A stretch of 64,000 nucleotides of DNA from Desulfurispora thermophila DSM 16022 (GTDB taxonomy: Bacteria > Bacillota > Desulfotomaculia > Desulfotomaculales > Desulfurisporaceae): the NCBI RefSeq assembly GCF_000376385.1, contig NZ_AQWN01000005.1, positions 124,001-188,000 on the forward strand. The letters run 5' to 3'. Made by a program: the position numbers and the translations under genes. This document shows positions 1-64,000 of this stretch, piece after piece. Every line of letters starts with the position of its first letter. Within the stretch, counting starts at the first letter, position 1. The notes under the pieces are model-generated. The model made no database searches and was not told the origin of the DNA. It saw nothing but the letters and a program-made list of their open reading frames with translations.

Positions 1-2
1 AT

Positions 3-683
3 CCTTCTGATGTAGAGACAGCTTATGTAAATGAATGGTTGAAGGAAATGGGTTCTAATTCATTAGCTCATACCATGCCAGGATATGGTTTTGACTCTTT
101 TCCTGAAGCACCAGAGAGTAATCTAGATGCGAGATCAGGAATCTTATTCGTAGCAGGTTTTGGACATCCACCAAATATAGATGCAGCAAAATGGTTTGTT
201 AAAGAGGTTTTACCGCTGATAAAAAAGTGTTGTCCGACAGTTCATCTCTGGCTTGTAGGATCCAACCCAACTTCAGAAGTGCAGGCACTTTCAGGGCCAG
301 ACGTTACAGTTACTGGTTATGTAACTGAACAAGATCTTGAGCGTTACTACAGTAATGCAAGAGTGGCGGTTGCACCTTTGCGCTATGGTGGTGGTCTGAA
401 AGGAAAAGTAGTTGAGGCTATGCGTTATGGTCTGCCAATTGTTACCACTTCGACAGGTTTACAGGGGCTTGATGGAATTAAAGATGTTATTCCCCCAATA
501 GATGATTCGGCAGAATTTGCTGACATGGTGGTTGCGTTACTGTGCGACGATAACCTTTGGAGGAGAGTTTCTTCGTCTATACAGCTTTATGCACGTACAC
601 ACTATTCTATCTCTGCGATGAAGGAAGTATTAGTACGCCATATGCCACTTATGAACTTTAGAAATGTTAAATCCTTTGAATGA
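3..683 (+). CDS. Glycosyltransferase, GT4-type C-terminal domain (5' truncated)
   Basis: The reading frame is open from the left window edge, so only the C-terminal part (about 226 residues) is visible. It has the second Rossmann domain of a GT-B glycosyltransferase: an LFVAGFGHPPN strand-turn, a WLVGSNP strand, a VTGYV segment, and a donor-site region with APLRYGGGLKGKVVEAM followed by GLPIVTT. This is the usual C-terminal layout of group 1 (GT4) enzymes, which transfer a sugar from a nucleotide donor onto a glycan. It lies just upstream of heptose-donor genes, so a heptosyl or related transfer is possible, but the acceptor and donor cannot be read. Family call is firm; substrate unknown. 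Confidence 0.85.
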   Translation, partial: PSDVETAYVNEWLKEMGSNSLAHTMPGYGFDSFPEAPESNLDARSGILFVAGFGHPPNIDAAKWFVKEVLPLIKKCCPTVHLWLVGSNPTSEVQALSGPDVTVTGYVTEQDLERYYSNARVAVAPLRYGGGLKGKVVEAMRYGLPIVTTSTGLQGLDGIKDVIPPIDDSAEFADMVVALLCDDNLWRRVSSSIQLYARTHYSISAMKEVLVRHMPLMNFRNVKSFE

Positions 684-789
684 CTTACCATAGTAAACAG
701 TGTTTTGGTAGTAGGGAAATTTTTGCGCAATGGATATTTTAATAAAAATATGTGTATTTTTCATGCTTTGGAAGGAGTAGGAAGATTAA

Positions 790-1806
790 ATGCTTATACG
801 TGCACGTGCACCTTTGAGGATTAGCTTTGGTGGTGGGGGAACTGATGTGCCGCCTTATTGCGATGAGAGAGGCGGAGTGGTATTGAGTGCTACCGTTAAT
901 CGCTACGCATGTGCCACTGTTATTCCAGGAGGGGAAAAGTTTGCTGTGCGTAGTTTGGATTACGATGCTACTATTTCTTACGGCATAGATGACCCATTTG
1001 TATATGATGGACAATTGGATTTAGCAAAAGGAGTTATTGATTATTTTCGCCAAAGGAATGGCTTTACTGAGGGGATGGAAATTTTTCTGCATAATGATGC
1101 TCCACCTGGCTCTGGCTTAGGCTCTTCCTCTGCTATCACTGTAGCATTAATCAGTGCTATTGCAGAGCATCTTCGTTTGCCATTAGATAGTTATCAGATT
1201 GCCGAACTTGCTTATCATATTGAGCGGATAGATGTGGGTATAAAAGGTGGCAAGCAGGATCAATACGCGGCATCTTTTGGTGGATTTAGCTTCATAGAGT
1301 TTCACGATGGTGTTACTGTGGTAAATTCCCTACGTTTACGGTCGGAAATTATTTGTGAACTGGAGTATAGCCTTGTGTTTGCCTATGTAGGTGGACAGCA
1401 TTTTTCCTCGCATATTATTGAGAAACAAGTGGAAAATTACAGGCAGGGCCGGGAAGATTCTGTTCAGGCTATGGACAGACTCAAAGAATTGGCTTACGAG
1501 ATGAAAAAAGCACTGTTATTGGGTAAACTACAGCAATTCGGTGAGTTGCTTGATGTTGCCTGGCAGAATAAAAAGAGGATGGCGGAAGGGATATCTAATC
1601 CCAGGATTGATGAAGTGTATAACGAAGCCCGTCGGGCTGGTGCTCTGGGTGGAAAAGTTAGTGGGGCTGGAGGGGGTGGTTTTATGTTTTTCTTCTGCAA
1701 TCCAGGGCGTCGTTTTGCAGTACAAGAGCGTTTAAAACAACTAGGTGCTCAGTTAGTTAATTTTAGCTTTGTCAAAGAAGGTGTGCAAACATGGTCAGTG
1801 GTGTAA
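790..1806 (+). CDS. hddA: D-glycero-alpha-D-manno-heptose 7-phosphate kinase (HddA, GHMP kinase)
   Basis: GHMP-superfamily kinase of 338 residues, a normal family length. The N-terminus has the [17 protein letters not shown] segment typical of HddA-like sugar kinases, the ATP-binding loop [11 protein letters not shown] is at about residues 105-115, and the glycine-rich [11 protein letters not shown] motif is near residues 288-299. In the GDP-heptose pathway it phosphorylates D-glycero-D-manno-heptose 7-phosphate at the alpha-anomeric O-1. A GGAAGGAG-type ribosome site precedes the ATG. It overlaps gmhA by 16 bp and is followed by the last two steps, which fixes its role well. Fucokinase-like GHMP enzymes share the motifs; context decides. 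Confidence 0.88.
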
Positions 1807-2381
1807 ATATAAGTTTTTTCGCGAGAGCAGTGGTTGATATTATAGATGAGCACAAAGCATTAATTGATGTGGTACATGATATGGCACCTAGTATAGAACA
1901 ATTTGCTAAATTAATGGCAAAAACACTTGCAAGTGGTTGTAAAATTCTTCTCTGTGGTAATGGTGGATCGGCGGCTGATGCTCAGCACATCGCTGGGGAA
2001 TTGGTAGGGCGATTTTTAAAAGAGCGGAGCCCGCTTCCGGCACTTGCCCTTAGTGTTAATTCATCTGTCTTGACGGCTATAGGAAACGATTATGATTTTA
2101 GAGAGGTTTTTGCTAGGCAGGTGGCAGCTCTAGGGTGTCCGGGTGATTTGTTGGTAGCTATTTCCACAAGTGGTAATAGCCCTAATGTCCTGCGGGCTTC
2201 TGAAGTGGCTAGGGAAAAAGGCATGAAGATTGTTGGTTTGACAGGTGGTGAAGGAGGAAAGTTGAAAGGGTTGTGTGACCTTTGTATTAATATCCCATCA
2301 AAAAGTACGCCTCGCATTCAGGAAATACATATTCTGATTGGACATATTGTATGCCAATTGGTGGAGGAAGCGTTGTGTTAA
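1791..2381 (+). CDS. gmhA: Phosphoheptose isomerase (GmhA, SIS domain)
   Basis: SIS-domain isomerase of 196 residues, the normal GmhA size. It carries [11 protein letters not shown] at about 56-66, STSGNSPN at 125-132 and [13 protein letters not shown] at 173-185; the last includes the glutamate and histidine used for isomerisation in this family. It converts sedoheptulose 7-phosphate to D-glycero-D-manno-heptose 7-phosphate, the first committed step of heptose-donor synthesis in the cytoplasm. The ATG has a GAAGGTG site inside the 3' end of hddA, so the genes overlap and are probably translationally coupled. Confidence 0.9.
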
Positions 2382-3568
2382 GGCAGGCTGTTATATTGGC
2401 TGGCGGGTTGGGTACGCGTTTGGGGGAGCTCACACGAAAAACTCCCAAACCACTCTTAAATGTGGGAGGTAGACCTTTTTTAGAATATGTGGTGTGGAAC
2501 CTGCGACGTTACGGGATAACAAAGCTCGTTTTCTGTGTAGGATATTTGGCTGATGATATTGTGAGTCATTTTGGTGATGGAAGTCGTTTCGGGGTTTCAA
2601 TTGATTATATTGTTGAGCAGGAACCTGCAGGAACGGGTGGAGCTTTGTTGTTAGCGAAATACCGATTAGATGAGATGTTTCTTGTACTTAATGGTGATAC
2701 AATTTTTGATATTAATTATTTTGATCTTGGATTATTAATGAAAAATAGCAAGGCAGCAGCAGTAATGGCTTTGCGCTCTTTACAAGATACTGGGCGTTAC
2801 GGTAATGTATGCCTAAAAAGACATTTGATAAAGGGTTTTTCGGAAAAAACAAGTAATGGCCCTGGTGTAGTGAATGGCGGTGTGTATGTCTTGCGAAGGG
2901 AGGTACTGGAAAGTCTTCCTGGTGCACCATGCTCGCTTGAAAAAGATCTCTTCCCATCGCTTGCTCAAACAGAATGCTTAGCTGGTCGTGTATATAATGG
3001 TTTTTTCATAGATATTGGGGTGCCGGAAAGCTTGCGCGAGGGAGAAATACTAATTCCACGTTGGTTAAAAAAACCGGCCGCATTTTTGGATCGCGATGGC
3101 GTGCTCAATGTAGATAAAGGTTACGTTCATCGTATAGAGGATTTCGTTTGGATCGAAGGTGCTCCGGAAGCCGTAAAATGGCTTAATGACCAGGGCTATC
3201 TGGTATTTGTAGTTACTAACCAGGCTGGTATTGCCCGGGGCTACTATACAGAAGAAGAGTTCTTGCGCTTTATGGATTGGATAAACGAGGAGTTGCGGCA
3301 ATTAGGTGCCCACATAGATGGGGTTTATTACTGTCCTCACCACCCTGAGGCGGGAATTAGGCATTATCGCTTTAAATGCCGCTGTCGCAAACCGTTTCCA
3401 GGGCTTTTAGAACAGGCTATGGCTGATTGGCTAATAAATGTTACGCAGAGCTTTATGATCGGTGACAAAGAAAGCGACGTCTTGGCTGCACAAGCTGCGG
3501 GTATTCGGGGAGAGCTTTTTTCTGGAGGGAACCTTTTGGAATTTGTGCGCAGGCTTGTCTGTGGTTGA
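2375..3568 (+). CDS. Fused heptose-1-phosphate guanylyltransferase and heptose-1,7-bisphosphate phosphatase (HddC-GmhB)
   Basis: Two complete enzymes in one chain of 397 residues. Residues 1 to about 225 form a nucleotidyltransferase with [14 protein letters not shown], a VLNGDT metal-binding strand and the NGGVYV turn, matching HddC-type guanylyltransferases. From about 233 a HAD phosphatase begins with FLDRDGVLN, then [10 protein letters not shown], the cysteine/histidine zinc loop ([19 protein letters not shown]) and [10 protein letters not shown], all typical of GmhB. The pair would remove the 7-phosphate and then load GMP, giving GDP-D-glycero-D-manno-heptose. The start chosen is GTG at 2375, with GGAGGA 6 bases upstream and a 7-bp overlap with gmhA. 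An ATG at 2351 is in frame but has no site. Confidence 0.86.
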
Positions 3569-3620
3569 AAATTTTCCGTAAAAATACTAGAGGTATTTTG
3601 CTGATGAAAAGACTTATATC

Positions 3621-4075
3621 TCAACTTTCGCACACCGAAAGCTGTAGCCGCACCTTGAAAAGAGCGGGCAGAGAAGAAATGAACTGATTTAGAAAATCAA
3701 CAACCTTTTGCTCCGGCAAAGATAAATGTTTTTGCAAACTATCTCTTAATATCTCAAATAGCAATAACAGAGCATTTGCAAAACTAATATCCTGCAATTC
3801 ATCACAGCAAATACAGAAAATATTGCCAAATGTCCTTGGGTCCTTACTGTTTTTGCTGTCCAATGCCAGCATTATGTACCGGCAAAACACTATAGTAGTG
3901 TGGGCTATCATGGAATTGTAAGAGCGACCCTGGAACTCCCTGGCAAGCTCTAGGTATGATTTGGTCATTTTAAAGAAGACCTCAATGTCCAACGCTTGCC
4001 ATAAATACGGATGACTTCATCGTCAGGTAACGTTATGTCAGTAGACAGCATTCCTGTAATGAAGAATAGCGAGAA
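3621..4075 (-). pseudogene. IS4-type DDE transposase, C-terminal remnant with frameshift
   Basis: The reverse strand encodes the end of a DDE transposase. A segment reading DDEVIRIYGKRWDIEVFFK, typical of IS4-like enzymes and containing the catalytic glutamate region, continues into MTKSYLELAREFQGRSYNS and HTTIVFCRYIMLALDSK. The reading frame breaks by one base at about 3992, between the W and the D of the RWDIE motif. The N-terminal two thirds of the protein is missing; similarity stops near 4075, next to an IS110 remnant. It is therefore an inactive fragment. Exact IS name is not assignable from memory. Confidence 0.78.
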
Positions 4076-4092
4076 TTGAGGGAAAGAAAAAA

Positions 4093-4137
4093 TCCTGGTA
4101 TGGTTTAAGTGAGCAAAGAAAACCACCAATACCAGGA
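4093..4137. repeat. Inverted repeat just upstream of the IS110 remnant
   Basis: TCCTGGTAT at 4093-4101 pairs perfectly with ATACCAGGA at 4129-4137, extended by GGTT/AACC (4102-4105 with 4121-4124) after a bulge. The 3' arm overlaps the AGGAGG ribosome site (4134-4139) of the transposase. The hairpin could limit translation of the transposase or mark the left part of the element. The structure is visible; the role is inference. Confidence 0.6.
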
Positions 4138-4147
4138 GGGAGCCGAC

Positions 4148-4732
4148 TTGAACAACACCCTAAGCCAGAAACTGGCCATGGTCACACCCGAAACACTAAT
4201 TGTGGGAGTAGACGTGGCCAAGCACACCCACTACGCACAACTGATCAACTTTCGGGGGGAGGCGCTGCAAAAGCCGTTCCCATTCCAGAATACCACATCC
4301 GGCATTGGTAATCTAGTCCATCAAATCAAAATGAACCAGCTAAAGCATGGCCTTTCCTGTGTACTGGTAGCCATGGAACCCACCGGCCATTACTGGCTTC
4401 CCCTAGCTTGTGCCTTGTTGGAGCAGGGGATCGCGGTGGTCATGGTCAACCCGCACCATGTTAAAAAGGCCAAGGAGCTAGACGACAACTCACCCACCAA
4501 GCGGGACGACAAAGATGCCGGAGTAATCGCCCGCCTGACACAATTGCTCAAAGAAATCCCCCATGCCAGCTACCTGCTGACCATACCCGGCATGAGTACA
4601 GTGCAAGTAGCAAACATCATCTCCGAAGCAGGCGACCTGGACAACTACAGTAGCGCCCGGCAGCTAATCAAACTGGCCGGCCTGAACCTGGTGGAAAACA
4701 GCTCTGGTAGTCACAAAGGACCCTGTATATGA
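4148..4732 (+). pseudogene. IS110-family DEDD transposase with internal deletion
   Basis: The N-terminal RuvC-like DEDD domain is present: LIVGVDVAKHTHYAQL (first Asp), AMEPTGHYWLP (Glu) and KRDDKDAGVIARL (last Asp residues). It jumps directly at about residue 137 into the C-terminal Transposase_20 domain (LTIPGMSTVQVANIISEAGD, LIKLAGLNL, SGSHKG), then stops early. A full IS110 transposase is about 400 residues; this chain is 194, so roughly 150 residues linking the domains and the C-terminal end are gone. The likely start is TTG 4148, 8 bases after AGGAGGG, rather than the upstream GTG at 4109. It is probably inactive. IS110 elements use a structured RNA from their non-coding ends, so the flanks may hold bridge-RNA remnants. 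Confidence 0.82.
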
Positions 4733-5152
4733 GCATAAAGGCCTCCACCCCTGGACAGGTTGGACGAAGGAAAGTCTGGAACTGGCCTACTTGCTGGTAT
4801 CCTGGGAGACATGAGAGGGTAGACCACCAGGGCAAAACTGTGGAGAACATCAGTGCGCGAAATATGTAATCCATGGAGCACTGGTTTGGTGCTGACATGT
4901 GATACCATATATCTACAAATATACTATAATGTGCTTATAAAATAACCGGGTAACAAATAAAATGGCTGAAATAGGTAGATAATCAAAGAAATTGCGACCT
5001 TACTGAGAGAGTTGGTATTTTTTTGCGTGAGCGTTAACGTTATTTCTTGGCTTGTTGTTTGTGTTACGCAGGGTACATGGTCGGATTGCGCTAGTTGCTT
5101 TTTTTGCAGGGCTACTGGCACTAGCAGGAGTCATGATGGGAGTGAAGGTAAA
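4733..5152. other. Intergenic region after the IS110 remnant; possible decayed membrane ORF
   Basis: No full gene is seen. The first ~180 bases probably belong to the deleted IS110 element, since sequence with IS-like reading-frame debris continues to about 4900. From 5031 a frame stays open to a stop at 5175-5177 and would encode about 48 residues with two hydrophobic stretches (LFLGLLFVL and ALVAFFAGLLALAGVMMG). Its only starts are TTG or GTG without a clear ribosome site, and it overlaps the next gene's ATG. It may be a leftover 3' end of a lost membrane-protein gene. Confidence 0.35.
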
Positions 5153-6790
5153 ATGCCTTTCTTGCCTAAAAGCGTAAATATGATACGCTTCTTTAAGAAA
5201 AGTAATAGTTTGATAATAACAGCGGGTGTGATGTCCATTGTATGTTTTATACTTTTGGGGTTATTGCTGTGGAGGGGTGCGTATCCAACACCATTTAAAG
5301 ACGAATTTTACTTTGTATCACTATATAATGACGCGTTGAAAGGTGTTTTATCTTTTGATGAGCTTTTTCGCCCACATAACGGTCACATTTATGTATTGCT
5401 GAAGCTGCTTCTTTGGGCGGTGGTATATTTCAGGATAGACCTCCGGGTTCTCATGTATGCTCAGAGCATACTGATTTCCTTGACTGCTGGATTACTTGCC
5501 TATGTAGTTTATCGCGATAGAGAATCACGTTTAGGACTGGTTACCGCAATTATTGTAGCATTAGCTGTATGTAGTGCTCGCCAATATGAGAATCTTTACT
5601 GGGCAATGCAGATATCTTTTGCTGCAATGATGTTTTTCACGGTTGTTGCGTTTGTATTTACAGAGCGTTTTGCGCGGAATAATAACTTGGGATCTGCAGG
5701 GATAGCAATGGTCTTGGCATTCTTGGCGATGCTATCTGCAGGAGCAGGAATTATCAGTTTTGTTCTCGTAGTAATAGCAATTTATATGACAAGTGGTTCT
5801 AATCGCAGGACTAAAGCAATATCAATAGTCGTTACTATCGTAGGATTATTGGTATTTATTCTTCCTCAAGTTTCAACTTTAGAGAATATAAAAAATGCAC
5901 AATCTGACACAACTCTGCTGAGTGTGGGTAATATAGCGGTTTATCTTCTAGCCTATTTCGCAAATACAATTTTTTCGTTTTCCGTGCGCGGTGATGATTT
6001 AATGTCGTTGGCACTCGGAATTTTGCTACTTACAGTGACGTTATGGCTTCTTATTCGTTTAAGGCATGATTGGCGCAATAATCTGCTTCCCTTTTTGCTT
6101 GTTGCTTTTGCACTGGCTACGGCTACTCTAATATCAGTTGCACGACTAAAAAATGGTATTTGGCAACCGAACGCTCCACGCTATTATCCACTGGCTTTGC
6201 CGCTTCTCATTGGAGCTATGTTATTATTGTTTCGTGTTGGTCGACTAATGCTTTTTGATCGTGTCATCATTGGTGTATTTTTAATTTCAATGCTTACCTC
6301 AAGTGTTTATGCATATTTAGTAGAGTGGAAGACGACACCATATCGATTACGAAGTCTAAGTATGGCACATATTTCTCTATGTTCTGGTCAAACCGTGGGG
6401 CTTGCGTTTGATGGTGACATTGAACAAACTAATTTAGATATTATGAGACGTGCATTTTGTAAGCCAGAGGACATTGTTCAAAGCCGTAAGATAACAAGAG
6501 CGCTTTTGTTCTTAAAAGATTTTGGTCCTAGGGATATTTATGCCGGAAAAGATTTCAATGTGCAACCGGACGGTATGAGTGCTATATGGGCAAACACCGA
6601 AAACGCGACGCCAACAACGGTTTTGGTATTGGGAGGAGAACAACTCCGGTCTACTGTCAATGAGCATGGTAATCTCGTGACTGCAGGTGTTCCAAGACAC
6701 CTCTGCGCGCAAAAAGGTGAATATACATTGTACTTGTTCGATCCTGTTACTGGTAAAAAGTCTAACGAACTAAGGTTTGTTGTGAGATAA
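5153..6790 (+). CDS. Polytopic membrane protein, probable GT-C-type glycosyltransferase
   Basis: Hydrophobic protein of 545 residues with about ten predicted membrane spans, then a C-terminal non-membrane part of about 150 residues. After the first span comes a loop with PTPFKDEFYFVSLYNDA, whose acidic pair is placed like the catalytic Asp/Glu in the first outer loop of GT-C enzymes that use lipid-phosphate sugars. The start chosen is ATG 5153, preceded by GAAGG; the frame is open further upstream but without good starts. It is AT-rich compared with the rest of the window, suggesting transfer. Its neighbours are polyprenyl-phosphoryl-pentose genes, so it may use that donor outside the membrane. 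No family was identified with certainty. Confidence 0.6.
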   Translation: MPFLPKSVNMIRFFKKSNSLIITAGVMSIVCFILLGLLLWRGAYPTPFKDEFYFVSLYNDALKGVLSFDELFRPHNGHIYVLLKLLLWAVVYFRIDLRVLMYAQSILISLTAGLLAYVVYRDRESRLGLVTAIIVALAVCSARQYENLYWAMQISFAAMMFFTVVAFVFTERFARNNNLGSAGIAMVLAFLAMLSAGAGIISFVLVVIAIYMTSGSNRRTKAISIVVTIVGLLVFILPQVSTLENIKNAQSDTTLLSVGNIAVYLLAYFANTIFSFSVRGDDLMSLALGILLLTVTLWLLIRLRHDWRNNLLPFLLVAFALATATLISVARLKNGIWQPNAPRYYPLALPLLIGAMLLLFRVGRLMLFDRVIIGVFLISMLTSSVYAYLVEWKTTPYRLRSLSMAHISLCSGQTVGLAFDGDIEQTNLDIMRRAFCKPEDIVQSRKITRALLFLKDFGPRDIYAGKDFNVQPDGMSAIWANTENATPTTVLVLGGEQLRSTVNEHGNLVTAGVPRHLCAQKGEYTLYLFDPVTGKKSNELRFVVR

Positions 6791-6947
6791 AAATACAAAT
6801 TACCATCAACTGTTTAGTCATTCCGCTTATCAAAGTGTCGGTAAAGATGAGATTTTCAATGAGGTGAGTAAATAGTTATGCGGGCCCCAGAGTTTCAATT
6901 GATAAAGTCAGGGACGCCTCTTAATATTTATTTCGACATCCATCTCT

Positions 6948-8456
6948 GTGTTGCTTCTGTTGATAGTGGCTTTCTTTTCACTGCGTTACTACGCACAATC
7001 GAAGGCTGCGTTTTTCGATGACACATTTATATATTTGCATATAGCTCGAAACGCGATCGAATCAGGAACGTTTCAGTATTTTCCTTTGGTAAACCGAGGG
7101 GCATTGCTTGCATCCTCCCCACTAAAGTTGTGTATATTAACCATAGCAGCTTGGTTGTCAAATTTACTTGGATATACGGAGCGTTCTATAGAAGCGGCAC
7201 GTGTATCGTTGTCATTGTATGGCGTGTTGCTTTATATATTGTTTTCGTTTTTTTGGCTTAAGAACATACGTTATTATTTGTGGGTTGGTGTATTTTATTT
7301 TTTCCTAGCAGGTTGTCTGGATACTGTTTTTGAATTTGAGGGTGGTTTGTTGCTCCTTTGGTCACTTACTATGGTGATGCAGCTTAGACAAGAAAAAATC
7401 CCCAATTGGCAATTGGCGTTAACATTCCCTTTGGGATTATTAATACGTCCAGATTTATCTATGTTAATATACCCAGTGTTATTGGGAATGATTATTAGGC
7501 GTGGTTTATTGCAGAAGCGACATTTATATTTAATTATATCTGGTGGGGTAATAGTTATATGTATTTGGGTAGTTATTGCTATGTTAATGGGTGTCTATCC
7601 TATACCTGTAACCTATTGGGCTAAGGCGGCAATTCCGAAATTGTTTGATAAGCAATCCTTACTTGAGGTTCTTTTTGTGCGACTCGGACGTATATTTGTT
7701 TCGCCGAACTTAGGGTTGTCAGACAGTAATTTAGCTTTGGTGGGATATGTAACCATAGCAATGGTATTTTGGTTAGTTTTATTGATTGATGATAACAAGT
7801 GTGCGAAGATTGGATTTTTACCTGAGGTGGTGATAGTGACTTTAATTGCTGGTACAATGTTCTCGCGCATGCCAGCTAATTATTGGTGGTATTACCAGAA
7901 TATTGCGGTATTGATATGTATTATTTTATTGGCAACTATTTTTGAGGGAAAATATTTATTAAAAAGATTGGTTGCGAGTGTATCCTTAACCGTTTTGGTT
8001 ATTTTGCTCAGTACAAAGTTTATTGTTAACCCTCAATTGCCTTGGGATTTTGCAAGAGATACGAGAGCGCAAGGTTATAAATTTATTGGCGAACATGCAA
8101 CAGGGAGGGGGACATATATATTGCCAATAATTGGTGAAGTAATTATAAAAAACCCAGAAATTGGGATGATATCATATTTTTCAGGAAGGGGAGCTTGGAT
8201 TTGGGATAGTGCTGGGCTAGCTCAACCTGCAATTGAACTAGGGGCATTGAACTCGAAAATTAAATATTTTTATCCAAAGCGTTTGTGGGAATCGCCGAAT
8301 GTGGAAGTGCATCGTATAGAGGGAAAATCGTCATTTCCTATTTATGAAGTGTGGGCATTGGATGATAGAGACTATGATGCTGCAAGAAAGAAATGTCAAA
8401 TTGTCATTGAGGGAGCGGCGATCGGAGCTAACCTATACAAAACAAATACTAATTAA
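6948..8456 (+). CDS. Polytopic membrane protein, probable GT-C-type glycosyltransferase
   Basis: About 502 residues with many membrane spans and a C-terminal soluble segment. Right after the first span is AFFDDTFIYLHIARNAIESG and then LASSPLKL. This DD...Y...N...SPL arrangement recalls the first outer loop of AftB/Emb-like GT-C arabinosyltransferases and PMT-type enzymes, where the acidic pair is catalytic. Start is uncertain: GTG 6948 lacks a good ribosome site and a stop lies upstream at 6903. A second frame opens at ATG 6878 after GAGGTGAG and overlaps, so a frameshift near the true start is possible. AT-rich like its upstream neighbour. Role as lipid-linked-sugar transferase is inference. 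Confidence 0.6.
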   Translation: MLLLLIVAFFSLRYYAQSKAAFFDDTFIYLHIARNAIESGTFQYFPLVNRGALLASSPLKLCILTIAAWLSNLLGYTERSIEAARVSLSLYGVLLYILFSFFWLKNIRYYLWVGVFYFFLAGCLDTVFEFEGGLLLLWSLTMVMQLRQEKIPNWQLALTFPLGLLIRPDLSMLIYPVLLGMIIRRGLLQKRHLYLIISGGVIVICIWVVIAMLMGVYPIPVTYWAKAAIPKLFDKQSLLEVLFVRLGRIFVSPNLGLSDSNLALVGYVTIAMVFWLVLLIDDNKCAKIGFLPEVVIVTLIAGTMFSRMPANYWWYYQNIAVLICIILLATIFEGKYLLKRLVASVSLTVLVILLSTKFIVNPQLPWDFARDTRAQGYKFIGEHATGRGTYILPIIGEVIIKNPEIGMISYFSGRGAWIWDSAGLAQPAIELGALNSKIKYFYPKRLWESPNVEVHRIEGKSSFPIYEVWALDDRDYDAARKKCQIVIEGAAIGANLYKTNTN

Positions 8457-8688
8457 AAACCTAAGATTTTATGAACGACAATGACTTAACTTCTGGGAGA
8501 TGGAGATCATAAAGCATTAGGATATTATTAATGTTTGATTTGTAGCAATGGGACAGTTGCTTCGGTTTATTACTAGTCAATAATGTAGTAGTTAGCATAT
8601 TTTATATGTCTTACATTTTTACTTTATATCTAATTTAAATAATTTATTTCTGGGTATGGTGTAATTTTGTAAGCGGAGAGCTAAAGAG
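8457..8688. other. AT-rich intergenic region
   Basis: An AT-rich stretch between the second GT-C-like gene and the UbiA gene. No ORF, repeat or terminator was recognised. It marks the point where base composition changes from AT-rich to more balanced. The UbiA ribosome site (GCGGAGAG) is at its 3' end. Confidence 0.5.
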
Positions 8689-9576
8689 ATGAATAACCAA
8701 TTGATTAAACAAATAATAAAACTCATTCGCCCATACCAGTACATCAAAAATAGCTTCGTCCTGCTGGGCGTAATGTTCTCAAAGCAATGGGATAAACAAA
8801 CACTTTTATCTGCTGCCCTTGCCTTCCTGGCCTTTTGTGCTATAGCCAGCAGTGTGTACGTGTTTAACGATATCATGGATATTGAGGCGGACAGACAGCA
8901 TCCCACCAAGAAAAACCGGCCGCTGGCCAGTGGGGCGATTTCTGTGCAGGTTGCCTGGTCTATATCGGGTGGGCTTGCTTTGTTGGCCCTGTTGCTGGCT
9001 GCCATTGTCGGACTCTGGATGGTGCTTTTCATTGTTTTGTATGCCGTATTGAATGTGGGGTACTCTCTGCGCTGGAAGCACATTGCGGTTCTGGATGTGT
9101 TTATCATTTCAGCGGGGTTTATGTTGCGCATCCTGGCGGGTACAATGGGATTAGAAATAGCACCTTCATCCTGGCTTTTATTGTGCGGACTTATGCTGAC
9201 CTTGTTTTTGGGTTTTGCCAAGCGCCGGGCGGAACTTATTGTCATAGAAAATGGCGGGGGGAGCGATCGGGCGCTTACGCGCAAGGTGCTGAGCGACTAT
9301 AGCCCGGTGATTATAGAGCAGTTTATGTCCATCAGTGCTGCCTGTACCATATTGAGCTACAGCCTTTATACAGTCAGCCCGGAAACAGTGGCCCGCCATG
9401 GCACACAAGATTTGATCTACACTGTGCCCTTTGTTGTTTATGGCATATTTCGCTATGTTTTCTTGCTACATCAGCGCGGGAGGGGTAACGACACGGCACG
9501 CGACCTCTATTCAGATCCGCACTTACTATTAACTGTGCTCGCCTGGGGTATAGTTACCCTGGTGGTGTTATCATGA
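8689..9576 (+). CDS. UbiA-family prenyltransferase, probable polyprenyl-phosphate phosphoribosyltransferase (DPPR synthase-like)
   Basis: Integral membrane UbiA-fold protein of 295 residues. The first aspartate-rich motif NDIMDIEAD is at 60-68, followed by RPLASG at 77-82. The second conserved loop (YSLRWKHIAVLDV, about 125-137) also fits the family. The overall pattern matches the Rv3806c group, which joins phosphoribosyl pyrophosphate to polyprenyl phosphate on the inner membrane face, rather than quinone or heme UbiA enzymes. Co-location with DprE1- and DprE2-like genes supports this. Its stop overlaps the next start by ATGA. No gene for the 5-phosphate phosphatase that follows in mycobacteria was found in the window. 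Confidence 0.83.
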   Translation: MNNQLIKQIIKLIRPYQYIKNSFVLLGVMFSKQWDKQTLLSAALAFLAFCAIASSVYVFNDIMDIEADRQHPTKKNRPLASGAISVQVAWSISGGLALLALLLAAIVGLWMVLFIVLYAVLNVGYSLRWKHIAVLDVFIISAGFMLRILAGTMGLEIAPSSWLLLCGLMLTLFLGFAKRRAELIVIENGGGSDRALTRKVLSDYSPVIIEQFMSISAACTILSYSLYTVSPETVARHGTQDLIYTVPFVVYGIFRYVFLLHQRGRGNDTARDLYSDPHLLLTVLAWGIVTLVVLS

Positions 9577-10538
9577 GCGCGATGTGTCTTACCGGACGCC
9601 GCCTGCAGGGACTGGCTATCTCTATTGCACTTGCAGCGGCAGGTTATCTGGCCTTTGCCTTTTGGGGTGGTTGGCAAGATGTTATCTCAGCTTTTGGCGC
9701 GGTAGGCGTGACGGGATTGGTATTGGCGCTAATCCTTTCCCTTGTGAACTATGGGCTGCGCTTTGTACGCTGGCAATATTATCTCGGTGAACTTGGAGTA
9801 CACATTCCTGTCACTGCCAGTGCCCTGACTTACGTGGCTGGTTTTGCCCTCACTACAACACCAGGCAAAGCGGGAGAAATGTTGCGGGGAGTTTTCCTTA
9901 AGTCATATGGTATGACCTTTACACATAGTACAGCTGCTTTTGTGAGCGAACGCCTCTCCGATCTGACCGCGGTAGTACTGCTGGCTTTGTTGGGTGTTAC
10001 CCTGCAGCCGGGTGGGAGTACAATTTTACTTGCTGGGATGCTCGTTGTTACTTTGGGCCTGGTCATTCTCTCGCGTGGTAACATGCTTGCAACACTATCC
10101 AGTCGACTGGCAGATCGTTCTGGACGGTTGGCACGGGCGATCCAGCACGTCTTGACTTTACTCATGGAAGCGCGACGTTGCCATGCTCCACGACTTTTAT
10201 TGATTGCGACTGTTTTATCAGTGATGGCCTGGTCATCTGAGGCGTGCGCGTTTTACCTCATCCTACACTGGTTGAGCTTTGATGTCAGCCTGCCCTACGC
10301 CATTTCCGTATATGCTCTGGCCATGTTGGCAGGAGCGCTCAGTTTCCTGCCCGGCGGCCTCGGGGGAGCGGAGGCAGTAATGGTCGGCCTGTTGCTCTGG
10401 AAAGGGATGCCGGAAGCACAGGCTGTAGCGGCAACAGTCATTATTCGTCTCGCCACCCTGTGGTTTGCCGTAGCTTTGGGAGTGCTGGCGCTCCTGCTGG
10501 GCGGGCGTTTTTTAGCGGTGCAACAACCCGGTTCGTAA
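9573..10538 (+). CDS. Flippase-like membrane protein (lysylphosphatidylglycerol synthase TM / UPF0104 family)
   Basis: Hydrophobic protein of 321 residues with about eight spans. It has the conserved core of the LPG_synthase_TM/YbhN family: LRFVRWQYYL, then TTTPGKAGEMLRG, then FVSERLSDL, and a late FLPGGLGGAEAVM motif. Members are found with lipid-linked sugar pathways and are thought to help move lipids across the membrane. Translational coupling (ATGA) to the UbiA gene and position before DprE1 suggest it serves the polyprenyl-phosphoryl-pentose made here. That function is inference from context; the family call is firm. Confidence 0.82.
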   Translation: MSAMCLTGRRLQGLAISIALAAAGYLAFAFWGGWQDVISAFGAVGVTGLVLALILSLVNYGLRFVRWQYYLGELGVHIPVTASALTYVAGFALTTTPGKAGEMLRGVFLKSYGMTFTHSTAAFVSERLSDLTAVVLLALLGVTLQPGGSTILLAGMLVVTLGLVILSRGNMLATLSSRLADRSGRLARAIQHVLTLLMEARRCHAPRLLLIATVLSVMAWSSEACAFYLILHWLSFDVSLPYAISVYALAMLAGALSFLPGGLGGAEAVMVGLLLWKGMPEAQAVAATVIIRLATLWFAVALGVLALLLGGRFLAVQQPGS

Positions 10539-10604
10539 TAAAAAACATAAACAGTTATGAGCACTACCAAAATCTGTTGTCTATAAATAAGGAAGATGAT
10601 ATAA

Positions 10605-11903
10605 ATGCGCACAGTATTATCCTGGAACCGCTATCCCCGCCAGGAGCATGATGCGATTTTATCCCTATATGATCGTTTCAGCGACTTGCCCCGTACCAAA
10701 GTGCCATGTTTGCCGCATGGCAACGGACGCAGTTACGGTGATGTTTGTCTGAACGAAGGGGGAGTATTGCTACACACGCGCAGGCTGGATCGCTTTATCG
10801 CCTTTGACCGCACAACCGGACGCCTGCGCTGCGAGGCGGGAGTATTGCTAAAAGAAATTCTCGACCTGGTTCTACCCTATAACTGGTTCCTGCCTGTCAC
10901 ACCCGGTACGCAGTTTGTCACAGTAGGCGGTGCCATTGCCAATGATGTGCACGGCAAAAACCATCACTGTGCCGGATCCTTCGGCAACCACGTGGTTTGT
11001 ATGGAATTACTGCGCTCAGACGGGCAGCGCATACTATGCAGTATGGAAGAAGCAAAGGAATGGTTTACCGCTACCATTGGAGGCCTGGGGCTGACAGGAT
11101 TGATAACCTGGGCGGAGATTCAGCTTTTGCCGGTATCTAACCCGTGGATTTTAGTGCAGTCCCGCCGTTTTACCAGCCTGGACGAATTCTGGGAAATTAA
11201 CCAGGAGGCGGAGAAAAACTGGCCATATACTGTGGCCTGGCTGGATTGCCTGTCGGCAGGTCGTGGACAGGGGAGGGGGATCTACATGGCCGGGCGGCAT
11301 GCACCGGCGGGAGCGAGTTTGCCCGAACGTCGCTCCAGAACCCTGCGCTTTCCCTTTGACCCACCTTTTTCGCTGGTAAATTCCCTGAGTTTAAGGTTAT
11401 TCAATGCCCTCTACTACCACAAGCCATTAAAGCAAGAACCGGCTATATTTCATTTCGAGCCGTTTTTCTACCCCCTGGACAGCATACTGGAATGGAACCG
11501 CATCTATGGCAGGCGGGGATTTTTCCAGTATCAGTGTGTTATCCCCCCGGAAGCGGCGCAAGAAGGCTTAAAAGCCATGCTGGACAAAATTGCCGCCAGC
11601 GGCCAGGGTTCCTTCCTGGCAGTACTCAAGACCTTTGGCAACGTTCCGGCCCGGGGTTTGCTGTCCTTCGCCCGCCCGGGAGTAACACTGGCACTGGATT
11701 TTCCCAACCGCGGCCAAACAACACTACAATTGTTTAACGAATTGGACGCCATTGTGCGCGATGCGGGAGGTGCGCTCAACCCTTCAAAAGATGCTCGCAT
11801 GCCGGCTCATATGTTCAAAACCGGCTTTCCCCGTTGGGAACGTTTCGCTAATTTCATCGACTCCAGGTTTTCGTCCAGCTTTTGGAGGAGGGTGAGCAAG
11901 TGA
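10605..11903 (+). CDS. dprE1: DprE1-like FAD-dependent decaprenylphosphoryl-ribose 2'-oxidase
   Basis: FAD_binding_4 oxidoreductase of 432 residues. The FAD-binding stretch HGNGRSYGDVCLNEGG lies at about 39-54 and the flavin-histidine region GGAIANDVHGKNHHCAGSFG follows, as in Mycobacterium DprE1. The C-terminal half keeps the family pattern, including the lysine region NPSKDAR. At the position matching the mycobacterial active-site-adjacent cysteine (Cys387 by recalled alignment, ICVDFP) this protein has alanine (LALDFP). The enzyme would oxidise the 2-hydroxyl of polyprenylphosphoryl-ribose to a keto intermediate. It overlaps dprE2 by GTGA, so the two epimerase halves are probably made together. 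Confidence 0.88.
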   Translation: MRTVLSWNRYPRQEHDAILSLYDRFSDLPRTKVPCLPHGNGRSYGDVCLNEGGVLLHTRRLDRFIAFDRTTGRLRCEAGVLLKEILDLVLPYNWFLPVTPGTQFVTVGGAIANDVHGKNHHCAGSFGNHVVCMELLRSDGQRILCSMEEAKEWFTATIGGLGLTGLITWAEIQLLPVSNPWILVQSRRFTSLDEFWEINQEAEKNWPYTVAWLDCLSAGRGQGRGIYMAGRHAPAGASLPERRSRTLRFPFDPPFSLVNSLSLRLFNALYYHKPLKQEPAIFHFEPFFYPLDSILEWNRIYGRRGFFQYQCVIPPEAAQEGLKAMLDKIAASGQGSFLAVLKTFGNVPARGLLSFARPGVTLALDFPNRGQTTLQLFNELDAIVRDAGGALNPSKDARMPAHMFKTGFPRWERFANFIDSRFSSSFWRRVSK

Positions 11904-12655
11904 GCAAACCTCAACGTATTGTAATTTTAGGAGCTACTTCGGCAATAGCTGCTGCCTGTGCCCGCCTGTGGGTGGCGCGGGGCAATAGCCTTTTCCTGGT
12001 GGGGCGCAATGCAAACAAGTTGGAAAGCCTGCTGGCTGATTTACGGGTGCGCGGGTCTCCAGAGCAGCAAATTGCAGGCATGGCTGCAGACCTGAACGAT
12101 TTCCATCGCCACGAAGAAATATTTGTCCGGGCCGAACAAGCCCTGGGCGGGTTGGATGTAGTGCTCATTGCCCACGGTACCCTATCGGAGCAGCGTGCTT
12201 GTGAGCAGTCTGTGGACTTAACCATGCAGGAGATCCGCACCAATGCCCTGAGCGTTATATCTTTGCTCACCATTGCGGCCAACAAAATGGAGGCCCAGGG
12301 CAGTGGTACGCTGGCCGTTATCAGTTCGGTTGCCGGAGACCGGGGGCGCCAGAGCAACTATGTCTATGGTGCGGCAAAGGGCATGGTAACTTTGTTCATG
12401 CAGGGACTGCGTAACCGTCTGGCCAGGCGGGGTGTAGCTGTTGTTACCATCAAACCGGGCTTTGTTGATACTCCCATGACTGCACATATAGAAAAAAAAG
12501 GTGCTCTATGGGCCAGTCCCGAAACTATTGCCAGGGGTATTGTGGATGCGGTTGAGAAGGGGAGGGATGTTGTCTACTTGCCACGTATATGGCGTTTGAT
12601 CATGCTGGTAATAAGGCATATACCAGAAGGTATATTTAAGAGAATGTCTTTGTGA
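11900..12655 (+). CDS. dprE2: DprE2-like SDR, decaprenylphosphoryl-2-keto-pentose reductase
   Basis: Short-chain dehydrogenase of 251 residues. It has the NAD(P)-binding segment VILGATSAIAAACARLWV near the N-terminus and the catalytic serine plus YGAAK motif at about 148-165. In the paired pathway it reduces the 2-keto intermediate from DprE1 to the arabino epimer. The start is GTG 11900, 7 bases after a strong GGAGGAGGG site that lies inside the dprE1 3' end; a TTG at 11882 is in frame but lies upstream of that site. The 4-bp overlap with dprE1 is strong evidence for joint function, since SDRs alone are hard to assign. Confidence 0.85.
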   Translation: MSKPQRIVILGATSAIAAACARLWVARGNSLFLVGRNANKLESLLADLRVRGSPEQQIAGMAADLNDFHRHEEIFVRAEQALGGLDVVLIAHGTLSEQRACEQSVDLTMQEIRTNALSVISLLTIAANKMEAQGSGTLAVISSVAGDRGRQSNYVYGAAKGMVTLFMQGLRNRLARRGVAVVTIKPGFVDTPMTAHIEKKGALWASPETIARGIVDAVEKGRDVVYLPRIWRLIMLVIRHIPEGIFKRMSL

Positions 12656-12660
12656 GGAAA

Positions 12661-13590
12661 ATGAGTAAAAGCGATTTCTTGGATATAGCCATAGTTATCC
12701 CAACCTTAGATGCAGGAAGCAATTTTGAAAAGCTATTGCAGTCTCTTAACAGGCAAAGTTTAATGCCGAACCAAATTGTCATCATAGATTCAGACTCCCA
12801 AGACCATACAGTAAACCTTGCCCATAAATACGGTTGTACCGTTATCCCCATCAAGCGCAGAGATTTTAACCATGGTGCCACCCGCCAGCTAGGGGCGGAG
12901 TATACGGGAGCAGAGATAGTAGTTTTTTTAACTCAGGACGCCATTATAGCAACTGAAGACTCATTAGAAAATATTGTTAGGTGTTTCAGTGACCCGGCTG
13001 TCGGTGCCGCTTACGGTCGCCAGTTGCCTCATCCTAATGCTTTGTCCATCGGGGCGCACGCTCGCTTGTTTAATTACCCACCGGTGAGCAGGATCAAAAC
13101 TTTGGCGGATGCTCCAGAACTGGGGATTAAAACAGCTTTTATATCAAATTCTTTTGCTGCTTATAGAAAGAGTGCTTTGAAAGAGGTAGGCGGTTTCCCC
13201 GGCCACGTTATTTTAAGCGAGGATACATATGTTGCTGCCAAAATGTTACTGGCGGGGTGGAAGATCTATTATTGCGCCGAGGCGCAGGTTTATCATTCTC
13301 ATGACTACAGTATTTGGCAGGAGTTTAAACGCTACTTCGATACAGGAGTCTTTCACGGACGGGAGCCCTGGATACGCCAGACATTCGGTCAGGCGGAGGG
13401 GGAGGGGCTGAAGTATGTTCTTTCTGAGCTGAAGTACCTTTGGACCAATGGCAAAAGGTTTATACCCAGAGCCTGTCTGCAAAACCTGGGTAAAATTTGG
13501 GGATACAAATTGGGGCTGAATGAAAAGTACCTTCCTCTGTGGCTGAAAAAGAAACTGAGTATGCATAAGCATTACTGGGATCAGCAATAG
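12661..13590 (+). CDS. Family 2 glycosyltransferase (rhamnosyltransferase-like)
   Basis: GT-A fold transferase of about 309 residues. It opens with IAIVIPTLDAGSNFEKLLQSL, has the nucleotide-binding VIIDSDSQDHT segment, the FNHGATRQLGA signature common in rhamnosyltransferases, a VFLTQDA stretch replacing the usual DxD region, and a late SEDTYVAAKML motif. It probably transfers a deoxyhexose from a dTDP donor to a surface glycan, but the sugar is not certain. ATG 12661 was chosen, with TGAGGA just upstream; a GTG at 12652 overlapping dprE2 is also possible. It directly follows dprE2 in the same direction. Confidence 0.82.
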   Translation: MSKSDFLDIAIVIPTLDAGSNFEKLLQSLNRQSLMPNQIVIIDSDSQDHTVNLAHKYGCTVIPIKRRDFNHGATRQLGAEYTGAEIVVFLTQDAIIATEDSLENIVRCFSDPAVGAAYGRQLPHPNALSIGAHARLFNYPPVSRIKTLADAPELGIKTAFISNSFAAYRKSALKEVGGFPGHVILSEDTYVAAKMLLAGWKIYYCAEAQVYHSHDYSIWQEFKRYFDTGVFHGREPWIRQTFGQAEGEGLKYVLSELKYLWTNGKRFIPRACLQNLGKIWGYKLGLNEKYLPLWLKKKLSMHKHYWDQQ

Positions 13591-13695
13591 ATTTAAAACT
13601 GACACATACCTGCCGGTGTGTGGGCAAAGAGGTAGGTGGTGGCTGGCTTAACACCGGCGGGTTTGTTGATGAATGTTTTGGGGAGGCGAGTTTAG

Positions 13696-16083
13696 TTGGC
13701 CAAGAAAAAGAAGCAGCAGGGCGCATTATCCATTGGCACAGCAGCCCTGCCTGTGACTTACCACCTGGCCTTCTGGGGCCTGGCGTTGCTCTTTATTTTC
13801 CCCCCATTCTTCAGGGGCCTGTTTTTTGCCACGGAACAGCAAAAGGCCCTTTTTGGGGCGCTGCTGGTGCTGGCTGTGGCCTGGCACTACCGCTTCCGGC
13901 AGGGGCGGACGCGCCCCTGGGGCCATGTTATGGACTGGCTGGTGCTGGCTTTCCCGCTGGTTTATGTGCTGGCGGCTTTTCGGGCGGTGAACAGCGGCCT
14001 GGCGGTGGACGAGATTGTCAAAACGCTGCTTTATTTTATTGTCTACTTCCTGGTGATCACTCTGGTGCGCGGTGCGCTGGATGTGCGGCGCCTGCTGCAA
14101 ATTATTTATTTGACCGGGGTGGGTGTAGCGCTGGCCGGTCTGGCCACGGCCACAGGCATTATACATATTAAAGACGGTTTTCTGGAAGGGCGCATTTACG
14201 GCACCTTTCAGTACGGCAATGCGTTGGCCAGTTATTTAATTGTTATCGCATTAACCGGTTTTTACTTGTGGCAGTCCAGCCACGGCCGGGATACGGCGCA
14301 GCTTTTGCGCCTGAGCAGCCGGTCAGCTTTGCCCGGTTGGCTGGCCGGGCTTAACCCCTATCACTTTTTTTATGTGCTGACCAATATGCTGGTGCTGATC
14401 ACGTTGTTTGGTACGCGTTCCAATGGCGGCATTATGGTTTTCGCCGTCATCTTGCTGCTCTATTTCTGGGGTGTGCCGGCCGCCTACCGGGTGGCGGCGC
14501 TGTACCATGTGGCCGGCCTGTTACCTGTGGCCCTGCTGGTGGGGCTCAAGTTTACCGCGCTGGCGGTGGCCAACCAGTTCGACAGGGCCTGGCTGTGGGT
14601 GTTTGCCGCGGCTTTTTACGCGCTGGCCTGGCAGGTGCTGTACAATTACGGTTTGAAGCTGGGCCTGTGGGAAAAACTATCCCGCCGCCAGGTGTACTTG
14701 CTGGCTGTGGGGGCCGGGCTGGTGCTGCTGGCGGCCGGTGTTTTCGCCTGGCAGTTCCAGGCCAACCAGCAGTTCCATGACAGGGTTATTGCTCTGCTCA
14801 AGGTGCGCAATGTGCTGGAGCGCTTTGCCTTCCACGAGGCAGCACAGGAAATGTTTCAGCAGCGGCCGCTGCTGGGCTGGGGCGGGGGCGGCTGGCAGGA
14901 GTGCTACCGCACCTTCCAGAACTACGGTTACATTTCCACCCAGGTGCACGGCCATTTCTTCCAGGTGGCGGTGGAAGCTGGGGCTCTGGGAGCCGGGGTG
15001 TTCCTGGCCATCTGGGTGGTCTTCTTCTGGCTGGCCCACCGCTGCTATTATGGTACGTCCGACGCCGGACGGCGCCTTTTAGTCTGGACTCTGGCCCTGG
15101 CCGTACTGGGTGTGGGTTTGCACGCCTGGCTGGATTTTGATTTGTCTCTTTCCGCCCACGCCATAGTGCTCTGGGCCATGTGGGGTATGATGCGGGCTCT
15201 GGCTGTGCCGGCAGAGGCGGGAGTGGCGACCGGGCAGGGTAAGCCCGAGGGGTCTTGGCGCCTGCGGCCGCTCCTCTGGTATGGCGGTCTGGCCATGATT
15301 GTTGTGCTGCTGCTTGGTACTGGCTGTTTGATTACCGCGGAAAAAGCTGCCCGCCAGGCGACCAGCGCGGCCCGCACCGGTCAGGGGGCGGTGGCTCTGC
15401 AGCAGATGCAAAAGGCGGCCGCTTACAACCCTTTCCGGGCCGAGTTCCATATCAATTTGAGCAAGCTGTATTTACAAAAGGGGGACCAGCAGGCGGCTCT
15501 GGCGGAAGGGCAGCGGGCTTTGCAATGCAGTCAGTATGCTTCCCTGCCCCGGGCCAATCTGACCAATGTTTATTTTGAAATGGGTGACTACGCACAGGCG
15601 GTTTCCTACGCCCGGCAGGCGGTGCAGCAGGGGTCGCTGCAAAACCAGTGGTATGAGCTTTTGGGCCGCACCTGTTTTGCCGCTGGCACCAATCTTTTGA
15701 TCAAGGGACAGCGGGAGAAAAGCGCCGCCTATTTGCGCCAGGCGGCGGCCGTGCCCGAAATGATCAAACAGCGCCTGGCCCGGGTGACCGAAGAAGAAAT
15801 GAAGCTGTGGATTCAGGAAAAGCTGCAGGAAACGTCTGCCGTGCAACTCTCCGCGGGCGCGGCCCATTGCTTGCTGGGTGAATATGCCCTGGCCGAGGGC
15901 AAGCTCAAACCCCTGCTCCAGAATCAGGAGCTGAAAGGCGAGGCCGCCCTGTGGCTGGCCGTGGCGGCGCAAAAGCAGGGCCGGGTGCAGGAGGCGCAAC
16001 AGTTGCTGCAGCAGGCTCAGTCCGCGGTGCCCGAACTGGCCAAAGGCTTCCAGTTCTTCGTCTCTGCTGTGCCGGTGAAATGA
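13696..16083 (+). CDS. O-antigen ligase-like membrane protein with C-terminal TPR domain
   Basis: Protein of 795 residues. The first ~500 are a polytopic membrane domain with about twelve spans and the Wzy_C/WaaL signature region: LLGWGGGGWQECYRTFQ followed by VHGHFFQVAVEAG. After a final span come TPR repeats (ALQQMQKAAAYNPFRAEFHINLS and later copies) ending in an Ala/Gln-rich stretch. Such ligase/polymerase proteins join lipid-linked glycan to an acceptor (O-antigen, S-layer or pilin type) on the outer face. The start is TTG 13696, 9 bases after GGGGAGG. A GCCGGTGT/ACACCGGC inverted repeat (13612-13658) precedes it. GC is clearly higher than in the upstream island, so it may belong to the core genome. 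Confidence 0.8.
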   Translation: MAKKKKQQGALSIGTAALPVTYHLAFWGLALLFIFPPFFRGLFFATEQQKALFGALLVLAVAWHYRFRQGRTRPWGHVMDWLVLAFPLVYVLAAFRAVNSGLAVDEIVKTLLYFIVYFLVITLVRGALDVRRLLQIIYLTGVGVALAGLATATGIIHIKDGFLEGRIYGTFQYGNALASYLIVIALTGFYLWQSSHGRDTAQLLRLSSRSALPGWLAGLNPYHFFYVLTNMLVLITLFGTRSNGGIMVFAVILLLYFWGVPAAYRVAALYHVAGLLPVALLVGLKFTALAVANQFDRAWLWVFAAAFYALAWQVLYNYGLKLGLWEKLSRRQVYLLAVGAGLVLLAAGVFAWQFQANQQFHDRVIALLKVRNVLERFAFHEAAQEMFQQRPLLGWGGGGWQECYRTFQNYGYISTQVHGHFFQVAVEAGALGAGVFLAIWVVFFWLAHRCYYGTSDAGRRLLVWTLALAVLGVGLHAWLDFDLSLSAHAIVLWAMWGMMRALAVPAEAGVATGQGKPEGSWRLRPLLWYGGLAMIVVLLLGTGCLITAEKAARQATSAARTGQGAVALQQMQKAAAYNPFRAEFHINLSKLYLQKGDQQAALAEGQRALQCSQYASLPRANLTNVYFEMGDYAQAVSYARQAVQQGSLQNQWYELLGRTCFAAGTNLLIKGQREKSAAYLRQAAAVPEMIKQRLARVTEEEMKLWIQEKLQETSAVQLSAGAAHCLLGEYALAEGKLKPLLQNQELKGEAALWLAVAAQKQGRVQEAQQLLQQAQSAVPELAKGFQFFVSAVPVK

Positions 16084-16087
16084 AAGT

Positions 16088-16104
16088 GGGGGCTTAACGC
16101 CCCC
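16088..16104. terminator. GC hairpin between convergent genes
   Basis: GGGGGC (16088-16093) and GCCCCC (16099-16104) form a tight stem with loop TTAAC. It overlaps the last codons of the minus-strand aminotransferase gene and sits just after the ligase-like gene. The T-tract is weak on both strands, so termination strength is doubtful. Confidence 0.45.
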
Positions 16105-17461
16105 GCAGGTTGCCCACCGCCAGGCCCACCAGGCCCTTGTGGCGGCTCAAAATCTCATCCAGCGCTGTCACCACCGCGTCCAGCTCGGCCCGGCCCACCG
16201 TGAGCGGCGGCTCCAGCCGGATCACATTGGGGTTGTTCAGTGTGTAGGCCGTGATGATGCGGTACTGGTTCAGCAAAAGGCCGGCCACCAGGGCGCCCGT
16301 GTACTCGGCGGCCAGCTTTTCCGCCAGGCCCAGGGTCAGGCGGTTGAGCCACCCGCCCGGTTGTTCAAATTCCACCCCGATTAAAAGGCCCCGCCCGCGC
16401 ACATCGCGGATCAGGCGGTGCTTTTCTTTTAAGGCGCGCAGCCTTTCCAGTAAATAGGCGCCGCTTTCCGCCGCCCGCCCGGCCAGGTTTTCCTCCTGCA
16501 GCACCTGCAGCGTGGCTAGGGCGGCGGCGCAGGCCAGGGTGTTGCCGCCAAAGGTGGACGTGTGCAGCGTGGCCCGCTCCATGCTGCCGTAAGCCTTTTG
16601 CCACACCTCCTCCCGGCAGAGGAAAGCGCCCATGGGCATCACACCGCCGCCCAGCGACTTGGCCAGGCACAGGATGTCGGGTTCCACCTCCTCGGCCTGG
16701 CAGGCGAACAGCGCGCCCGTGCGCCCCAGGCCGGTCTGAATCTCATCGGCAATAAACAATGTCCCGTGTTCCCGGCACAGGCGGGCCGCTTCTTTCAGGT
16801 AGCCCGGCGGCGGCACGTGCACCCCGCCCTCGCCCTGTACCGGCTCTACAATGAAGGCGGCCGCCTGCCGGCTGGCCAGGGCCCGGCGCAGCGCCTCCAG
16901 ATCCCCGAAAGGTACGGCCTGGCAGGGGGCCAGCAGCGGGGCGAATGGCTGCTGGTACTTTTCCCGCCCGGTCACCGAAAGCGCTCCGAAGGATTTGCCG
17001 TGGAAAGAGCCCTGGCAGTAGATGAAGCCCGGTCGCCCCGTGGCCAGGCGGGCGGTTTTCAGCGCCCCCTCCACCGCCTCGGCGCCGCTGTTGCAGAAAA
17101 AGCTGCGCTTTAGGTTCCCTGGGGCCAGTTGCGCCAGGTTGTGGGCCAGTGCTCCGGCCAGGGGGTTTAAGGCCGCCTGCAGCAGGTTGGGCCGGTCCTG
17201 CACCCGGGCCAGCGCCGCCAGCACGGCCGGATGATTGTGTCCCGTGTTCATGGCCCCGTAGGAGCCCAGAAAGTCCAGGTATTCATTTCCTTCCTCGTCC
17301 CATATCCTTACGCCCTGCGCCCGCACAAAGCGCTTGTCGAATTTGAGCAGGCCCAGCATTTTGGCCAGGGCTTCGTTGCCGAAGCGGCGGTGCAGTTCGG
17401 CGGTTTCCCGGCCGGTCAGCTGCAGGGCGCGGTCCAGTGAAATCAGTTGTTCTTTAGTCAC
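16094..17461 (-). CDS. Class III PLP aminotransferase, putrescine aminotransferase-like
   Basis: Fold-type I aminotransferase of 455 residues. It shows NSGAEAVEGALKTAR, GSFHGKSFGALSVTG, the FIVEPVQGEGG segment, ADEIQTGLGRTG and the PLP lysine in LCLAKSLGGGVMPMG. The length and N-terminal extension resemble putrescine:2-oxoglutarate aminotransferases (YgjG/PatA) more than acetylornithine enzymes, which are near 400 residues. It would remove the amino group of a diamine to 2-oxoglutarate in the cytoplasm. The GTG start has GGAGGA 8 bases upstream and overlaps the stop of a small ORF (GTGA). Substrate is not certain; ornithine is the main alternative. Confidence 0.75.
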   Translation of the reverse strand: MTKEQLISLDRALQLTGRETAELHRRFGNEALAKMLGLLKFDKRFVRAQGVRIWDEEGNEYLDFLGSYGAMNTGHNHPAVLAALARVQDRPNLLQAALNPLAGALAHNLAQLAPGNLKRSFFCNSGAEAVEGALKTARLATGRPGFIYCQGSFHGKSFGALSVTGREKYQQPFAPLLAPCQAVPFGDLEALRRALASRQAAAFIVEPVQGEGGVHVPPPGYLKEAARLCREHGTLFIADEIQTGLGRTGALFACQAEEVEPDILCLAKSLGGGVMPMGAFLCREEVWQKAYGSMERATLHTSTFGGNTLACAAALATLQVLQEENLAGRAAESGAYLLERLRALKEKHRLIRDVRGRGLLIGVEFEQPGGWLNRLTLGLAEKLAAEYTGALVAGLLLNQYRIITAYTLNNPNVIRLEPPLTVGRAELDAVVTALDEILSRHKGLVGLAVGNLRGR

Positions 17462-17592
17462 AGGCAGTTTCCTCCCTGTATTTGCATGTATGTTACTTCT
17501 GTGATTTTCTTAACAAAATTTTGCAACGCTTCTTCTGCTCTGTCCAGGCGATGTATGATCAGTGAAGCAAATTCTTGGGGTATATTGCTCAC
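17458..17592 (-). pseudogene. Truncated HEPN-domain protein, partner of the MNT gene
   Basis: A 44-residue ORF starts with a GTG that overlaps the MNT stop (GTGA), exactly where a HEPN gene sits in MNT-HEPN pairs. Its first ~26 residues, EFASLIIHRLDRAEEALQNF, read like helix 1 of a HEPN protein (family pattern: L..yRl.kAeEaL). After that the frame leaves the family and runs into the ribosome site of the aminotransferase gene. The catalytic RxxxxH region is absent. I infer a deleted HEPN toxin gene; the helix match is short. Confidence 0.55.
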
Positions 17593-17933
17593 TGTAAAGC
17601 CACCCCTTCTTTGTTTACGGCCTGGTAAAGCGGGTGCGCTTTGTTTGAAGGTATAAGCCAGAAGGAAAGAGGGATGATGATTGTATTTAAAATAACGTTA
17701 TACTCTAACTCCAAATCGTAAAGACGGTTTTGAATTACTTGTTCCAAGTCAAAAGATAGATTTTGAGGCGTCAGCACCAGCAGGTCGTAGTCCGAATCGG
17801 CCCGGGCGTCGCCCCTGGCCCGCGAGCCGAATAAGATAACCCTGGCATCCGGCACGATGGCCTGTATGGCCTGTTTGCAGCGGGTGAGCAATTGGCGTTC
17901 TTCGGTGGTTAGATGCTCGGGCAGGCCGGACAT
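17589..17933 (-). CDS. Minimal nucleotidyltransferase (MNT domain)
   Basis: A 114-residue protein with the polymerase-beta-like signature VILFGSRARGDARADSDYDLLVL at about 33-55: GSxR...DxD, the metal-binding motif of minimal nucleotidyltransferases. In complete MNT-HEPN toxin-antitoxin pairs the MNT protein AMPylates the HEPN toxin and silences it. Here the HEPN partner is reduced to about 44 codons, so the MNT gene appears orphaned. A GGGAGC site precedes the ATG. The motif is intact, so the protein may still be an active nucleotidyltransferase or a relic. Confidence 0.82.
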   Translation of the reverse strand: MSGLPEHLTTEERQLLTRCKQAIQAIVPDARVILFGSRARGDARADSDYDLLVLTPQNLSFDLEQVIQNRLYDLELEYNVILNTIIIPLSFWLIPSNKAHPLYQAVNKEGVALQ

Positions 17934-18161
17934 GCTTTCAGCTCCCGTTAATCCATTTTAAGGAAATAGTATCACTTTCCCGCCCTGCGGTCAAATTATT
18001 TGTGCACAAAGTTGGGCACAAAAACAATACTTATGCTGTAAATCTACCGGGTTTTTTGTGTATATGTTTATGATATACTGTTAAAAAGCATATAAATTTT
18101 GAGGTTGGGTATTTCCTTGATATAAGGCCATGTTAAGTTTTTAAGAGGAGTCATAAAGCCA

Positions 18162-18389
18162 ATGCGCAAAGTGAATTATGATGGTTACATGGAAAAGCTG
18201 CGGGTGAAGTCGCTGCATCTGTACACACAGTGGGCAGCCTCCGGGAATAGTTCGGCCCGCTCCAACAAGCCCCGGGAGCGGGAGGAAGATGTGATGCTTT
18301 TTTTGCTGGACTACCTGCGCTGGCAGAAGGCCCTGGATAGTGGTATGATTGAGAAGATCGGGACCCGGAGGTATCGCTGGAATGGGTGA
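18162..18389 (+). CDS. Small protein of unknown function
   Basis: A 75-residue ORF with a good AAGAGGAG site before its ATG. The product is basic at the N-terminus and helical at the C-terminus (EREEDVMLFLLDYLRWQKAL), ending in RRYRWNG. I do not recognise a family. The same frame continues after the TGA stop for 35 more codons to a TAA at 18495-18497, encoding an amphipathic helical stretch (AGVEDYLQKVWQQSQAY) that also looks coding. Either the gene was longer and has acquired a stop, or a second tiny ORF follows. Nothing links it to its neighbours. Confidence 0.55.
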   Translation: MRKVNYDGYMEKLRVKSLHLYTQWAASGNSSARSNKPREREEDVMLFLLDYLRWQKALDSGMIEKIGTRRYRWNG

Positions 18390-18530
18390 GCAACAAACTA
18401 CCTCCACCGGGTTGCGGTTAAAGCAGGGGTGGAAGATTACCTGCAAAAGGTCTGGCAGCAGAGCCAGGCTTATTTAAAGCTGTCAGCAGAGCAATAATAG
18501 GGCGATAGATTGCGGAGAATATATATGCCA

Positions 18531-18559
18531 TTGACACTGGTGTGCGCTGCCTATATAAT
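18531..18559 (+). promoter_or_regulatory. Sigma-A promoter for ylxM-ffh
   Basis: TTGACA (18531-18536), a 17-base spacer and TATAAT (18554-18559) form a perfect consensus promoter. Transcription would start near 18566, giving a leader of about 65 bases. The leader holds a GC-rich inverted repeat (GCCGCCG with CGGCGGC, about 18589-18614) right before the ylxM ribosome site. Confidence 0.85.
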
Positions 18560-18630
18560 ATCCCTGTCAAGTAAAAATACTTGTCAGTGCCGCCGCGGGT
18601 GCGGCTGCGCCGGCGGCGCCGGAGTGGCGC

Positions 18631-18981
18631 ATGGAAAAACACGCCTGGATGAACCTGCTCTATGATTTCTACGGCCAGCTGCTCACCGAAAAGCAGCGCC
18701 GGCTCATGGAAATGTACTACGCCGGCGATCTTTCCCTGGGTGAGATTGCCGAGCAGCTGCGCATCAGCCGTCAGGCGGTGCACGATGTGCTGCGCCGCTG
18801 CCAGCGCACTCTGCTGCGCTATGAGGAAAAGCTGGGCCTGGTCGCCCGCTATTTGCAGCAGCGGGAGCAACTGCAGCAGGCCCGTCGCCTGCTGCAGGAG
18901 ACTCTGACAGTGAACCGCCAGCCCGAGCTGGTCGAGTATCTGGCCAGGCTGCACAGGTTGCTGGAAGATGTGCAGGTTTAA
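18631..18981 (+). CDS. ylxM: YlxM, SRP-associated helix-turn-helix protein (UPF0122)
   Basis: A 116-residue protein with the YlxM pattern: LYDFYGQLLTEKQRRLMEMYY, then a sigma-70 region 4-like helix-turn-helix (SLGEIAEQLRISRQAVHDVLRR), then a coiled-coil tail. YlxM is nearly always encoded directly before ffh in Firmicutes and acts with the signal recognition particle as an accessory or regulator. Here ffh follows after 114 bases. A consensus promoter lies upstream. Family call is firm from sequence and synteny. Confidence 0.9.
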   Translation: MEKHAWMNLLYDFYGQLLTEKQRRLMEMYYAGDLSLGEIAEQLRISRQAVHDVLRRCQRTLLRYEEKLGLVARYLQQREQLQQARRLLQETLTVNRQPELVEYLARLHRLLEDVQV

Positions 18982-19095
18982 AAGGTAAAAGCCCGGGCGG
19001 GCGGAGCGGGCGCAGTGCCGCAGGCGGGTGGAAGCAAGTGAGTGGGAATAAAACTGTAAGAAGAACAATCTGCCTCAACAAAGGAGGCGCTAACC

Positions 19096-20475
19096 ATGGT
19101 CTTTTCCGGCCTGGCCGAAAAACTGCAGGAAACCTTTCGCAAACTCAAGGGCAAAGGCCGTCTTTCCGAGGCCGATGTGGACGAGGCTCTGAAAGAGGTG
19201 CGCCGCGCCCTGCTGGACGCCGACGTCAACTTCAAGGTGGTCAAGGACTTCCAGAAAAAAGTCAAGGAGCGGGCCATTGGTCAGGACATCCTCACCAGCC
19301 TGACGCCGGGCCAGCAGGTGATCAAGATTGTGCACGAGGAGCTTACCGCTCTGATGGGCGGCACCCAGGCCAAAATCAACCTGGCCCAGAAGCCCCCCAC
19401 CGTGGTCATGCTGGTGGGCCTGCACGGTGCCGGCAAAACCACCACCTGCGCCAAGCTGGCCAATTATTTGCGCAAGCAGGGCAGAAGGCCGCTTCTGGTG
19501 GCCTGCGACGTCTACCGCCCGGCCGCCATCAAGCAGCTGCAGGTGCTGGGCAAACAGCTGGACATCCCGGTGTTCACCATGGGTGACCAGACCAGCCCGG
19601 TGGATATCGCCCGGGCGGCCCGGGAGCACGCGTTAAATTACGGCAACGATGTGGTCATCCTGGACACCGCCGGCCGCCTGCACATCGACGAGGAGTTGAT
19701 GAGCGAGCTGGAGGCCGTGAAAAAGGCCGTGCAGCCCCACGAAGTGCTGCTGGTGGTGGACGCCATGACCGGCCAGGTGGCTGTGGAGGTGGCCGAGACC
19801 TTCCACTCCCGCCTGGGCCTGGACGGGGTCATCCTCACCAAGCTGGACGGCGACACCCGGGGCGGGGCGGCGCTCTCGGTGAAGGCGGTCACGGGCTGCC
19901 CGGTGAAGTTCGCCGGGGTGGGGGAGAAGCTGGACGCCCTGGAGCCCTTTCACCCCGACCGCATGGCCGACCGCATCCTGGGCATGGGCGACGTTCTCAC
20001 CCTGATTGAAAAGGCCCAGGCCAGCTTCGATGCCGAGCAGGTGGCCAAACTGAACAAGAAAATCCGCAGCCAGGATTTCACTCTGGAGGATTTCCTGCAG
20101 CAGATCCAGCAGGTGAAAAAGCTGGGGCCGCTGCAGCAGATCATCGGCATGATCCCCGGCCTGGGCAACATGAAAAAGCTCAAAGAGCTGGGCGACATCG
20201 ACGATAAAGAGCTGGTCTATGTGGAGGCCATAATCAACTCCATGACGCCCTGGGAGCGGGCCAACCCGCACCAGATCAACGGCAGCCGGCGGCGGCGCAT
20301 CGCCCGGGGCAGCGGCACCAGCGTGCAGGATGTCAACCGGCTCCTCAAGCAATTCGAGCAAACCAAAAAGATGATGAAGCAGTTTGTGGACATGGAAAAG
20401 ACGCTGAAAAAAGGTGGCAAGCTGCCCAGGCTGCCCTTTATGGGGCCGGGCGGGCCGCCCGACATGCTGCGCTGA
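19096..20475 (+). CDS. ffh: Signal recognition particle protein Ffh
   Basis: SRP54-type GTPase of 459 residues, normal length. The N-domain is followed by the G-domain with GLHGAGKTTTCAKLA (P-loop), VACDVYRPAA, DTAGRLHIDEE and TKLDGDTRGGAALS. The M-domain starts at about 300 and contains MIPGLGNMKKL and the RNA-binding helix region NGSRRRRIARGSGT, ending in a short Met-rich, glycine-rich tail (FMGPGGPPDMLR). It binds 4.5S RNA and signal sequences and delivers ribosomes to FtsY at the membrane. The start has an AAGGAGG site. It heads a run of translation genes. Confidence 0.97.
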   Translation: MVFSGLAEKLQETFRKLKGKGRLSEADVDEALKEVRRALLDADVNFKVVKDFQKKVKERAIGQDILTSLTPGQQVIKIVHEELTALMGGTQAKINLAQKPPTVVMLVGLHGAGKTTTCAKLANYLRKQGRRPLLVACDVYRPAAIKQLQVLGKQLDIPVFTMGDQTSPVDIARAAREHALNYGNDVVILDTAGRLHIDEELMSELEAVKKAVQPHEVLLVVDAMTGQVAVEVAETFHSRLGLDGVILTKLDGDTRGGAALSVKAVTGCPVKFAGVGEKLDALEPFHPDRMADRILGMGDVLTLIEKAQASFDAEQVAKLNKKIRSQDFTLEDFLQQIQQVKKLGPLQQIIGMIPGLGNMKKLKELGDIDDKELVYVEAIINSMTPWERANPHQINGSRRRRIARGSGTSVQDVNRLLKQFEQTKKMMKQFVDMEKTLKKGGKLPRLPFMGPGGPPDMLR

Positions 20476-20542
20476 GCAAGCTGGACAGGGAGATTGTCGC
20501 TAACAGGTAAGTCAAACCAGTAAAGGGAGGTGTGACATCTAC

Positions 20543-20797
20543 ATGGCTGTAAAAATCAGACTGCGCCGCATGGGGGCCAAGAAAAGACCCTTTTACCGCG
20601 TGGTGGTGGCCGATTCCCGTTCGCCGCGTGACGGCCGGTTCATTGAGGAGATCGGCTACTACGATCCCCTGCAAAACCCGGCGGTGATCAAAATTGACGA
20701 AGCCAAAGCGCAGGACTGGCTGAAGAAAGGTGCCCAGCTCACCGATGCCACCCGGGCGCTGTTCAACAAAGCCGGCCTGATTGGCAATGGCAGGTAA
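20543..20797 (+). CDS. rpsP: 30S ribosomal protein S16
   Basis: An 84-residue protein starting [30 protein letters not shown], the diagnostic bS16 N-terminus, followed by IGYYDP and the [10 protein letters not shown] segment. Size is typical. It follows ffh by 67 bases with its own AAAGGGAGG site, the usual Firmicute ffh-rpsP order. bS16 is needed for assembly of the 5' domain of the small subunit. Confidence 0.97.
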
Positions 20798-20862
20798 ACC
20801 TGTCCGGCGGCCTGATGCCGCGGGCAGGGGAGGCAACCGTTTTAAAGGGGGCCATGCTTTAA

Positions 20863-21090
20863 ATGAAAGAACTGGTGGAAGTTCTGGCCAGAGCTCTGGT
20901 GGATCATCCTGACAAGGTGACCGTCAGCATGGTGGAAAAGGAAAAATCCTACAACATTGAGCTGCGCGTGGCTCCGGATGATATGGGCAAGGTCATTGGC
21001 AAGCAGGGCCGCATTGCCCGGGCCATCCGCACGGTGGTGAAAGCCGCCGCCACCCGGCAGAAAAAGAAAGCCAATGTGGAAATAATGTAA
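20863..21090 (+). CDS. khpA: KhpA, KH-domain RNA-binding protein (YlqC)
   Basis: A 75-residue single KH-domain protein. It has the [20 protein letters not shown] core (GxxG = GKQG) expected of KhpA/YlqC, and sits between rpsP and ylqD as in other Firmicutes. KhpA forms a complex with KhpB/EloR that binds RNA and affects cell elongation and division. The gene is followed at once by a terminator, so much of the transcription from the ffh promoter may end here. Confidence 0.92.
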
Positions 21091-21114
21091 AGAGGGCCGC
21101 CGGTGCCCTCTTTT
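21089..21114 (+). terminator. Rho-independent terminator after khpA
   Basis: GAGGGC (21092-21097), loop CGCCGGT and GCCCTC (21105-21110), followed by TTTT. The stem is extended by A/T pairs. It lies 2 bases after the khpA stop, so it separates or attenuates the khpA and ylqD-rimM-trmD parts. Confidence 0.75.
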
Positions 21115-21255
21115 GCCATATTTGTTGTTATGCCTGTACTGCGGCTTGATTTGCAGTAAATTCATTATGACCGCCTGTATCCCGCAACGCCGCAGGGCAT
21201 TGCCAGTATTACCGGGATTGACTGTATCAAACTGAGTGCCATTGGGGTGGCTATT

Positions 21256-21810
21256 TTGCAACTACTGAATCGCATTACCATCACCCGGCCGGTGCTGATC
21301 AAAACCATTGTCACCGAGCAGTACAAGCAGCAGGCCGCGGCCGGGCTGCAGCAGGAACTGGCCGCCCTGGACGCCTCGCTGGCGGCCGTAAAACAACGCC
21401 TGCAACAGTTGCAGGCGCAGGAGGTGACCTTAGCCCGCCCGGGGCGACCGGGTCAGCTGCAGGAGCCCGGGTGGAGTACCGAAAAATGCGGGGCGGCACA
21501 GCCGGCCGGCAGTGGCGGGTCAGTGCCAGCTGCTGCGCCACAGGCGGCGGCCGTCTCCCTTCAGCAGCTGCGCCGGCAGATGGAGGAAAACTGGCGCCAG
21601 ATGGCCGATAAACGCAACCAATTGCTGGAGCAATTAAAGGCGCTGGCCCGGTTGCCCCTGGGTGCCGAAGTGTTGCAGGGCCGGGCGGAAAGCCTGGTGG
21701 AGGTGGGGCCGGGCGATGACCTGGGCGCCATCATGCAGGTGGAAATAGTGGTGCGGGACGGCATCATTGAACAAATCCGGCAGGGGGAAAATACATGTCC
21801 GAGCAAATGA
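21256..21810 (+). CDS. ylqD: YlqD-family protein
   Basis: About 184 residues. The N-terminus ([23 protein letters not shown]) matches the YlqD family, which has a short beta-rich start and then a coiled coil; here the coiled coil (about 20-55 and 105-135) is split by a Gly/Pro-rich loop. The C-terminus overlaps rimM by 16 bp. The start chosen is TTG 21256, 5 bases after GGGGTGG; GTG 21247 is in frame but overlaps that site. Function is unknown in the family, though its position between khpA and rimM is conserved and suggests a link to ribosome maturation. Confidence 0.78.
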
Positions 21811-22394
21811 TCACCATTGGCAAAATAACCGGCACCCAGGGCAACAAGGGGCTGGTGCGCGTCTACCCGCTCACCGACTACCCGGAGCGCTTTTTCACCA
21901 TGCAGCAGGTCACCCTGCTGCTGGCCGGCCGCTACCTCACCTATCATATTGCCGAAGCCCGCGCCTATAAAAAGTTTATCCTGCTCAAATTCACCGAAGT
22001 GCCCGACATGACTGCGGCGGAAAAGCTCAAAGGGGCGCTGTTGCAGGTGCCGCGATCCCAGCTGGTGCCGCTGCCCGCCGACACCTTTTATATCTTCGAC
22101 ATCATCGGCCTGGAGGTTTACGACACTGCCGGGAGCCACCTGGGGCGGGTGAGCGATGTCATCCAGACCGGGGCCAATGATGTCTATGTGGTGGAGCGAG
22201 GGGTGGCGGATCAGCCAGCGGACGGTGCGGCGGATGCCTCTGCAGCAAAACAAAAGCTCCGTGCCCCGGTCAGGGCTCCGGCTCCCCTGTTGATTCCCGC
22301 CCTGAAAAGCGTGGTCAAGCAGGTCGACCTGAGCGCCCGGTGTATGCGGGTGGAACTGCCGCCCGGCCTGGAGGGAGACCAAAGTGCTGATTAA
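21795..22394 (+). CDS. rimM: Ribosome maturation factor RimM
   Basis: A 199-residue protein with the RimM N-terminal domain ([28 protein letters not shown]) and a PRC-barrel C-terminal domain ([35 protein letters not shown]). It binds ribosomal protein S19 and helps maturation of the 30S head. An insert of about 25 residues, Ala/Pro rich (around 140-165), makes it longer than the usual ~170. It overlaps ylqD at the start and trmD at the end, as expected for a coupled operon. Confidence 0.93.
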
Positions 22395-23130
22395 TATTCT
22401 CACCCTGTTTCCGGCCATGTTCAGCGGCCCCTTTGACGACAGCATTATCAAGCGGGCCCGCTTGAGCGGCCATCTCACCATCAACCTGGTCAACATCCGC
22501 GACTTTTCCACCAACAAGCATCACACTGTGGACGATACGCCCTACGGCGGCGGTGCGGGCATGGTCATGGGGCCCGAGCCCATTTTCCGGGCCGTGGAGC
22601 AGGTACGCCGGCATGCCTCCTCGCCCGGCAGGGTGATCTACATGAGCCCGGCCGGGAGGGTACTCACCCAGCCTCTGGTGCGGCAGCTAGCGCAGGAAGA
22701 GCACCTGATCATCCTGTGCGGGCATTACGAAGGCATCGACGAGCGGGTGCGGGAGGCCCTGGTGGATGAGGAAATCTCCATCGGCGACTATGTGCTCACC
22801 GGGGGCGAACTGCCGGCCATGGTGCTGGTGGATGCCGTGGCCCGCTTTGTGCCCGGCGTGCTGGGCAAGCAGGATTCGGCGCAGGAGGAATCCTTCAGCG
22901 ACGGCCTGCTGGAGTACCCCCACTACACCCGGCCCCGCTCCTTTCGGGGCCTGGAGGTGCCCGAAGTGCTTTTAAGCGGCCATCACGAAAACATCCGCCT
23001 CTGGCGGCGGCGGCAGTCGCTGCTGCGCACCCTGGCCGTACGGCCCGAACTGCTCCGGGAAGCCTCGCTCACCGCCGAGGATAAAAAAATATTGCGCCGG
23101 ATCTGTGAGGATATATCCGGCTTATTATAA
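22384..23130 (+). CDS. trmD: tRNA (guanine-N1)-methyltransferase TrmD
   Basis: A 248-residue SPOUT methyltransferase starting with GTG inside the rimM end. It has [20 protein letters not shown], the [17 protein letters not shown] substrate loop, [12 protein letters not shown], and the knotted SAM site [14 protein letters not shown]. It methylates G37 at N1 in tRNAs reading CNN codons and so prevents frameshifting. The rimM-trmD-rplS order is normally uninterrupted, but here two extra genes separate trmD from rplS. Confidence 0.97.
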
Positions 23131-23186
23131 ACAATCCTAACTGTTAACATAAATTGTTATTTGTAAATAATTGTTTTAAAATTTAA

Positions 23187-23214
23187 TTGACATGAAACAT
23201 TTGTTTTGTAATAA
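23187..23214 (+). promoter_or_regulatory. Promoter for the HD/YwgA-like pair
   Basis: TTGACA (23187-23192), a 16-base spacer and TAATAA (23209-23214), in an AT-rich patch upstream of the HD gene. It suggests the inserted gene pair is transcribed separately from the trmD operon. Confidence 0.65.
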
Positions 23215-23244
23215 TAGAAAGAAAATTGTGGCAGGGGGTGTATT

Positions 23245-24588
23245 ATGGCAACCAAACACTTTCACGAGTTTCGTGACCCCTTGCATGTCTTTATTAAGAT
23301 TGACTCCGATGAGAGAAAAGTTGTAGACTCGCCCCCTTTCCAACGTCTCCGTTATATTCATCAATTGGCTACTTCTTACCTTGTGTACCCTGGTGCAAAA
23401 CACACTCGTTTTGAACACTCACTGGGAGTTATGGAAGTAGCCAGTCGTATCTACGATGTCGTTACGCATCCCAATCACATTCATCCTTTAATTAAAGAGC
23501 AATTGCCGGAAATATCACATCCCGACAAAGTGAGTTACTGGCGGCGCGTATTGCGCATGGCGGCGCTCTGCCACGATTTGGGGCATCTTCCCTTTTCCCA
23601 CGCAGCCGAGAAAGAACTTTTGCCGGATGGTTGGAATCATGAAACGCTCACTGTGGAATTTATTCGCAGTGATGCTATGAGAAGTATCTGGGAAAACCTG
23701 ACACCTCCGCTGCGGGAGAAAGATATTTTAAAATTGGCGGTTGGGCCCAAAAAATTGCCAGGTGAGGAATTCTCCATCTGGGAGACAATTCTGGCGGAAA
23801 TAATTGTCGGCAACGCCTTTGGCGCCGACCGAATTGATTATTTACTCAGGGATTCATATTATGCCGGAGTGTCCTACGGTAGGTTCGATCATTTCAGGCT
23901 TATCGACAGTTTAAGGATTCTTCCCGCTGTGTTAGACGATCAGGGCATTTCTCGGGAACCGGCTCTGGGTGTGGAAGAAGGAGGTATTCATTCAGCTGAA
24001 GCTTTGCTACTAGCCCGTTATTTTATGTACACGCAAGTATACTTTCATCCCGTGAGACGTGCTTACGATGTTCACTTGATGGACTTTTTGCGCGCCTATT
24101 TGCCTGATGGTCATTTCCCTGTAAAAGCCGGGGAATTGCAGTTGCTCAACGATAACCATTATCTGGCCCGGCTGTGGGATATTGCATCAGATAAGGACCG
24201 TCCGCTTTATTATTTGGCTGAACGGTTGGTTAATAGGAAACACTTTAAACTGTTGTACAGTAGAAACCCTCTGGACATATGCATCTACCCGCAGGCCTGT
24301 GAAGCAATTTACATGGCACTACAGCAGGAATTTGGTAGTGAATATGTAAGACGGGACGCCTATACTGAAAAAGGTACGCAGTTGGAGTTTCCGGTTCTAC
24401 GCAATGATGGTAGTATTGTTTCTTCATATGTTATCTCTGATGTATTGGGGAATTTGCCTGTAGCTTCGTTTGATTATATATTTATTGCGCCGGAGCTGCT
24501 ATCCAAAGCCGAAAAATGGTTGGAAAACAGAAAAACGGTAATTCTACAGCAAGCGGCAGAGGAGTTGATAAAAAGTGGAGAAGATTGA
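23245..24588 (+). CDS. HD-domain phosphohydrolase, YwfO/SAMHD1-like (COG1078)
   Basis: A 447-residue protein of the dNTPase-like HD superfamily. It has the N-terminal FRDPLHVFIKID start, FQRLRYIHQLATSYLVYPGAKHTRFEHSLGV (H...HSLG), the metal HD pair in ALCHDLGHLPFSHAAE, NHETL, and a later GADRIDYLLRDSYYAGV. These are the four metal-binding elements of the family, so it is likely an active phosphohydrolase on a nucleotide. The gene is AT-rich next to its GC-rich neighbours and sits inside a conserved ribosomal gene order, which suggests insertion. It overlaps the next gene by 14 bp. Substrate unknown; dNTP hydrolysis is the family precedent. Confidence 0.87.
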   Translation: MATKHFHEFRDPLHVFIKIDSDERKVVDSPPFQRLRYIHQLATSYLVYPGAKHTRFEHSLGVMEVASRIYDVVTHPNHIHPLIKEQLPEISHPDKVSYWRRVLRMAALCHDLGHLPFSHAAEKELLPDGWNHETLTVEFIRSDAMRSIWENLTPPLREKDILKLAVGPKKLPGEEFSIWETILAEIIVGNAFGADRIDYLLRDSYYAGVSYGRFDHFRLIDSLRILPAVLDDQGISREPALGVEEGGIHSAEALLLARYFMYTQVYFHPVRRAYDVHLMDFLRAYLPDGHFPVKAGELQLLNDNHYLARLWDIASDKDRPLYYLAERLVNRKHFKLLYSRNPLDICIYPQACEAIYMALQQEFGSEYVRRDAYTEKGTQLEFPVLRNDGSIVSSYVISDVLGNLPVASFDYIFIAPELLSKAEKWLENRKTVILQQAAEELIKSGED

Positions 24589-25114
24589 AAAGCAAGTTAC
24601 TGTTCTGGCTTTGCTGGAGAAAATGCAACAATACGGCAGTTGGTGTGGGGAAACCCACCTGCAAAAATGCCTGTATTTTTTGCAAGAATTGCTGAAGGTG
24701 CCGGTCGGTTATCAGTATGTTCTATACAAACACGGCCCGTACTCTTTTGATTTGCACGATGAAATTACTGAAATGCGCGCAAAAATGTTTTTAGAGTTGC
24801 GACCACGCCAGTACCCTTATGGACCTTCCATTGTTCCCGGCAAAATTGCTGGTAGGCTGAAGGAGCTTTATGCAGAACCATTCACACGTTATGCCGGGCA
24901 AATAGATTATGTAGCCCAAAAATTAGCCGTGTTAGGAGTGGCCAAACTTGAGCAACTGGCTACATCCTTATATGTTACTTTAAAAAACCCTGCCGCATCG
25001 CTGGAAGAACGTGCGTGTCGAGTTGTAGAATTGAAACCTCACGTTGATAAAACCGCTGCTCTGGAAGCAGTGCAGCTGATTGACGAAATGCAGCAGGAAG
25101 TTGCTGATTTGTAA
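24575..25114 (+). CDS. YwgA-like protein with Panacea/DUF4065-type motif
   Basis: A 179-residue protein, overlapping the HD gene by 14 bp, so the two are almost certainly coupled. Near the N-terminus it has THLQKCLYFLQELLK and then YKHGPYSFDLHDEI; the K..YF and hydrophobic-GPYS pattern matches YwgA and resembles Panacea (DUF4065) domains used as antitoxins in several toxin-antitoxin systems. In Bacillus, ywfO (HD) and ywgA are also neighbours by memory. The rest is helical with no catalytic motif. A regulator or antitoxin of the HD enzyme is a reasonable inference, not shown. Confidence 0.65.
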   Translation: MEKIEKQVTVLALLEKMQQYGSWCGETHLQKCLYFLQELLKVPVGYQYVLYKHGPYSFDLHDEITEMRAKMFLELRPRQYPYGPSIVPGKIAGRLKELYAEPFTRYAGQIDYVAQKLAVLGVAKLEQLATSLYVTLKNPAASLEERACRVVELKPHVDKTAALEAVQLIDEMQQEVADL

Positions 25115-25144
25115 TAAAATGATCTGTTGCGCCGCCGGATAAAC

Positions 25145-25252
25145 TTGCCTGCGGCTGCGCCGGCGTGCTATAATATTGGCTGTTGGATCAAGGGTGGTCC
25201 TCTGTCGGTGTTGCGCCGCGACACGAACACCCGCAGGAAGGAGGCAGAAAAC
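25145..25252 (+). promoter_or_regulatory. rplS promoter and structured leader (possible L19 leader)
   Basis: TTGCCT (25145-25150), an 18-base spacer and TATAAT (25169-25174) give a good promoter. The ~75-base leader contains a GGTGTT/AACACC stem-loop (about 25207-25248) ending before the AAGGAGG ribosome site. Firmicute rplS genes often carry an autoregulatory L19 leader in this place. Whether this sequence fits that RNA family needs a covariance-model search. Confidence 0.55.
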
Positions 25253-25600
25253 ATGAACCTGGTGCAGTCTCTGGAAAAAGAGTACTTAAAGCAGGAAATT
25301 CCCGCGTTCAAACCCGGCGACACCGTCAAGGTGCACTACAAAGTTATTGAAGGCAACCGGGAGCGGATTCAGGTCTTCGAGGGCGTGGTCATCCGCCGCC
25401 GCGGCGGTGGCATGAGCGAGACTTTCACCGTGCGCCGCGTTTCCTACGGCGTGGGCGTGGAAAGAACCTTCCCGCTGCACAGCCCCAAGATCGACCGCAT
25501 CGAAGTGACAAGGCGCGGCCGGGTACGGCGGGCCAGACTGTACTACCTGCGCCAGCTGCGCGGCAAAGCCGCCCGCATCAAAGAAGCTGGGAGAAGATAA
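25253..25600 (+). CDS. rplS: 50S ribosomal protein L19
   Basis: A 115-residue bL19 protein: [56 protein letters not shown] and the basic C-terminal [15 protein letters not shown] are all diagnostic. The start is the ATG at 25253, 7 bases after AAGGAGG; the frame is open further upstream but that part is the leader. L19 lies at the 30S-50S interface. A terminator follows the stop. Confidence 0.97.
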
Positions 25601-25611
25601 GCACGGAAACA

Positions 25612-25639
25612 AAAGGGACTGCCAGTCAGTCCCTTTTTT
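25612..25639 (+). terminator. Rho-independent terminator after rplS
   Basis: GGGACTG (25615-25621), a 5-base loop and CAGTCCC (25627-25633), followed by a run of six T. Confidence 0.88.
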
Positions 25640-25787
25640 ACCTTTGGTGCCGGCCGCTGGCCCGGTGCTCATTTGCTCCGCACTGGGAATGTGCGCGGCT
25701 CAGCAAAACCTGCCGTTTTTCTTGCGGGAATGGCCGGGGCCGGTGCGCTCGGCCGGGGATAACCGCCTGGAGGAGTGTGACATTTCC

Positions 25788-26324
25788 ATGGCCGATATTT
25801 TACCGGAAAAAAAGAAGAAATCGCCCGCCCGGGAAGTGCTGGAATCCATAGTCATAGCCGTCGTCCTGGCTGTGCTCATCCGCATGTTCATCATCCAGCC
25901 CTTCTACATCCCCTCGGGCTCCATGGAGCCCAATTTGCAGATCAACGACCGGATTATCGTCAGCAAGTTCACTTACCGCTTCTGGCAGCCCCAGCGGGGT
26001 GACATTGTGGTCTTCAAATACCCTCTGGACCCCTCGCGCGACTTTGTCAAGCGGCTGATCGCCTTCGGTGGGGAAACCGTGGCCATCAAGGACAGCAAGC
26101 TGTACATCAACGGCAAACTGCAGCCCGAGCCCTACCTGCCGGCGGGGCTGAAAATGGCCGACTTCGGCCCGGTGAAGGTGCCGCCCGGCCATTACTGGAT
26201 GATGGGCGACAACCGCAACAACAGCGACGACAGCCGCATCTGGGGCCCCCTGCCCAAAGAGAATGTGGTGGGCAAGGCGGTGTTTATTTACTGGCCGATT
26301 GGACATATTAAGATATTGCGCTAA
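25788..26324 (+). CDS. lepB: Signal peptidase I
   Basis: A 178-residue S26 peptidase. One N-terminal membrane span (about 18-38) is followed by the catalytic serine motif FYIPSGSMEPNLQ and the lysine region DFVKRLIAFGGE, then GHYWMMGDNRNNSDDSR, the conserved final box. It cuts signal peptides from exported proteins at the outer membrane face. The ATG at 25788 follows GGAGGAG at a longish spacing. Placement after rplS and before rbgA is typical in Firmicutes. Confidence 0.95.
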   Translation: MADILPEKKKKSPAREVLESIVIAVVLAVLIRMFIIQPFYIPSGSMEPNLQINDRIIVSKFTYRFWQPQRGDIVVFKYPLDPSRDFVKRLIAFGGETVAIKDSKLYINGKLQPEPYLPAGLKMADFGPVKVPPGHYWMMGDNRNNSDDSRIWGPLPKENVVGKAVFIYWPIGHIKILR

Positions 26325-26341
26325 GACTGCTGTGTGAACTG

Positions 26342-26395
26342 GCGGGTGTGTCTTTCCTGAGCTATTTATTCGGGCGAGCGAAGGATGCACACCCG
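26342..26395. repeat. Small palindromic repeat, copy A
   Basis: CGGGTGTG (26343-26350) pairs with CACACCCG (26388-26395) around a loop that ends in TTCGGGCGAGCGAAGGATG. The same loop core (TTCGGGCGAGCGCGGGATG) occurs in the large palindrome at 27413-27622, where the stem bases differ but still pair. The two elements flank rbgA. Confidence 0.6.
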
Positions 26396-26442
26396 TAAAC
26401 GAAAATTGAAATACGCTATTTACTGGGAGGTTATGGGCGACA

Positions 26443-27393
26443 GTGCAGATCCAGTGGTATCCCGGCCATATGGCCAGAGCCCGCCGTCAGGTGCAGGAAA
26501 ACCTCAAACTGGTGGATGTGGCCATCGAACTGCTGGATGCCCGCATCCCTTTGAGCAGCCGCAATCCGGACATCGACGCCATTTTGCAGGGCTATCCCCG
26601 CCTGGTGGTGCTGAACAAGGCCGACCTGGCCGACCCGGCGGCCACCGCCGCCTGGCGGGAATATTTCACCCGGCGGGGGCACACCGCCCTGGCCGTGGAC
26701 AGCCAGCGCGGCAGTGGCACCGAGCGCATTCCGGCCGCCGTGGCCCGGCTGGCCGCGCCCAAAATGGCCGCCCTGGCCGCCCGGGGCCGCCGTCCCCGGC
26801 CGCCCCGCTGCCTGATTGTGGGCGTGCCCAACGTGGGCAAATCCTCCCTGTTAAACCGCCTGGCCGGTCGCAAAGCCACCCGCACCGCCGACCGGCCCGG
26901 CGTCACCCGCGGCCCGCAGTGGGTGCGCCTGCCCGGCGCCGTGGAACTGCTGGACACACCGGGCATCCTCTGGCCCAAATTCACCGATCCCGCCGTGGGC
27001 CTCAAACTGGCCCTCACCGGGGCGATCAAGGAAGAGCTGTACAATGTGGAAGAATGCGCCCTGCGCCTGATCGACTACCTGCTGCTCACCCGGCCGCCGG
27101 CCCTGGCCGACCGCTACGGCCCGGCGGGGGAGGGGACGACCGCCGTACCGGCCGGGGAGGCGGGCGGTGTACCTGGCGATGTGCCGGCCGGCGTACCGGA
27201 CGACCCCTGGCCGCACCTGCTGCAGAGCGAGCCCTCCGCCGCCGCCCGCTGCTGGCTGGCGGCCATCGGCAAAAGGCGCGGCCTCTTGCTGCCCGGCGGC
27301 CGGCCCGATCCGGCCCGCGCCGCCGTACAGCTGCTGCGCGACTTCCGCGAGGGCAAACTGGGGCGATTTACACTGGAGTTGTGTGATCAATAG
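26443..27393 (+). CDS. rbgA: Ribosome biogenesis GTPase RbgA (YlqF)
   Basis: A 316-residue circularly permuted GTPase. The order of motifs shows this: NKADLAD (G4) at about 64 comes before GVPNVGKSSLLNRL (G1) at about 127 and LDTPGI (G3). The start IQWYPGHMARARRQ is typical. It is needed for a late step of 50S assembly. The C-terminal region carries a Gly/Pro/Ala-rich insert (about 225-260) not usual for the family. GTG start at 26443. It lies between lepB and rnhB as in other Firmicutes. Confidence 0.94.
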   Translation: MQIQWYPGHMARARRQVQENLKLVDVAIELLDARIPLSSRNPDIDAILQGYPRLVVLNKADLADPAATAAWREYFTRRGHTALAVDSQRGSGTERIPAAVARLAAPKMAALAARGRRPRPPRCLIVGVPNVGKSSLLNRLAGRKATRTADRPGVTRGPQWVRLPGAVELLDTPGILWPKFTDPAVGLKLALTGAIKEELYNVEECALRLIDYLLLTRPPALADRYGPAGEGTTAVPAGEAGGVPGDVPAGVPDDPWPHLLQSEPSAAARCWLAAIGKRRGLLLPGGRPDPARAAVQLLRDFREGKLGRFTLELCDQ

Positions 27394-27412
27394 GATGTCG
27401 TTGCTGTACCCG

Positions 27413-27622
27413 GCGGGTGTGCCAATCCCGCGCGAGCCCGTCCGGAGCGCCGGTTGCAGCACCCGGCGAGGGCGCGGCAGCGGGCCGGGAGGCGCGGACA
27501 GGACGTCCGCGCCAGCCCCTGTTGAGACAGGAGGTCGAATCAGGGGCGGCCCGGCCCGCCCGCGACCGAGCCGCTGGTGCTGTCCGGTGCGGAGTTCGGG
27601 CGAGCGCGGGATGCGCACCCGC
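27413..27622. repeat. Large near-perfect palindrome with three-way-junction potential (copy B)
   Basis: The two ends (27413-27463 and 27576-27622) are imperfect inverted copies of each other, about 40 of 50 positions matching, including GCGGGTG, ATCCCGCG and CAGCACC/GGTGCTG. Inside, CGGGCCGG (27481-27488) pairs with CCGGCCCG (27551-27558) and encloses two more hairpins: GGCGCGGAC/GTCCGCGCC (27491-27513) and GCCCCTG/CAGGGGC (27515-27547). This would fold into a long rod ending in two arms. No protein frame is convincing. It may be a mobile palindromic repeat or a structured RNA; I do not recognise the family. Confidence 0.7.
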
Positions 27623-27640
27623 ATTGGACAGGTTATAATT

Positions 27641-27680
27641 TGCGCAGCGATCGGGCGAGCGATGCACATGCTCGCCACGA
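27641..27680. repeat. Small palindromic repeat, copy C (partial)
   Basis: GATCGGGCGAGCGATGCAC at 27649-27667 shares the CGGGCGAGCG-GATGCAC core with copies A and B. It can also form its own hairpin, GGCGAGC with GCTCGCC. The remaining bases to the rnhB ribosome site show nothing further. Confidence 0.45.
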
Positions 27681-27782
27681 TAGCCCCGGTTCCTTTAACC
27701 GTTCACCCAAAAAATATTTACATTCGGGGCAGGGATTTGTCCTTTCATCGCGAAAAAATGTTATACGGGAGGGGTGGCGGAA

Positions 27783-28493
27783 ATGTCCAAAGCGTCGGAA
27801 ATTACAGAAACGTCAAAGCCGTCTGACCCGCCAGCAACTTCCGAAAATGCCGCCCGGAACTGCCCGGCGCCGCCGGAGGCTCCCGAAAGCACCGCCCGGC
27901 CGCTGACCGGCGAGCAGTTCCTCTGGCAGTGCGGCCTGGAATATATCGCCGGCGTGGACGAAGCCGGGCGCGGCCCCCTGGCCGGACCCGTGGTGGCGGC
28001 CGCCGTGATCCTACCGCCCGGCTACCGGCTGCCCGGCCTGAAAGACTCCAAGCAGCTCACCTCCCGGCAGCGGCAGGCTCTGGCCGCCGCCATCCAGCAG
28101 CAGGCCCTGGCCTGGAACGTGGCCCTGGCCACCGTGGGCGAGATCGACCAGTTAAATATCCTGCAGGCCAGCCTGCTGGCCATGCGCCGCGCCGTGCAGG
28201 GGCTGAAAATAGCCCCCCAGCACGTGCTGGTGGACGGCCGCTTCACCGTGCCCGGCCTGGACCTGCCCCAGACCGCCATAGTGCGGGGTGACGCCTTAAG
28301 CGCCTGCATCGCCGCCGCTTCGGTGCTGGCCAAAGTTTACCGCGACGACCTGATGCAGGCCCTGCACCAGCTCTACCCGCAGTACGGTTTCGACCGGCAC
28401 AAGGGTTACCCCACCGCGGCCCACCGCGCCGCCTTAAACCGGCACGGTCCCAGCCCGGTGCACCGCCGCACTTTCCGGGGCGTATGTCAATAA
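27783..28493 (+). CDS. rnhB: Ribonuclease HII
   Basis: A 236-residue RNase HII. After a Pro/Ala-rich N-terminal tail of about 35 residues come the catalytic [32 protein letters not shown], the [10 protein letters not shown] strand and [20 protein letters not shown] with the remaining acidic residues, then FDRHKGYPT. It cuts the RNA of RNA-DNA hybrids and removes misinserted ribonucleotides. ATG 27783 is preferred because GGGAGGGG lies 9 bases upstream; GTG 27774 is too close to that site. The long disordered N-terminus is unusual but short. Confidence 0.94.
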
Positions 28494-28500
28494 TTGCTGG

Positions 28501-28529
28501 TCTACCAGCCAGTTGATTTGCAGTATAAT
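28501..28529 (+). promoter_or_regulatory. Probable promoter for the nuo operon
   Basis: A consensus -10 box TATAAT at 28524-28529 lies 37 bases before nuoA. The base 17 upstream (TCTACC, 28501-28506) is a poor -35 match, so an activator or an upstream promoter may be involved. Confidence 0.5.
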
Positions 28530-28565
28530 TAAAACTAAATCCACGCGTAGAAAGGGGGGAAACCA

Positions 28566-28922
28566 ATGCTTTCCGACTGGGGTGCAATCGCCATCTTCCT
28601 CATTGTGGGCATCGTCTTTGGCGCCGGAGGCATCATCACCAGCTTCATCATCCACCCGCGCCGCACCACACCGCAAAAGCTGGAAGTCTACGAATGCGGC
28701 GTGGACACCATCGGCCCCACCTGGGTGCAGTTCAAAACCAGCTACTTCCTGTACGCCCTGCTCTTCGTCATCTTCGACGTGGAAACAATCTACCTGTACC
28801 CCTGGGCCGTCAAATTCACCAGCCTGGGACTTTTCGCCTTCATTGAAATGATCATCTTCATCTTCATCCTGATTGTGGGCTTGTGGTACGCCTGGAAGGA
28901 AGGAGCATTAGAATGGATGTAA
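28566..28922 (+). CDS. nuoA: Complex I subunit A
   Basis: A 118-residue protein with three membrane spans and the loop [35 protein letters not shown] typical of NuoA/ND3, including the conserved cysteine. Together with NuoH, J and K it forms the membrane part next to the quinone site. A strong AAAGGGGGG site precedes the ATG. It overlaps nuoB. First gene of an eleven-gene complex I operon. Confidence 0.95.
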
Positions 28923-29470
28923 ACAAAGAAGTCCATCCGGTGGAAAAGCTGACCAAAGACCCGGCCATCATCAATGAAGTGAAGCGCCTGGTCTATCTGG
29001 CACCGCTGGAAAAACTGCTGAACCTGGCCCGGGCCCACTCTCTCTGGCCGCTGGGCTTCGGCCTGGCCTGCTGTGCCATCGAGGGCCTGATGGCCGCCAA
29101 CATGGCCCGTTTCGACCTCTCCCGCTTCGGTTACGAGGTTATGCGCGGCTCGCCGCGCCAGGCCGACGTGATGCTGGTGGCCGGCACCATCACCAAAAAG
29201 GCCGCTCCCTTTGTGGTGCGCCTGTACGAACAGATGCCCGAACCCAAGTGGGTGATCGCCATGGGCAGCTGTGCCATTTCGGGCGGCCCCTTTGTGGACT
29301 CCTATCACGTGGTGCCCGGGGCGGACAAACTCATCCCCGTGGATGTTTACGTGCCCGGTTGCCCGCCGCGGCCCGAGGCCGTCATCGAGGCCTACCTGAT
29401 GTTGAAAGAAAAAATCCTCAATCCCAAGGTGGTGAACCAGATCCGTGGCCCAAAAGCAATTACCGGCTGA
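28913..29470 (+). CDS. nuoB: Complex I subunit B (N2 cluster)
   Basis: A 185-residue protein carrying the N2 iron-sulfur ligands: GLACCAIEG (two adjacent cysteines), GSCAISGG and PGCPPRPE. The start ATG 28913 has AAGGAAGGAG 8 bases upstream and overlaps the nuoA stop. It passes electrons to the quinone at the interface with NuoD. Confidence 0.96.
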
Positions 29471-29906
29471 ACTGCTGGCAGCTTTAAGCGAAAAATTCCC
29501 CGGCCTGCAGGTGGCGGAGAACCAGGTGATCACGGTGGACGCCGCCCGGCTCCTGCCTTTGATGCAGGAACTGAAAGAAAACCCGGATTACGCCATGGAT
29601 TACCTCACCAACCTCACCGGGGTGGATTACGCCGATCGTTTCGAAATGGTTTACAATTTGATTTCCTTTGAGCACGGTTACGAACTGATGGTCAAATGCC
29701 CCCTGCCGGACAAGGAAAACCCGTCCGTGCCCTCGCTCTGCCCGCTCTGGGGCGGTGCCAACTGGCAGGAGCGCGAGGTCTACGACCTGATGGGCATCAA
29801 CTTCACCGGTTACCCGGGTCACCCCACGCGCATTTTCCTGGAAGATAATTTCCCGGGTCATCCGCTGCGCAAGGACTTTCAGTGGGAAGGGGGCAGAGAG
29901 GCGTGA
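29445..29906 (+). CDS. nuoC: Complex I subunit C
   Basis: A 153-residue 30-kDa-type subunit. The C-terminal signature is present: [33 protein letters not shown]. It overlaps nuoB by 26 bp and nuoD by GTGA, so all are coupled. It is part of the hydrophilic connecting module. Confidence 0.94.
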
Positions 29907-30997
29907 AAACCCAAACCTATGTACTGAACCTGGGCCCCCAGCACCCCAGTACCCACGGCGTCTTCCGCATTATTCTGGAACTGGACGGTGAAACCGTGGT
30001 CAAGGCCACGCCCGTGCCGGGCTACCTGCACCGCGGCATTGAAAAGCTGGCCGAGGCCCGCACCTACACCCAGGTCATCCCGTACACCGACCGCATGGAC
30101 TATCTGGCTTCCATGCTCATGAACTGGGGCTATGTGGCTGCGGTGGAAAAGCTCATGGGCATCCAGGTGCCCGAACGGGCCGAGTACATCCGTGTGATTG
30201 TGGGTGAACTTTCCCGGATCGCCAGCCACCTGGTGGCCACCGGCGCCTACGGTGCCGACATCGGTGGCCTCACCGCCTTCATCTACACCTTCCGCGACCG
30301 GGAAGATGTGCTGGACATGCTGGAAATGATCTGCGGCTCGCGCATGACTTTCAGCTACTTCCGGATCGGTGGCGTGGCCGAGGACCTGCCGGAAGAGTTC
30401 TATCCGAAAATCAAGGAGTTTATTGCCAAGTTCCCGGCCTGCTGCGACGAGTACGACGGCCTGATCACGGGCAACGAGATCTTCCAGGCCCGGACCAAGT
30501 TCGTGGGCGTCATCCCGCCCGAAGTAGCCATCAATTACAGCCTGAGCGGCCCGGTGCTGCGGGCCAGCGGTGTCAATTTCGACCTGCGCAAAAACCGGCC
30601 CTACAGCGTCTATGACCGCTTTGACTTTGAAGTGCCTCTGGGTAAAAACGGCGACTGCTTCGACCGCTTCCGCCTGCGCATTCTGGAGATGCGCCAGTCC
30701 ATCCGCATCATCGAGCAGGCGCTGGAACAAATGCCGGAAGGCGAGATCATGGCCAGGGTGCCCAAGGTGATCAAGCCTCCGGTGGGCGATGCCTACGCCG
30801 AAATCGAGAGCTCCAAGGGAATATACGGCGCCTACGTCGTCAGCGACGGCTCCACCAAACCGTACCGCGTGCATTTCCGCCGCCCCTCCTTCATCAACCT
30901 GGGCTACCTGGGCAAGCTGTGCGAAGGCTGGAAGATAGCCGACGTGATTGCCATCCTGGGTAGCATCGACATCGTGCTGGGCGAAGTGGACTGCTAG
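29903..30997 (+). CDS. nuoD: Complex I subunit D
   Basis: A 364-residue 49-kDa-type subunit. It opens with [17 protein letters not shown] and has [36 protein letters not shown] and the late [15 protein letters not shown]. These line the quinone pocket. GTG 29903 starts it, overlapping the nuoC stop. The length is shorter than enterobacterial NuoCD fusions because C and D are separate, as usual outside proteobacteria. Confidence 0.96.
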
Positions 30998-31023
30998 CAA
31001 ATTCCATGTAGGGGAGAAGAGGT

Positions 31024-32076
31024 ATGGGTGAAAATCTTTTTACAGGGATAGCCGCCGGACTGCGCGGTGCGCTGGAAGGGCTGGGCCTGCCCGCCCTGGG
31101 TGCCGACACCGTGGTCATGGTGGTCAAGCTGCTGGCTATCCTGGTGTTTATTCTGGTTAACGCGCTCTGGCTGGTGTACATGGAGCGCCGGGTGGCCGCC
31201 TTTATCCAGTGCCGTCTGGGCCCCAACCGGGTTGGTCCCAAGGGTCTCTTGCAGACCACGGCCGACATCGGCAAGCTGCTGGCCAAGGAGATCATCCTGC
31301 CCAAACACGCCGACAAGGTGGTCTTTTTGCTGGCGGCCGCTCTGATCTTTGCGCCGCCCTTCATGATTTACGCCGTGGTGCCCTTCGGGGAAAACATGGC
31401 CGCGGTGGACATGAACATCGGCGTGTTTTACTTCCTGGCGGTGGCCTCCCTGTCCACCATCATCTTCTGGATGGCGGGCTGGTCCTCCAATAACAAATAC
31501 TCGCTCATCGGCGGCATGCGTGTGGTGGCGCAGATGGTCAGCTATGAGCTCCCGCTGGTGCTGGCCCTGCTGGGCGTGGTCATGATCACGGGTACGCTGA
31601 ATATGTCCGAAGTGGTGAACGCCCAGAAAAACATCTGGTTTATCTTTACCCAGCCCCTGGCCTTTTTGATTTACTTCATCGCCGGCGTATCCGAAACCAA
31701 CCGCACTCCCTTCGACCTGGTGGAAGGGGAATCCGAGATCATCGCCGGTCCCTACACCGAGTACAGCGGGATGGGTTTTGCCATGTTCTTCCTGGCCGAG
31801 TACGCCAACGTGATGCTGGTTTCGGCCATGTGCACCGTGATGTTCCTGGGCGGCTGGCTGGCCCCCTTCGGCCTGACCTTCATCCCGTCCTGGGTCTGGT
31901 TCTTCCTCAAGATGTACGTCATGATCTTCATCTTCATGTGGATTCGCTGGACTTACCCGCGCATCCGGGTTGACCAGCTGATGGGCTTCGGCTGGAAGGT
32001 GCTGGTGCCCCTGTCGCTGGCCAACATCTTTATTACCGGGGTAGGCATGTACCTCTACCGGGCGATTGGGTGGTGA
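31024..32076 (+). CDS. nuoH: Complex I subunit H
   Basis: A 350-residue membrane subunit (ND1). It shows MERRVAAFIQCRLGPNRVGPKGLLQ, a KEIILPKHAD loop and SETNRTPFDLVEGESEIIAG, the conserved acidic loop at the quinone entrance. About eight spans. Start ATG 31024 follows GGGGAGA. It couples quinone reduction to the proton channels. Confidence 0.96.
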   Translation: MGENLFTGIAAGLRGALEGLGLPALGADTVVMVVKLLAILVFILVNALWLVYMERRVAAFIQCRLGPNRVGPKGLLQTTADIGKLLAKEIILPKHADKVVFLLAAALIFAPPFMIYAVVPFGENMAAVDMNIGVFYFLAVASLSTIIFWMAGWSSNNKYSLIGGMRVVAQMVSYELPLVLALLGVVMITGTLNMSEVVNAQKNIWFIFTQPLAFLIYFIAGVSETNRTPFDLVEGESEIIAGPYTEYSGMGFAMFFLAEYANVMLVSAMCTVMFLGGWLAPFGLTFIPSWVWFFLKMYVMIFIFMWIRWTYPRIRVDQLMGFGWKVLVPLSLANIFITGVGMYLYRAIGW

Positions 32077-32080
32077 GAGC

Positions 32081-32617
32081 ATGTTCGGACAAGGGTTACT
32101 GAAAGGACTGCAGATTACCTGGGGCTGGTTCTTCCGTAAAAAAGTGACGGTGGAATACCCCGATGAGAAAATACCCATGGCTCCCCGCTTTCACGGCCGC
32201 TTCCAGCTGGATGTGGACAAGTGCATCGCCTGCGGGCTGTGCGCCAACGCCTGTCCCAACAAAGTCATTCAGTTGGAGCGCACCAAAGTGGGCAACAAGC
32301 AGTACCTCACCAAATACATCATGCGCATCGAGTACTGCCTGTTCTGCGGCCTGTGTGTGGAGTCCTGCAACAAGGACGCTTTGAAATTCACCAATGTGAT
32401 TGACATGAACCAGTACACCCGCGAGTGGGTGCGCCTTACCCTGGTGGACCGTCCGGCACCGCCGCCCGAAGTAGTGGCCCAGGCCGAGGCCGAGGCCAAA
32501 GCCGCGGCGGAGAAGGCTGCTGCCGCCAAGGCCGCCGCTGCCGCCAAAGACGCTGCGGCAAAAGAAAAACCGGTGGCCAAAGCCAAAGAGGGCGCCCCGG
32601 CCAAGGAGGGTAAGTAG
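32081..32617 (+). CDS. nuoI: Complex I subunit I with Ala/Lys-rich tail
   Basis: A 178-residue ferredoxin-like subunit with two 4Fe-4S motifs, CIACGLCANACPNKVI and CLFCGLCVESCNKDAL. From about residue 128 the chain becomes low-complexity: Ala, Lys and Glu in repeats (roughly 50 residues, AEAKAAAEKAAAAKA and similar), which is not part of the usual ~140-160-residue subunit. The tail might bind an electron donor or the membrane, but nothing shows this. It overlaps no gene; 2 bases separate it from nuoJ. Confidence 0.93.
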   Translation: MFGQGLLKGLQITWGWFFRKKVTVEYPDEKIPMAPRFHGRFQLDVDKCIACGLCANACPNKVIQLERTKVGNKQYLTKYIMRIEYCLFCGLCVESCNKDALKFTNVIDMNQYTREWVRLTLVDRPAPPPEVVAQAEAEAKAAAEKAAAAKAAAAAKDAAAKEKPVAKAKEGAPAKEGK

Positions 32618-32619
32618 TC

Positions 32620-33126
32620 ATGGAAAGCAGTATCTGGACTGTGCTGGCCTTTTACATCCTGGCCGCTACCATCGTGGGCTCGGCCCTGTTAGTGGTGTGC
32701 CTGCGCAACATCGTCCATTCCGTGCTCTGGCTGGCCGTGTGTTTCATTGCCATGGCCGGGCTGTTCCTCACCCTGGACGCCGACTTCCTGGCTGCCGTGC
32801 AGGTCATGGTTTACGCCGGCGCCGTATGCATCATGGTGGTTTTCGGTATCATGCTTATTCAGCGCGGCAACATGGGCCAGACCAACCTGTTCAACAGCCA
32901 GACCAAAGTCTCGGCCGCCGTGGTGGCCCTGGTGATCACCCTGTGCGGGGCGCTTTCCGCCCGCACCCAGTGGGCGACGGCCGGTGCGCCCGTGCCCGAG
33001 AAAACCGTGGAAAATATCGCGCAGCTGCTGCTCAGCAAATATGTCATTCCCTTTGAGGTGGCCGCGCTCCTGTTGCTGGTGGCTCTGGTGGGGGCCATCT
33101 TCCTGGCCCGGGAGGTGAAGGAGTAA
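32620..33126 (+). CDS. nuoJ: Complex I subunit J
   Basis: A 168-residue membrane protein with five spans. It has the ND6-type loop LDADFLAAVQVMVYAGAVCIMVVFGIML, where the pi-bulge and the conserved aspartate lie. It follows nuoI directly and abuts nuoK. Confidence 0.94.
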   Translation: MESSIWTVLAFYILAATIVGSALLVVCLRNIVHSVLWLAVCFIAMAGLFLTLDADFLAAVQVMVYAGAVCIMVVFGIMLIQRGNMGQTNLFNSQTKVSAAVVALVITLCGALSARTQWATAGAPVPEKTVENIAQLLLSKYVIPFEVAALLLLVALVGAIFLAREVKE

Positions 33127-33447
33127 ATGCAACCTTTAAGCATTGGCCTGGTGCACTACACCGTGCTGTCGGCCATTCTCTTCGGCATCGGCCTTTTTGG
33201 CGTGCTGGCCAAAAAGAACGCGGTTTCCGTGCTCATCTGCATTGAGCTCATGCTCAACGCGGTCAATATCAACCTGATTGCTTTTAGCAAATTCGTGACA
33301 CCGGGCGATTTCATCGGTCAGATCTTCGCCATCTTTGTCATCACAGTGGCCGCCGCCGAAGTGGGCGTGGGCCTGGCCATCATTATCGCCATCTACCGGA
33401 ACAAGCTCACCGTCAACCTGGACGAGTTTGACTGGCTGAAGTGGTAA
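33127..33447 (+). CDS. nuoK: Complex I subunit K
   Basis: A 106-residue protein with three spans and the two conserved membrane glutamates: in [19 protein letters not shown] and in [19 protein letters not shown]. These are the E-channel residues of ND4L. It starts immediately after the nuoJ stop. Confidence 0.95.
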
Positions 33448-33466
33448 GGGGGGTGTGGAAGAACCT

Positions 33467-35407
33467 ATGGTAGAATTTGCGCTTTACCATGCCTGGCTGG
33501 TGCCGCTGTTGCCCGCTCTGGCATTTGTGATTATTGTTTTTCTGACCAAGCCCTGGCCCAGGCTGAGCGCCCTGGTTTCCATCACGGCCATGGTCAGCTC
33601 CTGCGTCATTGCCACGGCTGCCGCCTACGGGGTTTTCACCAGCCACGAATTTGTGGAAAAACCCCTGGTGTACGCCACCCGCTGGTTCTCCCTGGGGCCG
33701 GCCGGCGCGCCCGATTTGCAAATTAATGTGGGCATTCAGCTGGACCCCTCCTCGGCCATGATGATCTTCATGGTCACCCTGGTGGCCTCGCTGATCCAGA
33801 TCTACTCGGTGGGCTACATGGAAGGGGATCCGGGCTTTTCGGTTTTCTTCTCCTACCTGTCGCTGTTCGCTTCTTCCATGCTGCTGCTGGTTGTTTCCAG
33901 CAACCTGCTGCAGATGTTCATTGCCTGGGAGCTGGTGGGCCTGTGCTCCTATCTCCTGATCGGCTTCTTCTCGCACAAAATCTCGGCCCGCGAGGCGGCC
34001 AAAAAGGCCTTTGTCACCTGCCGGGTGGCCGACTTCGGCCTTTTGCTGGGCATCCTCTCCCTGGCCATCGTTTTCGGTACCCTGGATCTGGTGGAACTGG
34101 CTCATAAAATTGAAAACTTCCAGCAGTACACCAGCCTGGGCGTGCTGACCATGATCGCCGTGCTGGTCTTCATCGGGCCCATTGGTAAGTCGGGCCAGTT
34201 TCCGCTGCACGTCTGGTTGCCCGACGCCATGGAAGGTCCCACCCCGGTCAGCGCCCTGATCCACGCCGCCACCATGGTGGTGGCCGGTGTGTACCTGGTG
34301 GGCCGCACCATGTTCCTCTTCCACCAGGTGGATACGGCCATGCAACTGGTGGCCGTTACCGGTGCCTTCACCGCGCTGTTTGCCGCCTCCATCGCCGTCA
34401 CCCAGCGCGAGATCAAGCGCATCCTGGCCTATTCCACAGTCAGCCAGCTGGGTTACATGATGCTGGCCCTGGGCGTGGGCAGCCTGACGGCTTCCTTCTT
34501 CCACCTCTGGACGCACGCCTTCTTCAAGGCCCTGATGTTCCTGGGCGCCGGTTCCGTGCTGCACGCCCTGCATCACAAGGCCGACGTCTGGGAAATGGGC
34601 GGCCTGATCAAGAAAATGCCCATTACGGGCTGGACCTTTGTCATTGGCGGCCTGGCCATCGCCGGTATTCCGCCCTTCGCCGGCTTCTGGTCCAAGGATG
34701 AAATTCTGCTCAGCGCCTTTGAGAGCGGCCACTACGTGCTGTTCGCCATGGCGGCCTTCACCGCCTTTCTGACCGCCTTCTATATGTGGCGCATGATTTT
34801 CCTGGCCTTCTTCGGTGAGGAGAAACCGGAAAACCACCCGCACGAGTCGCCCTATGTGATGACCGTGCCCCTGATTGTGCTGGCCTTCCTGGCCACGGTG
34901 GGCGGTCTGGTGGGCACTCCCTGGACACCCGAGAAATACTCCTGGGCCCAGTATATTTACTTCGGCCACCCGCACCATGTGGAACCCAATTACCTGATCA
35001 TGATTGGTTCCGTGGTGCTGGCTGTGTGCGGTATTTACCTGGCCTACACGCTGTACTGTGCGGATAAAGACAAAGCCAGAGCGCACGCCCTGGCCGAAAA
35101 ATATCGCGGCCTGCACACACTGCTCTACAATAAGTATTATATTGATGAAATTTATCTCTGGCTCAACCACAACCTGGTGGACGGCGCCGCCAAGTTGTTC
35201 TACCTGTTCGACATTTACATTGTCGACGGCGTGATTGTCAACGGCATTGCCGCCATCACCCGCCTGTCCGGCGAGGGCCTGCGCGTGTCCCAGACCGGCC
35301 GCCTGCAGAACTACGCTCTGGTCTTCTTCCTGGGCGTGCTGGCCGTGGCCGTGGTCCTGGCCTTCACCGCCCCATCCGCCGCCGGGCTTCTGGGAGGTGT
35401 CAAGTAA
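33467..35407 (+). CDS. nuoL: Complex I subunit L (antiporter-like)
   Basis: A large membrane subunit of 646 residues. It has LFASSMLLLVVSSNLLQMFIAWELVGLCSYLLIGF with the key glutamate, PIGKSGQFPLHVWLPDAMEGPTPVSALIHAATMV, and KRILAYSTVSQLGYMM, as in Mrp/ND5 proteins. The C-terminal lateral helix region follows about residue 540. ATG 33467 has GGAAG at a normal spacing; GTG 33455 is in frame but sits directly on the purine-rich site. One of three proton channels. Confidence 0.94.
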   Translation: MVEFALYHAWLVPLLPALAFVIIVFLTKPWPRLSALVSITAMVSSCVIATAAAYGVFTSHEFVEKPLVYATRWFSLGPAGAPDLQINVGIQLDPSSAMMIFMVTLVASLIQIYSVGYMEGDPGFSVFFSYLSLFASSMLLLVVSSNLLQMFIAWELVGLCSYLLIGFFSHKISAREAAKKAFVTCRVADFGLLLGILSLAIVFGTLDLVELAHKIENFQQYTSLGVLTMIAVLVFIGPIGKSGQFPLHVWLPDAMEGPTPVSALIHAATMVVAGVYLVGRTMFLFHQVDTAMQLVAVTGAFTALFAASIAVTQREIKRILAYSTVSQLGYMMLALGVGSLTASFFHLWTHAFFKALMFLGAGSVLHALHHKADVWEMGGLIKKMPITGWTFVIGGLAIAGIPPFAGFWSKDEILLSAFESGHYVLFAMAAFTAFLTAFYMWRMIFLAFFGEEKPENHPHESPYVMTVPLIVLAFLATVGGLVGTPWTPEKYSWAQYIYFGHPHHVEPNYLIMIGSVVLAVCGIYLAYTLYCADKDKARAHALAEKYRGLHTLLYNKYYIDEIYLWLNHNLVDGAAKLFYLFDIYIVDGVIVNGIAAITRLSGEGLRVSQTGRLQNYALVFFLGVLAVAVVLAFTAPSAAGLLGGVK

Positions 35408-36925
35408 ATGAGCGGTTTTCCCGTCCTGACCACCATACTGCTGGCCCCCGTGGTGGCCGCGCTGATCATGGCCTTCATCCCCCGCGACGAGGGCAAACTG
35501 ATCAAGTGCCTGGCCGCGGTTGGTACTTTTGTTTCCCTGGCCCTGTCCCTGTATGTTTATTTTGCCTACGACAAGACCCTGGGCGGTCTGCAGTTTGTGG
35601 AGAAAATTCCCTGGATCAAAGACCTGGGCGTCAGCTACTTCCTGGGCGTGGACGGCATCAGCCTGCCCATGCTGCTGCTGACCAACCTGATTGGCTTCTC
35701 CGCCGTCTTTGCCTCCTGGAATGTGCAGAACCGGCCGCGGGAGTTCTTCATTCTGCTCTGCCTGTTGATCACGGGCGTGATGGGCACCTTCGTGGCCCAC
35801 GACCTGTTCATCTTCCTGCTCTTCTATGAAGTGGTGGTCATCCCCATTTACATCCTGGTGATTATCTGGGGTAGCTCCAAGCGGGTGAGCAAGGAATACG
35901 CCGGTATGAAGCTGACCATCTACCTGCTGATCGGGTCGGCCTTCCTGCTGGTGGGCGTGATCGCCTTCTTCGTCAAGTCGGTGGGCGTGCTGGGAGCGCC
36001 GGATATGAGCTTCACCGCCCTGGCCGAAGCCGGGCAGCAACTGCCGGCCCGCGACCAGATCTGGCTTTACGCCTTGATGCTCTTCGGCTTTGGCTCGCTG
36101 ATTTCCATGTGGCCCTTCCACTCCTGGTCGCCCGACGGCTACGCCGGCGCGCCCACGGCCGTGTCCATGATTCACGCCGGCGTGCTGAAGAAGATCGGCG
36201 GCTACGGTCTGGTCAAGATCGCCCTGTTCTGCCTGCCCCTGGGGGCCAAGTTCTGGGCGCCCTATGTGGCCGTGCTGGGGGTGGCCGGTGTGGCCTATGC
36301 CGCTTTTGCCGCCCTGGCCCAGAAAGACCTGAAATACGTCGTGGGCTACTCCTCGGTTTCCCACATGGGCTATGTGCTGCTGGCCCTGGCCTCGCTCAAC
36401 GTGATTGGTGTAAACGGCGCCGTGGCCAATATGTTCGCCCACGGTGTGATGGCGGCCCTGTTCTTTGCCATGATCGGCTTTATCTATGAAAAGACCCACA
36501 CCCGCTGGATTCCCGACCTGGGCGGTCTGGCCCGGCAGACGCCGCGCCTGGCGGTGGGCTTTATGATGGCGGCCATGGCCTCCCTGGGTCTGCCCGGACT
36601 GGTCAGCTTCATCCCCGAGTTCACCATCTTCGTGGGCTCCTTCCAGGTTTACGGCGGCCTGGCCGTGGTCGGTATCGCCGGTATCATCCTCACCGCCCTC
36701 TATGTGCTGCGGGCCGGCGCCAACACCCTGTTTGGCCCGCCCCGGCCGGAATACGACCACCTGGAGGACATCCACGGCCCGGAAATGGTGCCGCTGGTGG
36801 TGCTGGGCAGCGTGCTGGTGATCGGTGGCCTGTTGCCTTCGCTGATCTTTGACATGATCAACAGCGGTGTGGTGCCGCTCATGTCGCAAATCCAAAACGC
36901 CCTGCAGATCGGAGGGGTGTTCTAA
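35408..36925 (+). CDS. nuoM: Complex I subunit M (antiporter-like)
   Basis: A 505-residue ND4-type subunit with LFYEVVVIPIYILVIIWGS (glutamate of the channel), SMWPFHSWSPDGYAGAPTAVSM and KYVVGYSSVSHMGYVLLALAS. About fourteen spans. It begins 1 base after the nuoL stop. Confidence 0.95.
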   Translation: MSGFPVLTTILLAPVVAALIMAFIPRDEGKLIKCLAAVGTFVSLALSLYVYFAYDKTLGGLQFVEKIPWIKDLGVSYFLGVDGISLPMLLLTNLIGFSAVFASWNVQNRPREFFILLCLLITGVMGTFVAHDLFIFLLFYEVVVIPIYILVIIWGSSKRVSKEYAGMKLTIYLLIGSAFLLVGVIAFFVKSVGVLGAPDMSFTALAEAGQQLPARDQIWLYALMLFGFGSLISMWPFHSWSPDGYAGAPTAVSMIHAGVLKKIGGYGLVKIALFCLPLGAKFWAPYVAVLGVAGVAYAAFAALAQKDLKYVVGYSSVSHMGYVLLALASLNVIGVNGAVANMFAHGVMAALFFAMIGFIYEKTHTRWIPDLGGLARQTPRLAVGFMMAAMASLGLPGLVSFIPEFTIFVGSFQVYGGLAVVGIAGIILTALYVLRAGANTLFGPPRPEYDHLEDIHGPEMVPLVVLGSVLVIGGLLPSLIFDMINSGVVPLMSQIQNALQIGGVF

Positions 36926-38353
36926 ATGCCGGTTAATCTTAGTCTGATCATTCCCGAAATGGCTCTGGCCGGCCTGGGCCTCATGCTGCTCATCCTGGGC
37001 CTGATCGTGCCCAGGGAAAGCCGGCGGGGCCTGGGTTGGCTGACCGCCCTGGCCCTGGCCGCCGTGACCGGGCTGACCGTAGCCTGCTGGGGCAACCAGG
37101 GCACGACCATGTTCGGCCTCTATATTGTGGACGGTTACGCCTATTTCTTCAAGTTCACCTTCCTGGTGGCCGCCACCCTGGTGGTGCTGGGCAGCCAGGG
37201 ATTTGTGGACCGCCAGCTGGGCGGCTGGAGTGAATACTACAGCACCCTGGTTTTCGCCACCCTGGGCATGATGGTTATGGCCTCGGCCGGTGACTTCATG
37301 ACCATGTATTTGGGCCTGGAGCTGATGACCATAGCTTTCATCATCCTGGTTTGCTTCCGCCGCACCGATGGCAAATCGGTGGAAGCAGGGATGAAGTACG
37401 TGCTGCTGGCCGGCATGTCCTCGGCCGTGTTGCTCTACGGCCTCAGCCTGGTCTACGGCATCACGGGCAGTGTGTCCGTGCTGGAGGTGGGGCGCGCCGC
37501 GGCCTTGAATCCCACCCCCGCCCTCATGCTGGGTGTGGTGCTGCTGCTGGCCGGTCTTGGCTTCAAGATTTCGGCCGTGCCCTTCCACATGTGGTCGCCC
37601 GATATTTACGAAGGCGCGCCCACACCGGTCACCGCCTTTCTGGCCGTGGGCTCCAAGGCGGCCTCCTTTGCCGTGCTGCTGCGCATCTTTGTGGCTGCTC
37701 TGCCCGGCATCTGGGACAGCTGGAACGCCGTGGTGGCCATCCTGGCTGCAGTTACAATTATCGTGGGTAACCTGGTGGCCATCCCCCAGACCAACTTGAA
37801 GCGCATGCTGGCCTACTCCAGCATCGCCCAGGCCGGTTACATCCTGGTGGGCCTGGTCACGGCCAGCGAGGCCGGCATCAAGGGCGTCATGTTCTACGCC
37901 TTCCTGTACGTCTTTGCCACTGTGGGCGCCTTCACCGTGGCCGCCCACTTCTACAACGCCACGGGCAGTGACGAGATCAAGGACTATGCCGGTCTGGCCC
38001 AGCGCTCGCCCCTCATGGCCGCCGTGCTGGTGGTGTCCATGCTCTCTATGGCCGGCATCCCGCCCCTGGCCGGTTTTGTGGGCAAATTCTACCTGTTCAA
38101 GACCATTGTGGACAACTACCTCTGGCTGGCCTTCATCGGCCTGGTCATGAGCATGGTCTCGGTCTACTACTACCTGCGCGTGGCTCTGGTTATGTACCGC
38201 GACGAGCCGCGCGACGCCACGCCCATTGCCGTGGGCGGCCCGGTCTGGGCCACCCTGGTGGTGACCATGCTGGTGACCCTGCTGCTGGGCGTGTACCCCG
38301 GCCCGGTTTCCGAAGTGGTCAACGCCGCGGCCCACACCTTCTTCCTGCACTGA
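36926..38353 (+). CDS. nuoN: Complex I subunit N (antiporter-like)
   Basis: A 475-residue ND2-type subunit: MYLGLELMTIAFIILVCF, SAVPFHMWSPDIYEGAPTPVTAFLAVGSK and KRMLAYSSIAQAGYILVGL. It is the last gene of the operon. No nuoE, F or G follows. The complex therefore lacks the NADH-oxidising module and must take electrons from another donor, perhaps ferredoxin or a separate dehydrogenase. Confidence 0.95.
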   Translation: MPVNLSLIIPEMALAGLGLMLLILGLIVPRESRRGLGWLTALALAAVTGLTVACWGNQGTTMFGLYIVDGYAYFFKFTFLVAATLVVLGSQGFVDRQLGGWSEYYSTLVFATLGMMVMASAGDFMTMYLGLELMTIAFIILVCFRRTDGKSVEAGMKYVLLAGMSSAVLLYGLSLVYGITGSVSVLEVGRAAALNPTPALMLGVVLLLAGLGFKISAVPFHMWSPDIYEGAPTPVTAFLAVGSKAASFAVLLRIFVAALPGIWDSWNAVVAILAAVTIIVGNLVAIPQTNLKRMLAYSSIAQAGYILVGLVTASEAGIKGVMFYAFLYVFATVGAFTVAAHFYNATGSDEIKDYAGLAQRSPLMAAVLVVSMLSMAGIPPLAGFVGKFYLFKTIVDNYLWLAFIGLVMSMVSVYYYLRVALVMYRDEPRDATPIAVGGPVWATLVVTMLVTLLLGVYPGPVSEVVNAAAHTFFLH

Positions 38354-38361
38354 GATAAATA

Positions 38362-38400
38362 AAAAAAGCTGGAAGCCTGATACTACAGGTTTCCAGTTTC
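38362..38400. terminator. Bidirectional terminator after nuoN
   Basis: CTGGAA-CCTG (38369-38379) pairs with CAGG-TTCCAG (38386-38396). A-rich bases on the left and TTTC on the right give T-tracts on both strands (stronger on the minus), so it can end both nuoN and the small minus-strand gene. Confidence 0.8.
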
Positions 38401-38429
38401 ACAATAGGCAAAGAGTTGTTATGAAATAC

Positions 38430-38478
38430 AAGCTGGCCTCTTCCGTGACCTGGATCGGTTGATGGCCGGCTTTTTTGT
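38430..38478 (+). terminator. Second terminator-like hairpin after nuoN
   Basis: AGCTGGCC (38431-38438) pairs with GGCCGGCT (38464-38471) followed by six T. The loop is long (25 bases), so it is weaker than the first. Confidence 0.55.
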
Positions 38479-38480
38479 TC

Positions 38481-38648
38481 TTACATATCATCACCCAGCT
38501 CATCGCCGACATAAGCGTGCCGGCCGCGTTTGGCTAAAGCGTAGCCGGCCAGCAGCAGGGCGGGTATGGTGATCACATGCCAGCCCCACCAGCTGGGGTG
38601 AAATATCTGGCTGGCTTTGCGGCTCATGCGGCTTTGTTTGTAGAACAT
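38481..38648 (-). CDS. Small single-span membrane protein (55 residues)
   Basis: A 55-codon ORF with an AGGGAG site 9 bases before its ATG. The product has a basic start (FYKQSRMSRKASQIF), a Trp-rich turn HPSWWGWHV, one hydrophobic span ITIPALLLAGYALA, then a charged end RGRHAYVGDELGDDM. It reads like a genuine inner-membrane small protein, and the nuoN terminator would also serve it. I do not recognise the family. It lies opposite to nuo and the MoxR gene. Confidence 0.7.
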   Translation of the reverse strand: MFYKQSRMSRKASQIFHPSWWGWHVITIPALLLAGYALAKRGRHAYVGDELGDDM

Positions 38649-38900
38649 GCTTTGAGTCTCCCTTCATGGAAATAGTTTTGCGCTTGGTGTTTGTACTCAT
38701 CTGTTTGCCCGGCCGGGATTGGCAAATACTTTGCAGAGGCAAGTTCTTTCACAGGCCAGACCTCTAAAGACATTCTTTTGTCTATAGGCTGTCCATGTTG
38801 CTGGTAAAAATATGACATGAAAAAGCTGGTAAGACGTGCTATACTATAAGTTACAGAATATTAATATATTTTTGCCGGAGCAAAAAAGGAGTGACGCCGC

Positions 38901-39755
38901 ATGGGCGATATGGTTTACCGGGGTACGGTTGATTATCTGGCTGATGAGGATTTGCTATACTCTGTAAACATTGCTGCAGCGCTGGGCCGGCCGCTGCTGG
39001 TCAAGGGCGAGCCCGGCACGGGCAAGACCATGCTGGCCCGCAGCGTGGCCCAGGCACTGGATATGCCACTCTATATATGGAACATTAAATCCACCAGCAA
39101 GGCCCGGGACGGCCTCTATGTCTACGACACGGTGCAGCGTCTGTACGACAGCCAGTTCGGTGACCGGGACGTTTCCGATATCAAGCAGTATATCAAGCTG
39201 GGTCAGCTGGGACAGGCTTTCCTGAGCGAAAAGCGGGCGGTGCTGTTGATTGACGAAATTGACAAGGCCGACCTGGAGTTCCCCAACGACCTTTTATGGG
39301 AACTGGACATGATGAGTTTTTACATCCCGGAGACCGGGGAGACCATCACCGCCCGGCACAGGCCGGTGGTGATCATCACCAGCAATGCGGAAAAAGAATT
39401 GCCCGATGCTTTCCTGCGCCGCTGCATTTTTCACTACATCGCCTTTCCCACGCCCGAAATGATGGCCCGCATTGTGCGGGTGCACTTTCCCCAGTTGGAG
39501 GAAAAACTGCTGGCAGCGGTGTTGGAATCTTTTTACGCACTGCGGGCCATTCCAGGGTTGCAGAAAAAGCCCAGTACCAGTGAACTGCTGGACTGGATCC
39601 AGGCCCTGGTGATCGGCGGTATTACGCCGGAAAAGCTGCAGAAGGAGATCCCCTTTCTGGGCGTACTGCTCAAGAAGAATCAGGACTTTGATCTGGCTTT
39701 GCGGCGACTGGCCGGCGGCCGGCAGGCCGAGAAAACCCGCTTGAGCTGGAACTAG
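38901..39755 (+). CDS. MoxR-family AAA+ ATPase
   Basis: A 284-residue AAA+ protein with KGEPGTGKTMLARSVA (Walker A), AVLLIDEIDKADLEFPNDLLWELD (Walker B) and VVIITSNAEKELPDAFLRRCIFH (sensor/arginine finger). MoxR ATPases act as chaperones for assembly or activation of partner complexes and usually pair with a VWA protein, as here 15 bases downstream. The client is not evident from context. Confidence 0.9.
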   Translation: MGDMVYRGTVDYLADEDLLYSVNIAAALGRPLLVKGEPGTGKTMLARSVAQALDMPLYIWNIKSTSKARDGLYVYDTVQRLYDSQFGDRDVSDIKQYIKLGQLGQAFLSEKRAVLLIDEIDKADLEFPNDLLWELDMMSFYIPETGETITARHRPVVIITSNAEKELPDAFLRRCIFHYIAFPTPEMMARIVRVHFPQLEEKLLAAVLESFYALRAIPGLQKKPSTSELLDWIQALVIGGITPEKLQKEIPFLGVLLKKNQDFDLALRRLAGGRQAEKTRLSWN

Positions 39756-39770
39756 CCGGGGGGATGACGT

Positions 39771-40967
39771 TTGTTTACCGGTTTTTTCTATGAGCTGCGC
39801 CGCTGCGGTGTGCCCGTGACGCCCACGGAGTGGCTGGCGCTGCAGGAAGCACTGGACCGCGGTCTGGCCGGGGCCAGCCTGCTCTCCTTTTATTACCTGG
39901 CCCGCGCCGTGCTGGTCAAGAGTGAGGCGCATTACGACCGTTTCGACCAGGCCTTTGCCAGCTATTTTGAGCAGGTGCAGACTTCGCCCGAGCTGGCCGA
40001 AAGGGTGGCCCGCTGGCTGCAAAATGCCCTGCCGCCTTTAAAAGTGGACCGGCAAAACCGCCCGCCCTGGCATGACTTCAGTCTGGAGGAACTGCAGCGC
40101 CGTCTGGCCGAGCGCCTGCAGCAGCAAAAGGAGGAGCATCACGGCGGCAGCCACTGGATTGGTACGGGTGGCACTTCGCCCTTCGGTCATTCCGGATACA
40201 ATCCGGCCGGAGTGCGCATAGGCGGCGAGTCGGGCAATCGGTCTGCTGTAAAGGTGGCCGGCGAAAGGCGCTACCGGGACTTTCGCCAGGACGAAACGTT
40301 GCACACCCGCCAGTTTGAACTGGCTCTGCGCCGTCTGCGCCGGCTCAGCAGCCGGGTGGACGGCCCCAAAGATGTGCTGGACGTGGAAGAGACCGTGCGC
40401 GAGACCTGCCGGCAGGCCGGCTTTCTAAGCCTGGTCTGGGAGCGCGAGCGGCGCAATACCATCAAAGTGGTCATGTTGATGGACTCGGGCGGCTCCATGA
40501 ACCCGCATGCCCGGCTGTGCAGCCGTTTGTTTACGGCGGCTTCCCGTGCCACCCATTTCAAAGATCTAAAGACCTACTTCTTTCATAACTGTGTTTATGA
40601 TAAGCTTTTTTTAGACCCCTTGTGTTTGGTCAAAAACAGTGTAAAAACCCTGGATGTGCTTAAACAGCTTTCCCCGGACTATCGCTTGATCATTGTGGGC
40701 GATGCCAGCATGGCGCCCAGCGAGCTGTTGATGGAAGGCGGGGCGCTGGACTGGAGTGCGGCCGGCAATGAGAAAGGCATTGTCTGGCTGGAACGCCTGG
40801 CGGCCCACTTTACCCACACCGTATGGCTCAACCCGTTACCCCGCCGCCTGTGGCCGGGTGACGATGCCTACGATACCATAACGCTCATCCGCCGTATTTT
40901 TCCCATGTTTGAACTTACCCTGGAGGGGCTGGAAGCGGCGGTGCGCCGGTTGAAAGTCGCCCGCTGA
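39771..40967 (+). CDS. VWA-domain protein, CoxE-like partner of MoxR
   Basis: A 398-residue protein. The N-terminal part is helical and charged; a Gly/Ser-rich stretch follows (about 120-160). The C-terminal von Willebrand A domain has VVMLMDSGGSMNPHARLCSRLF, a DxGxS variant of the metal-binding motif common in this subfamily, then the LIIVGDASMAPSELL strand. TTG 39771 starts it after a GGGGGGATG site. With the ATPase it likely forms a metal-insertion or complex-assembly pair. Confidence 0.85.
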   Translation: MFTGFFYELRRCGVPVTPTEWLALQEALDRGLAGASLLSFYYLARAVLVKSEAHYDRFDQAFASYFEQVQTSPELAERVARWLQNALPPLKVDRQNRPPWHDFSLEELQRRLAERLQQQKEEHHGGSHWIGTGGTSPFGHSGYNPAGVRIGGESGNRSAVKVAGERRYRDFRQDETLHTRQFELALRRLRRLSSRVDGPKDVLDVEETVRETCRQAGFLSLVWERERRNTIKVVMLMDSGGSMNPHARLCSRLFTAASRATHFKDLKTYFFHNCVYDKLFLDPLCLVKNSVKTLDVLKQLSPDYRLIIVGDASMAPSELLMEGGALDWSAAGNEKGIVWLERLAAHFTHTVWLNPLPRRLWPGDDAYDTITLIRRIFPMFELTLEGLEAAVRRLKVAR

Positions 40968-41012
40968 GTTGATTTGCATGACAGAGTACAACAATCAAAG
41001 GGGGAGAAAACT

Positions 41013-41459
41013 TTGTCCACACCAGCAGAAGAAAAAGCCCTTATGGCCCGCAATCTGGCCGGGGAACTCTTTAAGGCCGGATTTAACTGCGCCGAATCCA
41101 TCCTGCTGGCCTTCCGGGAACTGCTAAAACTGGATTTTCCACCTCAGACGGTGCGCCTGGCCACCGGTCTGGGTGGCGGTCTGGGTTACGCCGGGTGCAT
41201 GTGCGGCGCCCTGACGGCTTCCGCACTGGTGCTGGGGGCGCTCAAAGGCCGCACCACGGCGGTGGAAAGCCGGGACGCCGCCTACGAGCTCACCCGCCAG
41301 TTTCACGATCTGTTCCAGGAAAAACACGGTAATACCTGTTGCCGGGCGCTCAATCCGCACCCTTTCGACAGCAAGGAACACCTGCGCAATTGCTTGAAAA
41401 TCACCGGTGGCACGGCCAAGTTGCTGATGGAGTTTTTACAGCAAAAAGGGCTCGCCTGA
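41013..41459 (+). CDS. C_GCAxxG_C_C family redox protein
   Basis: A 148-residue protein with the family's spaced cysteines: FNCAESI, GGLGYAGCMCGALTASALVLGAL, HGNTCCRAL and a final CLKITGGTAKLL. This matches the C_GCAxxG_C_C family, thought to bind a metal or cluster. The start is TTG 41013, 6 bases after GGGGGAG; the frame is open upstream. It follows the MoxR/VWA pair closely, so the ATPase pair could help mature it. Confidence 0.85.
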   Translation: MSTPAEEKALMARNLAGELFKAGFNCAESILLAFRELLKLDFPPQTVRLATGLGGGLGYAGCMCGALTASALVLGALKGRTTAVESRDAAYELTRQFHDLFQEKHGNTCCRALNPHPFDSKEHLRNCLKITGGTAKLLMEFLQQKGLA

Positions 41460-41479
41460 AAAAAAATATTACAACCAGC

Positions 41480-41497
41480 TTGTGACAAATGTCACTA
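41480..41497. promoter_or_regulatory. CRP/FNR-type palindrome
   Basis: TTGTGA-N6-TCACTA, matching the shared CRP/FNR/HcpR pattern. It lies 20 bases after the C_GCAxxG_C_C gene and before a terminator, so it may be inactive or serve a downstream start. HcpR-type sites are common in sulfate reducers by general knowledge. Confidence 0.4.
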
Positions 41498-41504
41498 CAA
41501 ATGA

Positions 41505-41556
41505 CGGCCCGGCCGGTAATGACATGTCCGCCTTTTACCGGTTGGGCCGCTTTCTT
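41505..41556 (+). terminator. Rho-independent terminator
   Basis: CGGCCC-CCGGTAA (41505-41519) pairs with TTACCGG-GGGCCG (41535-41549), followed by CTTTCTTT. Confidence 0.75.
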
Positions 41557-41599
41557 TGTCGGCGGCCAGTGGAGAAGTTGTCACTGAGTGAGTTCGGGG

Positions 41600-41621
41600 A
41601 TATGTGAAAAATAACACATAT
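41600..41621. promoter_or_regulatory. Rex-like operator upstream of a promoter
   Basis: ATATGTG-N8-CACATAT is a perfect 22-bp palindrome with the spacing of Rex sites (TTGTG-N8-CACAA type). It ends just 5 bases before TTGACA (41627-41632), which has TAAACT 17 bases later. Rex responds to the NADH/NAD ratio in many Firmicutes. Assignment is by shape only. Confidence 0.5.
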
Positions 41622-42164
41622 TCCAATTGACAACGGCTACGCTCTATCATAAACTAATAACAAAGGGAAGCAATTTTTATTAGCCAAAAGGAGCAGCCAG
41701 AAGTAGCTGCGGTGTAAAAAATGTAGCAAATCCGGGATGTGGTAGGGTTACGGCGATTGTGGTACGTGTGGGGGTAAGGGCAAATCTTTATGTGAAAAAA
41801 ACTACAAAAACCTCTTGACAAGTGTAGTGACATAATTCTAGACTTAAAACAACCAGGGGATGGGTAGATGAAGTTTGACATAAGTACTGGTTGTAAGTTA
41901 CACATGTGATAGTAAAATCTTTCACATTAATGATTGACGTTTTACATTTGCTTCTTGGCATTTTTATATTTATTGGCTCTACCGTAAACAGACAGTTTGT
42001 AACCATTTGACCGGTGGCAGTGAAAGGGCGGTAATTATTTGGTCAACCGGTTGAATGTTAACGCCAGCAGAGGGAGGTGAAAAGGGTTTCAATTAAATTT
42101 CAATTAAATTTGTGGAGAGCAATGTGGAGGTAGAGATTTTTACAAGACAAGGGGGTACTGACAA
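41622..42164 (+). promoter_or_regulatory. Long leader/regulatory region upstream of the TauE gene
   Basis: No ORF with support. Four TTGAC-type -35-like boxes occur (41627, 41815, 41875, about 41936), the second with a plausible TAGACT at 18 bases. Several TGTGA or TCACA half-sites are spread between them. A perfect palindrome TCAACCGGTTGA lies at 42043-42054, and TTTCAATTAAA is tandemly repeated at 42087-42108. Such a long motif-rich stretch suggests complex control of the permease genes; none of the sites is proven. Confidence 0.5.
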
Positions 42165-43460
42165 ATGCGTGCAGTTTATCAATCGCTGATGGCGGCAGCC
42201 CGGGCGCACGCCCGCTGGGAAATCGAGACCAGCCAGGTCATCCTGCGTGACCGGCGCAAGCTGCTCATTCTCTTTATTCTAACACTACCCATCATCATCC
42301 CGGCCATCGCTTTCGCGGCCGGGGCGCTGCCCGATTTCATCGGCAGCAAGTCGGCTTTCGGGCCGTCCCACTATACGCCTACTATTTTTTACGGCTCCAT
42401 CCTGGTGGGCGTTTGTGCCGGTTTAATAACCGGATGCATTGGCGCCGGGGGCGGTTTTGTGATCACTCCTGCCCTGATGAGCCTGGGTGTCAAGGGTATC
42501 CTGGCGGTGGGTACCGATATGTTCCACATTTTTGCCAAGGCCATTATGGGCACCACCATTCATAAGAAGCTGGGCAATGTTAATCTGGCGCTGGCCGTCG
42601 CCTTTCTGGTCGGTTCCGGCCTGGGGGTGACCGGCGGCGGGGTGCTCAACCGGGCCCTGTTCAACTACAACCCCGTGCTGAGCGACTTTGTAATCAGTTC
42701 GGTCTATGTGGTGATGCTGGGTTTCCTGGGTTTTTACGCGCTTTACGATTTTATGAGCTCGCGCAAAGCGCGCCAGCAGGGAGCGCCGGGCGGCCATGAT
42801 GATGTGCACGGCGGCGGTTCGGGTGAACTCACCGCGGTGGCCCGCAAGCTGCAATCGGTCAATCTGCCTCCCATGATCAAGTTTGATGAGGACATTGTAC
42901 CCGGCGGGCGCAGGGTTTCGGCCGCGTTTGTAGCCCTGTGCGGTGCGGTCGTGGGCTTTGTGGCCTCCATCCTGGGTGTGGGCGGCGGCTTTCTCACCTT
43001 CCCCATGTTTGTATACGGCCTGGGCGTTTCCACCTTTACCACGGTGGGTACCGACATTCTGCAAATTATCTTCACGGCCGGTTATGGCGCCATTGCCCAG
43101 TATGCGGTGTACGGTTATGTTTTCTACACCCTGGCCATGGGCATGTTGTTGGGCTCGCTGCTGGGTATCCAGCTGGGTGCTCTGACCACCAAATGCGTTC
43201 CCGGTATCTACATCCGCGCTTTTTACGCCATTGCCATCCTGGCCGGTTTTGTGAACAGGCTGTTTGCTCTGCCTGAGAAAATGGCGCAAATGGGCTATGT
43301 TAAAATGGATGCCGCTACCGGCAAATTGATTGCCAACATCGGCGCCTGGATATTCTTTGTCCTGGTAGCTATCTTTGCCCTGTGGATCATTACCGCTTTT
43401 GTCCGCAATATACCACGCATGCGGGCGGAGAGCGCCATGGCGGCGGCTGGAAAGGAGTGA
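42165..43460 (+). CDS. TauE/SafE-family permease (TSUP)
   Basis: A 431-residue membrane protein. It carries the two-fold TSUP core: VGVCAGLITGCIGAGGGFVITPALMSLGVKG and, after a cytoplasmic loop, GAVVGFVASILGVGGGFLTFPMFVYGLGV, each with the glycine-rich hairpin. It also has an N-terminal extension with one extra span and a Ser/His/Gly-rich loop (about 205-225). Such permeases export or import sulfite, sulfonates or other small organosulfur anions. The downstream membrane protein is probably its partner. Fits a sulfur-metabolising anaerobe. Confidence 0.88.
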   Translation: MRAVYQSLMAAARAHARWEIETSQVILRDRRKLLILFILTLPIIIPAIAFAAGALPDFIGSKSAFGPSHYTPTIFYGSILVGVCAGLITGCIGAGGGFVITPALMSLGVKGILAVGTDMFHIFAKAIMGTTIHKKLGNVNLALAVAFLVGSGLGVTGGGVLNRALFNYNPVLSDFVISSVYVVMLGFLGFYALYDFMSSRKARQQGAPGGHDDVHGGGSGELTAVARKLQSVNLPPMIKFDEDIVPGGRRVSAAFVALCGAVVGFVASILGVGGGFLTFPMFVYGLGVSTFTTVGTDILQIIFTAGYGAIAQYAVYGYVFYTLAMGMLLGSLLGIQLGALTTKCVPGIYIRAFYAIAILAGFVNRLFALPEKMAQMGYVKMDAATGKLIANIGAWIFFVLVAIFALWIITAFVRNIPRMRAESAMAAAGKE

Positions 43461-43466
43461 ACACAG

Positions 43467-44177
43467 ATGGTCCGTAATTCCCGCTCTTTTGTCATCGGGC
43501 TGGTGCTGCTGGTTTCCTTTATCGGCATCTATTTCTATATCATGTCGCCCTCTTTTGGCAACGGTCGCAACGGCCTGGAGTACGCCGATGATATGTTCAA
43601 CTCGCTGTCCAAGGGTTCGGCTTACTTTATCCCGGAAGAGACAAAAAAGGCTCACAAGCAGGATGGCAAGGAGATTGCCGTCAACCTGAAGGCCAAAGAC
43701 AGTAAGGAGGCAGAAAAATGGGCCCGGCTGTATACATTGGCCGGAGCCCGTGCAGAGGTTAATGATGTTAATGTGAAAGTTCAGGGCGATTTGGGCAAGA
43801 TAATGGTCAATGTGCTGGAAGATTGCGATGCCATGTATTTCAACAAGGGTGACCAGATACAGAGCAAATACGGTCTGGAGCCGCGCGCGGCCCTTTACGC
43901 CTGGTATCAGTCCTTCAAAGCCATGGATAACGACTTTAAAAAGCAGCAGATGTTCAAGGAGTCCAGCGCCATCAACAGCGTGATGAAGAAAGCCCTGGAG
44001 CCGGCCTATAACTACTACGGCGTGGAGATCAAACATGTACGCGACAACAAGGCTTCTGTCAGCATCATGCTCATTTTCTACCTGTTGTACACGGTTTGGT
44101 ACGGGGCGGCCATTTACTACCTGTGCGAAGGCTTTGGTCTGACCACCAGCAAGCCGGTGAAGAAAGCTGAGGTGTAG
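43467..44177 (+). CDS. Membrane protein of unknown function, TauE-linked
   Basis: A 236-residue protein with one N-terminal span (FVIGLVLLVSFIGIYFYI), an outer soluble domain of about 160 residues (ADDMFNSLSKGSAYFIPE, FNKGDQIQSKYGLEPR), and a C-terminal span (SIMLIFYLLYTVWYGAAIYYL). It lies 6 bases after the permease gene. I do not know the family; the layout suggests a periplasmic partner domain for the permease. Ends in a Lys-rich tail. Confidence 0.65.
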   Translation: MVRNSRSFVIGLVLLVSFIGIYFYIMSPSFGNGRNGLEYADDMFNSLSKGSAYFIPEETKKAHKQDGKEIAVNLKAKDSKEAEKWARLYTLAGARAEVNDVNVKVQGDLGKIMVNVLEDCDAMYFNKGDQIQSKYGLEPRAALYAWYQSFKAMDNDFKKQQMFKESSAINSVMKKALEPAYNYYGVEIKHVRDNKASVSIMLIFYLLYTVWYGAAIYYLCEGFGLTTSKPVKKAEV

Positions 44178-44269
44178 CTGGCCGCCGCCAGCTGCAGCGG
44201 GGCACTGTTGCAGGTTGCTTGCCGCGAACAAGCATGGTGTATCACTGGTTGTAATTAGGTTCAATTATC

Positions 44270-44298
44270 GGGTAGCCGGATGCCGGCGCCCTTTTTTA
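44270..44298 (+). terminator. Rho-independent terminator
   Basis: GGG-TA-GCCGG (44270-44279) pairs with CCGGC-G-CCC (44283-44291), followed by TTTTTT. Confidence 0.75.
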
Positions 44299-44408
44299 TT
44301 TTGCGCGGCACTTTTTCCCGGCCCCCGTGCCTGCAAGGCACAACCAGATCCCGGGTGCCAGGTTTATGCTGATTTGAAACCTTTGTCCGGATGGCGCTTG
44401 CCAGAACA

Positions 44409-44843
44409 TCAAGCGAAGCGGTAACTGCCACCAAAATGCCACAAATAGCGCGGGCCGTCCATTTCCCAGCACCACTGGGGCGCCCGGCCGCTCTGCTGTA
44501 CGCCGTTTAAGGCTACTGGCTGCAGGCTGGCGATCAAGGACTGACAGTTGGGCGTTTCCACCAGTTCGCCCGGCCGGACAATGCAGTATTCACCCTGGTA
44601 GTTGGGCTGGCTAAAAATGTACAGATAGCAGTCGCCGCTGCTCAGGCGGGTGACCGGCGGGCAGTTGAAGAAGTTGTTGATGGCCGTATCGGGGGTGATG
44701 TCGTAGCTGAAGCGGTTGTGCCAGATGGTAGCAGTACGGGTGAAATCTTTTTTCACCAGGTACTTTTGCAGGCACTGCCAGAGATTTTTACGGGACGGGG
44801 CGGCTACGGCATCCATAGTCAACGTTCCGGAAAAGGCGGACAT
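44409..44843 (-). CDS. Small protein with a beta/gamma-crystallin-like motif
   Basis: A 144-residue protein. Residues about 75-110 contain CYLYIFSQPNYQGEYCIVR and then CQSLIASLQPV; the (F/Y)xG core with a following (S)xLxS strand is the Greek-key signature of beta/gamma crystallins. The rest is Trp/Asn-rich and ends in PRYLWHFGGSYRF. No signal peptide. The start ATG 44843 has GGAGGGGAGG 3 bases upstream; an upstream ATG is less likely. Microbial crystallin motifs often bind calcium, but only one motif is visible here. Family call is tentative. Confidence 0.5.
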   Translation of the reverse strand: MSAFSGTLTMDAVAAPSRKNLWQCLQKYLVKKDFTRTATIWHNRFSYDITPDTAINNFFNCPPVTRLSSGDCYLYIFSQPNYQGEYCIVRPGELVETPNCQSLIASLQPVALNGVQQSGRAPQWCWEMDGPRYLWHFGGSYRFA

Positions 44844-44892
44844 GTTCCTCCCCTCCTTGTACCCGACGGGGGAAAGCAATTATTTGAATTTT

Positions 44893-44921
44893 ATTGTACA
44901 TTGTCACCACGCTTTTGGCAA
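44893..44921 (-). promoter_or_regulatory. Promoter for the crystallin-like gene
   Basis: On the minus strand TTGCCA (44921-44916), 17 bases, TACAAT (44898-44893). The leader is about 40 bases. Confidence 0.6.
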
Positions 44922-45296
44922 TAGATGCTGCTGTTCTAGTATGTGATTGATATTACTTGTCATATTACTCACTGTTCCTTGTGGCAGAAGGGGAATGTGG
45001 CAAGGTGGGGTTTGCATCTGGGCAAAAGAGCTGGAGTTGCAGCAAAATACTGTGAAATATATCACCATAAAACACCCTAAAGAGCGAAAAATTAAGCAAA
45101 ATTTTATATTATTGCACCAAAAAAATTACAAAAATGATAGTTGTGACGAGCACCTGCCTGGAGATAAAACACTTGCCCCGGGCCCCCTTTCAGGCATAAA
45201 ATGCTGCTAGTAAAAAGGCGCAAGGATTGTCCGCAGCTAAATATGCTGGTTGCGGACTGACACTGTGTGGCAGAGATGGACAGGAGAGTAGCTTGG
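44922..45296. other. Intergenic region before recJ
   Basis: About 370 bases without a supported gene. An inverted repeat GTCCGCA with TGCGGAC flanks 45229-45259, close to the recJ start, and could form a hairpin in the leader. A stretch near 45050-45160 is AT-rich. Nothing else was recognised. Confidence 0.4.
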
Positions 45297-47915
45297 ATGA
45301 AAAAAAGATTGTGGCAACTGCGGGACCACGACCCGGCCCTGCAGTATATTATAGCCAGAAAACTGGGACTTTCTTCTGTAACGGCGGGCCTGCTGGTGGG
45401 GCGGGGCGTTTGCACGGCTGCCGAGGCCCGGCATTTTATTTCGGGTGACCTGAACGATTTGTACCCGCCGCTGCTCCTGCGGGACATGGCCAGGGCGGTG
45501 GAGCGATTGAAACAGGCGGTGCAGCGCAGTGAGCCCGTGCTGGTGTACGGCGATTACGATGTGGATGGCGTTACGGCTACGGCGCTGCTGGTGGACGCCC
45601 TGCGTTCGCTGAACCTGCCGGTTCAATATTACATACCCGACCGCATCACCCAGGGGTACGGGCTGCACCGCGGTGCACTGGAGCAGTTGATCGGGCAGGC
45701 TACGCTGCTGGTGACGGTGGACTGCGGTATCAGTGCCCGGGAAGAGGTGGACTGGTTGAATTCGGCCGGTGTGGATGTGATCATCACCGATCACCACGAG
45801 CCCCCTCCCGGGCTACCTGCGGCACTGGCCGTGATCAACCCGCGCTGCTCTGACTGCCAGTACCCGGACAAGGAACTGGCCGGGGTGGGGGTGGCTTTCA
45901 AGCTGGTGCAGGCCCTTTTTGCCGCATTGAACCGGCCGCCCCGGGAGGTCTGGCGTTATCTGGACCTGGTCTGCCTGGGCACAGTGGCCGATGTGGTGCC
46001 GCTGCGGGGTGAAAACCGCCTGCTGGTTCGTTACGGCCTGCCGGCACTGGAGGCCGGTAACCGGCCCGGTATCGCTGCCCTGTGCCGGGTGGCCGGTGTG
46101 ACCGGGCGCGCTCTGGGGACCAGGGAGGTAGGTTTTGCTCTGGCCCCGCGCCTCAATGCCGCCGGTCGCATGGGTGATGCCGGGCCGGCGGTGGAACTGC
46201 TGCTGACCGGTGACGAAGCCAGGGCGCAGGAACTGGCCCAGTTCCTGCAGCGGGCCAACCAGGAGCGGCAGCAGGTGGAGAACCTGGTGATGGCCGAGGC
46301 CATGGGCATGGTGGACGGCGACCCCGGCCTGGCCGGGCGGGCGGTGCTGGTGCTGGCGGGGGAAAAATGGCACCCCGGGGTGATTGGTATCGTGGCCGCC
46401 CGGCTGGTGGAAAAATACGGCCGCCCGGTGTTGCTGATCAGCCTGCAGGGAGAGCACGGCAAGGGATCGGGGCGCAGTGTGCCCGGTTTTCACCTCTACG
46501 AAGCTCTGGCCGCCTGCGCCCAATATCTGGAGAACTACGGGGGGCACGAACAGGCGGCCGGCTTTACCATCGCCCGGCAAAACATCGCTGCCTTTGCCCG
46601 GGCCATTAACCACTACGCCGCCCGGCTGCCGGAAAGCAGTGCCGGGCAGCCGGTGCTGGAGTTGGACGCGCTGGTGTCCTTGCCCGAATTGAGCGAGGAA
46701 CTGGTGAACGAACTGGCGCTGCTTTCTCCTTACGGTTACAGCAATCCTTCCCCCCTGCTGGCCTGCCGGGAGGTGAACCTGGTGCGCTGCCGGGCGGTGG
46801 GAAAAAACGGTGACCACCTGAAATTGACCGTGCAGGAGGACGGTGTGGCTTTAGACTGTATAGCCTTCAACCTGGCCGCGGCCCGGGAGGAGATAGCGGC
46901 GGCCCGGGCCGTGGACCTGGCCTTTGCTCCGGCCATCAATGAGTGGCAGGGGCGGCGTTTTTTACAACTGGAGGTGAAAGATATCCGGCCGGCGGCCGAG
47001 TGGGAGGAACGGGGGCGGGGCCGGCAGGGGCGGCAGGCTCTGCGCGAGCTGGCCGAAACCGCCTTCTGGCCCGAGGCGGCAGTGTACTTCTGGCAGCACG
47101 GCCGGGAAGGCGCACCGTCTTTCCTGCCTCCGGGGGTGGTGGCCAAATATTCTCTGCCCGCGCCGCTCAGCAAAAAACATTACCCGCTTCGGCAGCATAA
47201 AATAATCAAACCGCGCCAGAGCCGGTATAAAGAAGCAGCGCTTTTGGACGCCCTGCGCCGGACAGACGGGGCGCTGGTTCTGGTGAGCAGCCCGGCCGAT
47301 ACAGTGGAAGTGGCTGCTCTGCTGCGGCGGGAGTTCCTGGCGGCCACCTGCTGCCATCCCGGCCTGCCCGCCGAGGTGCGGCAACAGAGGTGGCGGGCCT
47401 GGCGGAGCGGGGAGTACCGGGTGCTGGTGTTGACCTATGGCCTGCTGGTGCCGGACAGGACGGCCGATCTGGTGATACTCTACCAGTTGCCCTGGTTACC
47501 CCGCCATTATCAGATGGCCCTGGCCGTGGGGGAAGCGGTGTTAACCCTGTACAACCGGGATGACCTGGCGGAAAACCAGCGCCTTGTGGCGGCTCTGGTG
47601 CCGTCACGGCCCGTTTTGGGCGAGCTTTACCGCTTTTTGTGGCAGCGGCGGGCGGGGCGGGTTGGTGTCAATGAATTGCTCAACCTGCCCGCTCTGGCTG
47701 CTTCCGGGTATGCCGCGGGTTCCCTGGCCCTGACAACGGCCATGACCGTGCTGGCTCAACTGGGGCTGGTGGAATTTCAGCGGCAGGGAGATACGGTCTT
47801 TTTCTCCTGCCCCGGGGAGCGGGCGAAAAAGGACCTTGAACGGGCAAAAATGTTCCGTTTGGGGCGGCGCTGGCAAGAGGATACCGGCCGCTGGTGCCGA
47901 AGTTTAATCTTTTAA
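45297..47915 (+). CDS. recJ: Single-stranded-DNA exonuclease RecJ with long C-terminal extension
   Basis: An 872-residue protein. The DHH core is clear: VLVYGDYDVDGVTATALLV, VTVDCGISA, VIITDHHEPPPGLP and LDLVCLGTVADVVPL, then the DHHA1 domain ending in ENYGGHEQAAGFT, and an OB-type domain. From about residue 640 follows an extension containing a helicase-C-like stretch (RQQRWRAWRSGEYRVLVLTYG) and a winged-helix-like end, as in other Firmicute RecJ forms. The enzyme degrades single-stranded DNA 5' to 3' in repair. ATG 45297 is chosen, after AGGAGAG. Confidence 0.93.
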   Translation: MKKRLWQLRDHDPALQYIIARKLGLSSVTAGLLVGRGVCTAAEARHFISGDLNDLYPPLLLRDMARAVERLKQAVQRSEPVLVYGDYDVDGVTATALLVDALRSLNLPVQYYIPDRITQGYGLHRGALEQLIGQATLLVTVDCGISAREEVDWLNSAGVDVIITDHHEPPPGLPAALAVINPRCSDCQYPDKELAGVGVAFKLVQALFAALNRPPREVWRYLDLVCLGTVADVVPLRGENRLLVRYGLPALEAGNRPGIAALCRVAGVTGRALGTREVGFALAPRLNAAGRMGDAGPAVELLLTGDEARAQELAQFLQRANQERQQVENLVMAEAMGMVDGDPGLAGRAVLVLAGEKWHPGVIGIVAARLVEKYGRPVLLISLQGEHGKGSGRSVPGFHLYEALAACAQYLENYGGHEQAAGFTIARQNIAAFARAINHYAARLPESSAGQPVLELDALVSLPELSEELVNELALLSPYGYSNPSPLLACREVNLVRCRAVGKNGDHLKLTVQEDGVALDCIAFNLAAAREEIAAARAVDLAFAPAINEWQGRRFLQLEVKDIRPAAEWEERGRGRQGRQALRELAETAFWPEAAVYFWQHGREGAPSFLPPGVVAKYSLPAPLSKKHYPLRQHKIIKPRQSRYKEAALLDALRRTDGALVLVSSPADTVEVAALLRREFLAATCCHPGLPAEVRQQRWRAWRSGEYRVLVLTYGLLVPDRTADLVILYQLPWLPRHYQMALAVGEAVLTLYNRDDLAENQRLVAALVPSRPVLGELYRFLWQRRAGRVGVNELLNLPALAASGYAAGSLALTTAMTVLAQLGLVEFQRQGDTVFFSCPGERAKKDLERAKMFRLGRRWQEDTGRWCRSLIF

Positions 47916-47959
47916 TGTACTTTTAGATCGAGAATAATGTCGCAAGGGGGTGGAGGAAA

Positions 47960-50134
47960 ATGACACTGGAAGATGTGGTGCAACGATTGATCCTGTACAA
48001 TCCGCACGCCGATGTGTCCCTGCTGCGCAAAGCGTACAGCTACGCCGAAAAGGCCCACCAGGGGCAGCGCCGCATTTCCGGTGAGGAATACATCACCCAT
48101 CCCCTGGCTGTGACCCACATTCTGGCCGACCTGGAGCTGGATCTGGCCACGCTGCTGGCCGGCCTGCTGCACGACGTGGTGGAGGATACCGGTTGCACCC
48201 TGGAGGATATTGAACGCGAGTTTGGCAGCGAAGTGGCCCAGCTGGTGGACGGCGTGACCAAAATCAGCAAGCTGGAGTTTAAAAGCAAGGAGGAGCGCCA
48301 GGCGGAAAATCTGCGCAAGATGCTGCTGGCCATGGCCCGGGATATCCGGGTGATTTTGATCAAGCTGGCCGACCGCCTGCACAACATGCGCACGCTGCGC
48401 TACCAGCCCGAGCACAAGCAAAAAGAGATTGCCCGGGAAACGCTGGAGATCTATGCGCCGCTGGCCCACCGTCTGGGCATCTACCACCTGAAGTGGGAAC
48501 TGGAGGATCTGGCCTTCCGCTTTCTGGAGCCGGCCAGTTATTACGAGCTGGCCGAGCGCATCGCCAAGACGCGGGCCAAACGGGAGGAATACATCGCCGG
48601 GGTGATTAAAATACTGCGTTCCCGCCTGGCGGCGGTGGGCCTGGAGGCCGATATTTCCGGCCGGCCCAAGCACCTGTACAGCATCCATGTCAAAATGCAG
48701 GAGCAGAACAAGGACCTGAATGAGATCTATGACGCCATGGCCGTGCGCATTATCCTGCCCTCGGTGAAGGACTGTTACGGCGCGCTGGGCATTGTGCACA
48801 CCCTGTGGAAACCCATCCCGGGGCGTTTTAAGGATTACATCGCCATGCCCAAATCCAATATGTACCAGTCGCTGCACACTACCGTGATCGGCCCGCAGGG
48901 CGAACCGCTGGAGATCCAGATTCGCACCCGGGAGATGCACCGCACCGCCGAATACGGCATTGCCGCCCACTGGCGCTATAAAGAGGGTGGGCCGGGCGAC
49001 CGCGATTTTGACAAAAAGCTGGCCTGGCTGCGCCAGCTTCTGGAGTGGCAGCACGACCTGCGCGATGCCCGGGAGTTCATGGAAACGCTCAAGATTGACC
49101 TGTTTGCCGATGCCGTGTTTGTCTTTTCGCCCAAGGGCGATGTTTTTGAACTGCCGGCCGGTTCGGTACCCGTGGATTTTGCCTACCGGGTGCACACCCA
49201 GGTGGGGCACCGCTGTGTGGGGGCCAAGGTGAACGGCAAAATTGTACCTCTGGACTACCGGCTGCAAAACGGGGATATTGTGGAAATCCTCACCTCCAAG
49301 CACGCCAGCGGCCCCAGCCGGGACTGGCTGGCGCTGGTGAAAACTTCTCAGGCCAAAAACCGCATTCGCCAGTGGTTTCGCAAGGAAAAGCGCGAGGAAA
49401 ACATTGCCCGGGGCCGGGAACTGGTGGAAAAAGAGGCCAAAAAGCACGGTCTGGAGCTTGAGCAGATAAAAAGTGAAAAGTTGGCCGAAAAGCTGCTGGA
49501 TCAGGGGCGCAAGCACGGCCTGCAGGCGCTGGACGATGTGTATGCCGCCATAGGGGATGGCTTGCTGGCACCCACCACTGTGATTCTGCGCCTGAAGGAG
49601 GAGTTGAAGGCCGAGAAGAAAAGCGGTGGGGAAGAAATAGCGCGGGAGGCCGTGCGCCCGCTCAAAGCGCGCCAGGACTGGGGGCGTCCCACCCAGGGCA
49701 TCCGGGTGCGCGGTGTGGATAACCTGCTCATCCGCCTGGCCCATTGCTGCAACCCGGTGCCGGGCGACCCCATTGTGGGCTATATCACCCGCGGGCGGGG
49801 CGTTTCCATCCACCGGGCCGACTGCCGCAACATCGCCGCTTTTTTTAATGGCGAGCGGCAGCGTTTGGTGGAAGTGAGCTGGGATAAGGATTTTCAGGCT
49901 CCATTTCAGGTTAAACTGGAAATAACCGGCCTGGACCGGGCCGGCTTTTTAAACGATGTGCTGGCCGTGCTCATGGAGATGAAGATCAGTGCCAGCGGTG
50001 TGACGGCCCGGGGCCGCAAAAACGGAGCCTGGGTGGAACTGGTGCTGGAACTGAAGAGCAAGGAGCAACTGGACTTTTTGTATACCCGCCTGCTCAAGGT
50101 GAAAGATGTATACGATGTGCGGCGTACCAGCTAA
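47960..50134 (+). CDS. rel: Bifunctional (p)ppGpp synthetase/hydrolase Rel
   Basis: A 724-residue RelA/SpoT protein. The N-terminal HD hydrolase has LLHDVVEDTGCT and the HD...ED motif; the synthetase domain has the RFKDYIAMPKSNMYQSLHT region. TGS domain (about 395-455) and C-terminal ACT domain (about 650 onward) follow. Its motifs suggest both activities are intact, so it makes and breaks the stringent-response alarmone. It follows recJ by 44 bases with its own GGAGGA site. Confidence 0.96.
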   Translation: MTLEDVVQRLILYNPHADVSLLRKAYSYAEKAHQGQRRISGEEYITHPLAVTHILADLELDLATLLAGLLHDVVEDTGCTLEDIEREFGSEVAQLVDGVTKISKLEFKSKEERQAENLRKMLLAMARDIRVILIKLADRLHNMRTLRYQPEHKQKEIARETLEIYAPLAHRLGIYHLKWELEDLAFRFLEPASYYELAERIAKTRAKREEYIAGVIKILRSRLAAVGLEADISGRPKHLYSIHVKMQEQNKDLNEIYDAMAVRIILPSVKDCYGALGIVHTLWKPIPGRFKDYIAMPKSNMYQSLHTTVIGPQGEPLEIQIRTREMHRTAEYGIAAHWRYKEGGPGDRDFDKKLAWLRQLLEWQHDLRDAREFMETLKIDLFADAVFVFSPKGDVFELPAGSVPVDFAYRVHTQVGHRCVGAKVNGKIVPLDYRLQNGDIVEILTSKHASGPSRDWLALVKTSQAKNRIRQWFRKEKREENIARGRELVEKEAKKHGLELEQIKSEKLAEKLLDQGRKHGLQALDDVYAAIGDGLLAPTTVILRLKEELKAEKKSGGEEIAREAVRPLKARQDWGRPTQGIRVRGVDNLLIRLAHCCNPVPGDPIVGYITRGRGVSIHRADCRNIAAFFNGERQRLVEVSWDKDFQAPFQVKLEITGLDRAGFLNDVLAVLMEMKISASGVTARGRKNGAWVELVLELKSKEQLDFLYTRLLKVKDVYDVRRTS

Positions 50135-50147
50135 AAGGAGGTATAGT

Positions 50148-50792
50148 ATGGGAGCTATTTTTCATCATTTATCGGTTGGTCCCATGGACAATAAATGTTA
50201 CATCATTGGCTGTCCGGTGAGTAAAGAGGCGGCGGTGGTGGATCCGGGTGCGGAAGCGGCCCGCATCCTGCAAACTCTGGAGAAGCTGGGGCTTAAGTGC
50301 ACGCAGATTATCTGCACCCACGGTCATGTGGATCACATCGGGGCTCTGGGGGCCGTGCAACGGGCCACCGGAGCCAGGGTGCTCATTCACAGTGCGGATG
50401 CCGACATGCTTACCAGCCCGGCCCGCAACCTGTCCATGTATATGGGCGCCAGTGTGCAATACCAGGCCGCCGACCGGCAACTGGCCGATGGCGACCTGAT
50501 CCAGGTGGGTGAGCAGGTGCAGCTCAAGGTGCTGCACACGCCCGGCCACACTCCCGGCGGCATTTGCCTGGAAGTGGTGGGGGAGGGCATTTTGCTCACG
50601 GGCGACACCCTGTTTGCCGGCTCGGTGGGACGCTCGGACTTCCCCGGCGGCAACCACGAGCAAATGATTGATTCCATCCGGCAAAAGATTCTGGTCTACC
50701 CGCCCGAAACCAGGGTTTACCCCGGGCACGGCCCATCTTCCACCGTGGGGGAGGAGGCCAGGCACAACCCCTTTCTTAACGGGACATGGTAG
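50148..50792 (+). CDS. MBL-fold metallohydrolase (glyoxalase II-like, YqgX-type)
   Basis: A 214-residue metallo-beta-lactamase protein: THGHVDHIG (metal site), HTPGHTPGGICLE, LLTGDTLFAGSVGRSDFPGG and VYPGHGPSSTVGEE. This is the hydroxyacylglutathione hydrolase-like group found next to rel in several Firmicutes. ATG 50148 has AAGGAGG 6 bases upstream; the gene starts just past the rel stop. Thiol-ester substrate is not known. Confidence 0.86.
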   Translation: MGAIFHHLSVGPMDNKCYIIGCPVSKEAAVVDPGAEAARILQTLEKLGLKCTQIICTHGHVDHIGALGAVQRATGARVLIHSADADMLTSPARNLSMYMGASVQYQAADRQLADGDLIQVGEQVQLKVLHTPGHTPGGICLEVVGEGILLTGDTLFAGSVGRSDFPGGNHEQMIDSIRQKILVYPPETRVYPGHGPSSTVGEEARHNPFLNGTW

Positions 50793-50877
50793 GTTGTGGG
50801 TTTCGCCCGGGCAGCGCCTTTTAAAATGGCTGCTTGAGAAGTTGTTTTACCGGAAGTAAAGAGGAAGGTGGCAGCAG

Positions 50878-51216
50878 TTGATCACCCGGGAACTGATTGA
50901 CCGCATCAATGAGCTGGCCCGCAAGCAGCGCAGCACGGGCCTGACCGCGGCTGAAAAACAGGAGCAGGAAACGCTGCGCCGCCAGTACCTGGACGCCATC
51001 CGCGCCCAGGTGATCGGCCAGCTGGAGGCCATGGGCTGCAAACCGCGCCAGGGAGCTGGCGGGACGGCGCCGCTTGGTGGGCCGGGTGCGGTAAAGCACC
51101 CGGCCCACCAAGCGGGCTGTTGTTCCTGCTGCGGAGATCATGCAGCGGGTCGCCCCAAACTCAGGCTGGTTCACAGCTCCAGCACCAGGGTGCGCAAGGC
51201 CCGCCGGTCCACCTGA
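50878..51216 (+). CDS. DUF896 (YnzC-like) protein with abnormal C-terminus
   Basis: The first ~58 residues (ITRELIDRINELARKQRSTGLTAAEKQEQETLRRQYLDAIR) are a complete DUF896 domain. The usual family proteins end near 65-80 residues. Here the frame continues through a 19-bp perfect palindrome and on to a stop at 51214-51216, adding about 45 residues of Gly/Ser/Cys-rich sequence that overlaps the end of the opposite-strand gene. TTG start with GGAAGG. The tail is probably not a functional domain but the result of a palindrome insertion. Confidence 0.7.
   Translation: MITRELIDRINELARKQRSTGLTAAEKQEQETLRRQYLDAIRAQVIGQLEAMGCKPRQGAGGTAPLGGPGAVKHPAHQAGCCSCCGDHAAGRPKLRLVHSSSTRVRKARRST
51071..51114. 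repeat. 19-bp perfect palindrome inside the DUF896 reading frame
   Basis: 51071-51089 is the exact reverse complement of 51096-51114 with a six-base loop (GGTAAA). There is no T-tract on either strand, so it is not a classical terminator, though it may end transcription from both convergent genes. It lies between the DUF896 and the acetyl-CoA-synthetase-like coding ends. Confidence 0.85.
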
Positions 51217-52856
51217 CCGTCCTTTTGCAGCGGTACGGCGGCGATGGGCTCCAGCTCCCGCGGCGCGGCGTGGGCGGCCAGGCCGAATTTCACCAGGTCG
51301 CGCAGGGCGGCGGCCAGTTCTTCCGACCAGCTGTAGCCCGGCGCCAGCTCAATGTAGGCTTTGACAATTTCCCCCCGCAGCGGGTCGGGCTTACCGGCTA
51401 CGCCGGCCCGCTGCACGGCGGGGTGTTCTTCCAGTTTGCGCTCCACTTCCCACGGGCTCACCCGCTCGCCCGCCGTGTTGATCACGCCGTCTACCCGGCC
51501 CTGGAAGTAGAAATAGCCATCGTCGTCGCAGTAGGCCGCGTCGCCCGAGATGAACCAGGGCGGGCGGGAAAAGTAGCGCTGGTAGGCGGCGTTGTCCTCC
51601 CAGATGCCCCGGAACATGGCCGGCCAGCCGCGGCGCAGGGCCAGGTGGCCCACCCGGCGGGGCGGCAGCGGGTTGCCCTCATCGTCCACCACCGCGGCCT
51701 GTACGCCCGGCAGGGGCACGCCCATGGCTCCCTTCTTCACCGGCAGGCAGCGCAATTGGCAGATCATATTCATGCCGGTTTCGCTCATCCACCAGGTGTC
51801 GTATACCGGAAAGCCAAAAGTGTTAATAACCCACTCCTGCACATCGTCGGTGAGCTTTTCTCCCACACTTAAAATATGGCGCAGGTTGCTCAAATCATAG
51901 TCTTTGAGTAAGTCGCCGCATTGCTGGAGCATGCGGAAGGCGGTGGGTGCCGAGTACCAGACGCTCACCCGGTAATCGGCCAGCGTTTTGGCCCAGTCCG
52001 GCCCGCTGAAGCGGCCGCCCCGCACCACGGTGGGGATGCCCAACAGCCAGGGGGCCAGAAAGCCGTAGGCAATGCCCGTGATCCAGCCCGGGTCGGCGGT
52101 GCACCAGTAGACGTCGCCCGGCTTTAAGTCGTGCACCCAGAGGGCGGTGGGCAAAAGGCCGCGCATCATTTCGTGCGCGTGCACCACGCCCCGGGCCTGG
52201 CCGTCGGCGCCGGCCACATAGAGTATGAACAGCGGGTGTTCGTTGTCCAGCCACTTGATTAACAGCCCGTCGTCGGCCTGTGCCATTTCGCTGCGCCAGC
52301 TCAGTTCGCCCGGCTGGCGGGCGCCGTCGTCCACCAGCAGCACATTTTTCAAAGCGGGTAAGTTGCTCCAGGGTACCCGTGTGAGCAACTCCCGGTTGGT
52401 GACCAGCAGGCGGGCCCGGCTCCCCGCCAGGCGCACCTGCAGCGCGTCGCTCATCAGCGCCTCAAAGCAGGGTACCAGTATCGCGCCCAGACGGGCGGCC
52501 CCCAGGAAAGCGATGTACCACTCGGGTGAGCGGGGCAGAAAAATGGCCACCCGGTCGCCGCAGCGCACGCCGTATTTCTGCAGCACCCGGGCCAGACGAC
52601 AGGATTGCCTTTGCAGGCCGGCAAAGCTGTATGTCTCCTGCCGCTCATTGTCCCGGTAGTACAGGGCCACCGCGCCTCCCCGCCCGGTCGCCACATGGCG
52701 GTCGACAGCTTCGTGCACAATGTTCAGCCGGCCCGTGCTGTACCAGTCGAACTGCCGGTCAAAGGCGCTCTGGTCATAGTTCCGGTAAGCCTCGTGGTAA
52801 TCCATCAGGTTGTGCTGGCCGGGCAAAGCCGCGCAAATCACTTCTCCCGCACTCAT
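51171..52856 (-). CDS. Acetyl-CoA-synthetase-like protein with degraded catalytic motifs
   Basis: A 561-residue member of the ANL (AMP-binding) family. Much of the fold is kept: ADPGWITGIAYGFLAPWLLG, YDTWWMSETGM (A5) and FISGDAAYCDDDGYFYFQGR (A7/A8). Two key motifs are lost. The P-loop usually TSGTTGxPKG reads YVAGADGQARG, and the catalytic-lysine region usually SGKI reads LQKDGQVDRRAL, without the lysine. It is therefore probably not an ordinary acetyl-CoA synthetase; it may be inactive or have a changed reaction. ATG 52856 has AAGGAGGG. Confidence 0.75.
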   Translation of the reverse strand: MSAGEVICAALPGQHNLMDYHEAYRNYDQSAFDRQFDWYSTGRLNIVHEAVDRHVATGRGGAVALYYRDNERQETYSFAGLQRQSCRLARVLQKYGVRCGDRVAIFLPRSPEWYIAFLGAARLGAILVPCFEALMSDALQVRLAGSRARLLVTNRELLTRVPWSNLPALKNVLLVDDGARQPGELSWRSEMAQADDGLLIKWLDNEHPLFILYVAGADGQARGVVHAHEMMRGLLPTALWVHDLKPGDVYWCTADPGWITGIAYGFLAPWLLGIPTVVRGGRFSGPDWAKTLADYRVSVWYSAPTAFRMLQQCGDLLKDYDLSNLRHILSVGEKLTDDVQEWVINTFGFPVYDTWWMSETGMNMICQLRCLPVKKGAMGVPLPGVQAAVVDDEGNPLPPRRVGHLALRRGWPAMFRGIWEDNAAYQRYFSRPPWFISGDAAYCDDDGYFYFQGRVDGVINTAGERVSPWEVERKLEEHPAVQRAGVAGKPDPLRGEIVKAYIELAPGYSWSEELAAALRDLVKFGLAAHAAPRELEPIAAVPLQKDGQVDRRALRTLVLEL

Positions 52857-53030
52857 TTTTATCCCTCCTTTTAATACGTGGGTGTGGCTTTCGGAAACCA
52901 TTTTGGCTTTTCATTATTTCTTCAAAATTTAAAATATTCCTTCTATTGAATGTATTTGTAAATTTAATGAAGTATTTGTGTTGGATCCTCCACCGTTGGC
53001 TTCGGACCGGCTATTATACAAGATGGCAAA

Positions 53031-53062
53031 TAAAAAACCCGGCCCTTATTCAGGCCGGGTAT
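53031..53062 (-). terminator. Rho-independent terminator after aspS
   Basis: On the minus strand ACCCGGCC (53060-53053), loop, GGCCGGGT (53044-53037), then a run of T. Confidence 0.85.
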
Positions 53063-53066
53063 TGTT

Positions 53067-54869
53067 TTAGCCCTGCTTGCCGCCGGGCAGTTTGACCTCG
53101 CTTTTGATATGCAGCTCCTTGAGCTGGGCGGCTGTCACCGGGCCGGGCGCACCCGTCATCAGGCAGGTGGCGCTTTGCGTTTTGGGGAAGGGGATGACAT
53201 CGCGGATGGTCTTCTTGCCGGCCAGCAGCATCACCAGGCGGTCAAAGCCAAAGGCAATGCCGCCGTGGGGCGGAGTGCCGTATTCAAAGGCATCCAGCAT
53301 AAAGCCGAATTTTTCCCGCGCTTCCTCGGGTGTCAGCCCTATGGCCGCAAACATTCTCTCCTGCACGTCACGGCGGTGGATGCGGATGCTGCCGCCGCCC
53401 ACCTCAATGCCGTTGAGCACCAGGTCGTAGGCGCGGGCCCGCACCTGGTCCGGTGCGCTTTCCAGCAGGGGCAGGTCTTCCTCCCGCGGCGAGGTGAAGG
53501 GGTGGTGCATGGCCACATAGCGTTTCTCTTCCTCGTCATACTCCAGCAGCGGAAAATCCACCACCCAGAGGAAATTGAAAGTGTCGGGCGGGATCAGGTT
53601 CAGACGGGCGGCCAGGTGGGTACGCAGGGCGCCCAGGGCGGCGTAGACCACGGCCGGGGCGTCGGCTACAAAGAGCAACAGGTCGCCCGGTTCGGCATTC
53701 AAACGCCGGGTGATGGCGGCCAGTTCATCTTCGCTGAAGAATTTGGCAATGGGCGATTTGACCCCTTCCGGCGTGATGATCATGTAGGCCAGCCCTTTGG
53801 CTTTGTAAATGGCCGCGAAGGCGGTCAGGTCGTCGATTTCTTTCCGGCTGAATGAACCGCAACTCTTGGCGTTGATTCCCTTGACCATGCCGCCGGCCTC
53901 CACGGCGGCGCGGAACACTTTGAAGTCACAGCCGCCGGCAATGTCGGATATGTCCACCAGCTCCAGGCCGAAGCGCAGGTCGGGTTTGTCCGAGCCAAAG
54001 CGCTCCATGGCCTCGCGGTAAGTCAGGCGGGGGAAGGGGGTGGTCACCTCCAGGCCGGTGGTCTCCCGGCAGAGGTGGGCGATCATTTGTTCTGTCAAAC
54101 CGATCACGTCGTCCACGTCCACGAAAGACATTTCCATGTCAATCTGGGTAAATTCGGGCTGGCGGTCGGCCCGCAGGTCCTCATCGCGGAAACAGCGCAC
54201 GATCTGGAAATAGCGATCGTAGCCGGCCACCATCAAAATCTGTTTGAAAAGCTGCGGGGACTGGGGCAGGGCGTAAAAGCGGCCCGGATTGACCCGGCTG
54301 GGTACCAGGTAGTCCCGCGCCCCTTCGGGCGTGCTTTTGGTGAGCATGGGGGTTTCGATTTCCAAAAAGCCGTGTGCGTCCAAAAAGTCGCGCACCGCTT
54401 TGGCGGCCCGGTGGCGCAGGAGCATGGCCTTTTGCATTTCGGGCCGGCGCAGGTCCAGATAACGGTAGCGCAGGCGCAGGTTTTCGTCCACGTCGATGTC
54501 GTCTTCAATATAAAAGGGTGGCGTCTTGGCCGTGTTCAGTATACGCACCTCGCTGGCCCGGACGTCGATTTCCCCGGTGGGCAACTGCGGGTTGGCTGTG
54601 CCCTCGGGGCGGGGGACAACCTGGCCCCGCACGGCCAGCACATATTCGTTGCGAATGGTTTCCGCCTTGTTGAAAGCGGCGTCGGCCATGTCCGGGCTAA
54701 AGACCACCTGGACAATGCCGCTGATGTCGCGCAGGTCGACAAAGATTAAACCACCGTGGTCGCGGCGGCGGGCCACCCAGCCCATGAGCACCACTTCTTG
54801 TCCGGCGTGAGACAGCCTGAGATCCCCGCAGCGATGGGTGCGGGAAAGGCCCTGCATGCTTTCCGGCAT
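53067..54869 (-). CDS. aspS: Aspartyl-tRNA synthetase
   Basis: A 600-residue bacterial-type AspRS. The OB anticodon domain contains [22 protein letters not shown]; class II motif 2 ([30 protein letters not shown]) and motif 3 ([16 protein letters not shown]) are present, with the GAD insertion between. It charges tRNA-Asp; without a check of the anticodon-binding residues it cannot be told whether it also charges tRNA-Asn. It starts 3 bases after hisS and shares its T-box control. Confidence 0.96.
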
Positions 54870-54872
54870 GGT

Positions 54873-56135
54873 TTATTTAGTCCTCCCTTGCAGAAAATCT
54901 ACCAGTTGATCCAGAGGCACAGTCTGCTGTTCGCCACTGGCCATATCTTTCACCGCCACCCGGCCCTGCTCCAGCTCCTGGCTGCCGGCAATGACGGTGT
55001 AGGCGGGATTCAGGCGTCCGGCCTGTTTCATCTGGGCTTTTAAGCTGCGTCCCAGATAGTCCCGGTCGGCGGCCAGGCCGCCGGCGCGCAGGTCGGCCAG
55101 TATGCGCACCGCCCGGTCGCTGGCCGCGGCGTCGGCCACGGCTACAAAGACATCCAGCGGCCGGGTCCGGGGCCAGGTCAGGCCCTGGCTTTCCCGGGCC
55201 AGGATAATCCGTTCCAGGCCCAGGGCAAAGCCAATACCCGGCGTGGGCGGCCCGCCGCAGATTTCCACCAGGCCGTTGTAGCGGCCTCCACCCCCGATGG
55301 CGCTTTGCGCCCCGATGCCGCCCACCAGTATCTCAAAGGCGGTATGGGTATAGTAGTCCAGGCCGCGCACCAGACGGGGGTTCACCTGGTAGGCTACGCC
55401 CAGCAGATCCAGCTGGTGCCGCACGGCGGCGAAGTGTGCGGCGCAATCCGGGCAGAGGCAGTCCAGGGCAGAAGGTGCTCCCTTCCCTAATTCCTGACAT
55501 TTTTCATTTTTGCAGTCCAGCAGGCGCAGCGGGTTGCGGTGATAGCGACTCCTGCATTCCGGGCACAGCTGGTTCATGTGCGGAGCAAAAAATTCCTGCA
55601 GGCGCTGGCGCAAAACCGGCCGGCACTGCGGGCAGCCCACACTGTTCACCTGCAGGCTGAGGCCGCTTAAACCCAGGCGGGTGTAGTAGTCCATGGCCAG
55701 GGCCATAATCTCGGCGTCCAGCCCCGGATCGTGGGAGCCAAAAGCCTCTATGCCCACCTGGTGGAATTGGCGGTAGCGGCCGGCCTGGGGCCGGTCGTAG
55801 CGGAACATGGGGCCCAGGTAATACATTTTCACCGGCTGGGGACCGGCGTACAGGTTGTTCTCCAGGTAGGCCCGCACCGCCCCCGCGGTGCCTTCCGGGC
55901 GCAGGGTGATGCTGCGCCCGCCCCGGTCATTGAATGTGTACATTTCCTTTTCCACCACGTCGGTTGTATCGCCCATGCCGCGCACAAAAAGCTCGGTGTG
56001 CTCAAATATGGGCAGGCGGATTTCTCCATAGCCGTACTGGTGGCACACCTGGCGGAAAGTCTCCTCCAGGTAGTACCACTTGTTGATTTCAGCGGGCAGG
56101 ATATCATTTGTGCCACGCGGTCGGTTGGTGAGCAT
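54873..56135 (-). CDS. hisS: Histidyl-tRNA synthetase
   Basis: A 420-residue class II synthetase. It has RGTNDILP, FRYDRPQAGRYRQFHQVGIEAFG (motif 2 region), LVRGLDYYTHTAFEIL (histidine-binding motif) and GIGFALGLERIIL. The ATG at 56135 follows CTGGAGGGG; the frame is open upstream, but that part is leader RNA. Expression is controlled by the T-box leader, so the hisS-aspS operon should respond to uncharged tRNA-His. Confidence 0.96.
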   Translation of the reverse strand: MLTNRPRGTNDILPAEINKWYYLEETFRQVCHQYGYGEIRLPIFEHTELFVRGMGDTTDVVEKEMYTFNDRGGRSITLRPEGTAGAVRAYLENNLYAGPQPVKMYYLGPMFRYDRPQAGRYRQFHQVGIEAFGSHDPGLDAEIMALAMDYYTRLGLSGLSLQVNSVGCPQCRPVLRQRLQEFFAPHMNQLCPECRSRYHRNPLRLLDCKNEKCQELGKGAPSALDCLCPDCAAHFAAVRHQLDLLGVAYQVNPRLVRGLDYYTHTAFEILVGGIGAQSAIGGGGRYNGLVEICGGPPTPGIGFALGLERIILARESQGLTWPRTRPLDVFVAVADAAASDRAVRILADLRAGGLAADRDYLGRSLKAQMKQAGRLNPAYTVIAGSQELEQGRVAVKDMASGEQQTVPLDQLVDFLQGRTK

Positions 56136-56161
56136 GTCTTCCCCTCCAGGTTTTGGTGTGT

Positions 56162-56531
56162 ATAAAAGCCAAAACCCCCTTCTCCGGCCAAAACAAAACA
56201 AACGGCCAGGGACGGGGGTGTTTTTCCCGCGGTGCCACCCTGCTTGGATTATCTCATGCAAGACAATCCCACTTGCAAAAGGCCGGTAACGGGGCCCTTG
56301 TACCGTGCCGGCTACTGCGTCAGGCTCTGCTTGAGGCCAGCCTGTCCGGTTCGCCCGGCCGCTCCCGGGGGTTCTTCAGCGCCTGCAGCCGCAGAGGGAC
56401 TTGCAGTCACGATCCCTCCTCCCTGGGCGGTGGTAAGACGCCTACTCGGCCCGGTCATCGCTTTGCTGTGTATTGCCCTGCTGGCGCCTGGCGGGGCGCG
56501 CTTGCCAGCAGGCGGAGTTCGCCTTTTCTCC
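56162..56531 (-). promoter_or_regulatory. T-box leader controlling hisS-aspS
   Basis: The minus strand contains AGGGTGGCACCGCGGG (56241-56226), the T-box antiterminator sequence, followed by a terminator: CCCCC (56218-56214) and GGCC arms pairing across 56207-56175 and a T-rich end. Upstream the transcript holds a long stem I region including an AGTA motif of the specifier loop type. Uncharged tRNA-His binding would prevent termination. I did not pin down the specifier codon. Confidence 0.85.
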
Positions 56532-56537
56532 TGGTAT

Positions 56538-56566
56538 ATTGTAAGCAGTGGCGCAGATTTTGTCAA
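56538..56566 (-). promoter_or_regulatory. Sigma-A promoter for the hisS T-box transcript
   Basis: Minus-strand TTGACA (56566-56561), exactly 17 bases, TACAAT (56543-56538). Transcription start would be near 56531. Confidence 0.85.
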
Positions 56567-56727
56567 CCGGGACACTTTTGCCTCGCCATTGAATTTTTTC
56601 AGCCGTGCAGCGTGACTGGCTGCTGCGGGGCGCATGTGCGGATCTCCGGCTTGTCCAGTATGTAGCAGTGGTGGTGCAGTTAGACAGTTGATGGGTCGCG
56701 CTTGCAATAAGGTTAAGAATGTGTTAA

Positions 56728-56733
56728 TATAAT
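56728..56733 (+). promoter_or_regulatory. -10 box for 6S RNA
   Basis: TATAAT with TG-rich bases just upstream (TGTTAATATAAT). The -35 match is weak. A start near 56741 would give the 6S RNA described below. Confidence 0.6.
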
Positions 56734-56740
56734 TGCAGCG

Positions 56741-56945
56741 AAATCAATACCCTGCTTTGCCCGTGAAAACCTTGGAAGTGTTTGACCAACACTTACAAAG
56801 AGGGAGCCCGGGCTCTGGCTGTGGCGTGCAGGCCCCCGCGGTAGGGGAAGCGCAAAGCAGTCAGGAGGGCACCCACCTGTTGAGAACAGGTCTTAAACTT
56901 TGGGGTATCACGGCAAAAGTGGGGTTAATAATTTGGGTTAATTAA
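56741..56945 (+). ncRNA. ssrS: 6S RNA (SsrS/BsrA-type)
   Basis: A long imperfect hairpin with the 6S layout. CTTTGCCCGTG (56755-56765) pairs with CACGGCAAAAG (56909-56919) as the closing stem. An open central region follows, and a terminal arm is formed by CTGGCTG/CAGTCAG and CCCC/GGGG. The small ACCTGT/ACAGGT hairpin (56875-56891) on the 3' side of the bubble is typical. It lies between the hisS-aspS operon and a tcdA gene, the same place as bsrA in Bacillus by memory. It would bind sigma-A RNA polymerase. Ends are approximate. Confidence 0.8.
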
Positions 56946-56964
56946 TAGTATTGTTTGTTTGCTG

Positions 56965-57007
56965 AAATTCCGCCATACTATATTGTGTACGGCGGAATTT
57001 TGGTTTT
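56965..57007 (+). terminator. Terminator of the 6S transcript
   Basis: AAATTCCGCC (56965-56974) pairs with GGCGGAATTT (56991-57000), followed by TGGTTTT. Confidence 0.75.
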
Positions 57008-57086
57008 GCACGGGCTTTCATTGTATTGCCGCTGCGGACAGGCATCGCGCTGTAAACATGGTGCTGGATGATAAGGAGACAGGCTG

Positions 57087-57821
57087 ATGAGGGAGGATAT
57101 TTTCGCCCGCACCCGGCTGCTGATTGGCCGGGAAGGGCTGGCAAAACTGGCTGCGGCCAGCGTGGCGATTTTCGGGCTGGGCGGTGTGGGCTCCTTTGCC
57201 GCGGAAGCGCTGGCCCGGGCCGGCGTGGGCCGGCTCATCCTGGTGGACTTCGACCGGGTGGCGCCCAGCAACATCAACCGCCAGCTGCACGCCCTGACCG
57301 ATACGGTGGGACAGTATAAAACCGACCTGATGGCGGACAGGATAGCTCGTATCAACGGGCAGGCCAGTGTGGTGAAAATATGCCGGCGCTACCAGCCCGG
57401 TGACGGGGCGATATGGGGTGAACACAGGCCTGATTACTGTGTGGATGCCATTGATGACGTGGAGGCCAAGGTGGAACTGATCAAGACCTGTCTGGCGCAG
57501 GGAGTGCCGGTGATATCCTCCATGGGCACGGGCAATAAACTGGATCCGCTGTCCCTGCAGGTGACCGATATTGCCCGCACCTCTGTCTGCCCGCTGGCCC
57601 GGGCCGTGCGGCGCCGCCTGCGCCAGGAGGGTATTGCCGGGGGAGTGAAAGTGGTGTTTTCCACCGAACCGCCCGGTGCGGCGCACCAGGAAGAAGAGAT
57701 GGTTGGAGCACAGCCGCAGGGGCGCCGGCCGCCGGGCAGCATGCCCTTCGTGCCGCCGGTGGCCGGGCTGATCATGGCCGCGGAAGTGGTGCGCGAACTG
57801 CTGGGGCTGCAGCGGTCTTAA
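57087..57821 (+). CDS. tcdA: tRNA threonylcarbamoyladenosine dehydratase TcdA (YrvM)
   Basis: A 244-residue ThiF/E1-fold protein: SVAIFGLGGVGSFAAEALARAGVG (ATP site), ILVDFDRVAPSNINRQ, DYCVDAIDDVEAK and SSMGTGNKLDPLSLQVTDI. TcdA cyclises t6A to ct6A at position 37 of tRNAs reading ANN codons. Family members are near 250-270 residues. The short 6S-tcdA spacing and the hisS-aspS neighbourhood match the Bacillus yrvM region. ATG start, site AAGGAGA. Confidence 0.92.
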   Translation: MREDIFARTRLLIGREGLAKLAAASVAIFGLGGVGSFAAEALARAGVGRLILVDFDRVAPSNINRQLHALTDTVGQYKTDLMADRIARINGQASVVKICRRYQPGDGAIWGEHRPDYCVDAIDDVEAKVELIKTCLAQGVPVISSMGTGNKLDPLSLQVTDIARTSVCPLARAVRRRLRQEGIAGGVKVVFSTEPPGAAHQEEEMVGAQPQGRRPPGSMPFVPPVAGLIMAAEVVRELLGLQRS

Positions 57822-57850
57822 TGTCCGGGACACGCAGTGTAAAGCTTTAT

Positions 57851-57915
57851 TTACGAACGGAGTCCCCGGCGAATTGACAAGGCAAATTGAGGGATATTAT
57901 AATCATTACGAACGG
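57851..57915 (+). promoter_or_regulatory. trxA promoter flanked by a 10-bp direct repeat
   Basis: TTGACA (57874-57879), 18 bases, TATAAT (57898-57903). TTACGAACGG occurs at 57851-57860 and again at 57906-57915, so one copy is upstream of -35 and the other at the start site. They may be operator sites. The leader to trxA is about 110 bases. Confidence 0.65.
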
Positions 57916-58018
57916 CCTTTTTTTTGCATTAAAGACTGGCTGGTGGGGTTTTTCTTGTCATTTGGTTCATGGGGATGGCTTTTTTGGGTAAGGTATTGTA
58001 AAGAAAGGGAGGAGAGGC

Positions 58019-58348
58019 ATGGCCAGTGATTTGGTAAAGGCTTTGAGCGACGCAGATTTTAAAAACTTTGTAACGAACTCGCCTGTGCCCGTGCTGGTGG
58101 ATTTCTGGGCGGGGTGGTGCGGTCCTTGCAAAATGATTGCCCCGCTGGTGGAGGAACTGGCAGCCGAATATCAGGGCAGGCTGGCGGTGGCTAAATTAAA
58201 CGTGGATGACAATCGCTCTACGGCAGCCGAGTTTAAAGTGATCAGCATTCCTACCCTGATCATGTTTAAAAACGGTCAGGAAGTGGATCGTTCGGTTGGT
58301 TTTAAAAGCAAACGGGACTTAATTGATTTTATCAGCAAGCATGTTTAA
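58019..58348 (+). CDS. trxA: Thioredoxin
   Basis: A 109-residue thioredoxin with [16 protein letters not shown] (WCGPC redox site), the conserved [16 protein letters not shown] cis-proline loop and a final [12 protein letters not shown]. It reduces cytoplasmic disulfides. GGAGGAG site before the ATG; a terminator follows. Confidence 0.96.
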
Positions 58349-58361
58349 TACGCATTGTTTG

Positions 58362-58399
58362 ACGCCTCCGGCATAAAAAGCCGGGGCGTTTTTATTTTT
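58362..58399 (+). terminator. Rho-independent terminator after trxA
   Basis: ACGCC-CCGGC (58362-58372) pairs with GCCGG-GGCGT (58380-58389) and a T-run follows. Confidence 0.8.
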
Positions 58400-58493
58400 T
58401 AAAAAAATGTCTTCATATCGGGATTATTTAATTGAGAAAATGACCATACTATTAGCAAAGCCTGTTATCAGCAAGTGCAGGAGGTGAGAATTT

Positions 58494-58772
58494 ATGGTCG
58501 GTACTCCCCTGGGAGAATACTTTATCAAGGTCAGCGACCGCCTGCCGGAAGAGGCGGAGCGGGTGTTGCGGGCACTGGTGGATCAGGGCAGCATGAACAA
58601 AGAGGAACTGTCCCTGACGGCCAAAGTGAAAAGGGCTGTCCTGGACCATGTGATCATGCAGCTGTATGCCCTGGGACTGGTGGAAGTATCCACAGAGGGC
58701 AAGAGCAAAATATGCAGCCTGACCAGGTTGGGAGACGAGTTTTTAAACCTGCTGGATGCCAAAGCCAGTTAG
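58494..58772 (+). CDS. Small winged-helix protein of unknown function
   Basis: A 92-residue protein with an AGGAGG site. The middle part, EEAERVLRALVDQGSMNKEELSLTAKVKRAVLDHVIMQLYALGLVE, reads as a helix-turn-helix with a wing (VSTEGKSKICSLTRLG), in the general MarR/ArsR style but too short for a full regulator. A transcription or DNA-binding role is an inference. Terminator follows. Confidence 0.6.
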   Translation: MVGTPLGEYFIKVSDRLPEEAERVLRALVDQGSMNKEELSLTAKVKRAVLDHVIMQLYALGLVEVSTEGKSKICSLTRLGDEFLNLLDAKAS

Positions 58773-58797
58773 TTATTCTGCTGGCAGCAGCTGGCAA

Positions 58798-58826
58798 AAA
58801 ACCGGGATGCACCCCGGTTTTTATTT
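58798..58826 (+). terminator. Rho-independent terminator
   Basis: AACCGGG and CCCGGTT around a short loop (about 58800-58820) with TTTTTATTTT after it. Confidence 0.8.
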
Positions 58827-58946
58827 TGGCGTAGTTTAATGCCAAAATAATTACGGTATGGCGGTAAATCTGTAAGGTATGGCCCTGTGCTATAATTTAC
58901 AATATAAAGAAGGTTGGGTGGTATTTTTCACGCGGGAGGAATTATC

Positions 58947-59552
58947 ATGCCGCAAGCTCTCAATACAAATGCTCACTACACTTATGGTGATTATCTCACC
59001 TGGCCGGAAAATGAACGCTGGGAAATCATTAACGGTCAGGCGCTGGCCATGTCGCCTTCTCCCGGTCCAAACCACCAGGTGGTTGTGGTGGAACTGGTGC
59101 GGCAGTTTGCCAATTATTTATCTGGTAAACCCTGCCGGGTTTTCGCTGCACCGCTGGATGTGCTCTTGCCCGGTACAGGTGGCAATGATGTGCCGGAGCA
59201 CTTGATCAACAATGTGGTGCAACCCGATATTTTTGTTGTCTGTGATCCGGATAAAATAGGCCGACAGTGTATTAAAGGAGCGCCGGATCTTGTAGTGGAG
59301 GTGTTGTCGGCCAATTCGGTACGTCGCGACCGCTATGAAAAGTTTCATCTCTACGAACAGGCCGGTGTGAAGGAATACTGGTTGGTGGAGCCGGAGGCCA
59401 GGTTGCTGACTGTTTTTAAACTGGGCGAGGACGGTCTCTATGGTCGGCCGGAAATCTACGCTGGGACAGAGCAAGTTCCGGTAGGAATCTTGACCGGCTT
59501 AACCATTAACCTGCAGGTTGTGTTTGCTGGATTAGAAAATGACAATTGTTGA
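58947..59552 (+). CDS. Uma2-family endonuclease (DUF820)
   Basis: A 201-residue PD-(D/E)XK-like protein. It has YTYGDYLTWPENERWEIINGQALAMSPSPGPNH, VVQPDIFVVCDPDK and PDLVVEVLSANSVRRDRYEKFHLYEQAGVKEYWLVEP, the standard Uma2 arrangement. The nuclease's biological role is not settled. ATG 58947 follows GGGAGGA. Such genes are numerous in thermophilic and cyanobacterial genomes. Confidence 0.87.
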   Translation: MPQALNTNAHYTYGDYLTWPENERWEIINGQALAMSPSPGPNHQVVVVELVRQFANYLSGKPCRVFAAPLDVLLPGTGGNDVPEHLINNVVQPDIFVVCDPDKIGRQCIKGAPDLVVEVLSANSVRRDRYEKFHLYEQAGVKEYWLVEPEARLLTVFKLGEDGLYGRPEIYAGTEQVPVGILTGLTINLQVVFAGLENDNC

Positions 59553-59562
59553 GGTGGTGCCG

Positions 59563-60894
59563 GTGAAAAACCTGTTTGAACATGCCGGGGAGGCCCGCCA
59601 GCTCACCCGGGCGCCGCTGGCCGAGCGGATGCGGCCGCGTAGCTTTGCCGAGTTTGTCGGGCAAACCGAGGTGGTGGGCCCAGGGACGCCGCTGCGCCGG
59701 GCCATTGAGGCCGATACGCTCCAGTCGGTCATCCTGTTTGGTCCGCCCGGCACGGGTAAAACCACCATCGCCCGGCTGATTGCCTCCTCCACCCGCGCTC
59801 ACTTTGAGACGGTAAATGCCGTGATGGCCGGGGTGGCCGAGTTGCGCCAGGTGATCGCCCAGGCCCGGGAGCGGCTGAACTTTTACGGGCAAAAAACCGT
59901 TGTCTTCATTGACGAGATCCACCGTTTCAACAAAGCGCAGCAGGATGCGCTTTTACCGGCCGTAGAAAGTGGTCTGGTCATTCTCATCGGGGCCACCACC
60001 GAAAATCCGCTTTTTACCGTCAACAAGCCGCTGTTAAGCCGTTCCCGCCTTTTTCAACTGAAGCCACTGGCCGCGGCGGAAATAGAGGATGTACTACGCA
60101 AAGCACTGGCCGATGCGGAGCGCGGTCTGGGCAACTTTCATACGCGGCTGGAAGAAGGGGTGCTGGCCTACCTGGCCGATGTGGCCAACGGTGACGCGCG
60201 GGGGGCTCTGAACATGCTGGAGCTGGCCGTGCTCTCCACTCCACCTGGTGAGGACGGGGTGCGCCACATCACCCTCCCGGTGGCCCGGGCGGTGGCCGGA
60301 CAGCGCTTCGCCGGTTTTACCAAAGCCGATGAACACTATGATGTGATTTCCGCTTTTATCAAAAGCATGCGCGGCAGCGACCCGCAGGCCGCCGTGTACT
60401 GGCTGGCCAGGCTGCTCTTTGCCGGTGACGATCCGGCCTTTGTGGCCCGGCGTATGGTCATCTGTGCGGCTGAAGATGTGGGGCTGGCCGATCCCCGCGC
60501 CCTGCAGGTGGCCACTGCCGCCGCCCAGGCGGCGGAAATGGTGGGCATGCCCGAGGCGCGCATCATCCTGGCCGAGGCCGCCATTTACATTGCCATGGCT
60601 CCCAAGAGCAACGCGGTTTACCGGGCCATAAACGCCGCCTGGCAGGCCGTGGAAAAAGAGCGCCAGACGGCGGTGCCCGGGCACCTGCGCGACAGCAGCA
60701 ATATCCGGCTGGCGGCAATGGCCGGGCAGAAGTCCGGGGAACATTATAAATATCCCCATGATTATCCGGGGAATTATATAAAACAGCAATATCTCCCCGC
60801 GCATCTGGCCGGTCGGCAGTTTTACCTTCCCACGGACAACGGTGAGGAGGCATACCTGCGGGAAGTCCTGCACCGTCTGAGCGAACATGACTGA
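59563..60894 (+). CDS. rarA: Replication-associated recombination protein RarA
   Basis: A 443-residue AAA+ ATPase: LAERMRPRSFAEFVGQTEVVG, FGPPGTGKTTIARLIAS (Walker A), VVFIDEIHRFNKAQQDALLPAVE (Walker B), and ATTENPLFTVNKPLLSRSRLF (sensor 1 and arginine finger), then MRGSDPQAAVYWLARLLFAGDDPAFV in the tetramerisation part. It acts at stalled replication forks. GTG 59563 is preferred, with TTGAGGTGGT 6 bases upstream; ATG 59539 overlaps the Uma2 end and lacks a site. Confidence 0.93.
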   Translation: MKNLFEHAGEARQLTRAPLAERMRPRSFAEFVGQTEVVGPGTPLRRAIEADTLQSVILFGPPGTGKTTIARLIASSTRAHFETVNAVMAGVAELRQVIAQARERLNFYGQKTVVFIDEIHRFNKAQQDALLPAVESGLVILIGATTENPLFTVNKPLLSRSRLFQLKPLAAAEIEDVLRKALADAERGLGNFHTRLEEGVLAYLADVANGDARGALNMLELAVLSTPPGEDGVRHITLPVARAVAGQRFAGFTKADEHYDVISAFIKSMRGSDPQAAVYWLARLLFAGDDPAFVARRMVICAAEDVGLADPRALQVATAAAQAAEMVGMPEARIILAEAAIYIAMAPKSNAVYRAINAAWQAVEKERQTAVPGHLRDSSNIRLAAMAGQKSGEHYKYPHDYPGNYIKQQYLPAHLAGRQFYLPTDNGEEAYLREVLHRLSEHD

Positions 60895-60926
60895 TATGGG
60901 AAGCACACCCGAATCTACGGATCTGC

Positions 60927-60955
60927 TTGACAGCACTGGTGACCGGTGTTAATAT
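60927..60955 (+). promoter_or_regulatory. Promoter for iscR-iscS-iscU
   Basis: TTGACA (60927-60932), 17 bases, TAATAT (60950-60955). No convincing IscR operator was identified, although GATTGG-TTTACTATG lies just downstream. Confidence 0.65.
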
Positions 60956-61038
60956 TTAAACAGATAATTCCGATTGGTTTACTATGTTATGAAAGCATGT
61001 CCCAATACAGTGAGCCGGGATCTGCGGGGGGTGAAAAG

Positions 61039-61470
61039 TTGCGGCTTTCCACAAAGGGTCATTATGGCCTCAAGGCCATGTTTGACCTGGCCATGCATTA
61101 CGGCCATCAGCCGGTGCCGCTCAAGACGGTGGCGGAAAGGCAGAACATATCGGAAAACTACCTGGAACAGTTGATTGTATTGCTGCGCAAGGCCGGTCTG
61201 GTGAGCAGCGTGCGGGGGGCGCAGGGAGGTTACCGCCTGGCCCGTCCGCCCCAGGAAATCCTGGTGGGGGATGTGATCCGGGCCATGGAGGGGCCCATCG
61301 CTCCGCTGGACTGCGTGCACGAGTTCGCCCCCGCGGAGTGCGACCGGGCGGACTGCTGTATCACCCGCCTGGTATGGGAGAAAGTGCGGGACAGCATCAT
61401 TGCCGTGCTGGACTCCATGACTCTGGCCGATATGTGCCGTGAGGCGGAAAAAATGGAGAATAAATGCTAA
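61039..61470 (+). CDS. iscR: Rrf2-family regulator (IscR-like)
   Basis: A 143-residue winged-helix regulator: LSTKGHYGLKAMFDLAMHYG, AERQNISENYLEQLIVLLRKAGLVSSVRGAQGGYRLARP, then the cysteine-rich loop LDCVHEFAPAECDRADCC, which supplies probable Fe-S ligands as in IscR-type proteins (CymR-type members lack them). It should repress or sense the downstream Fe-S genes. TTG 61039 is chosen, 6-8 bases after GGGGGGTG. The ORF is open upstream to 60946, but without support. Confidence 0.87.
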   Translation: MRLSTKGHYGLKAMFDLAMHYGHQPVPLKTVAERQNISENYLEQLIVLLRKAGLVSSVRGAQGGYRLARPPQEILVGDVIRAMEGPIAPLDCVHEFAPAECDRADCCITRLVWEKVRDSIIAVLDSMTLADMCREAEKMENKC

Positions 61471-61508
61471 GTAAGCGACATTATCAAATACAAGGAGGCA
61501 ACCCCAAA

Positions 61509-62738
61509 GTGCGCAGAGTTTACTTTGACCACAGCGCCACCACTCCGGTACACCCCGAGGTGGCTAGTATTATGTATGAATACCTGAAGGAGCATTTCGG
61601 CAATCCCACCAGCCTGCACTATTTCGGTCGCAAGGTGCGTAAAGACGTGGAAGCGGCACGGGAAACCGTGGCCCGGGCCATTGGCGCCGACCCGGCGGAA
61701 ATAGTGTTCACCAGCGGCGGGACCGAGTCCGACAACATGGCCATTCACGGAGCGGCCTATGCCAATAAGAACCGGGGCAATCACATCATCACCTCGGCCG
61801 TGGAGCACCACGCTGTTTTGAACACGGTGAAAGCGCTGGGCAAAGAGGGCTTTTCCATCACCATCCTGCCGGTGGACAAACACGGCATGGTCAGTGTGGA
61901 AGATGTGGCCAGCGCCATCAATGACAAGACCATTTTGATTACCATCATGCATGCCAACAACGAGGTGGGCACCATTCAACCCATCGCCGAAATTGGCAAA
62001 CTGGCCCGGGAGAGAAAGATCATCTTCCACACCGATGCGGTGCAGAGCTTTGGCAAGATTCCGGTCAATGTGGATGAACTGGGTGTGGATCTGTTGTCCA
62101 TTTCCGGGCATAAGATTTACGGCCCCAAGGGCATTGGTGCCCTGTACATCCGCAAGGGCACCCGCTGGCGCCAGACCTTGTTCCACGGTGGGGCCCAGGA
62201 GCGCCTGCGCCGGGCCGGCACCGAAAACGTGCCGGGCATCATCGGCCTGGGCAAAGCGGTGGAACTGGCCATGGCCGAGATGGAAAGCGAGTCGGCCCGC
62301 CTGCGGCAGCTGACCGATCGCCTGATTGCCGAAGTCACCCGCATTCCCTATGTGGAATTGACCGGGCACCCGGAAAAGCGCCTGCCGGGCCACGCCAGCT
62401 TTGTTTTCCGCTTCATTGAAGGCGAGTCCATGCTCCTGAGCCTGGACATGAAGGGTGTGGCCGCCTCCAGCGGTTCGGCCTGTACCTCGGGTTCGCTGGA
62501 GCCCTCCCATGTGCTGCTGGCCATGGGCATCCCGCATGAAGTGGCCCACGGTTCCATTCGCATCACCATGGGCCGCGACAACACCATGGAGGACATTGAC
62601 TATTTCCTGGAAGTTATGCCGCCCATTGTGGAAAGATTGCGTTCCATGTCGCCCCTGGACCAGGAAACCGAGTTCGCCATGAACAGTGATTGCGCAGCCT
62701 GCAAAGTGAGCGCGGCCTGCAGCAAAGTGCAGCCTTAA
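61509..62738 (+). CDS. iscS: Cysteine desulfurase IscS
   Basis: A 409-residue NifS/IscS-type PLP enzyme: VYFDHSATTPVHPEV, TSGGTESDNMAIHG, the EHHAVLN segment, HTDAVQSFGKIPVNVDELGVDLLSISGHKIYGPKGIG (PLP lysine) and the sulfur-carrying cysteine loop SSGSACTSGSLEPSHVL. It mobilises sulfur for Fe-S clusters and tRNA thiolation. The C-terminus has an extra Cys-rich tail (DCAACKVSAACSK). GTG 61509 with AAGGAGG 10 bases upstream. Genes iscR-iscS-iscU-mnmA are contiguous. Confidence 0.95.
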   Translation: MRRVYFDHSATTPVHPEVASIMYEYLKEHFGNPTSLHYFGRKVRKDVEAARETVARAIGADPAEIVFTSGGTESDNMAIHGAAYANKNRGNHIITSAVEHHAVLNTVKALGKEGFSITILPVDKHGMVSVEDVASAINDKTILITIMHANNEVGTIQPIAEIGKLARERKIIFHTDAVQSFGKIPVNVDELGVDLLSISGHKIYGPKGIGALYIRKGTRWRQTLFHGGAQERLRRAGTENVPGIIGLGKAVELAMAEMESESARLRQLTDRLIAEVTRIPYVELTGHPEKRLPGHASFVFRFIEGESMLLSLDMKGVAASSGSACTSGSLEPSHVLLAMGIPHEVAHGSIRITMGRDNTMEDIDYFLEVMPPIVERLRSMSPLDQETEFAMNSDCAACKVSAACSKVQP

Positions 62739-62784
62739 GAGCGCGTTCCGGCGGGATACAAAAGAGATTTGGGAGGTAAAATAA

Positions 62785-63156
62785 ATGTACAACGAAAAAG
62801 TGATGGATCACTTTGAAAACCCGCGCAATGTGGGTGAAATTCCCGATGCCGACGGTGTGGGGCAGGTGGGCAACCCCACCTGTGGCGATATCATGAAAAT
62901 ATACCTGAAAATTAAAGACAATGTGATTGAAGACGTCAAGTTCAAAACCTTTGGCTGCGGGGCGGCCATTGCCACCAGCAGCATGGTCACCGAACTGGTC
63001 AAGGGCAAGACCATTGAGGAAGCGTTGCAGATCAGCAACAAGGCCGTGGCCGATGCCCTGGGAGGACTGCCGCCCAAAAAGATGCACTGTTCCAACCTGG
63101 CGGCCGATGCGCTGCACGCCGCCATCAAGGACTATCTGGAGAAGCAGGGTAAGTGA
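62785..63156 (+). CDS. iscU: Fe-S cluster scaffold IscU/NifU-like
   Basis: A 123-residue scaffold: MDHFENPRNVGEIPDADG, the ligands NPTCGD, FKTFGCGAAIATSS and KKMHCSNLA, and the closing helix ALHAAIKDYL. Clusters are built here from IscS sulfur. It follows iscS closely with a GGGAGG site. The three cysteines are all present, so it should be functional. Confidence 0.95.
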   Translation: MYNEKVMDHFENPRNVGEIPDADGVGQVGNPTCGDIMKIYLKIKDNVIEDVKFKTFGCGAAIATSSMVTELVKGKTIEEALQISNKAVADALGGLPPKKMHCSNLAADALHAAIKDYLEKQGK

Positions 63157-63168
63157 GGTTGAAATCAT

Positions 63169-64000
63169 TTGACCGCTGAGCAAACCGGCAAGAGAGTGGT
63201 TGTGGCCATGAGCGGCGGCGTGGACAGTTCTGTCACCGCCGCCCTTTTGCTGGAACAGGGCTACGAAGTGATCGGAGTGACCATGCAAATTTGGGACCCC
63301 GGGGTCACCGAGGTGGCCGGCCAGCATGTGGGATGCTGTTCCCTGGCGGCGGTGGACGACGCCCGCCGCGTGGCCGACCGTTTGAACATCCCTTATTATG
63401 TGCTCAACTTCCGGCAGCTTTTTGCCAAGAAGGTGATCGATTATTTTGTGGACGAATACCTGCGGGGCCGCACGCCCAATCCCTGCATTGCCTGCAACCG
63501 CCACATTAAGTTCACCGCCCTCTTGCAAAAGGCCCTGGCGCTGGAAGCCGATTATGTGGCCACGGGGCATTATGCCCGCATTGTCCGCTCGGGCGGGCGC
63601 TATTATTTAAAGCGGGCGGCCGACAGGCAGAAGGACCAGACCTATGTGCTGTACAACCTCACCCAGGCCCAGCTGGCCCGCCTGCTTTTCCCCCTGGGGG
63701 ATTACACCAAGCCGCAGGTGCGCGAGCTGGCCCGGCGGTACGGCCTGGCCGTGGCCGAAAAGCCCGAGAGCCAGGAGATCTGCTTCATTCCCGATAACGA
63801 CTACCCGGCCTTCATTGCCGGGCGGCGGCCCGACGCCCGGCGTCCCGGGCCCTTTCTGGACCTGCAGGGCAACCGGCTGGGCACCCACCGCGGTATCGCC
63901 TTTTACACCATCGGCCAGCGGCGCGGCCTGGGCATTGCCACCGGCCAGCGCACCTATGTGGTGGAGATCGACCCGCAGCGCAACGCGGTGGTGCTGGGGC
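63169..64000 (+). CDS. mnmA: tRNA-specific 2-thiouridylase MnmA (3' truncated by window)
   Basis: An open frame from TTG 63169 to the window end. It shows KRVVVAMSGGVDSSVTAALL (PP-loop), GVTMQIWDP, CCSLAAVDDARRVADRLNIPYYVLN, a cysteine pair in NPCIACNRHIKF and the YVATGHYARI segment. It puts sulfur on U34 of tRNA-Lys, Glu and Gln using IscS sulfur, in keeping with its place in the isc operon. About 277 of roughly 360 residues are inside the window. Confidence 0.93.
   Translation, partial: MTAEQTGKRVVVAMSGGVDSSVTAALLLEQGYEVIGVTMQIWDPGVTEVAGQHVGCCSLAAVDDARRVADRLNIPYYVLNFRQLFAKKVIDYFVDEYLRGRTPNPCIACNRHIKFTALLQKALALEADYVATGHYARIVRSGGRYYLKRAADRQKDQTYVLYNLTQAQLARLLFPLGDYTKPQVRELARRYGLAVAEKPESQEICFIPDNDYPAFIAGRRPDARRPGPFLDLQGNRLGTHRGIAFYTIGQRRGLGIATGQRTYVVEIDPQRNAVVLG

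Follow-up and report, generated by a model that had tools for sequence, protein, structure and literature searches.

A candidate lipid-linked D-arabinofuranose donor module with two GT-C-like membrane proteins beside a glycan gene cluster of Desulfurispora thermophila

Genes at the locus and the neighbouring glycan cluster

The window, the whole 64,000-nucleotide stretch of DNA analysed here, corresponds to positions 124001-188000 of its contig in a genome of 2.82 Mb distributed over 19 contigs. Between positions 5153 and 13590, the + strand carries seven intact reading frames, which encode two GT-C-like proteins (GTC1 and GTC2), a UbiA protein, a COG0392 protein, DprE1- and DprE2-type enzymes and a GT2 glycosyltransferase. 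These genes and the features flanking them are as follows.

39-683, +: C-terminal part (GT4-like domain) of a 1174-residue sulfotransferase/GT2/GT1-type glycosyltransferase whose start lies upstream of the window (L017:15160-18684)
790-1806, +: hddA-like D-glycero-D-manno-heptose 7-phosphate kinase (NF049969, E 7e-89, 298 bits, under the 600-bit cut-off)
1791-2381, +: gmhA-like sedoheptulose-7-phosphate isomerase, assigned by reading the sequence
2351-3568, +: fused sugar-1-phosphate nucleotidyltransferase (HddC-like) and GmhB phosphatase, with a role in GDP-D,D-heptose supply
4109-4732, +: short IS110-type transposase frame of 207 residues, a probable remnant, separating the heptose genes from the GT-C genes
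5153-6790, +: GTC1, GT-C-like polytopic protein of 545 residues with about 11 transmembrane segments and a soluble C-terminal domain (frame open from 5012)
6948-8456, +: GTC2, predicted AftB-like GT-C protein of 502 residues with at least nine transmembrane segments
8689-9576, +: UbiA-fold polyprenyl-phosphate phosphoribosyltransferase of the Rv3806c (DPPR synthase) type, free-standing, without a HAD domain
9573-10538, +: PF03706/COG0392 flippase-like membrane protein, candidate flippase for lipid-linked arabinose
10605-11903, +: DprE1-type FAD oxidase with Ala at the Cys387 position
11882-12655, +: DprE2-type SDR (keto-reductase) with the catalytic motif YGAAK
12652-13590, +: GT2 glycosyltransferase, 50% identical to a Motiliproteus GT2 encoded near dprE1 and an ABC exporter (L078)
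13696-16083, +: O-antigen-ligase/Wzy_C-like polytopic protein with a TPR tail (Wzy_C under the Pfam cut-off), a possible glycan ligase or oligosaccharyltransferase

An earlier note on this DNA had described genes for a UbiA protein, a flippase-like protein, DprE1 and DprE2, preceded by two polytopic proteins, and all of these are present. Its description of the donor genes as overlapping in one run holds for UbiA and COG0392 (4 nt) and for dprE1 and dprE2 (22 nt), but not for the COG0392 gene and dprE1, between which there is a spacing of 66 nt. The dprE2 and GT2 genes also overlap, by 4 nt.

Upstream, and partly outside the window, lie genes for a WbaP-type sugar-phosphate transferase (PGT) and an APS kinase, rmlD, an rmlB-like gene and rmlA, together with a Wzm/Wzt exporter with a Wzt_C domain. 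The 1174-residue protein combines a sulfotransferase-like segment, which scores under the Pfam cut-off, with two glycosyltransferase domains, and hddA, gmhA and the fused hddC-gmhB gene come next in order, before the GT-C genes. There are 20 SLH-domain matches in the genome. The cluster looks like one for an ABC-exported rhamnose/D,D-heptose glycan of the S-layer type, which is possibly sulfated. Most of this large upstream cluster lies beyond the window, and it does not figure in the earlier note.

Enzymes of the putative donor pathway

The UbiA protein scores 267.6 bits on NF008977, the NCBIfam equivalog model for decaprenyl-phosphate phosphoribosyltransferase (cut-off 234), and 212 bits on NF008978 (cut-off 207), and it matches Rv3806c with an E-value of 3e-34. 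It retains K28, Y70 and Y138 and the NDxxDxxxDRxHPxKxxRP loop, which are invariant or nearly so among 72 homologues; in Rv3806c, the three residues have been assigned to the PRPP 5-phosphate and the reaction centre (PMC10994848). Scores on the quinone and heme models are far below the phosphoribosyltransferase score. The genome encodes two further UbiA proteins, whose scores on the general UbiA profile are far higher and which can serve in quinone and heme synthesis. By these profile scores, the window protein does not fall with the quinone and heme enzymes, and its earlier description as DPPR-synthase-like is borne out by the phosphoribosyltransferase profile and the PRPP-site residues. A quinone or heme role is ruled out on the same grounds.

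In mycobacteria, DprE1 and DprE2 produce decaprenylphosphoryl-arabinose. The best family match of the window oxidase is by far NF053785 (E 1e-101), where it reaches 341.4 bits against a cut-off of 500, and mycobacterial DprE1 structures in the PDB are matched at E 2e-72, compared with about 1e-8 at best for other FAD enzymes. The protein keeps Y60, H132, K134, W230, Q336 and K418, which we take to be the active-site set of DprE1 structures. The position of Cys387, the benzothiazinone target, is occupied by Ala; this cysteine is dispensable for catalysis. For the reductase, the best model is the unspecific SDR model NF005489, and the score on the DprE2 model NF053786 is 180 bits against a cut-off of 250. 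Since both enzymes fall under the NCBIfam equivalog cut-offs, we name them DprE1-type and DprE2-type. They do not emerge as unrelated lactone oxidases and SDRs, the outcome that the earlier note had set against its own reading, as DprE1 structures are matched and the residues kept; a lactone-oxidase role for DprE1 is ruled out by the profile scores and residues.

The identity of the product can be considered at this point. It is very improbable that the DprE pair acts differently from its mycobacterial counterpart and that the end product is lipid-linked ribofuranose, or some other pentofuranose, giving a glycan with ribose or another epimer. Such an outcome would accord with the unspecific best model of DprE2 and with the entry enzyme that Ribf and Xylf systems share (PMC11127046). 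However, DprE1 and DprE2 are both present as a pair with the DprE1 residues conserved, and DprE1/E2 homologues are reported for the candidate systems of Araf-containing strains, with another epimerase in the candidate Xylf systems (PMC11127046).

Distribution and variable parts of the donor module

Scanning with an alignment of four DprE1 sequences yielded 80 named loci, and these were compared together with three loci from the same phylum as the window, 83 in all. The 80 loci are mostly from Proteobacteria; others are from Verrucomicrobiota, Chloroflexota, Nitrospirota, Acidobacteriota and Thermodesulfobacteriota. The window order UbiA-COG0392-DprE1-DprE2 is found in its nearest relatives, in Chromohalobacter, Halomonas, Parvibaculum, Pseudomonas and Janthinobacterium and in genomes G042 and G190, while many other loci have the order COG0392-(HAD-UbiA)-DprE1-DprE2. 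The comparison of gene neighbourhoods that the earlier note had proposed thus finds the four-gene module recurring in dozens of genomes across phyla and, because these genomes are unrelated, chance is excluded. The Pfam assignments, which give only the broad families UbiA, FAD_binding_4 and adh_short, would also suit a quinone or heme UbiA enzyme lying by accident beside an unrelated lactone-oxidase-like protein and SDR. That view is refuted, and carries next to no probability, in the face of the specific models and residues, the fit of the two other UbiA proteins to quinone and heme synthesis and the recurrence of the module.

In a DprE1 tree, the window protein groups with those of G042 and G190 (support 100/100), and the three lie inside a 13-member clade whose remaining members are proteobacterial (100/97). 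This nesting suggests that the window DprE1 was acquired by transfer, and the GC3 composition agrees: the GT-C genes lie at 0.33-0.34, the donor genes at 0.52-0.59, and ffh and trmD above 0.8. As GC3 differs between the GT-C and the donor genes, and the closest relatives in the same phylum (L012 and L013) have no adjacent GT-C genes, the pairing of the two sets may be recent.

The earlier remark that the cluster has no 5-phosphate phosphatase is right, in that none is linked to it. Among the relatives, three kinds of protein apparently take this role. About 53 loci have a UbiA with a fused HAD domain; six loci with a separate UbiA (L020, L022, L023, L024, L026 and L041) encode a free HAD protein directly after DprE2; and a DUF212 protein is encoded next to UbiA or COG0392 in L014, L078 and L098, as assigned by Pfam, and in L093, as read from the sequence. 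Searches of the window genome for these HAD and DUF212 types, and for the free HAD phosphatase of the Halomonas type, found none. The genome does contain two PAP2 genes, at L105:9499-10758 and L106:6255-7118 and unlinked to the cluster, which could supply the activity. An unlinked or missing phosphatase, the short IS110 frame at 4109-4732 and the GC3 mosaic might all be expected of a decaying import that makes no product. Decay is nevertheless very improbable: the reading frames are all intact, with operon-like overlaps, active-site residues are kept, and a phosphatase could come from the PAP2 genes.

The COG0392 protein scores 170.9 bits on Pfam PF03706, well over the cut-off of 33.4. In 44 of the 83 loci, such a gene adjoins ubiA or dprE1 (within 300 bp), and it is because of this adjacency that we consider the protein the likely flippase of the lipid-linked arabinose donor. 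Four more COG0392 genes were found, three within about 0.8 kb and one on a short contig without a called core gene; the 1.35 Mb compared held no further copies. Several loci without COG0392 carry a GtrA-family gene, which directly precedes dprE1 in L093 and L098. The two gene types tend to be mutually exclusive, with a Fisher p of 0.006 from a count that did not include further GtrA genes in L078, L093 and L098; as the loci are also related, the value is not readable as a probability. The phosphatase and the candidate flippase appear to be exchangeable parts of the donor module.

COG0392 proteins were proposed in 2015 to be flippases of lipids or lipid-linked saccharides (PMC5898192). The proteins of that family (COG0392/UPF0104), in the N-terminal domain of MprF and the C-terminal domain of AglD, have the same PF03706 membrane domain as the window protein. 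The flipping proposed there is of lipids and saccharide-lipids in S-layer glycosylation, whereas in the present case the neighbours are specifically polyprenyl-phospho-pentofuranose genes; the literature searched yielded no link between COG0392 and donors of pentofuranose. The flipping of lipid-linked arabinose in mycobacteria is itself disputed, Rv3789 being seen either as a flippase or as an anchor protein (PMC7389260).

The GT-C-like proteins and the proposed pathway

In both polytopic proteins, the conserved position in the first loop is acidic, within FKDE at residues 48-51 of GTC1 and FFDD at residues 22-25 of GTC2, so that neither lacks the feature on which the earlier note had based its GT-C reading. 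This reading gains further from the recurrence of their families beside dprE1. Direct searches with GTC1 and GTC2 of Pfam, NCBIfam, the PDB, plasmids, viral contigs and class and phylum samples returned almost nothing, and the informative relatives came from inspection of dprE1 neighbourhoods.

An orthologue of GTC2 in Brachymonas (E 5e-63, 35% identity) is encoded directly after dprE2 and has the motifs FDD[TS]FIYLH and SSPL in common with it; the same locus carries UbiA, a DUF212-like phosphatase gene and GtrA. Four remoter relatives near dprE1 (L027, L047, L050 and L064) were found by motif or sequence search. Against the PDB, the joint profile of the GTC2 family matched one molecule, AftB (E 2e-16), the likeness suggested in the earlier note. 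The match was lost when the profile was built from GTC2 and the Brachymonas orthologue alone, and GTC2 compared with a partial AftB sequence alone gave none; the AftB link therefore rests on the four remoter relatives. Aligned with hhalign, the GTC2 family and its AftB-like neighbours gave 97% over 394 columns, with less than 2.2% for the other proteins and GT-C candidates tested. In AftB, D62 is catalytic and T91, E172, R221, T274 and R372 contact the donor (PMC12041299). D62, R221 and T274 correspond to D25, R167 and T222 of GTC2 in all three alignments, while E131 aligns with E172 under two of the three alignment modes; T91 is replaced by Ser in two of three alignments, and R372 lies outside the aligned region. 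Judged by these comparisons of sequence, GTC2 appears to fall in an AftB-like family, with the catalytic Asp conserved together with two or three more of the residues that contact the donor.

The segments PFKDEF, HNGH, YENL and RY of GTC1 correspond to those of a family with the pattern PFWDQW..HNEHR..WEN..RY, which is present near dprE1 in seven loci, in one of them between ubiA and COG0392 (L041). With hhalign, GTC1 and this dprE1-linked GT-C family gave 93%, and unrelated controls at most 2%. The soluble C-terminal domain of GTC1 resembles that of a GT-C protein near a rhamnose/ABC-exporter cluster in a genome of the same order (L104), and GTC1 has no sequence match in Pfam, NCBIfam or the PDB. 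On this evidence, GTC1 and GTC2 are predicted members of two GT-C-like families that have no Pfam model and are found repeatedly next to dprE1. Of the two approaches suggested earlier, profile searching recovered AftB for GTC2, whereas structure prediction gave poor AlphaFold2 models of both proteins (pLDDT 43-47), that of GTC1 having been built without an alignment. The best Foldseek matches of the GTC2 model (pLDDT 43) were to ArnT, at an insignificant E of 0.3.

We give a probability of about two in three to the reading that the cluster makes lipid-linked D-Araf, which is flipped by the COG0392 protein and added outside by GTC2/GTC1 to a rhamnose/heptose glycan of the S-layer type. The analysis shows the gene content, the UbiA family, the DprE1-type signature, the recurrence of the module and the linkage of the GTC families to dprE1; each reaction, the flipping step, the sugar and the acceptor we infer from knowledge of the families. 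UbiA would join PRPP and polyprenyl phosphate to form polyprenyl-P-ribose-5-P, an unlinked phosphatase would strip the 5-phosphate, and DprE1 and DprE2 would invert C2 by oxidation and then reduction to give D-arabinose. The COG0392 protein would carry the lipid-linked donor across the membrane, where the AftB-like GTC2, and perhaps GTC1, would transfer D-Araf onto the glycan from the ABC-exporter cluster. GTC1 possibly uses another lipid-linked sugar and, by analogy with AftB, GTC2 might act by retention to give a beta-linkage. Overall, the set very probably produces lipid-linked D-Araf, a sugar that goes into the cell walls of mycobacteria, and it is likely that the two membrane enzymes attach it to a surface glycan.

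The same donor could instead serve a pilin, a flagellin or another protein through a TfpW-like transfer, an acceptor that we regard as unlikely though not negligible. D-Araf on Pa5196 type IV pilins is documented in work cited in PMC12369383, and another genome of this phylum has a fragment of dprE1 close to genes for pilin assembly (L011/L016). Near the window cluster, however, there is no pilin or flagellin gene, and glycan-polymer genes lie on both sides. The Pseudomonas paraeruginosa and P. syringae systems for pilin arabinosylation (TfpW, PSPA7_6245-6251 island) resemble the window in combining genes for a lipid-linked D-Araf donor with a GT-C transferase, but the window lacks their pilin linkage.

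Among the closest known systems are the three-component pentofuranose addition systems described in 2024 (Kelly et al., Citrobacter youngae O1/O2, GT136), which include DprE1/E2 in Araf-containing strains (PMC11127046). Like these, the window cluster has a UbiA-type PPPRS, a candidate flippase, GT-C-like proteins and the DprE1/DprE2 pair of the Araf strains, and the glycan would be decorated outside the membrane. Of the parts of such a system, the PPPRS and the epimerase pair are present, as are genes for GT-C-like proteins and a candidate for the flippase; the searches for a phosphatase of the HAD or DUF212 type found none. The window has COG0392 where those systems have a MATE flippase, a free-standing rather than a phosphatase-fused UbiA, two GT-C-like proteins, for which GT136 membership is not implied, and a presumed S-layer-type setting instead of LPS. 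With the mycobacterial decaprenylphosphoryl-arabinose pathway (Rv3806c, Rv3807c, DprE1, DprE2, Rv3789; AftA-D, EmbA-C), it has in common the UbiA, DprE1 and DprE2 types, and GTC2 is apparently AftB-like. It differs in having no linked Rv3807c-type phosphatase, a COG0392 protein where mycobacteria have the SMR/GtrA-type Rv3789, Ala for the drug-target Cys of DprE1 and no galactan context. The window set is a variant of the known pentofuranose systems: its candidate flippase is a different one, a phosphatase is not linked to it, its two families of GT-C-like proteins are unclassified, and its setting is of the S-layer type.

More tentatively, and at somewhat less than even odds, COG0392 may be a dedicated polyprenyl-phosphoryl-pentofuranose flippase across phyla, with the GtrA type as its alternative in related loci, and both GT-C-like proteins may stand for new families of arabinofuranosyltransferases with an S-layer-type glycan as their acceptor. 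Of the new findings, the most useful is the recurrence of the COG0392 gene beside donor genes, in Proteobacteria and in the phylum of the window, which makes it a direct and testable flippase candidate. These loci further reveal GT-C-like families, linked to arabinose donors, for which Pfam has no model, and D-Araf decoration would be extended to a cluster resembling those for S-layer glycan synthesis.

DprE1 and the dprE loci of same-phylum genomes

Alignment of 80 non-actinobacterial DprE1 proteins, including that of the window (10605-11903), reveals that Cys387, the benzothiazinone target in the mycobacterial enzyme, is replaced by alanine in every one. In both of the closest same-phylum relatives, dprE2 is followed by a gene for a phosphodiester-glycosidase (NAGPA) protein (L012:12457-14145 and L013:12073-13788), and in neither of these neighbourhoods is there an adjoining GT-C gene. 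Another genome of the phylum, G088, carries a dprE1 fragment (G088:C5:23336-23617; loci L011 and L016) with 71% identity over 94 residues and an in-frame stop. Pilin-assembly-like genes lie nearby, and the fragment may be what is left of an arabinose system linked to pilins.

In the window's own genome, PAP2 phosphatase and thiamine-phosphate synthase domains, an unusual pairing, are fused in a single open frame (L105:9499-10758, minus strand, contig G000:C5).

Genes accompanying GT-C proteins

The following element lies between the heptose genes and the GT-C genes of the window:
4109-4732, short IS110-type transposase frame, 207 aa

An rml/ABC-exporter cluster resembling the window's occurs in a same-order genome (L104; G505:C11:112000-131900). 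It contains a GT2 gene and a PMT_2-type GT-C gene, whose product shares its C-terminal domain with GTC1, the first GT-C-like protein of the window; an IS110 transposase adjoins the GT-C gene.

About 22 loci with the arabinose module (L029, L031, L035, L039, L040, L044, L049, L052-L055, L059-L061 and others) also carry a recurrent FAD amine-oxidase-like gene that adjoins a GtrA gene, and in some of these loci a GTC1-type GT-C is found near the pair.

Possible sulfation genes in the glycan cluster

Two genes of L017, the locus spanning the window and upstream DNA, are relevant here:
L017:8933-9508, APS kinase
L017:15160-18684, glycosyltransferase with a weak sulfotransferase-like segment

Together they suggest sulfation of the proposed S-layer-type glycan.
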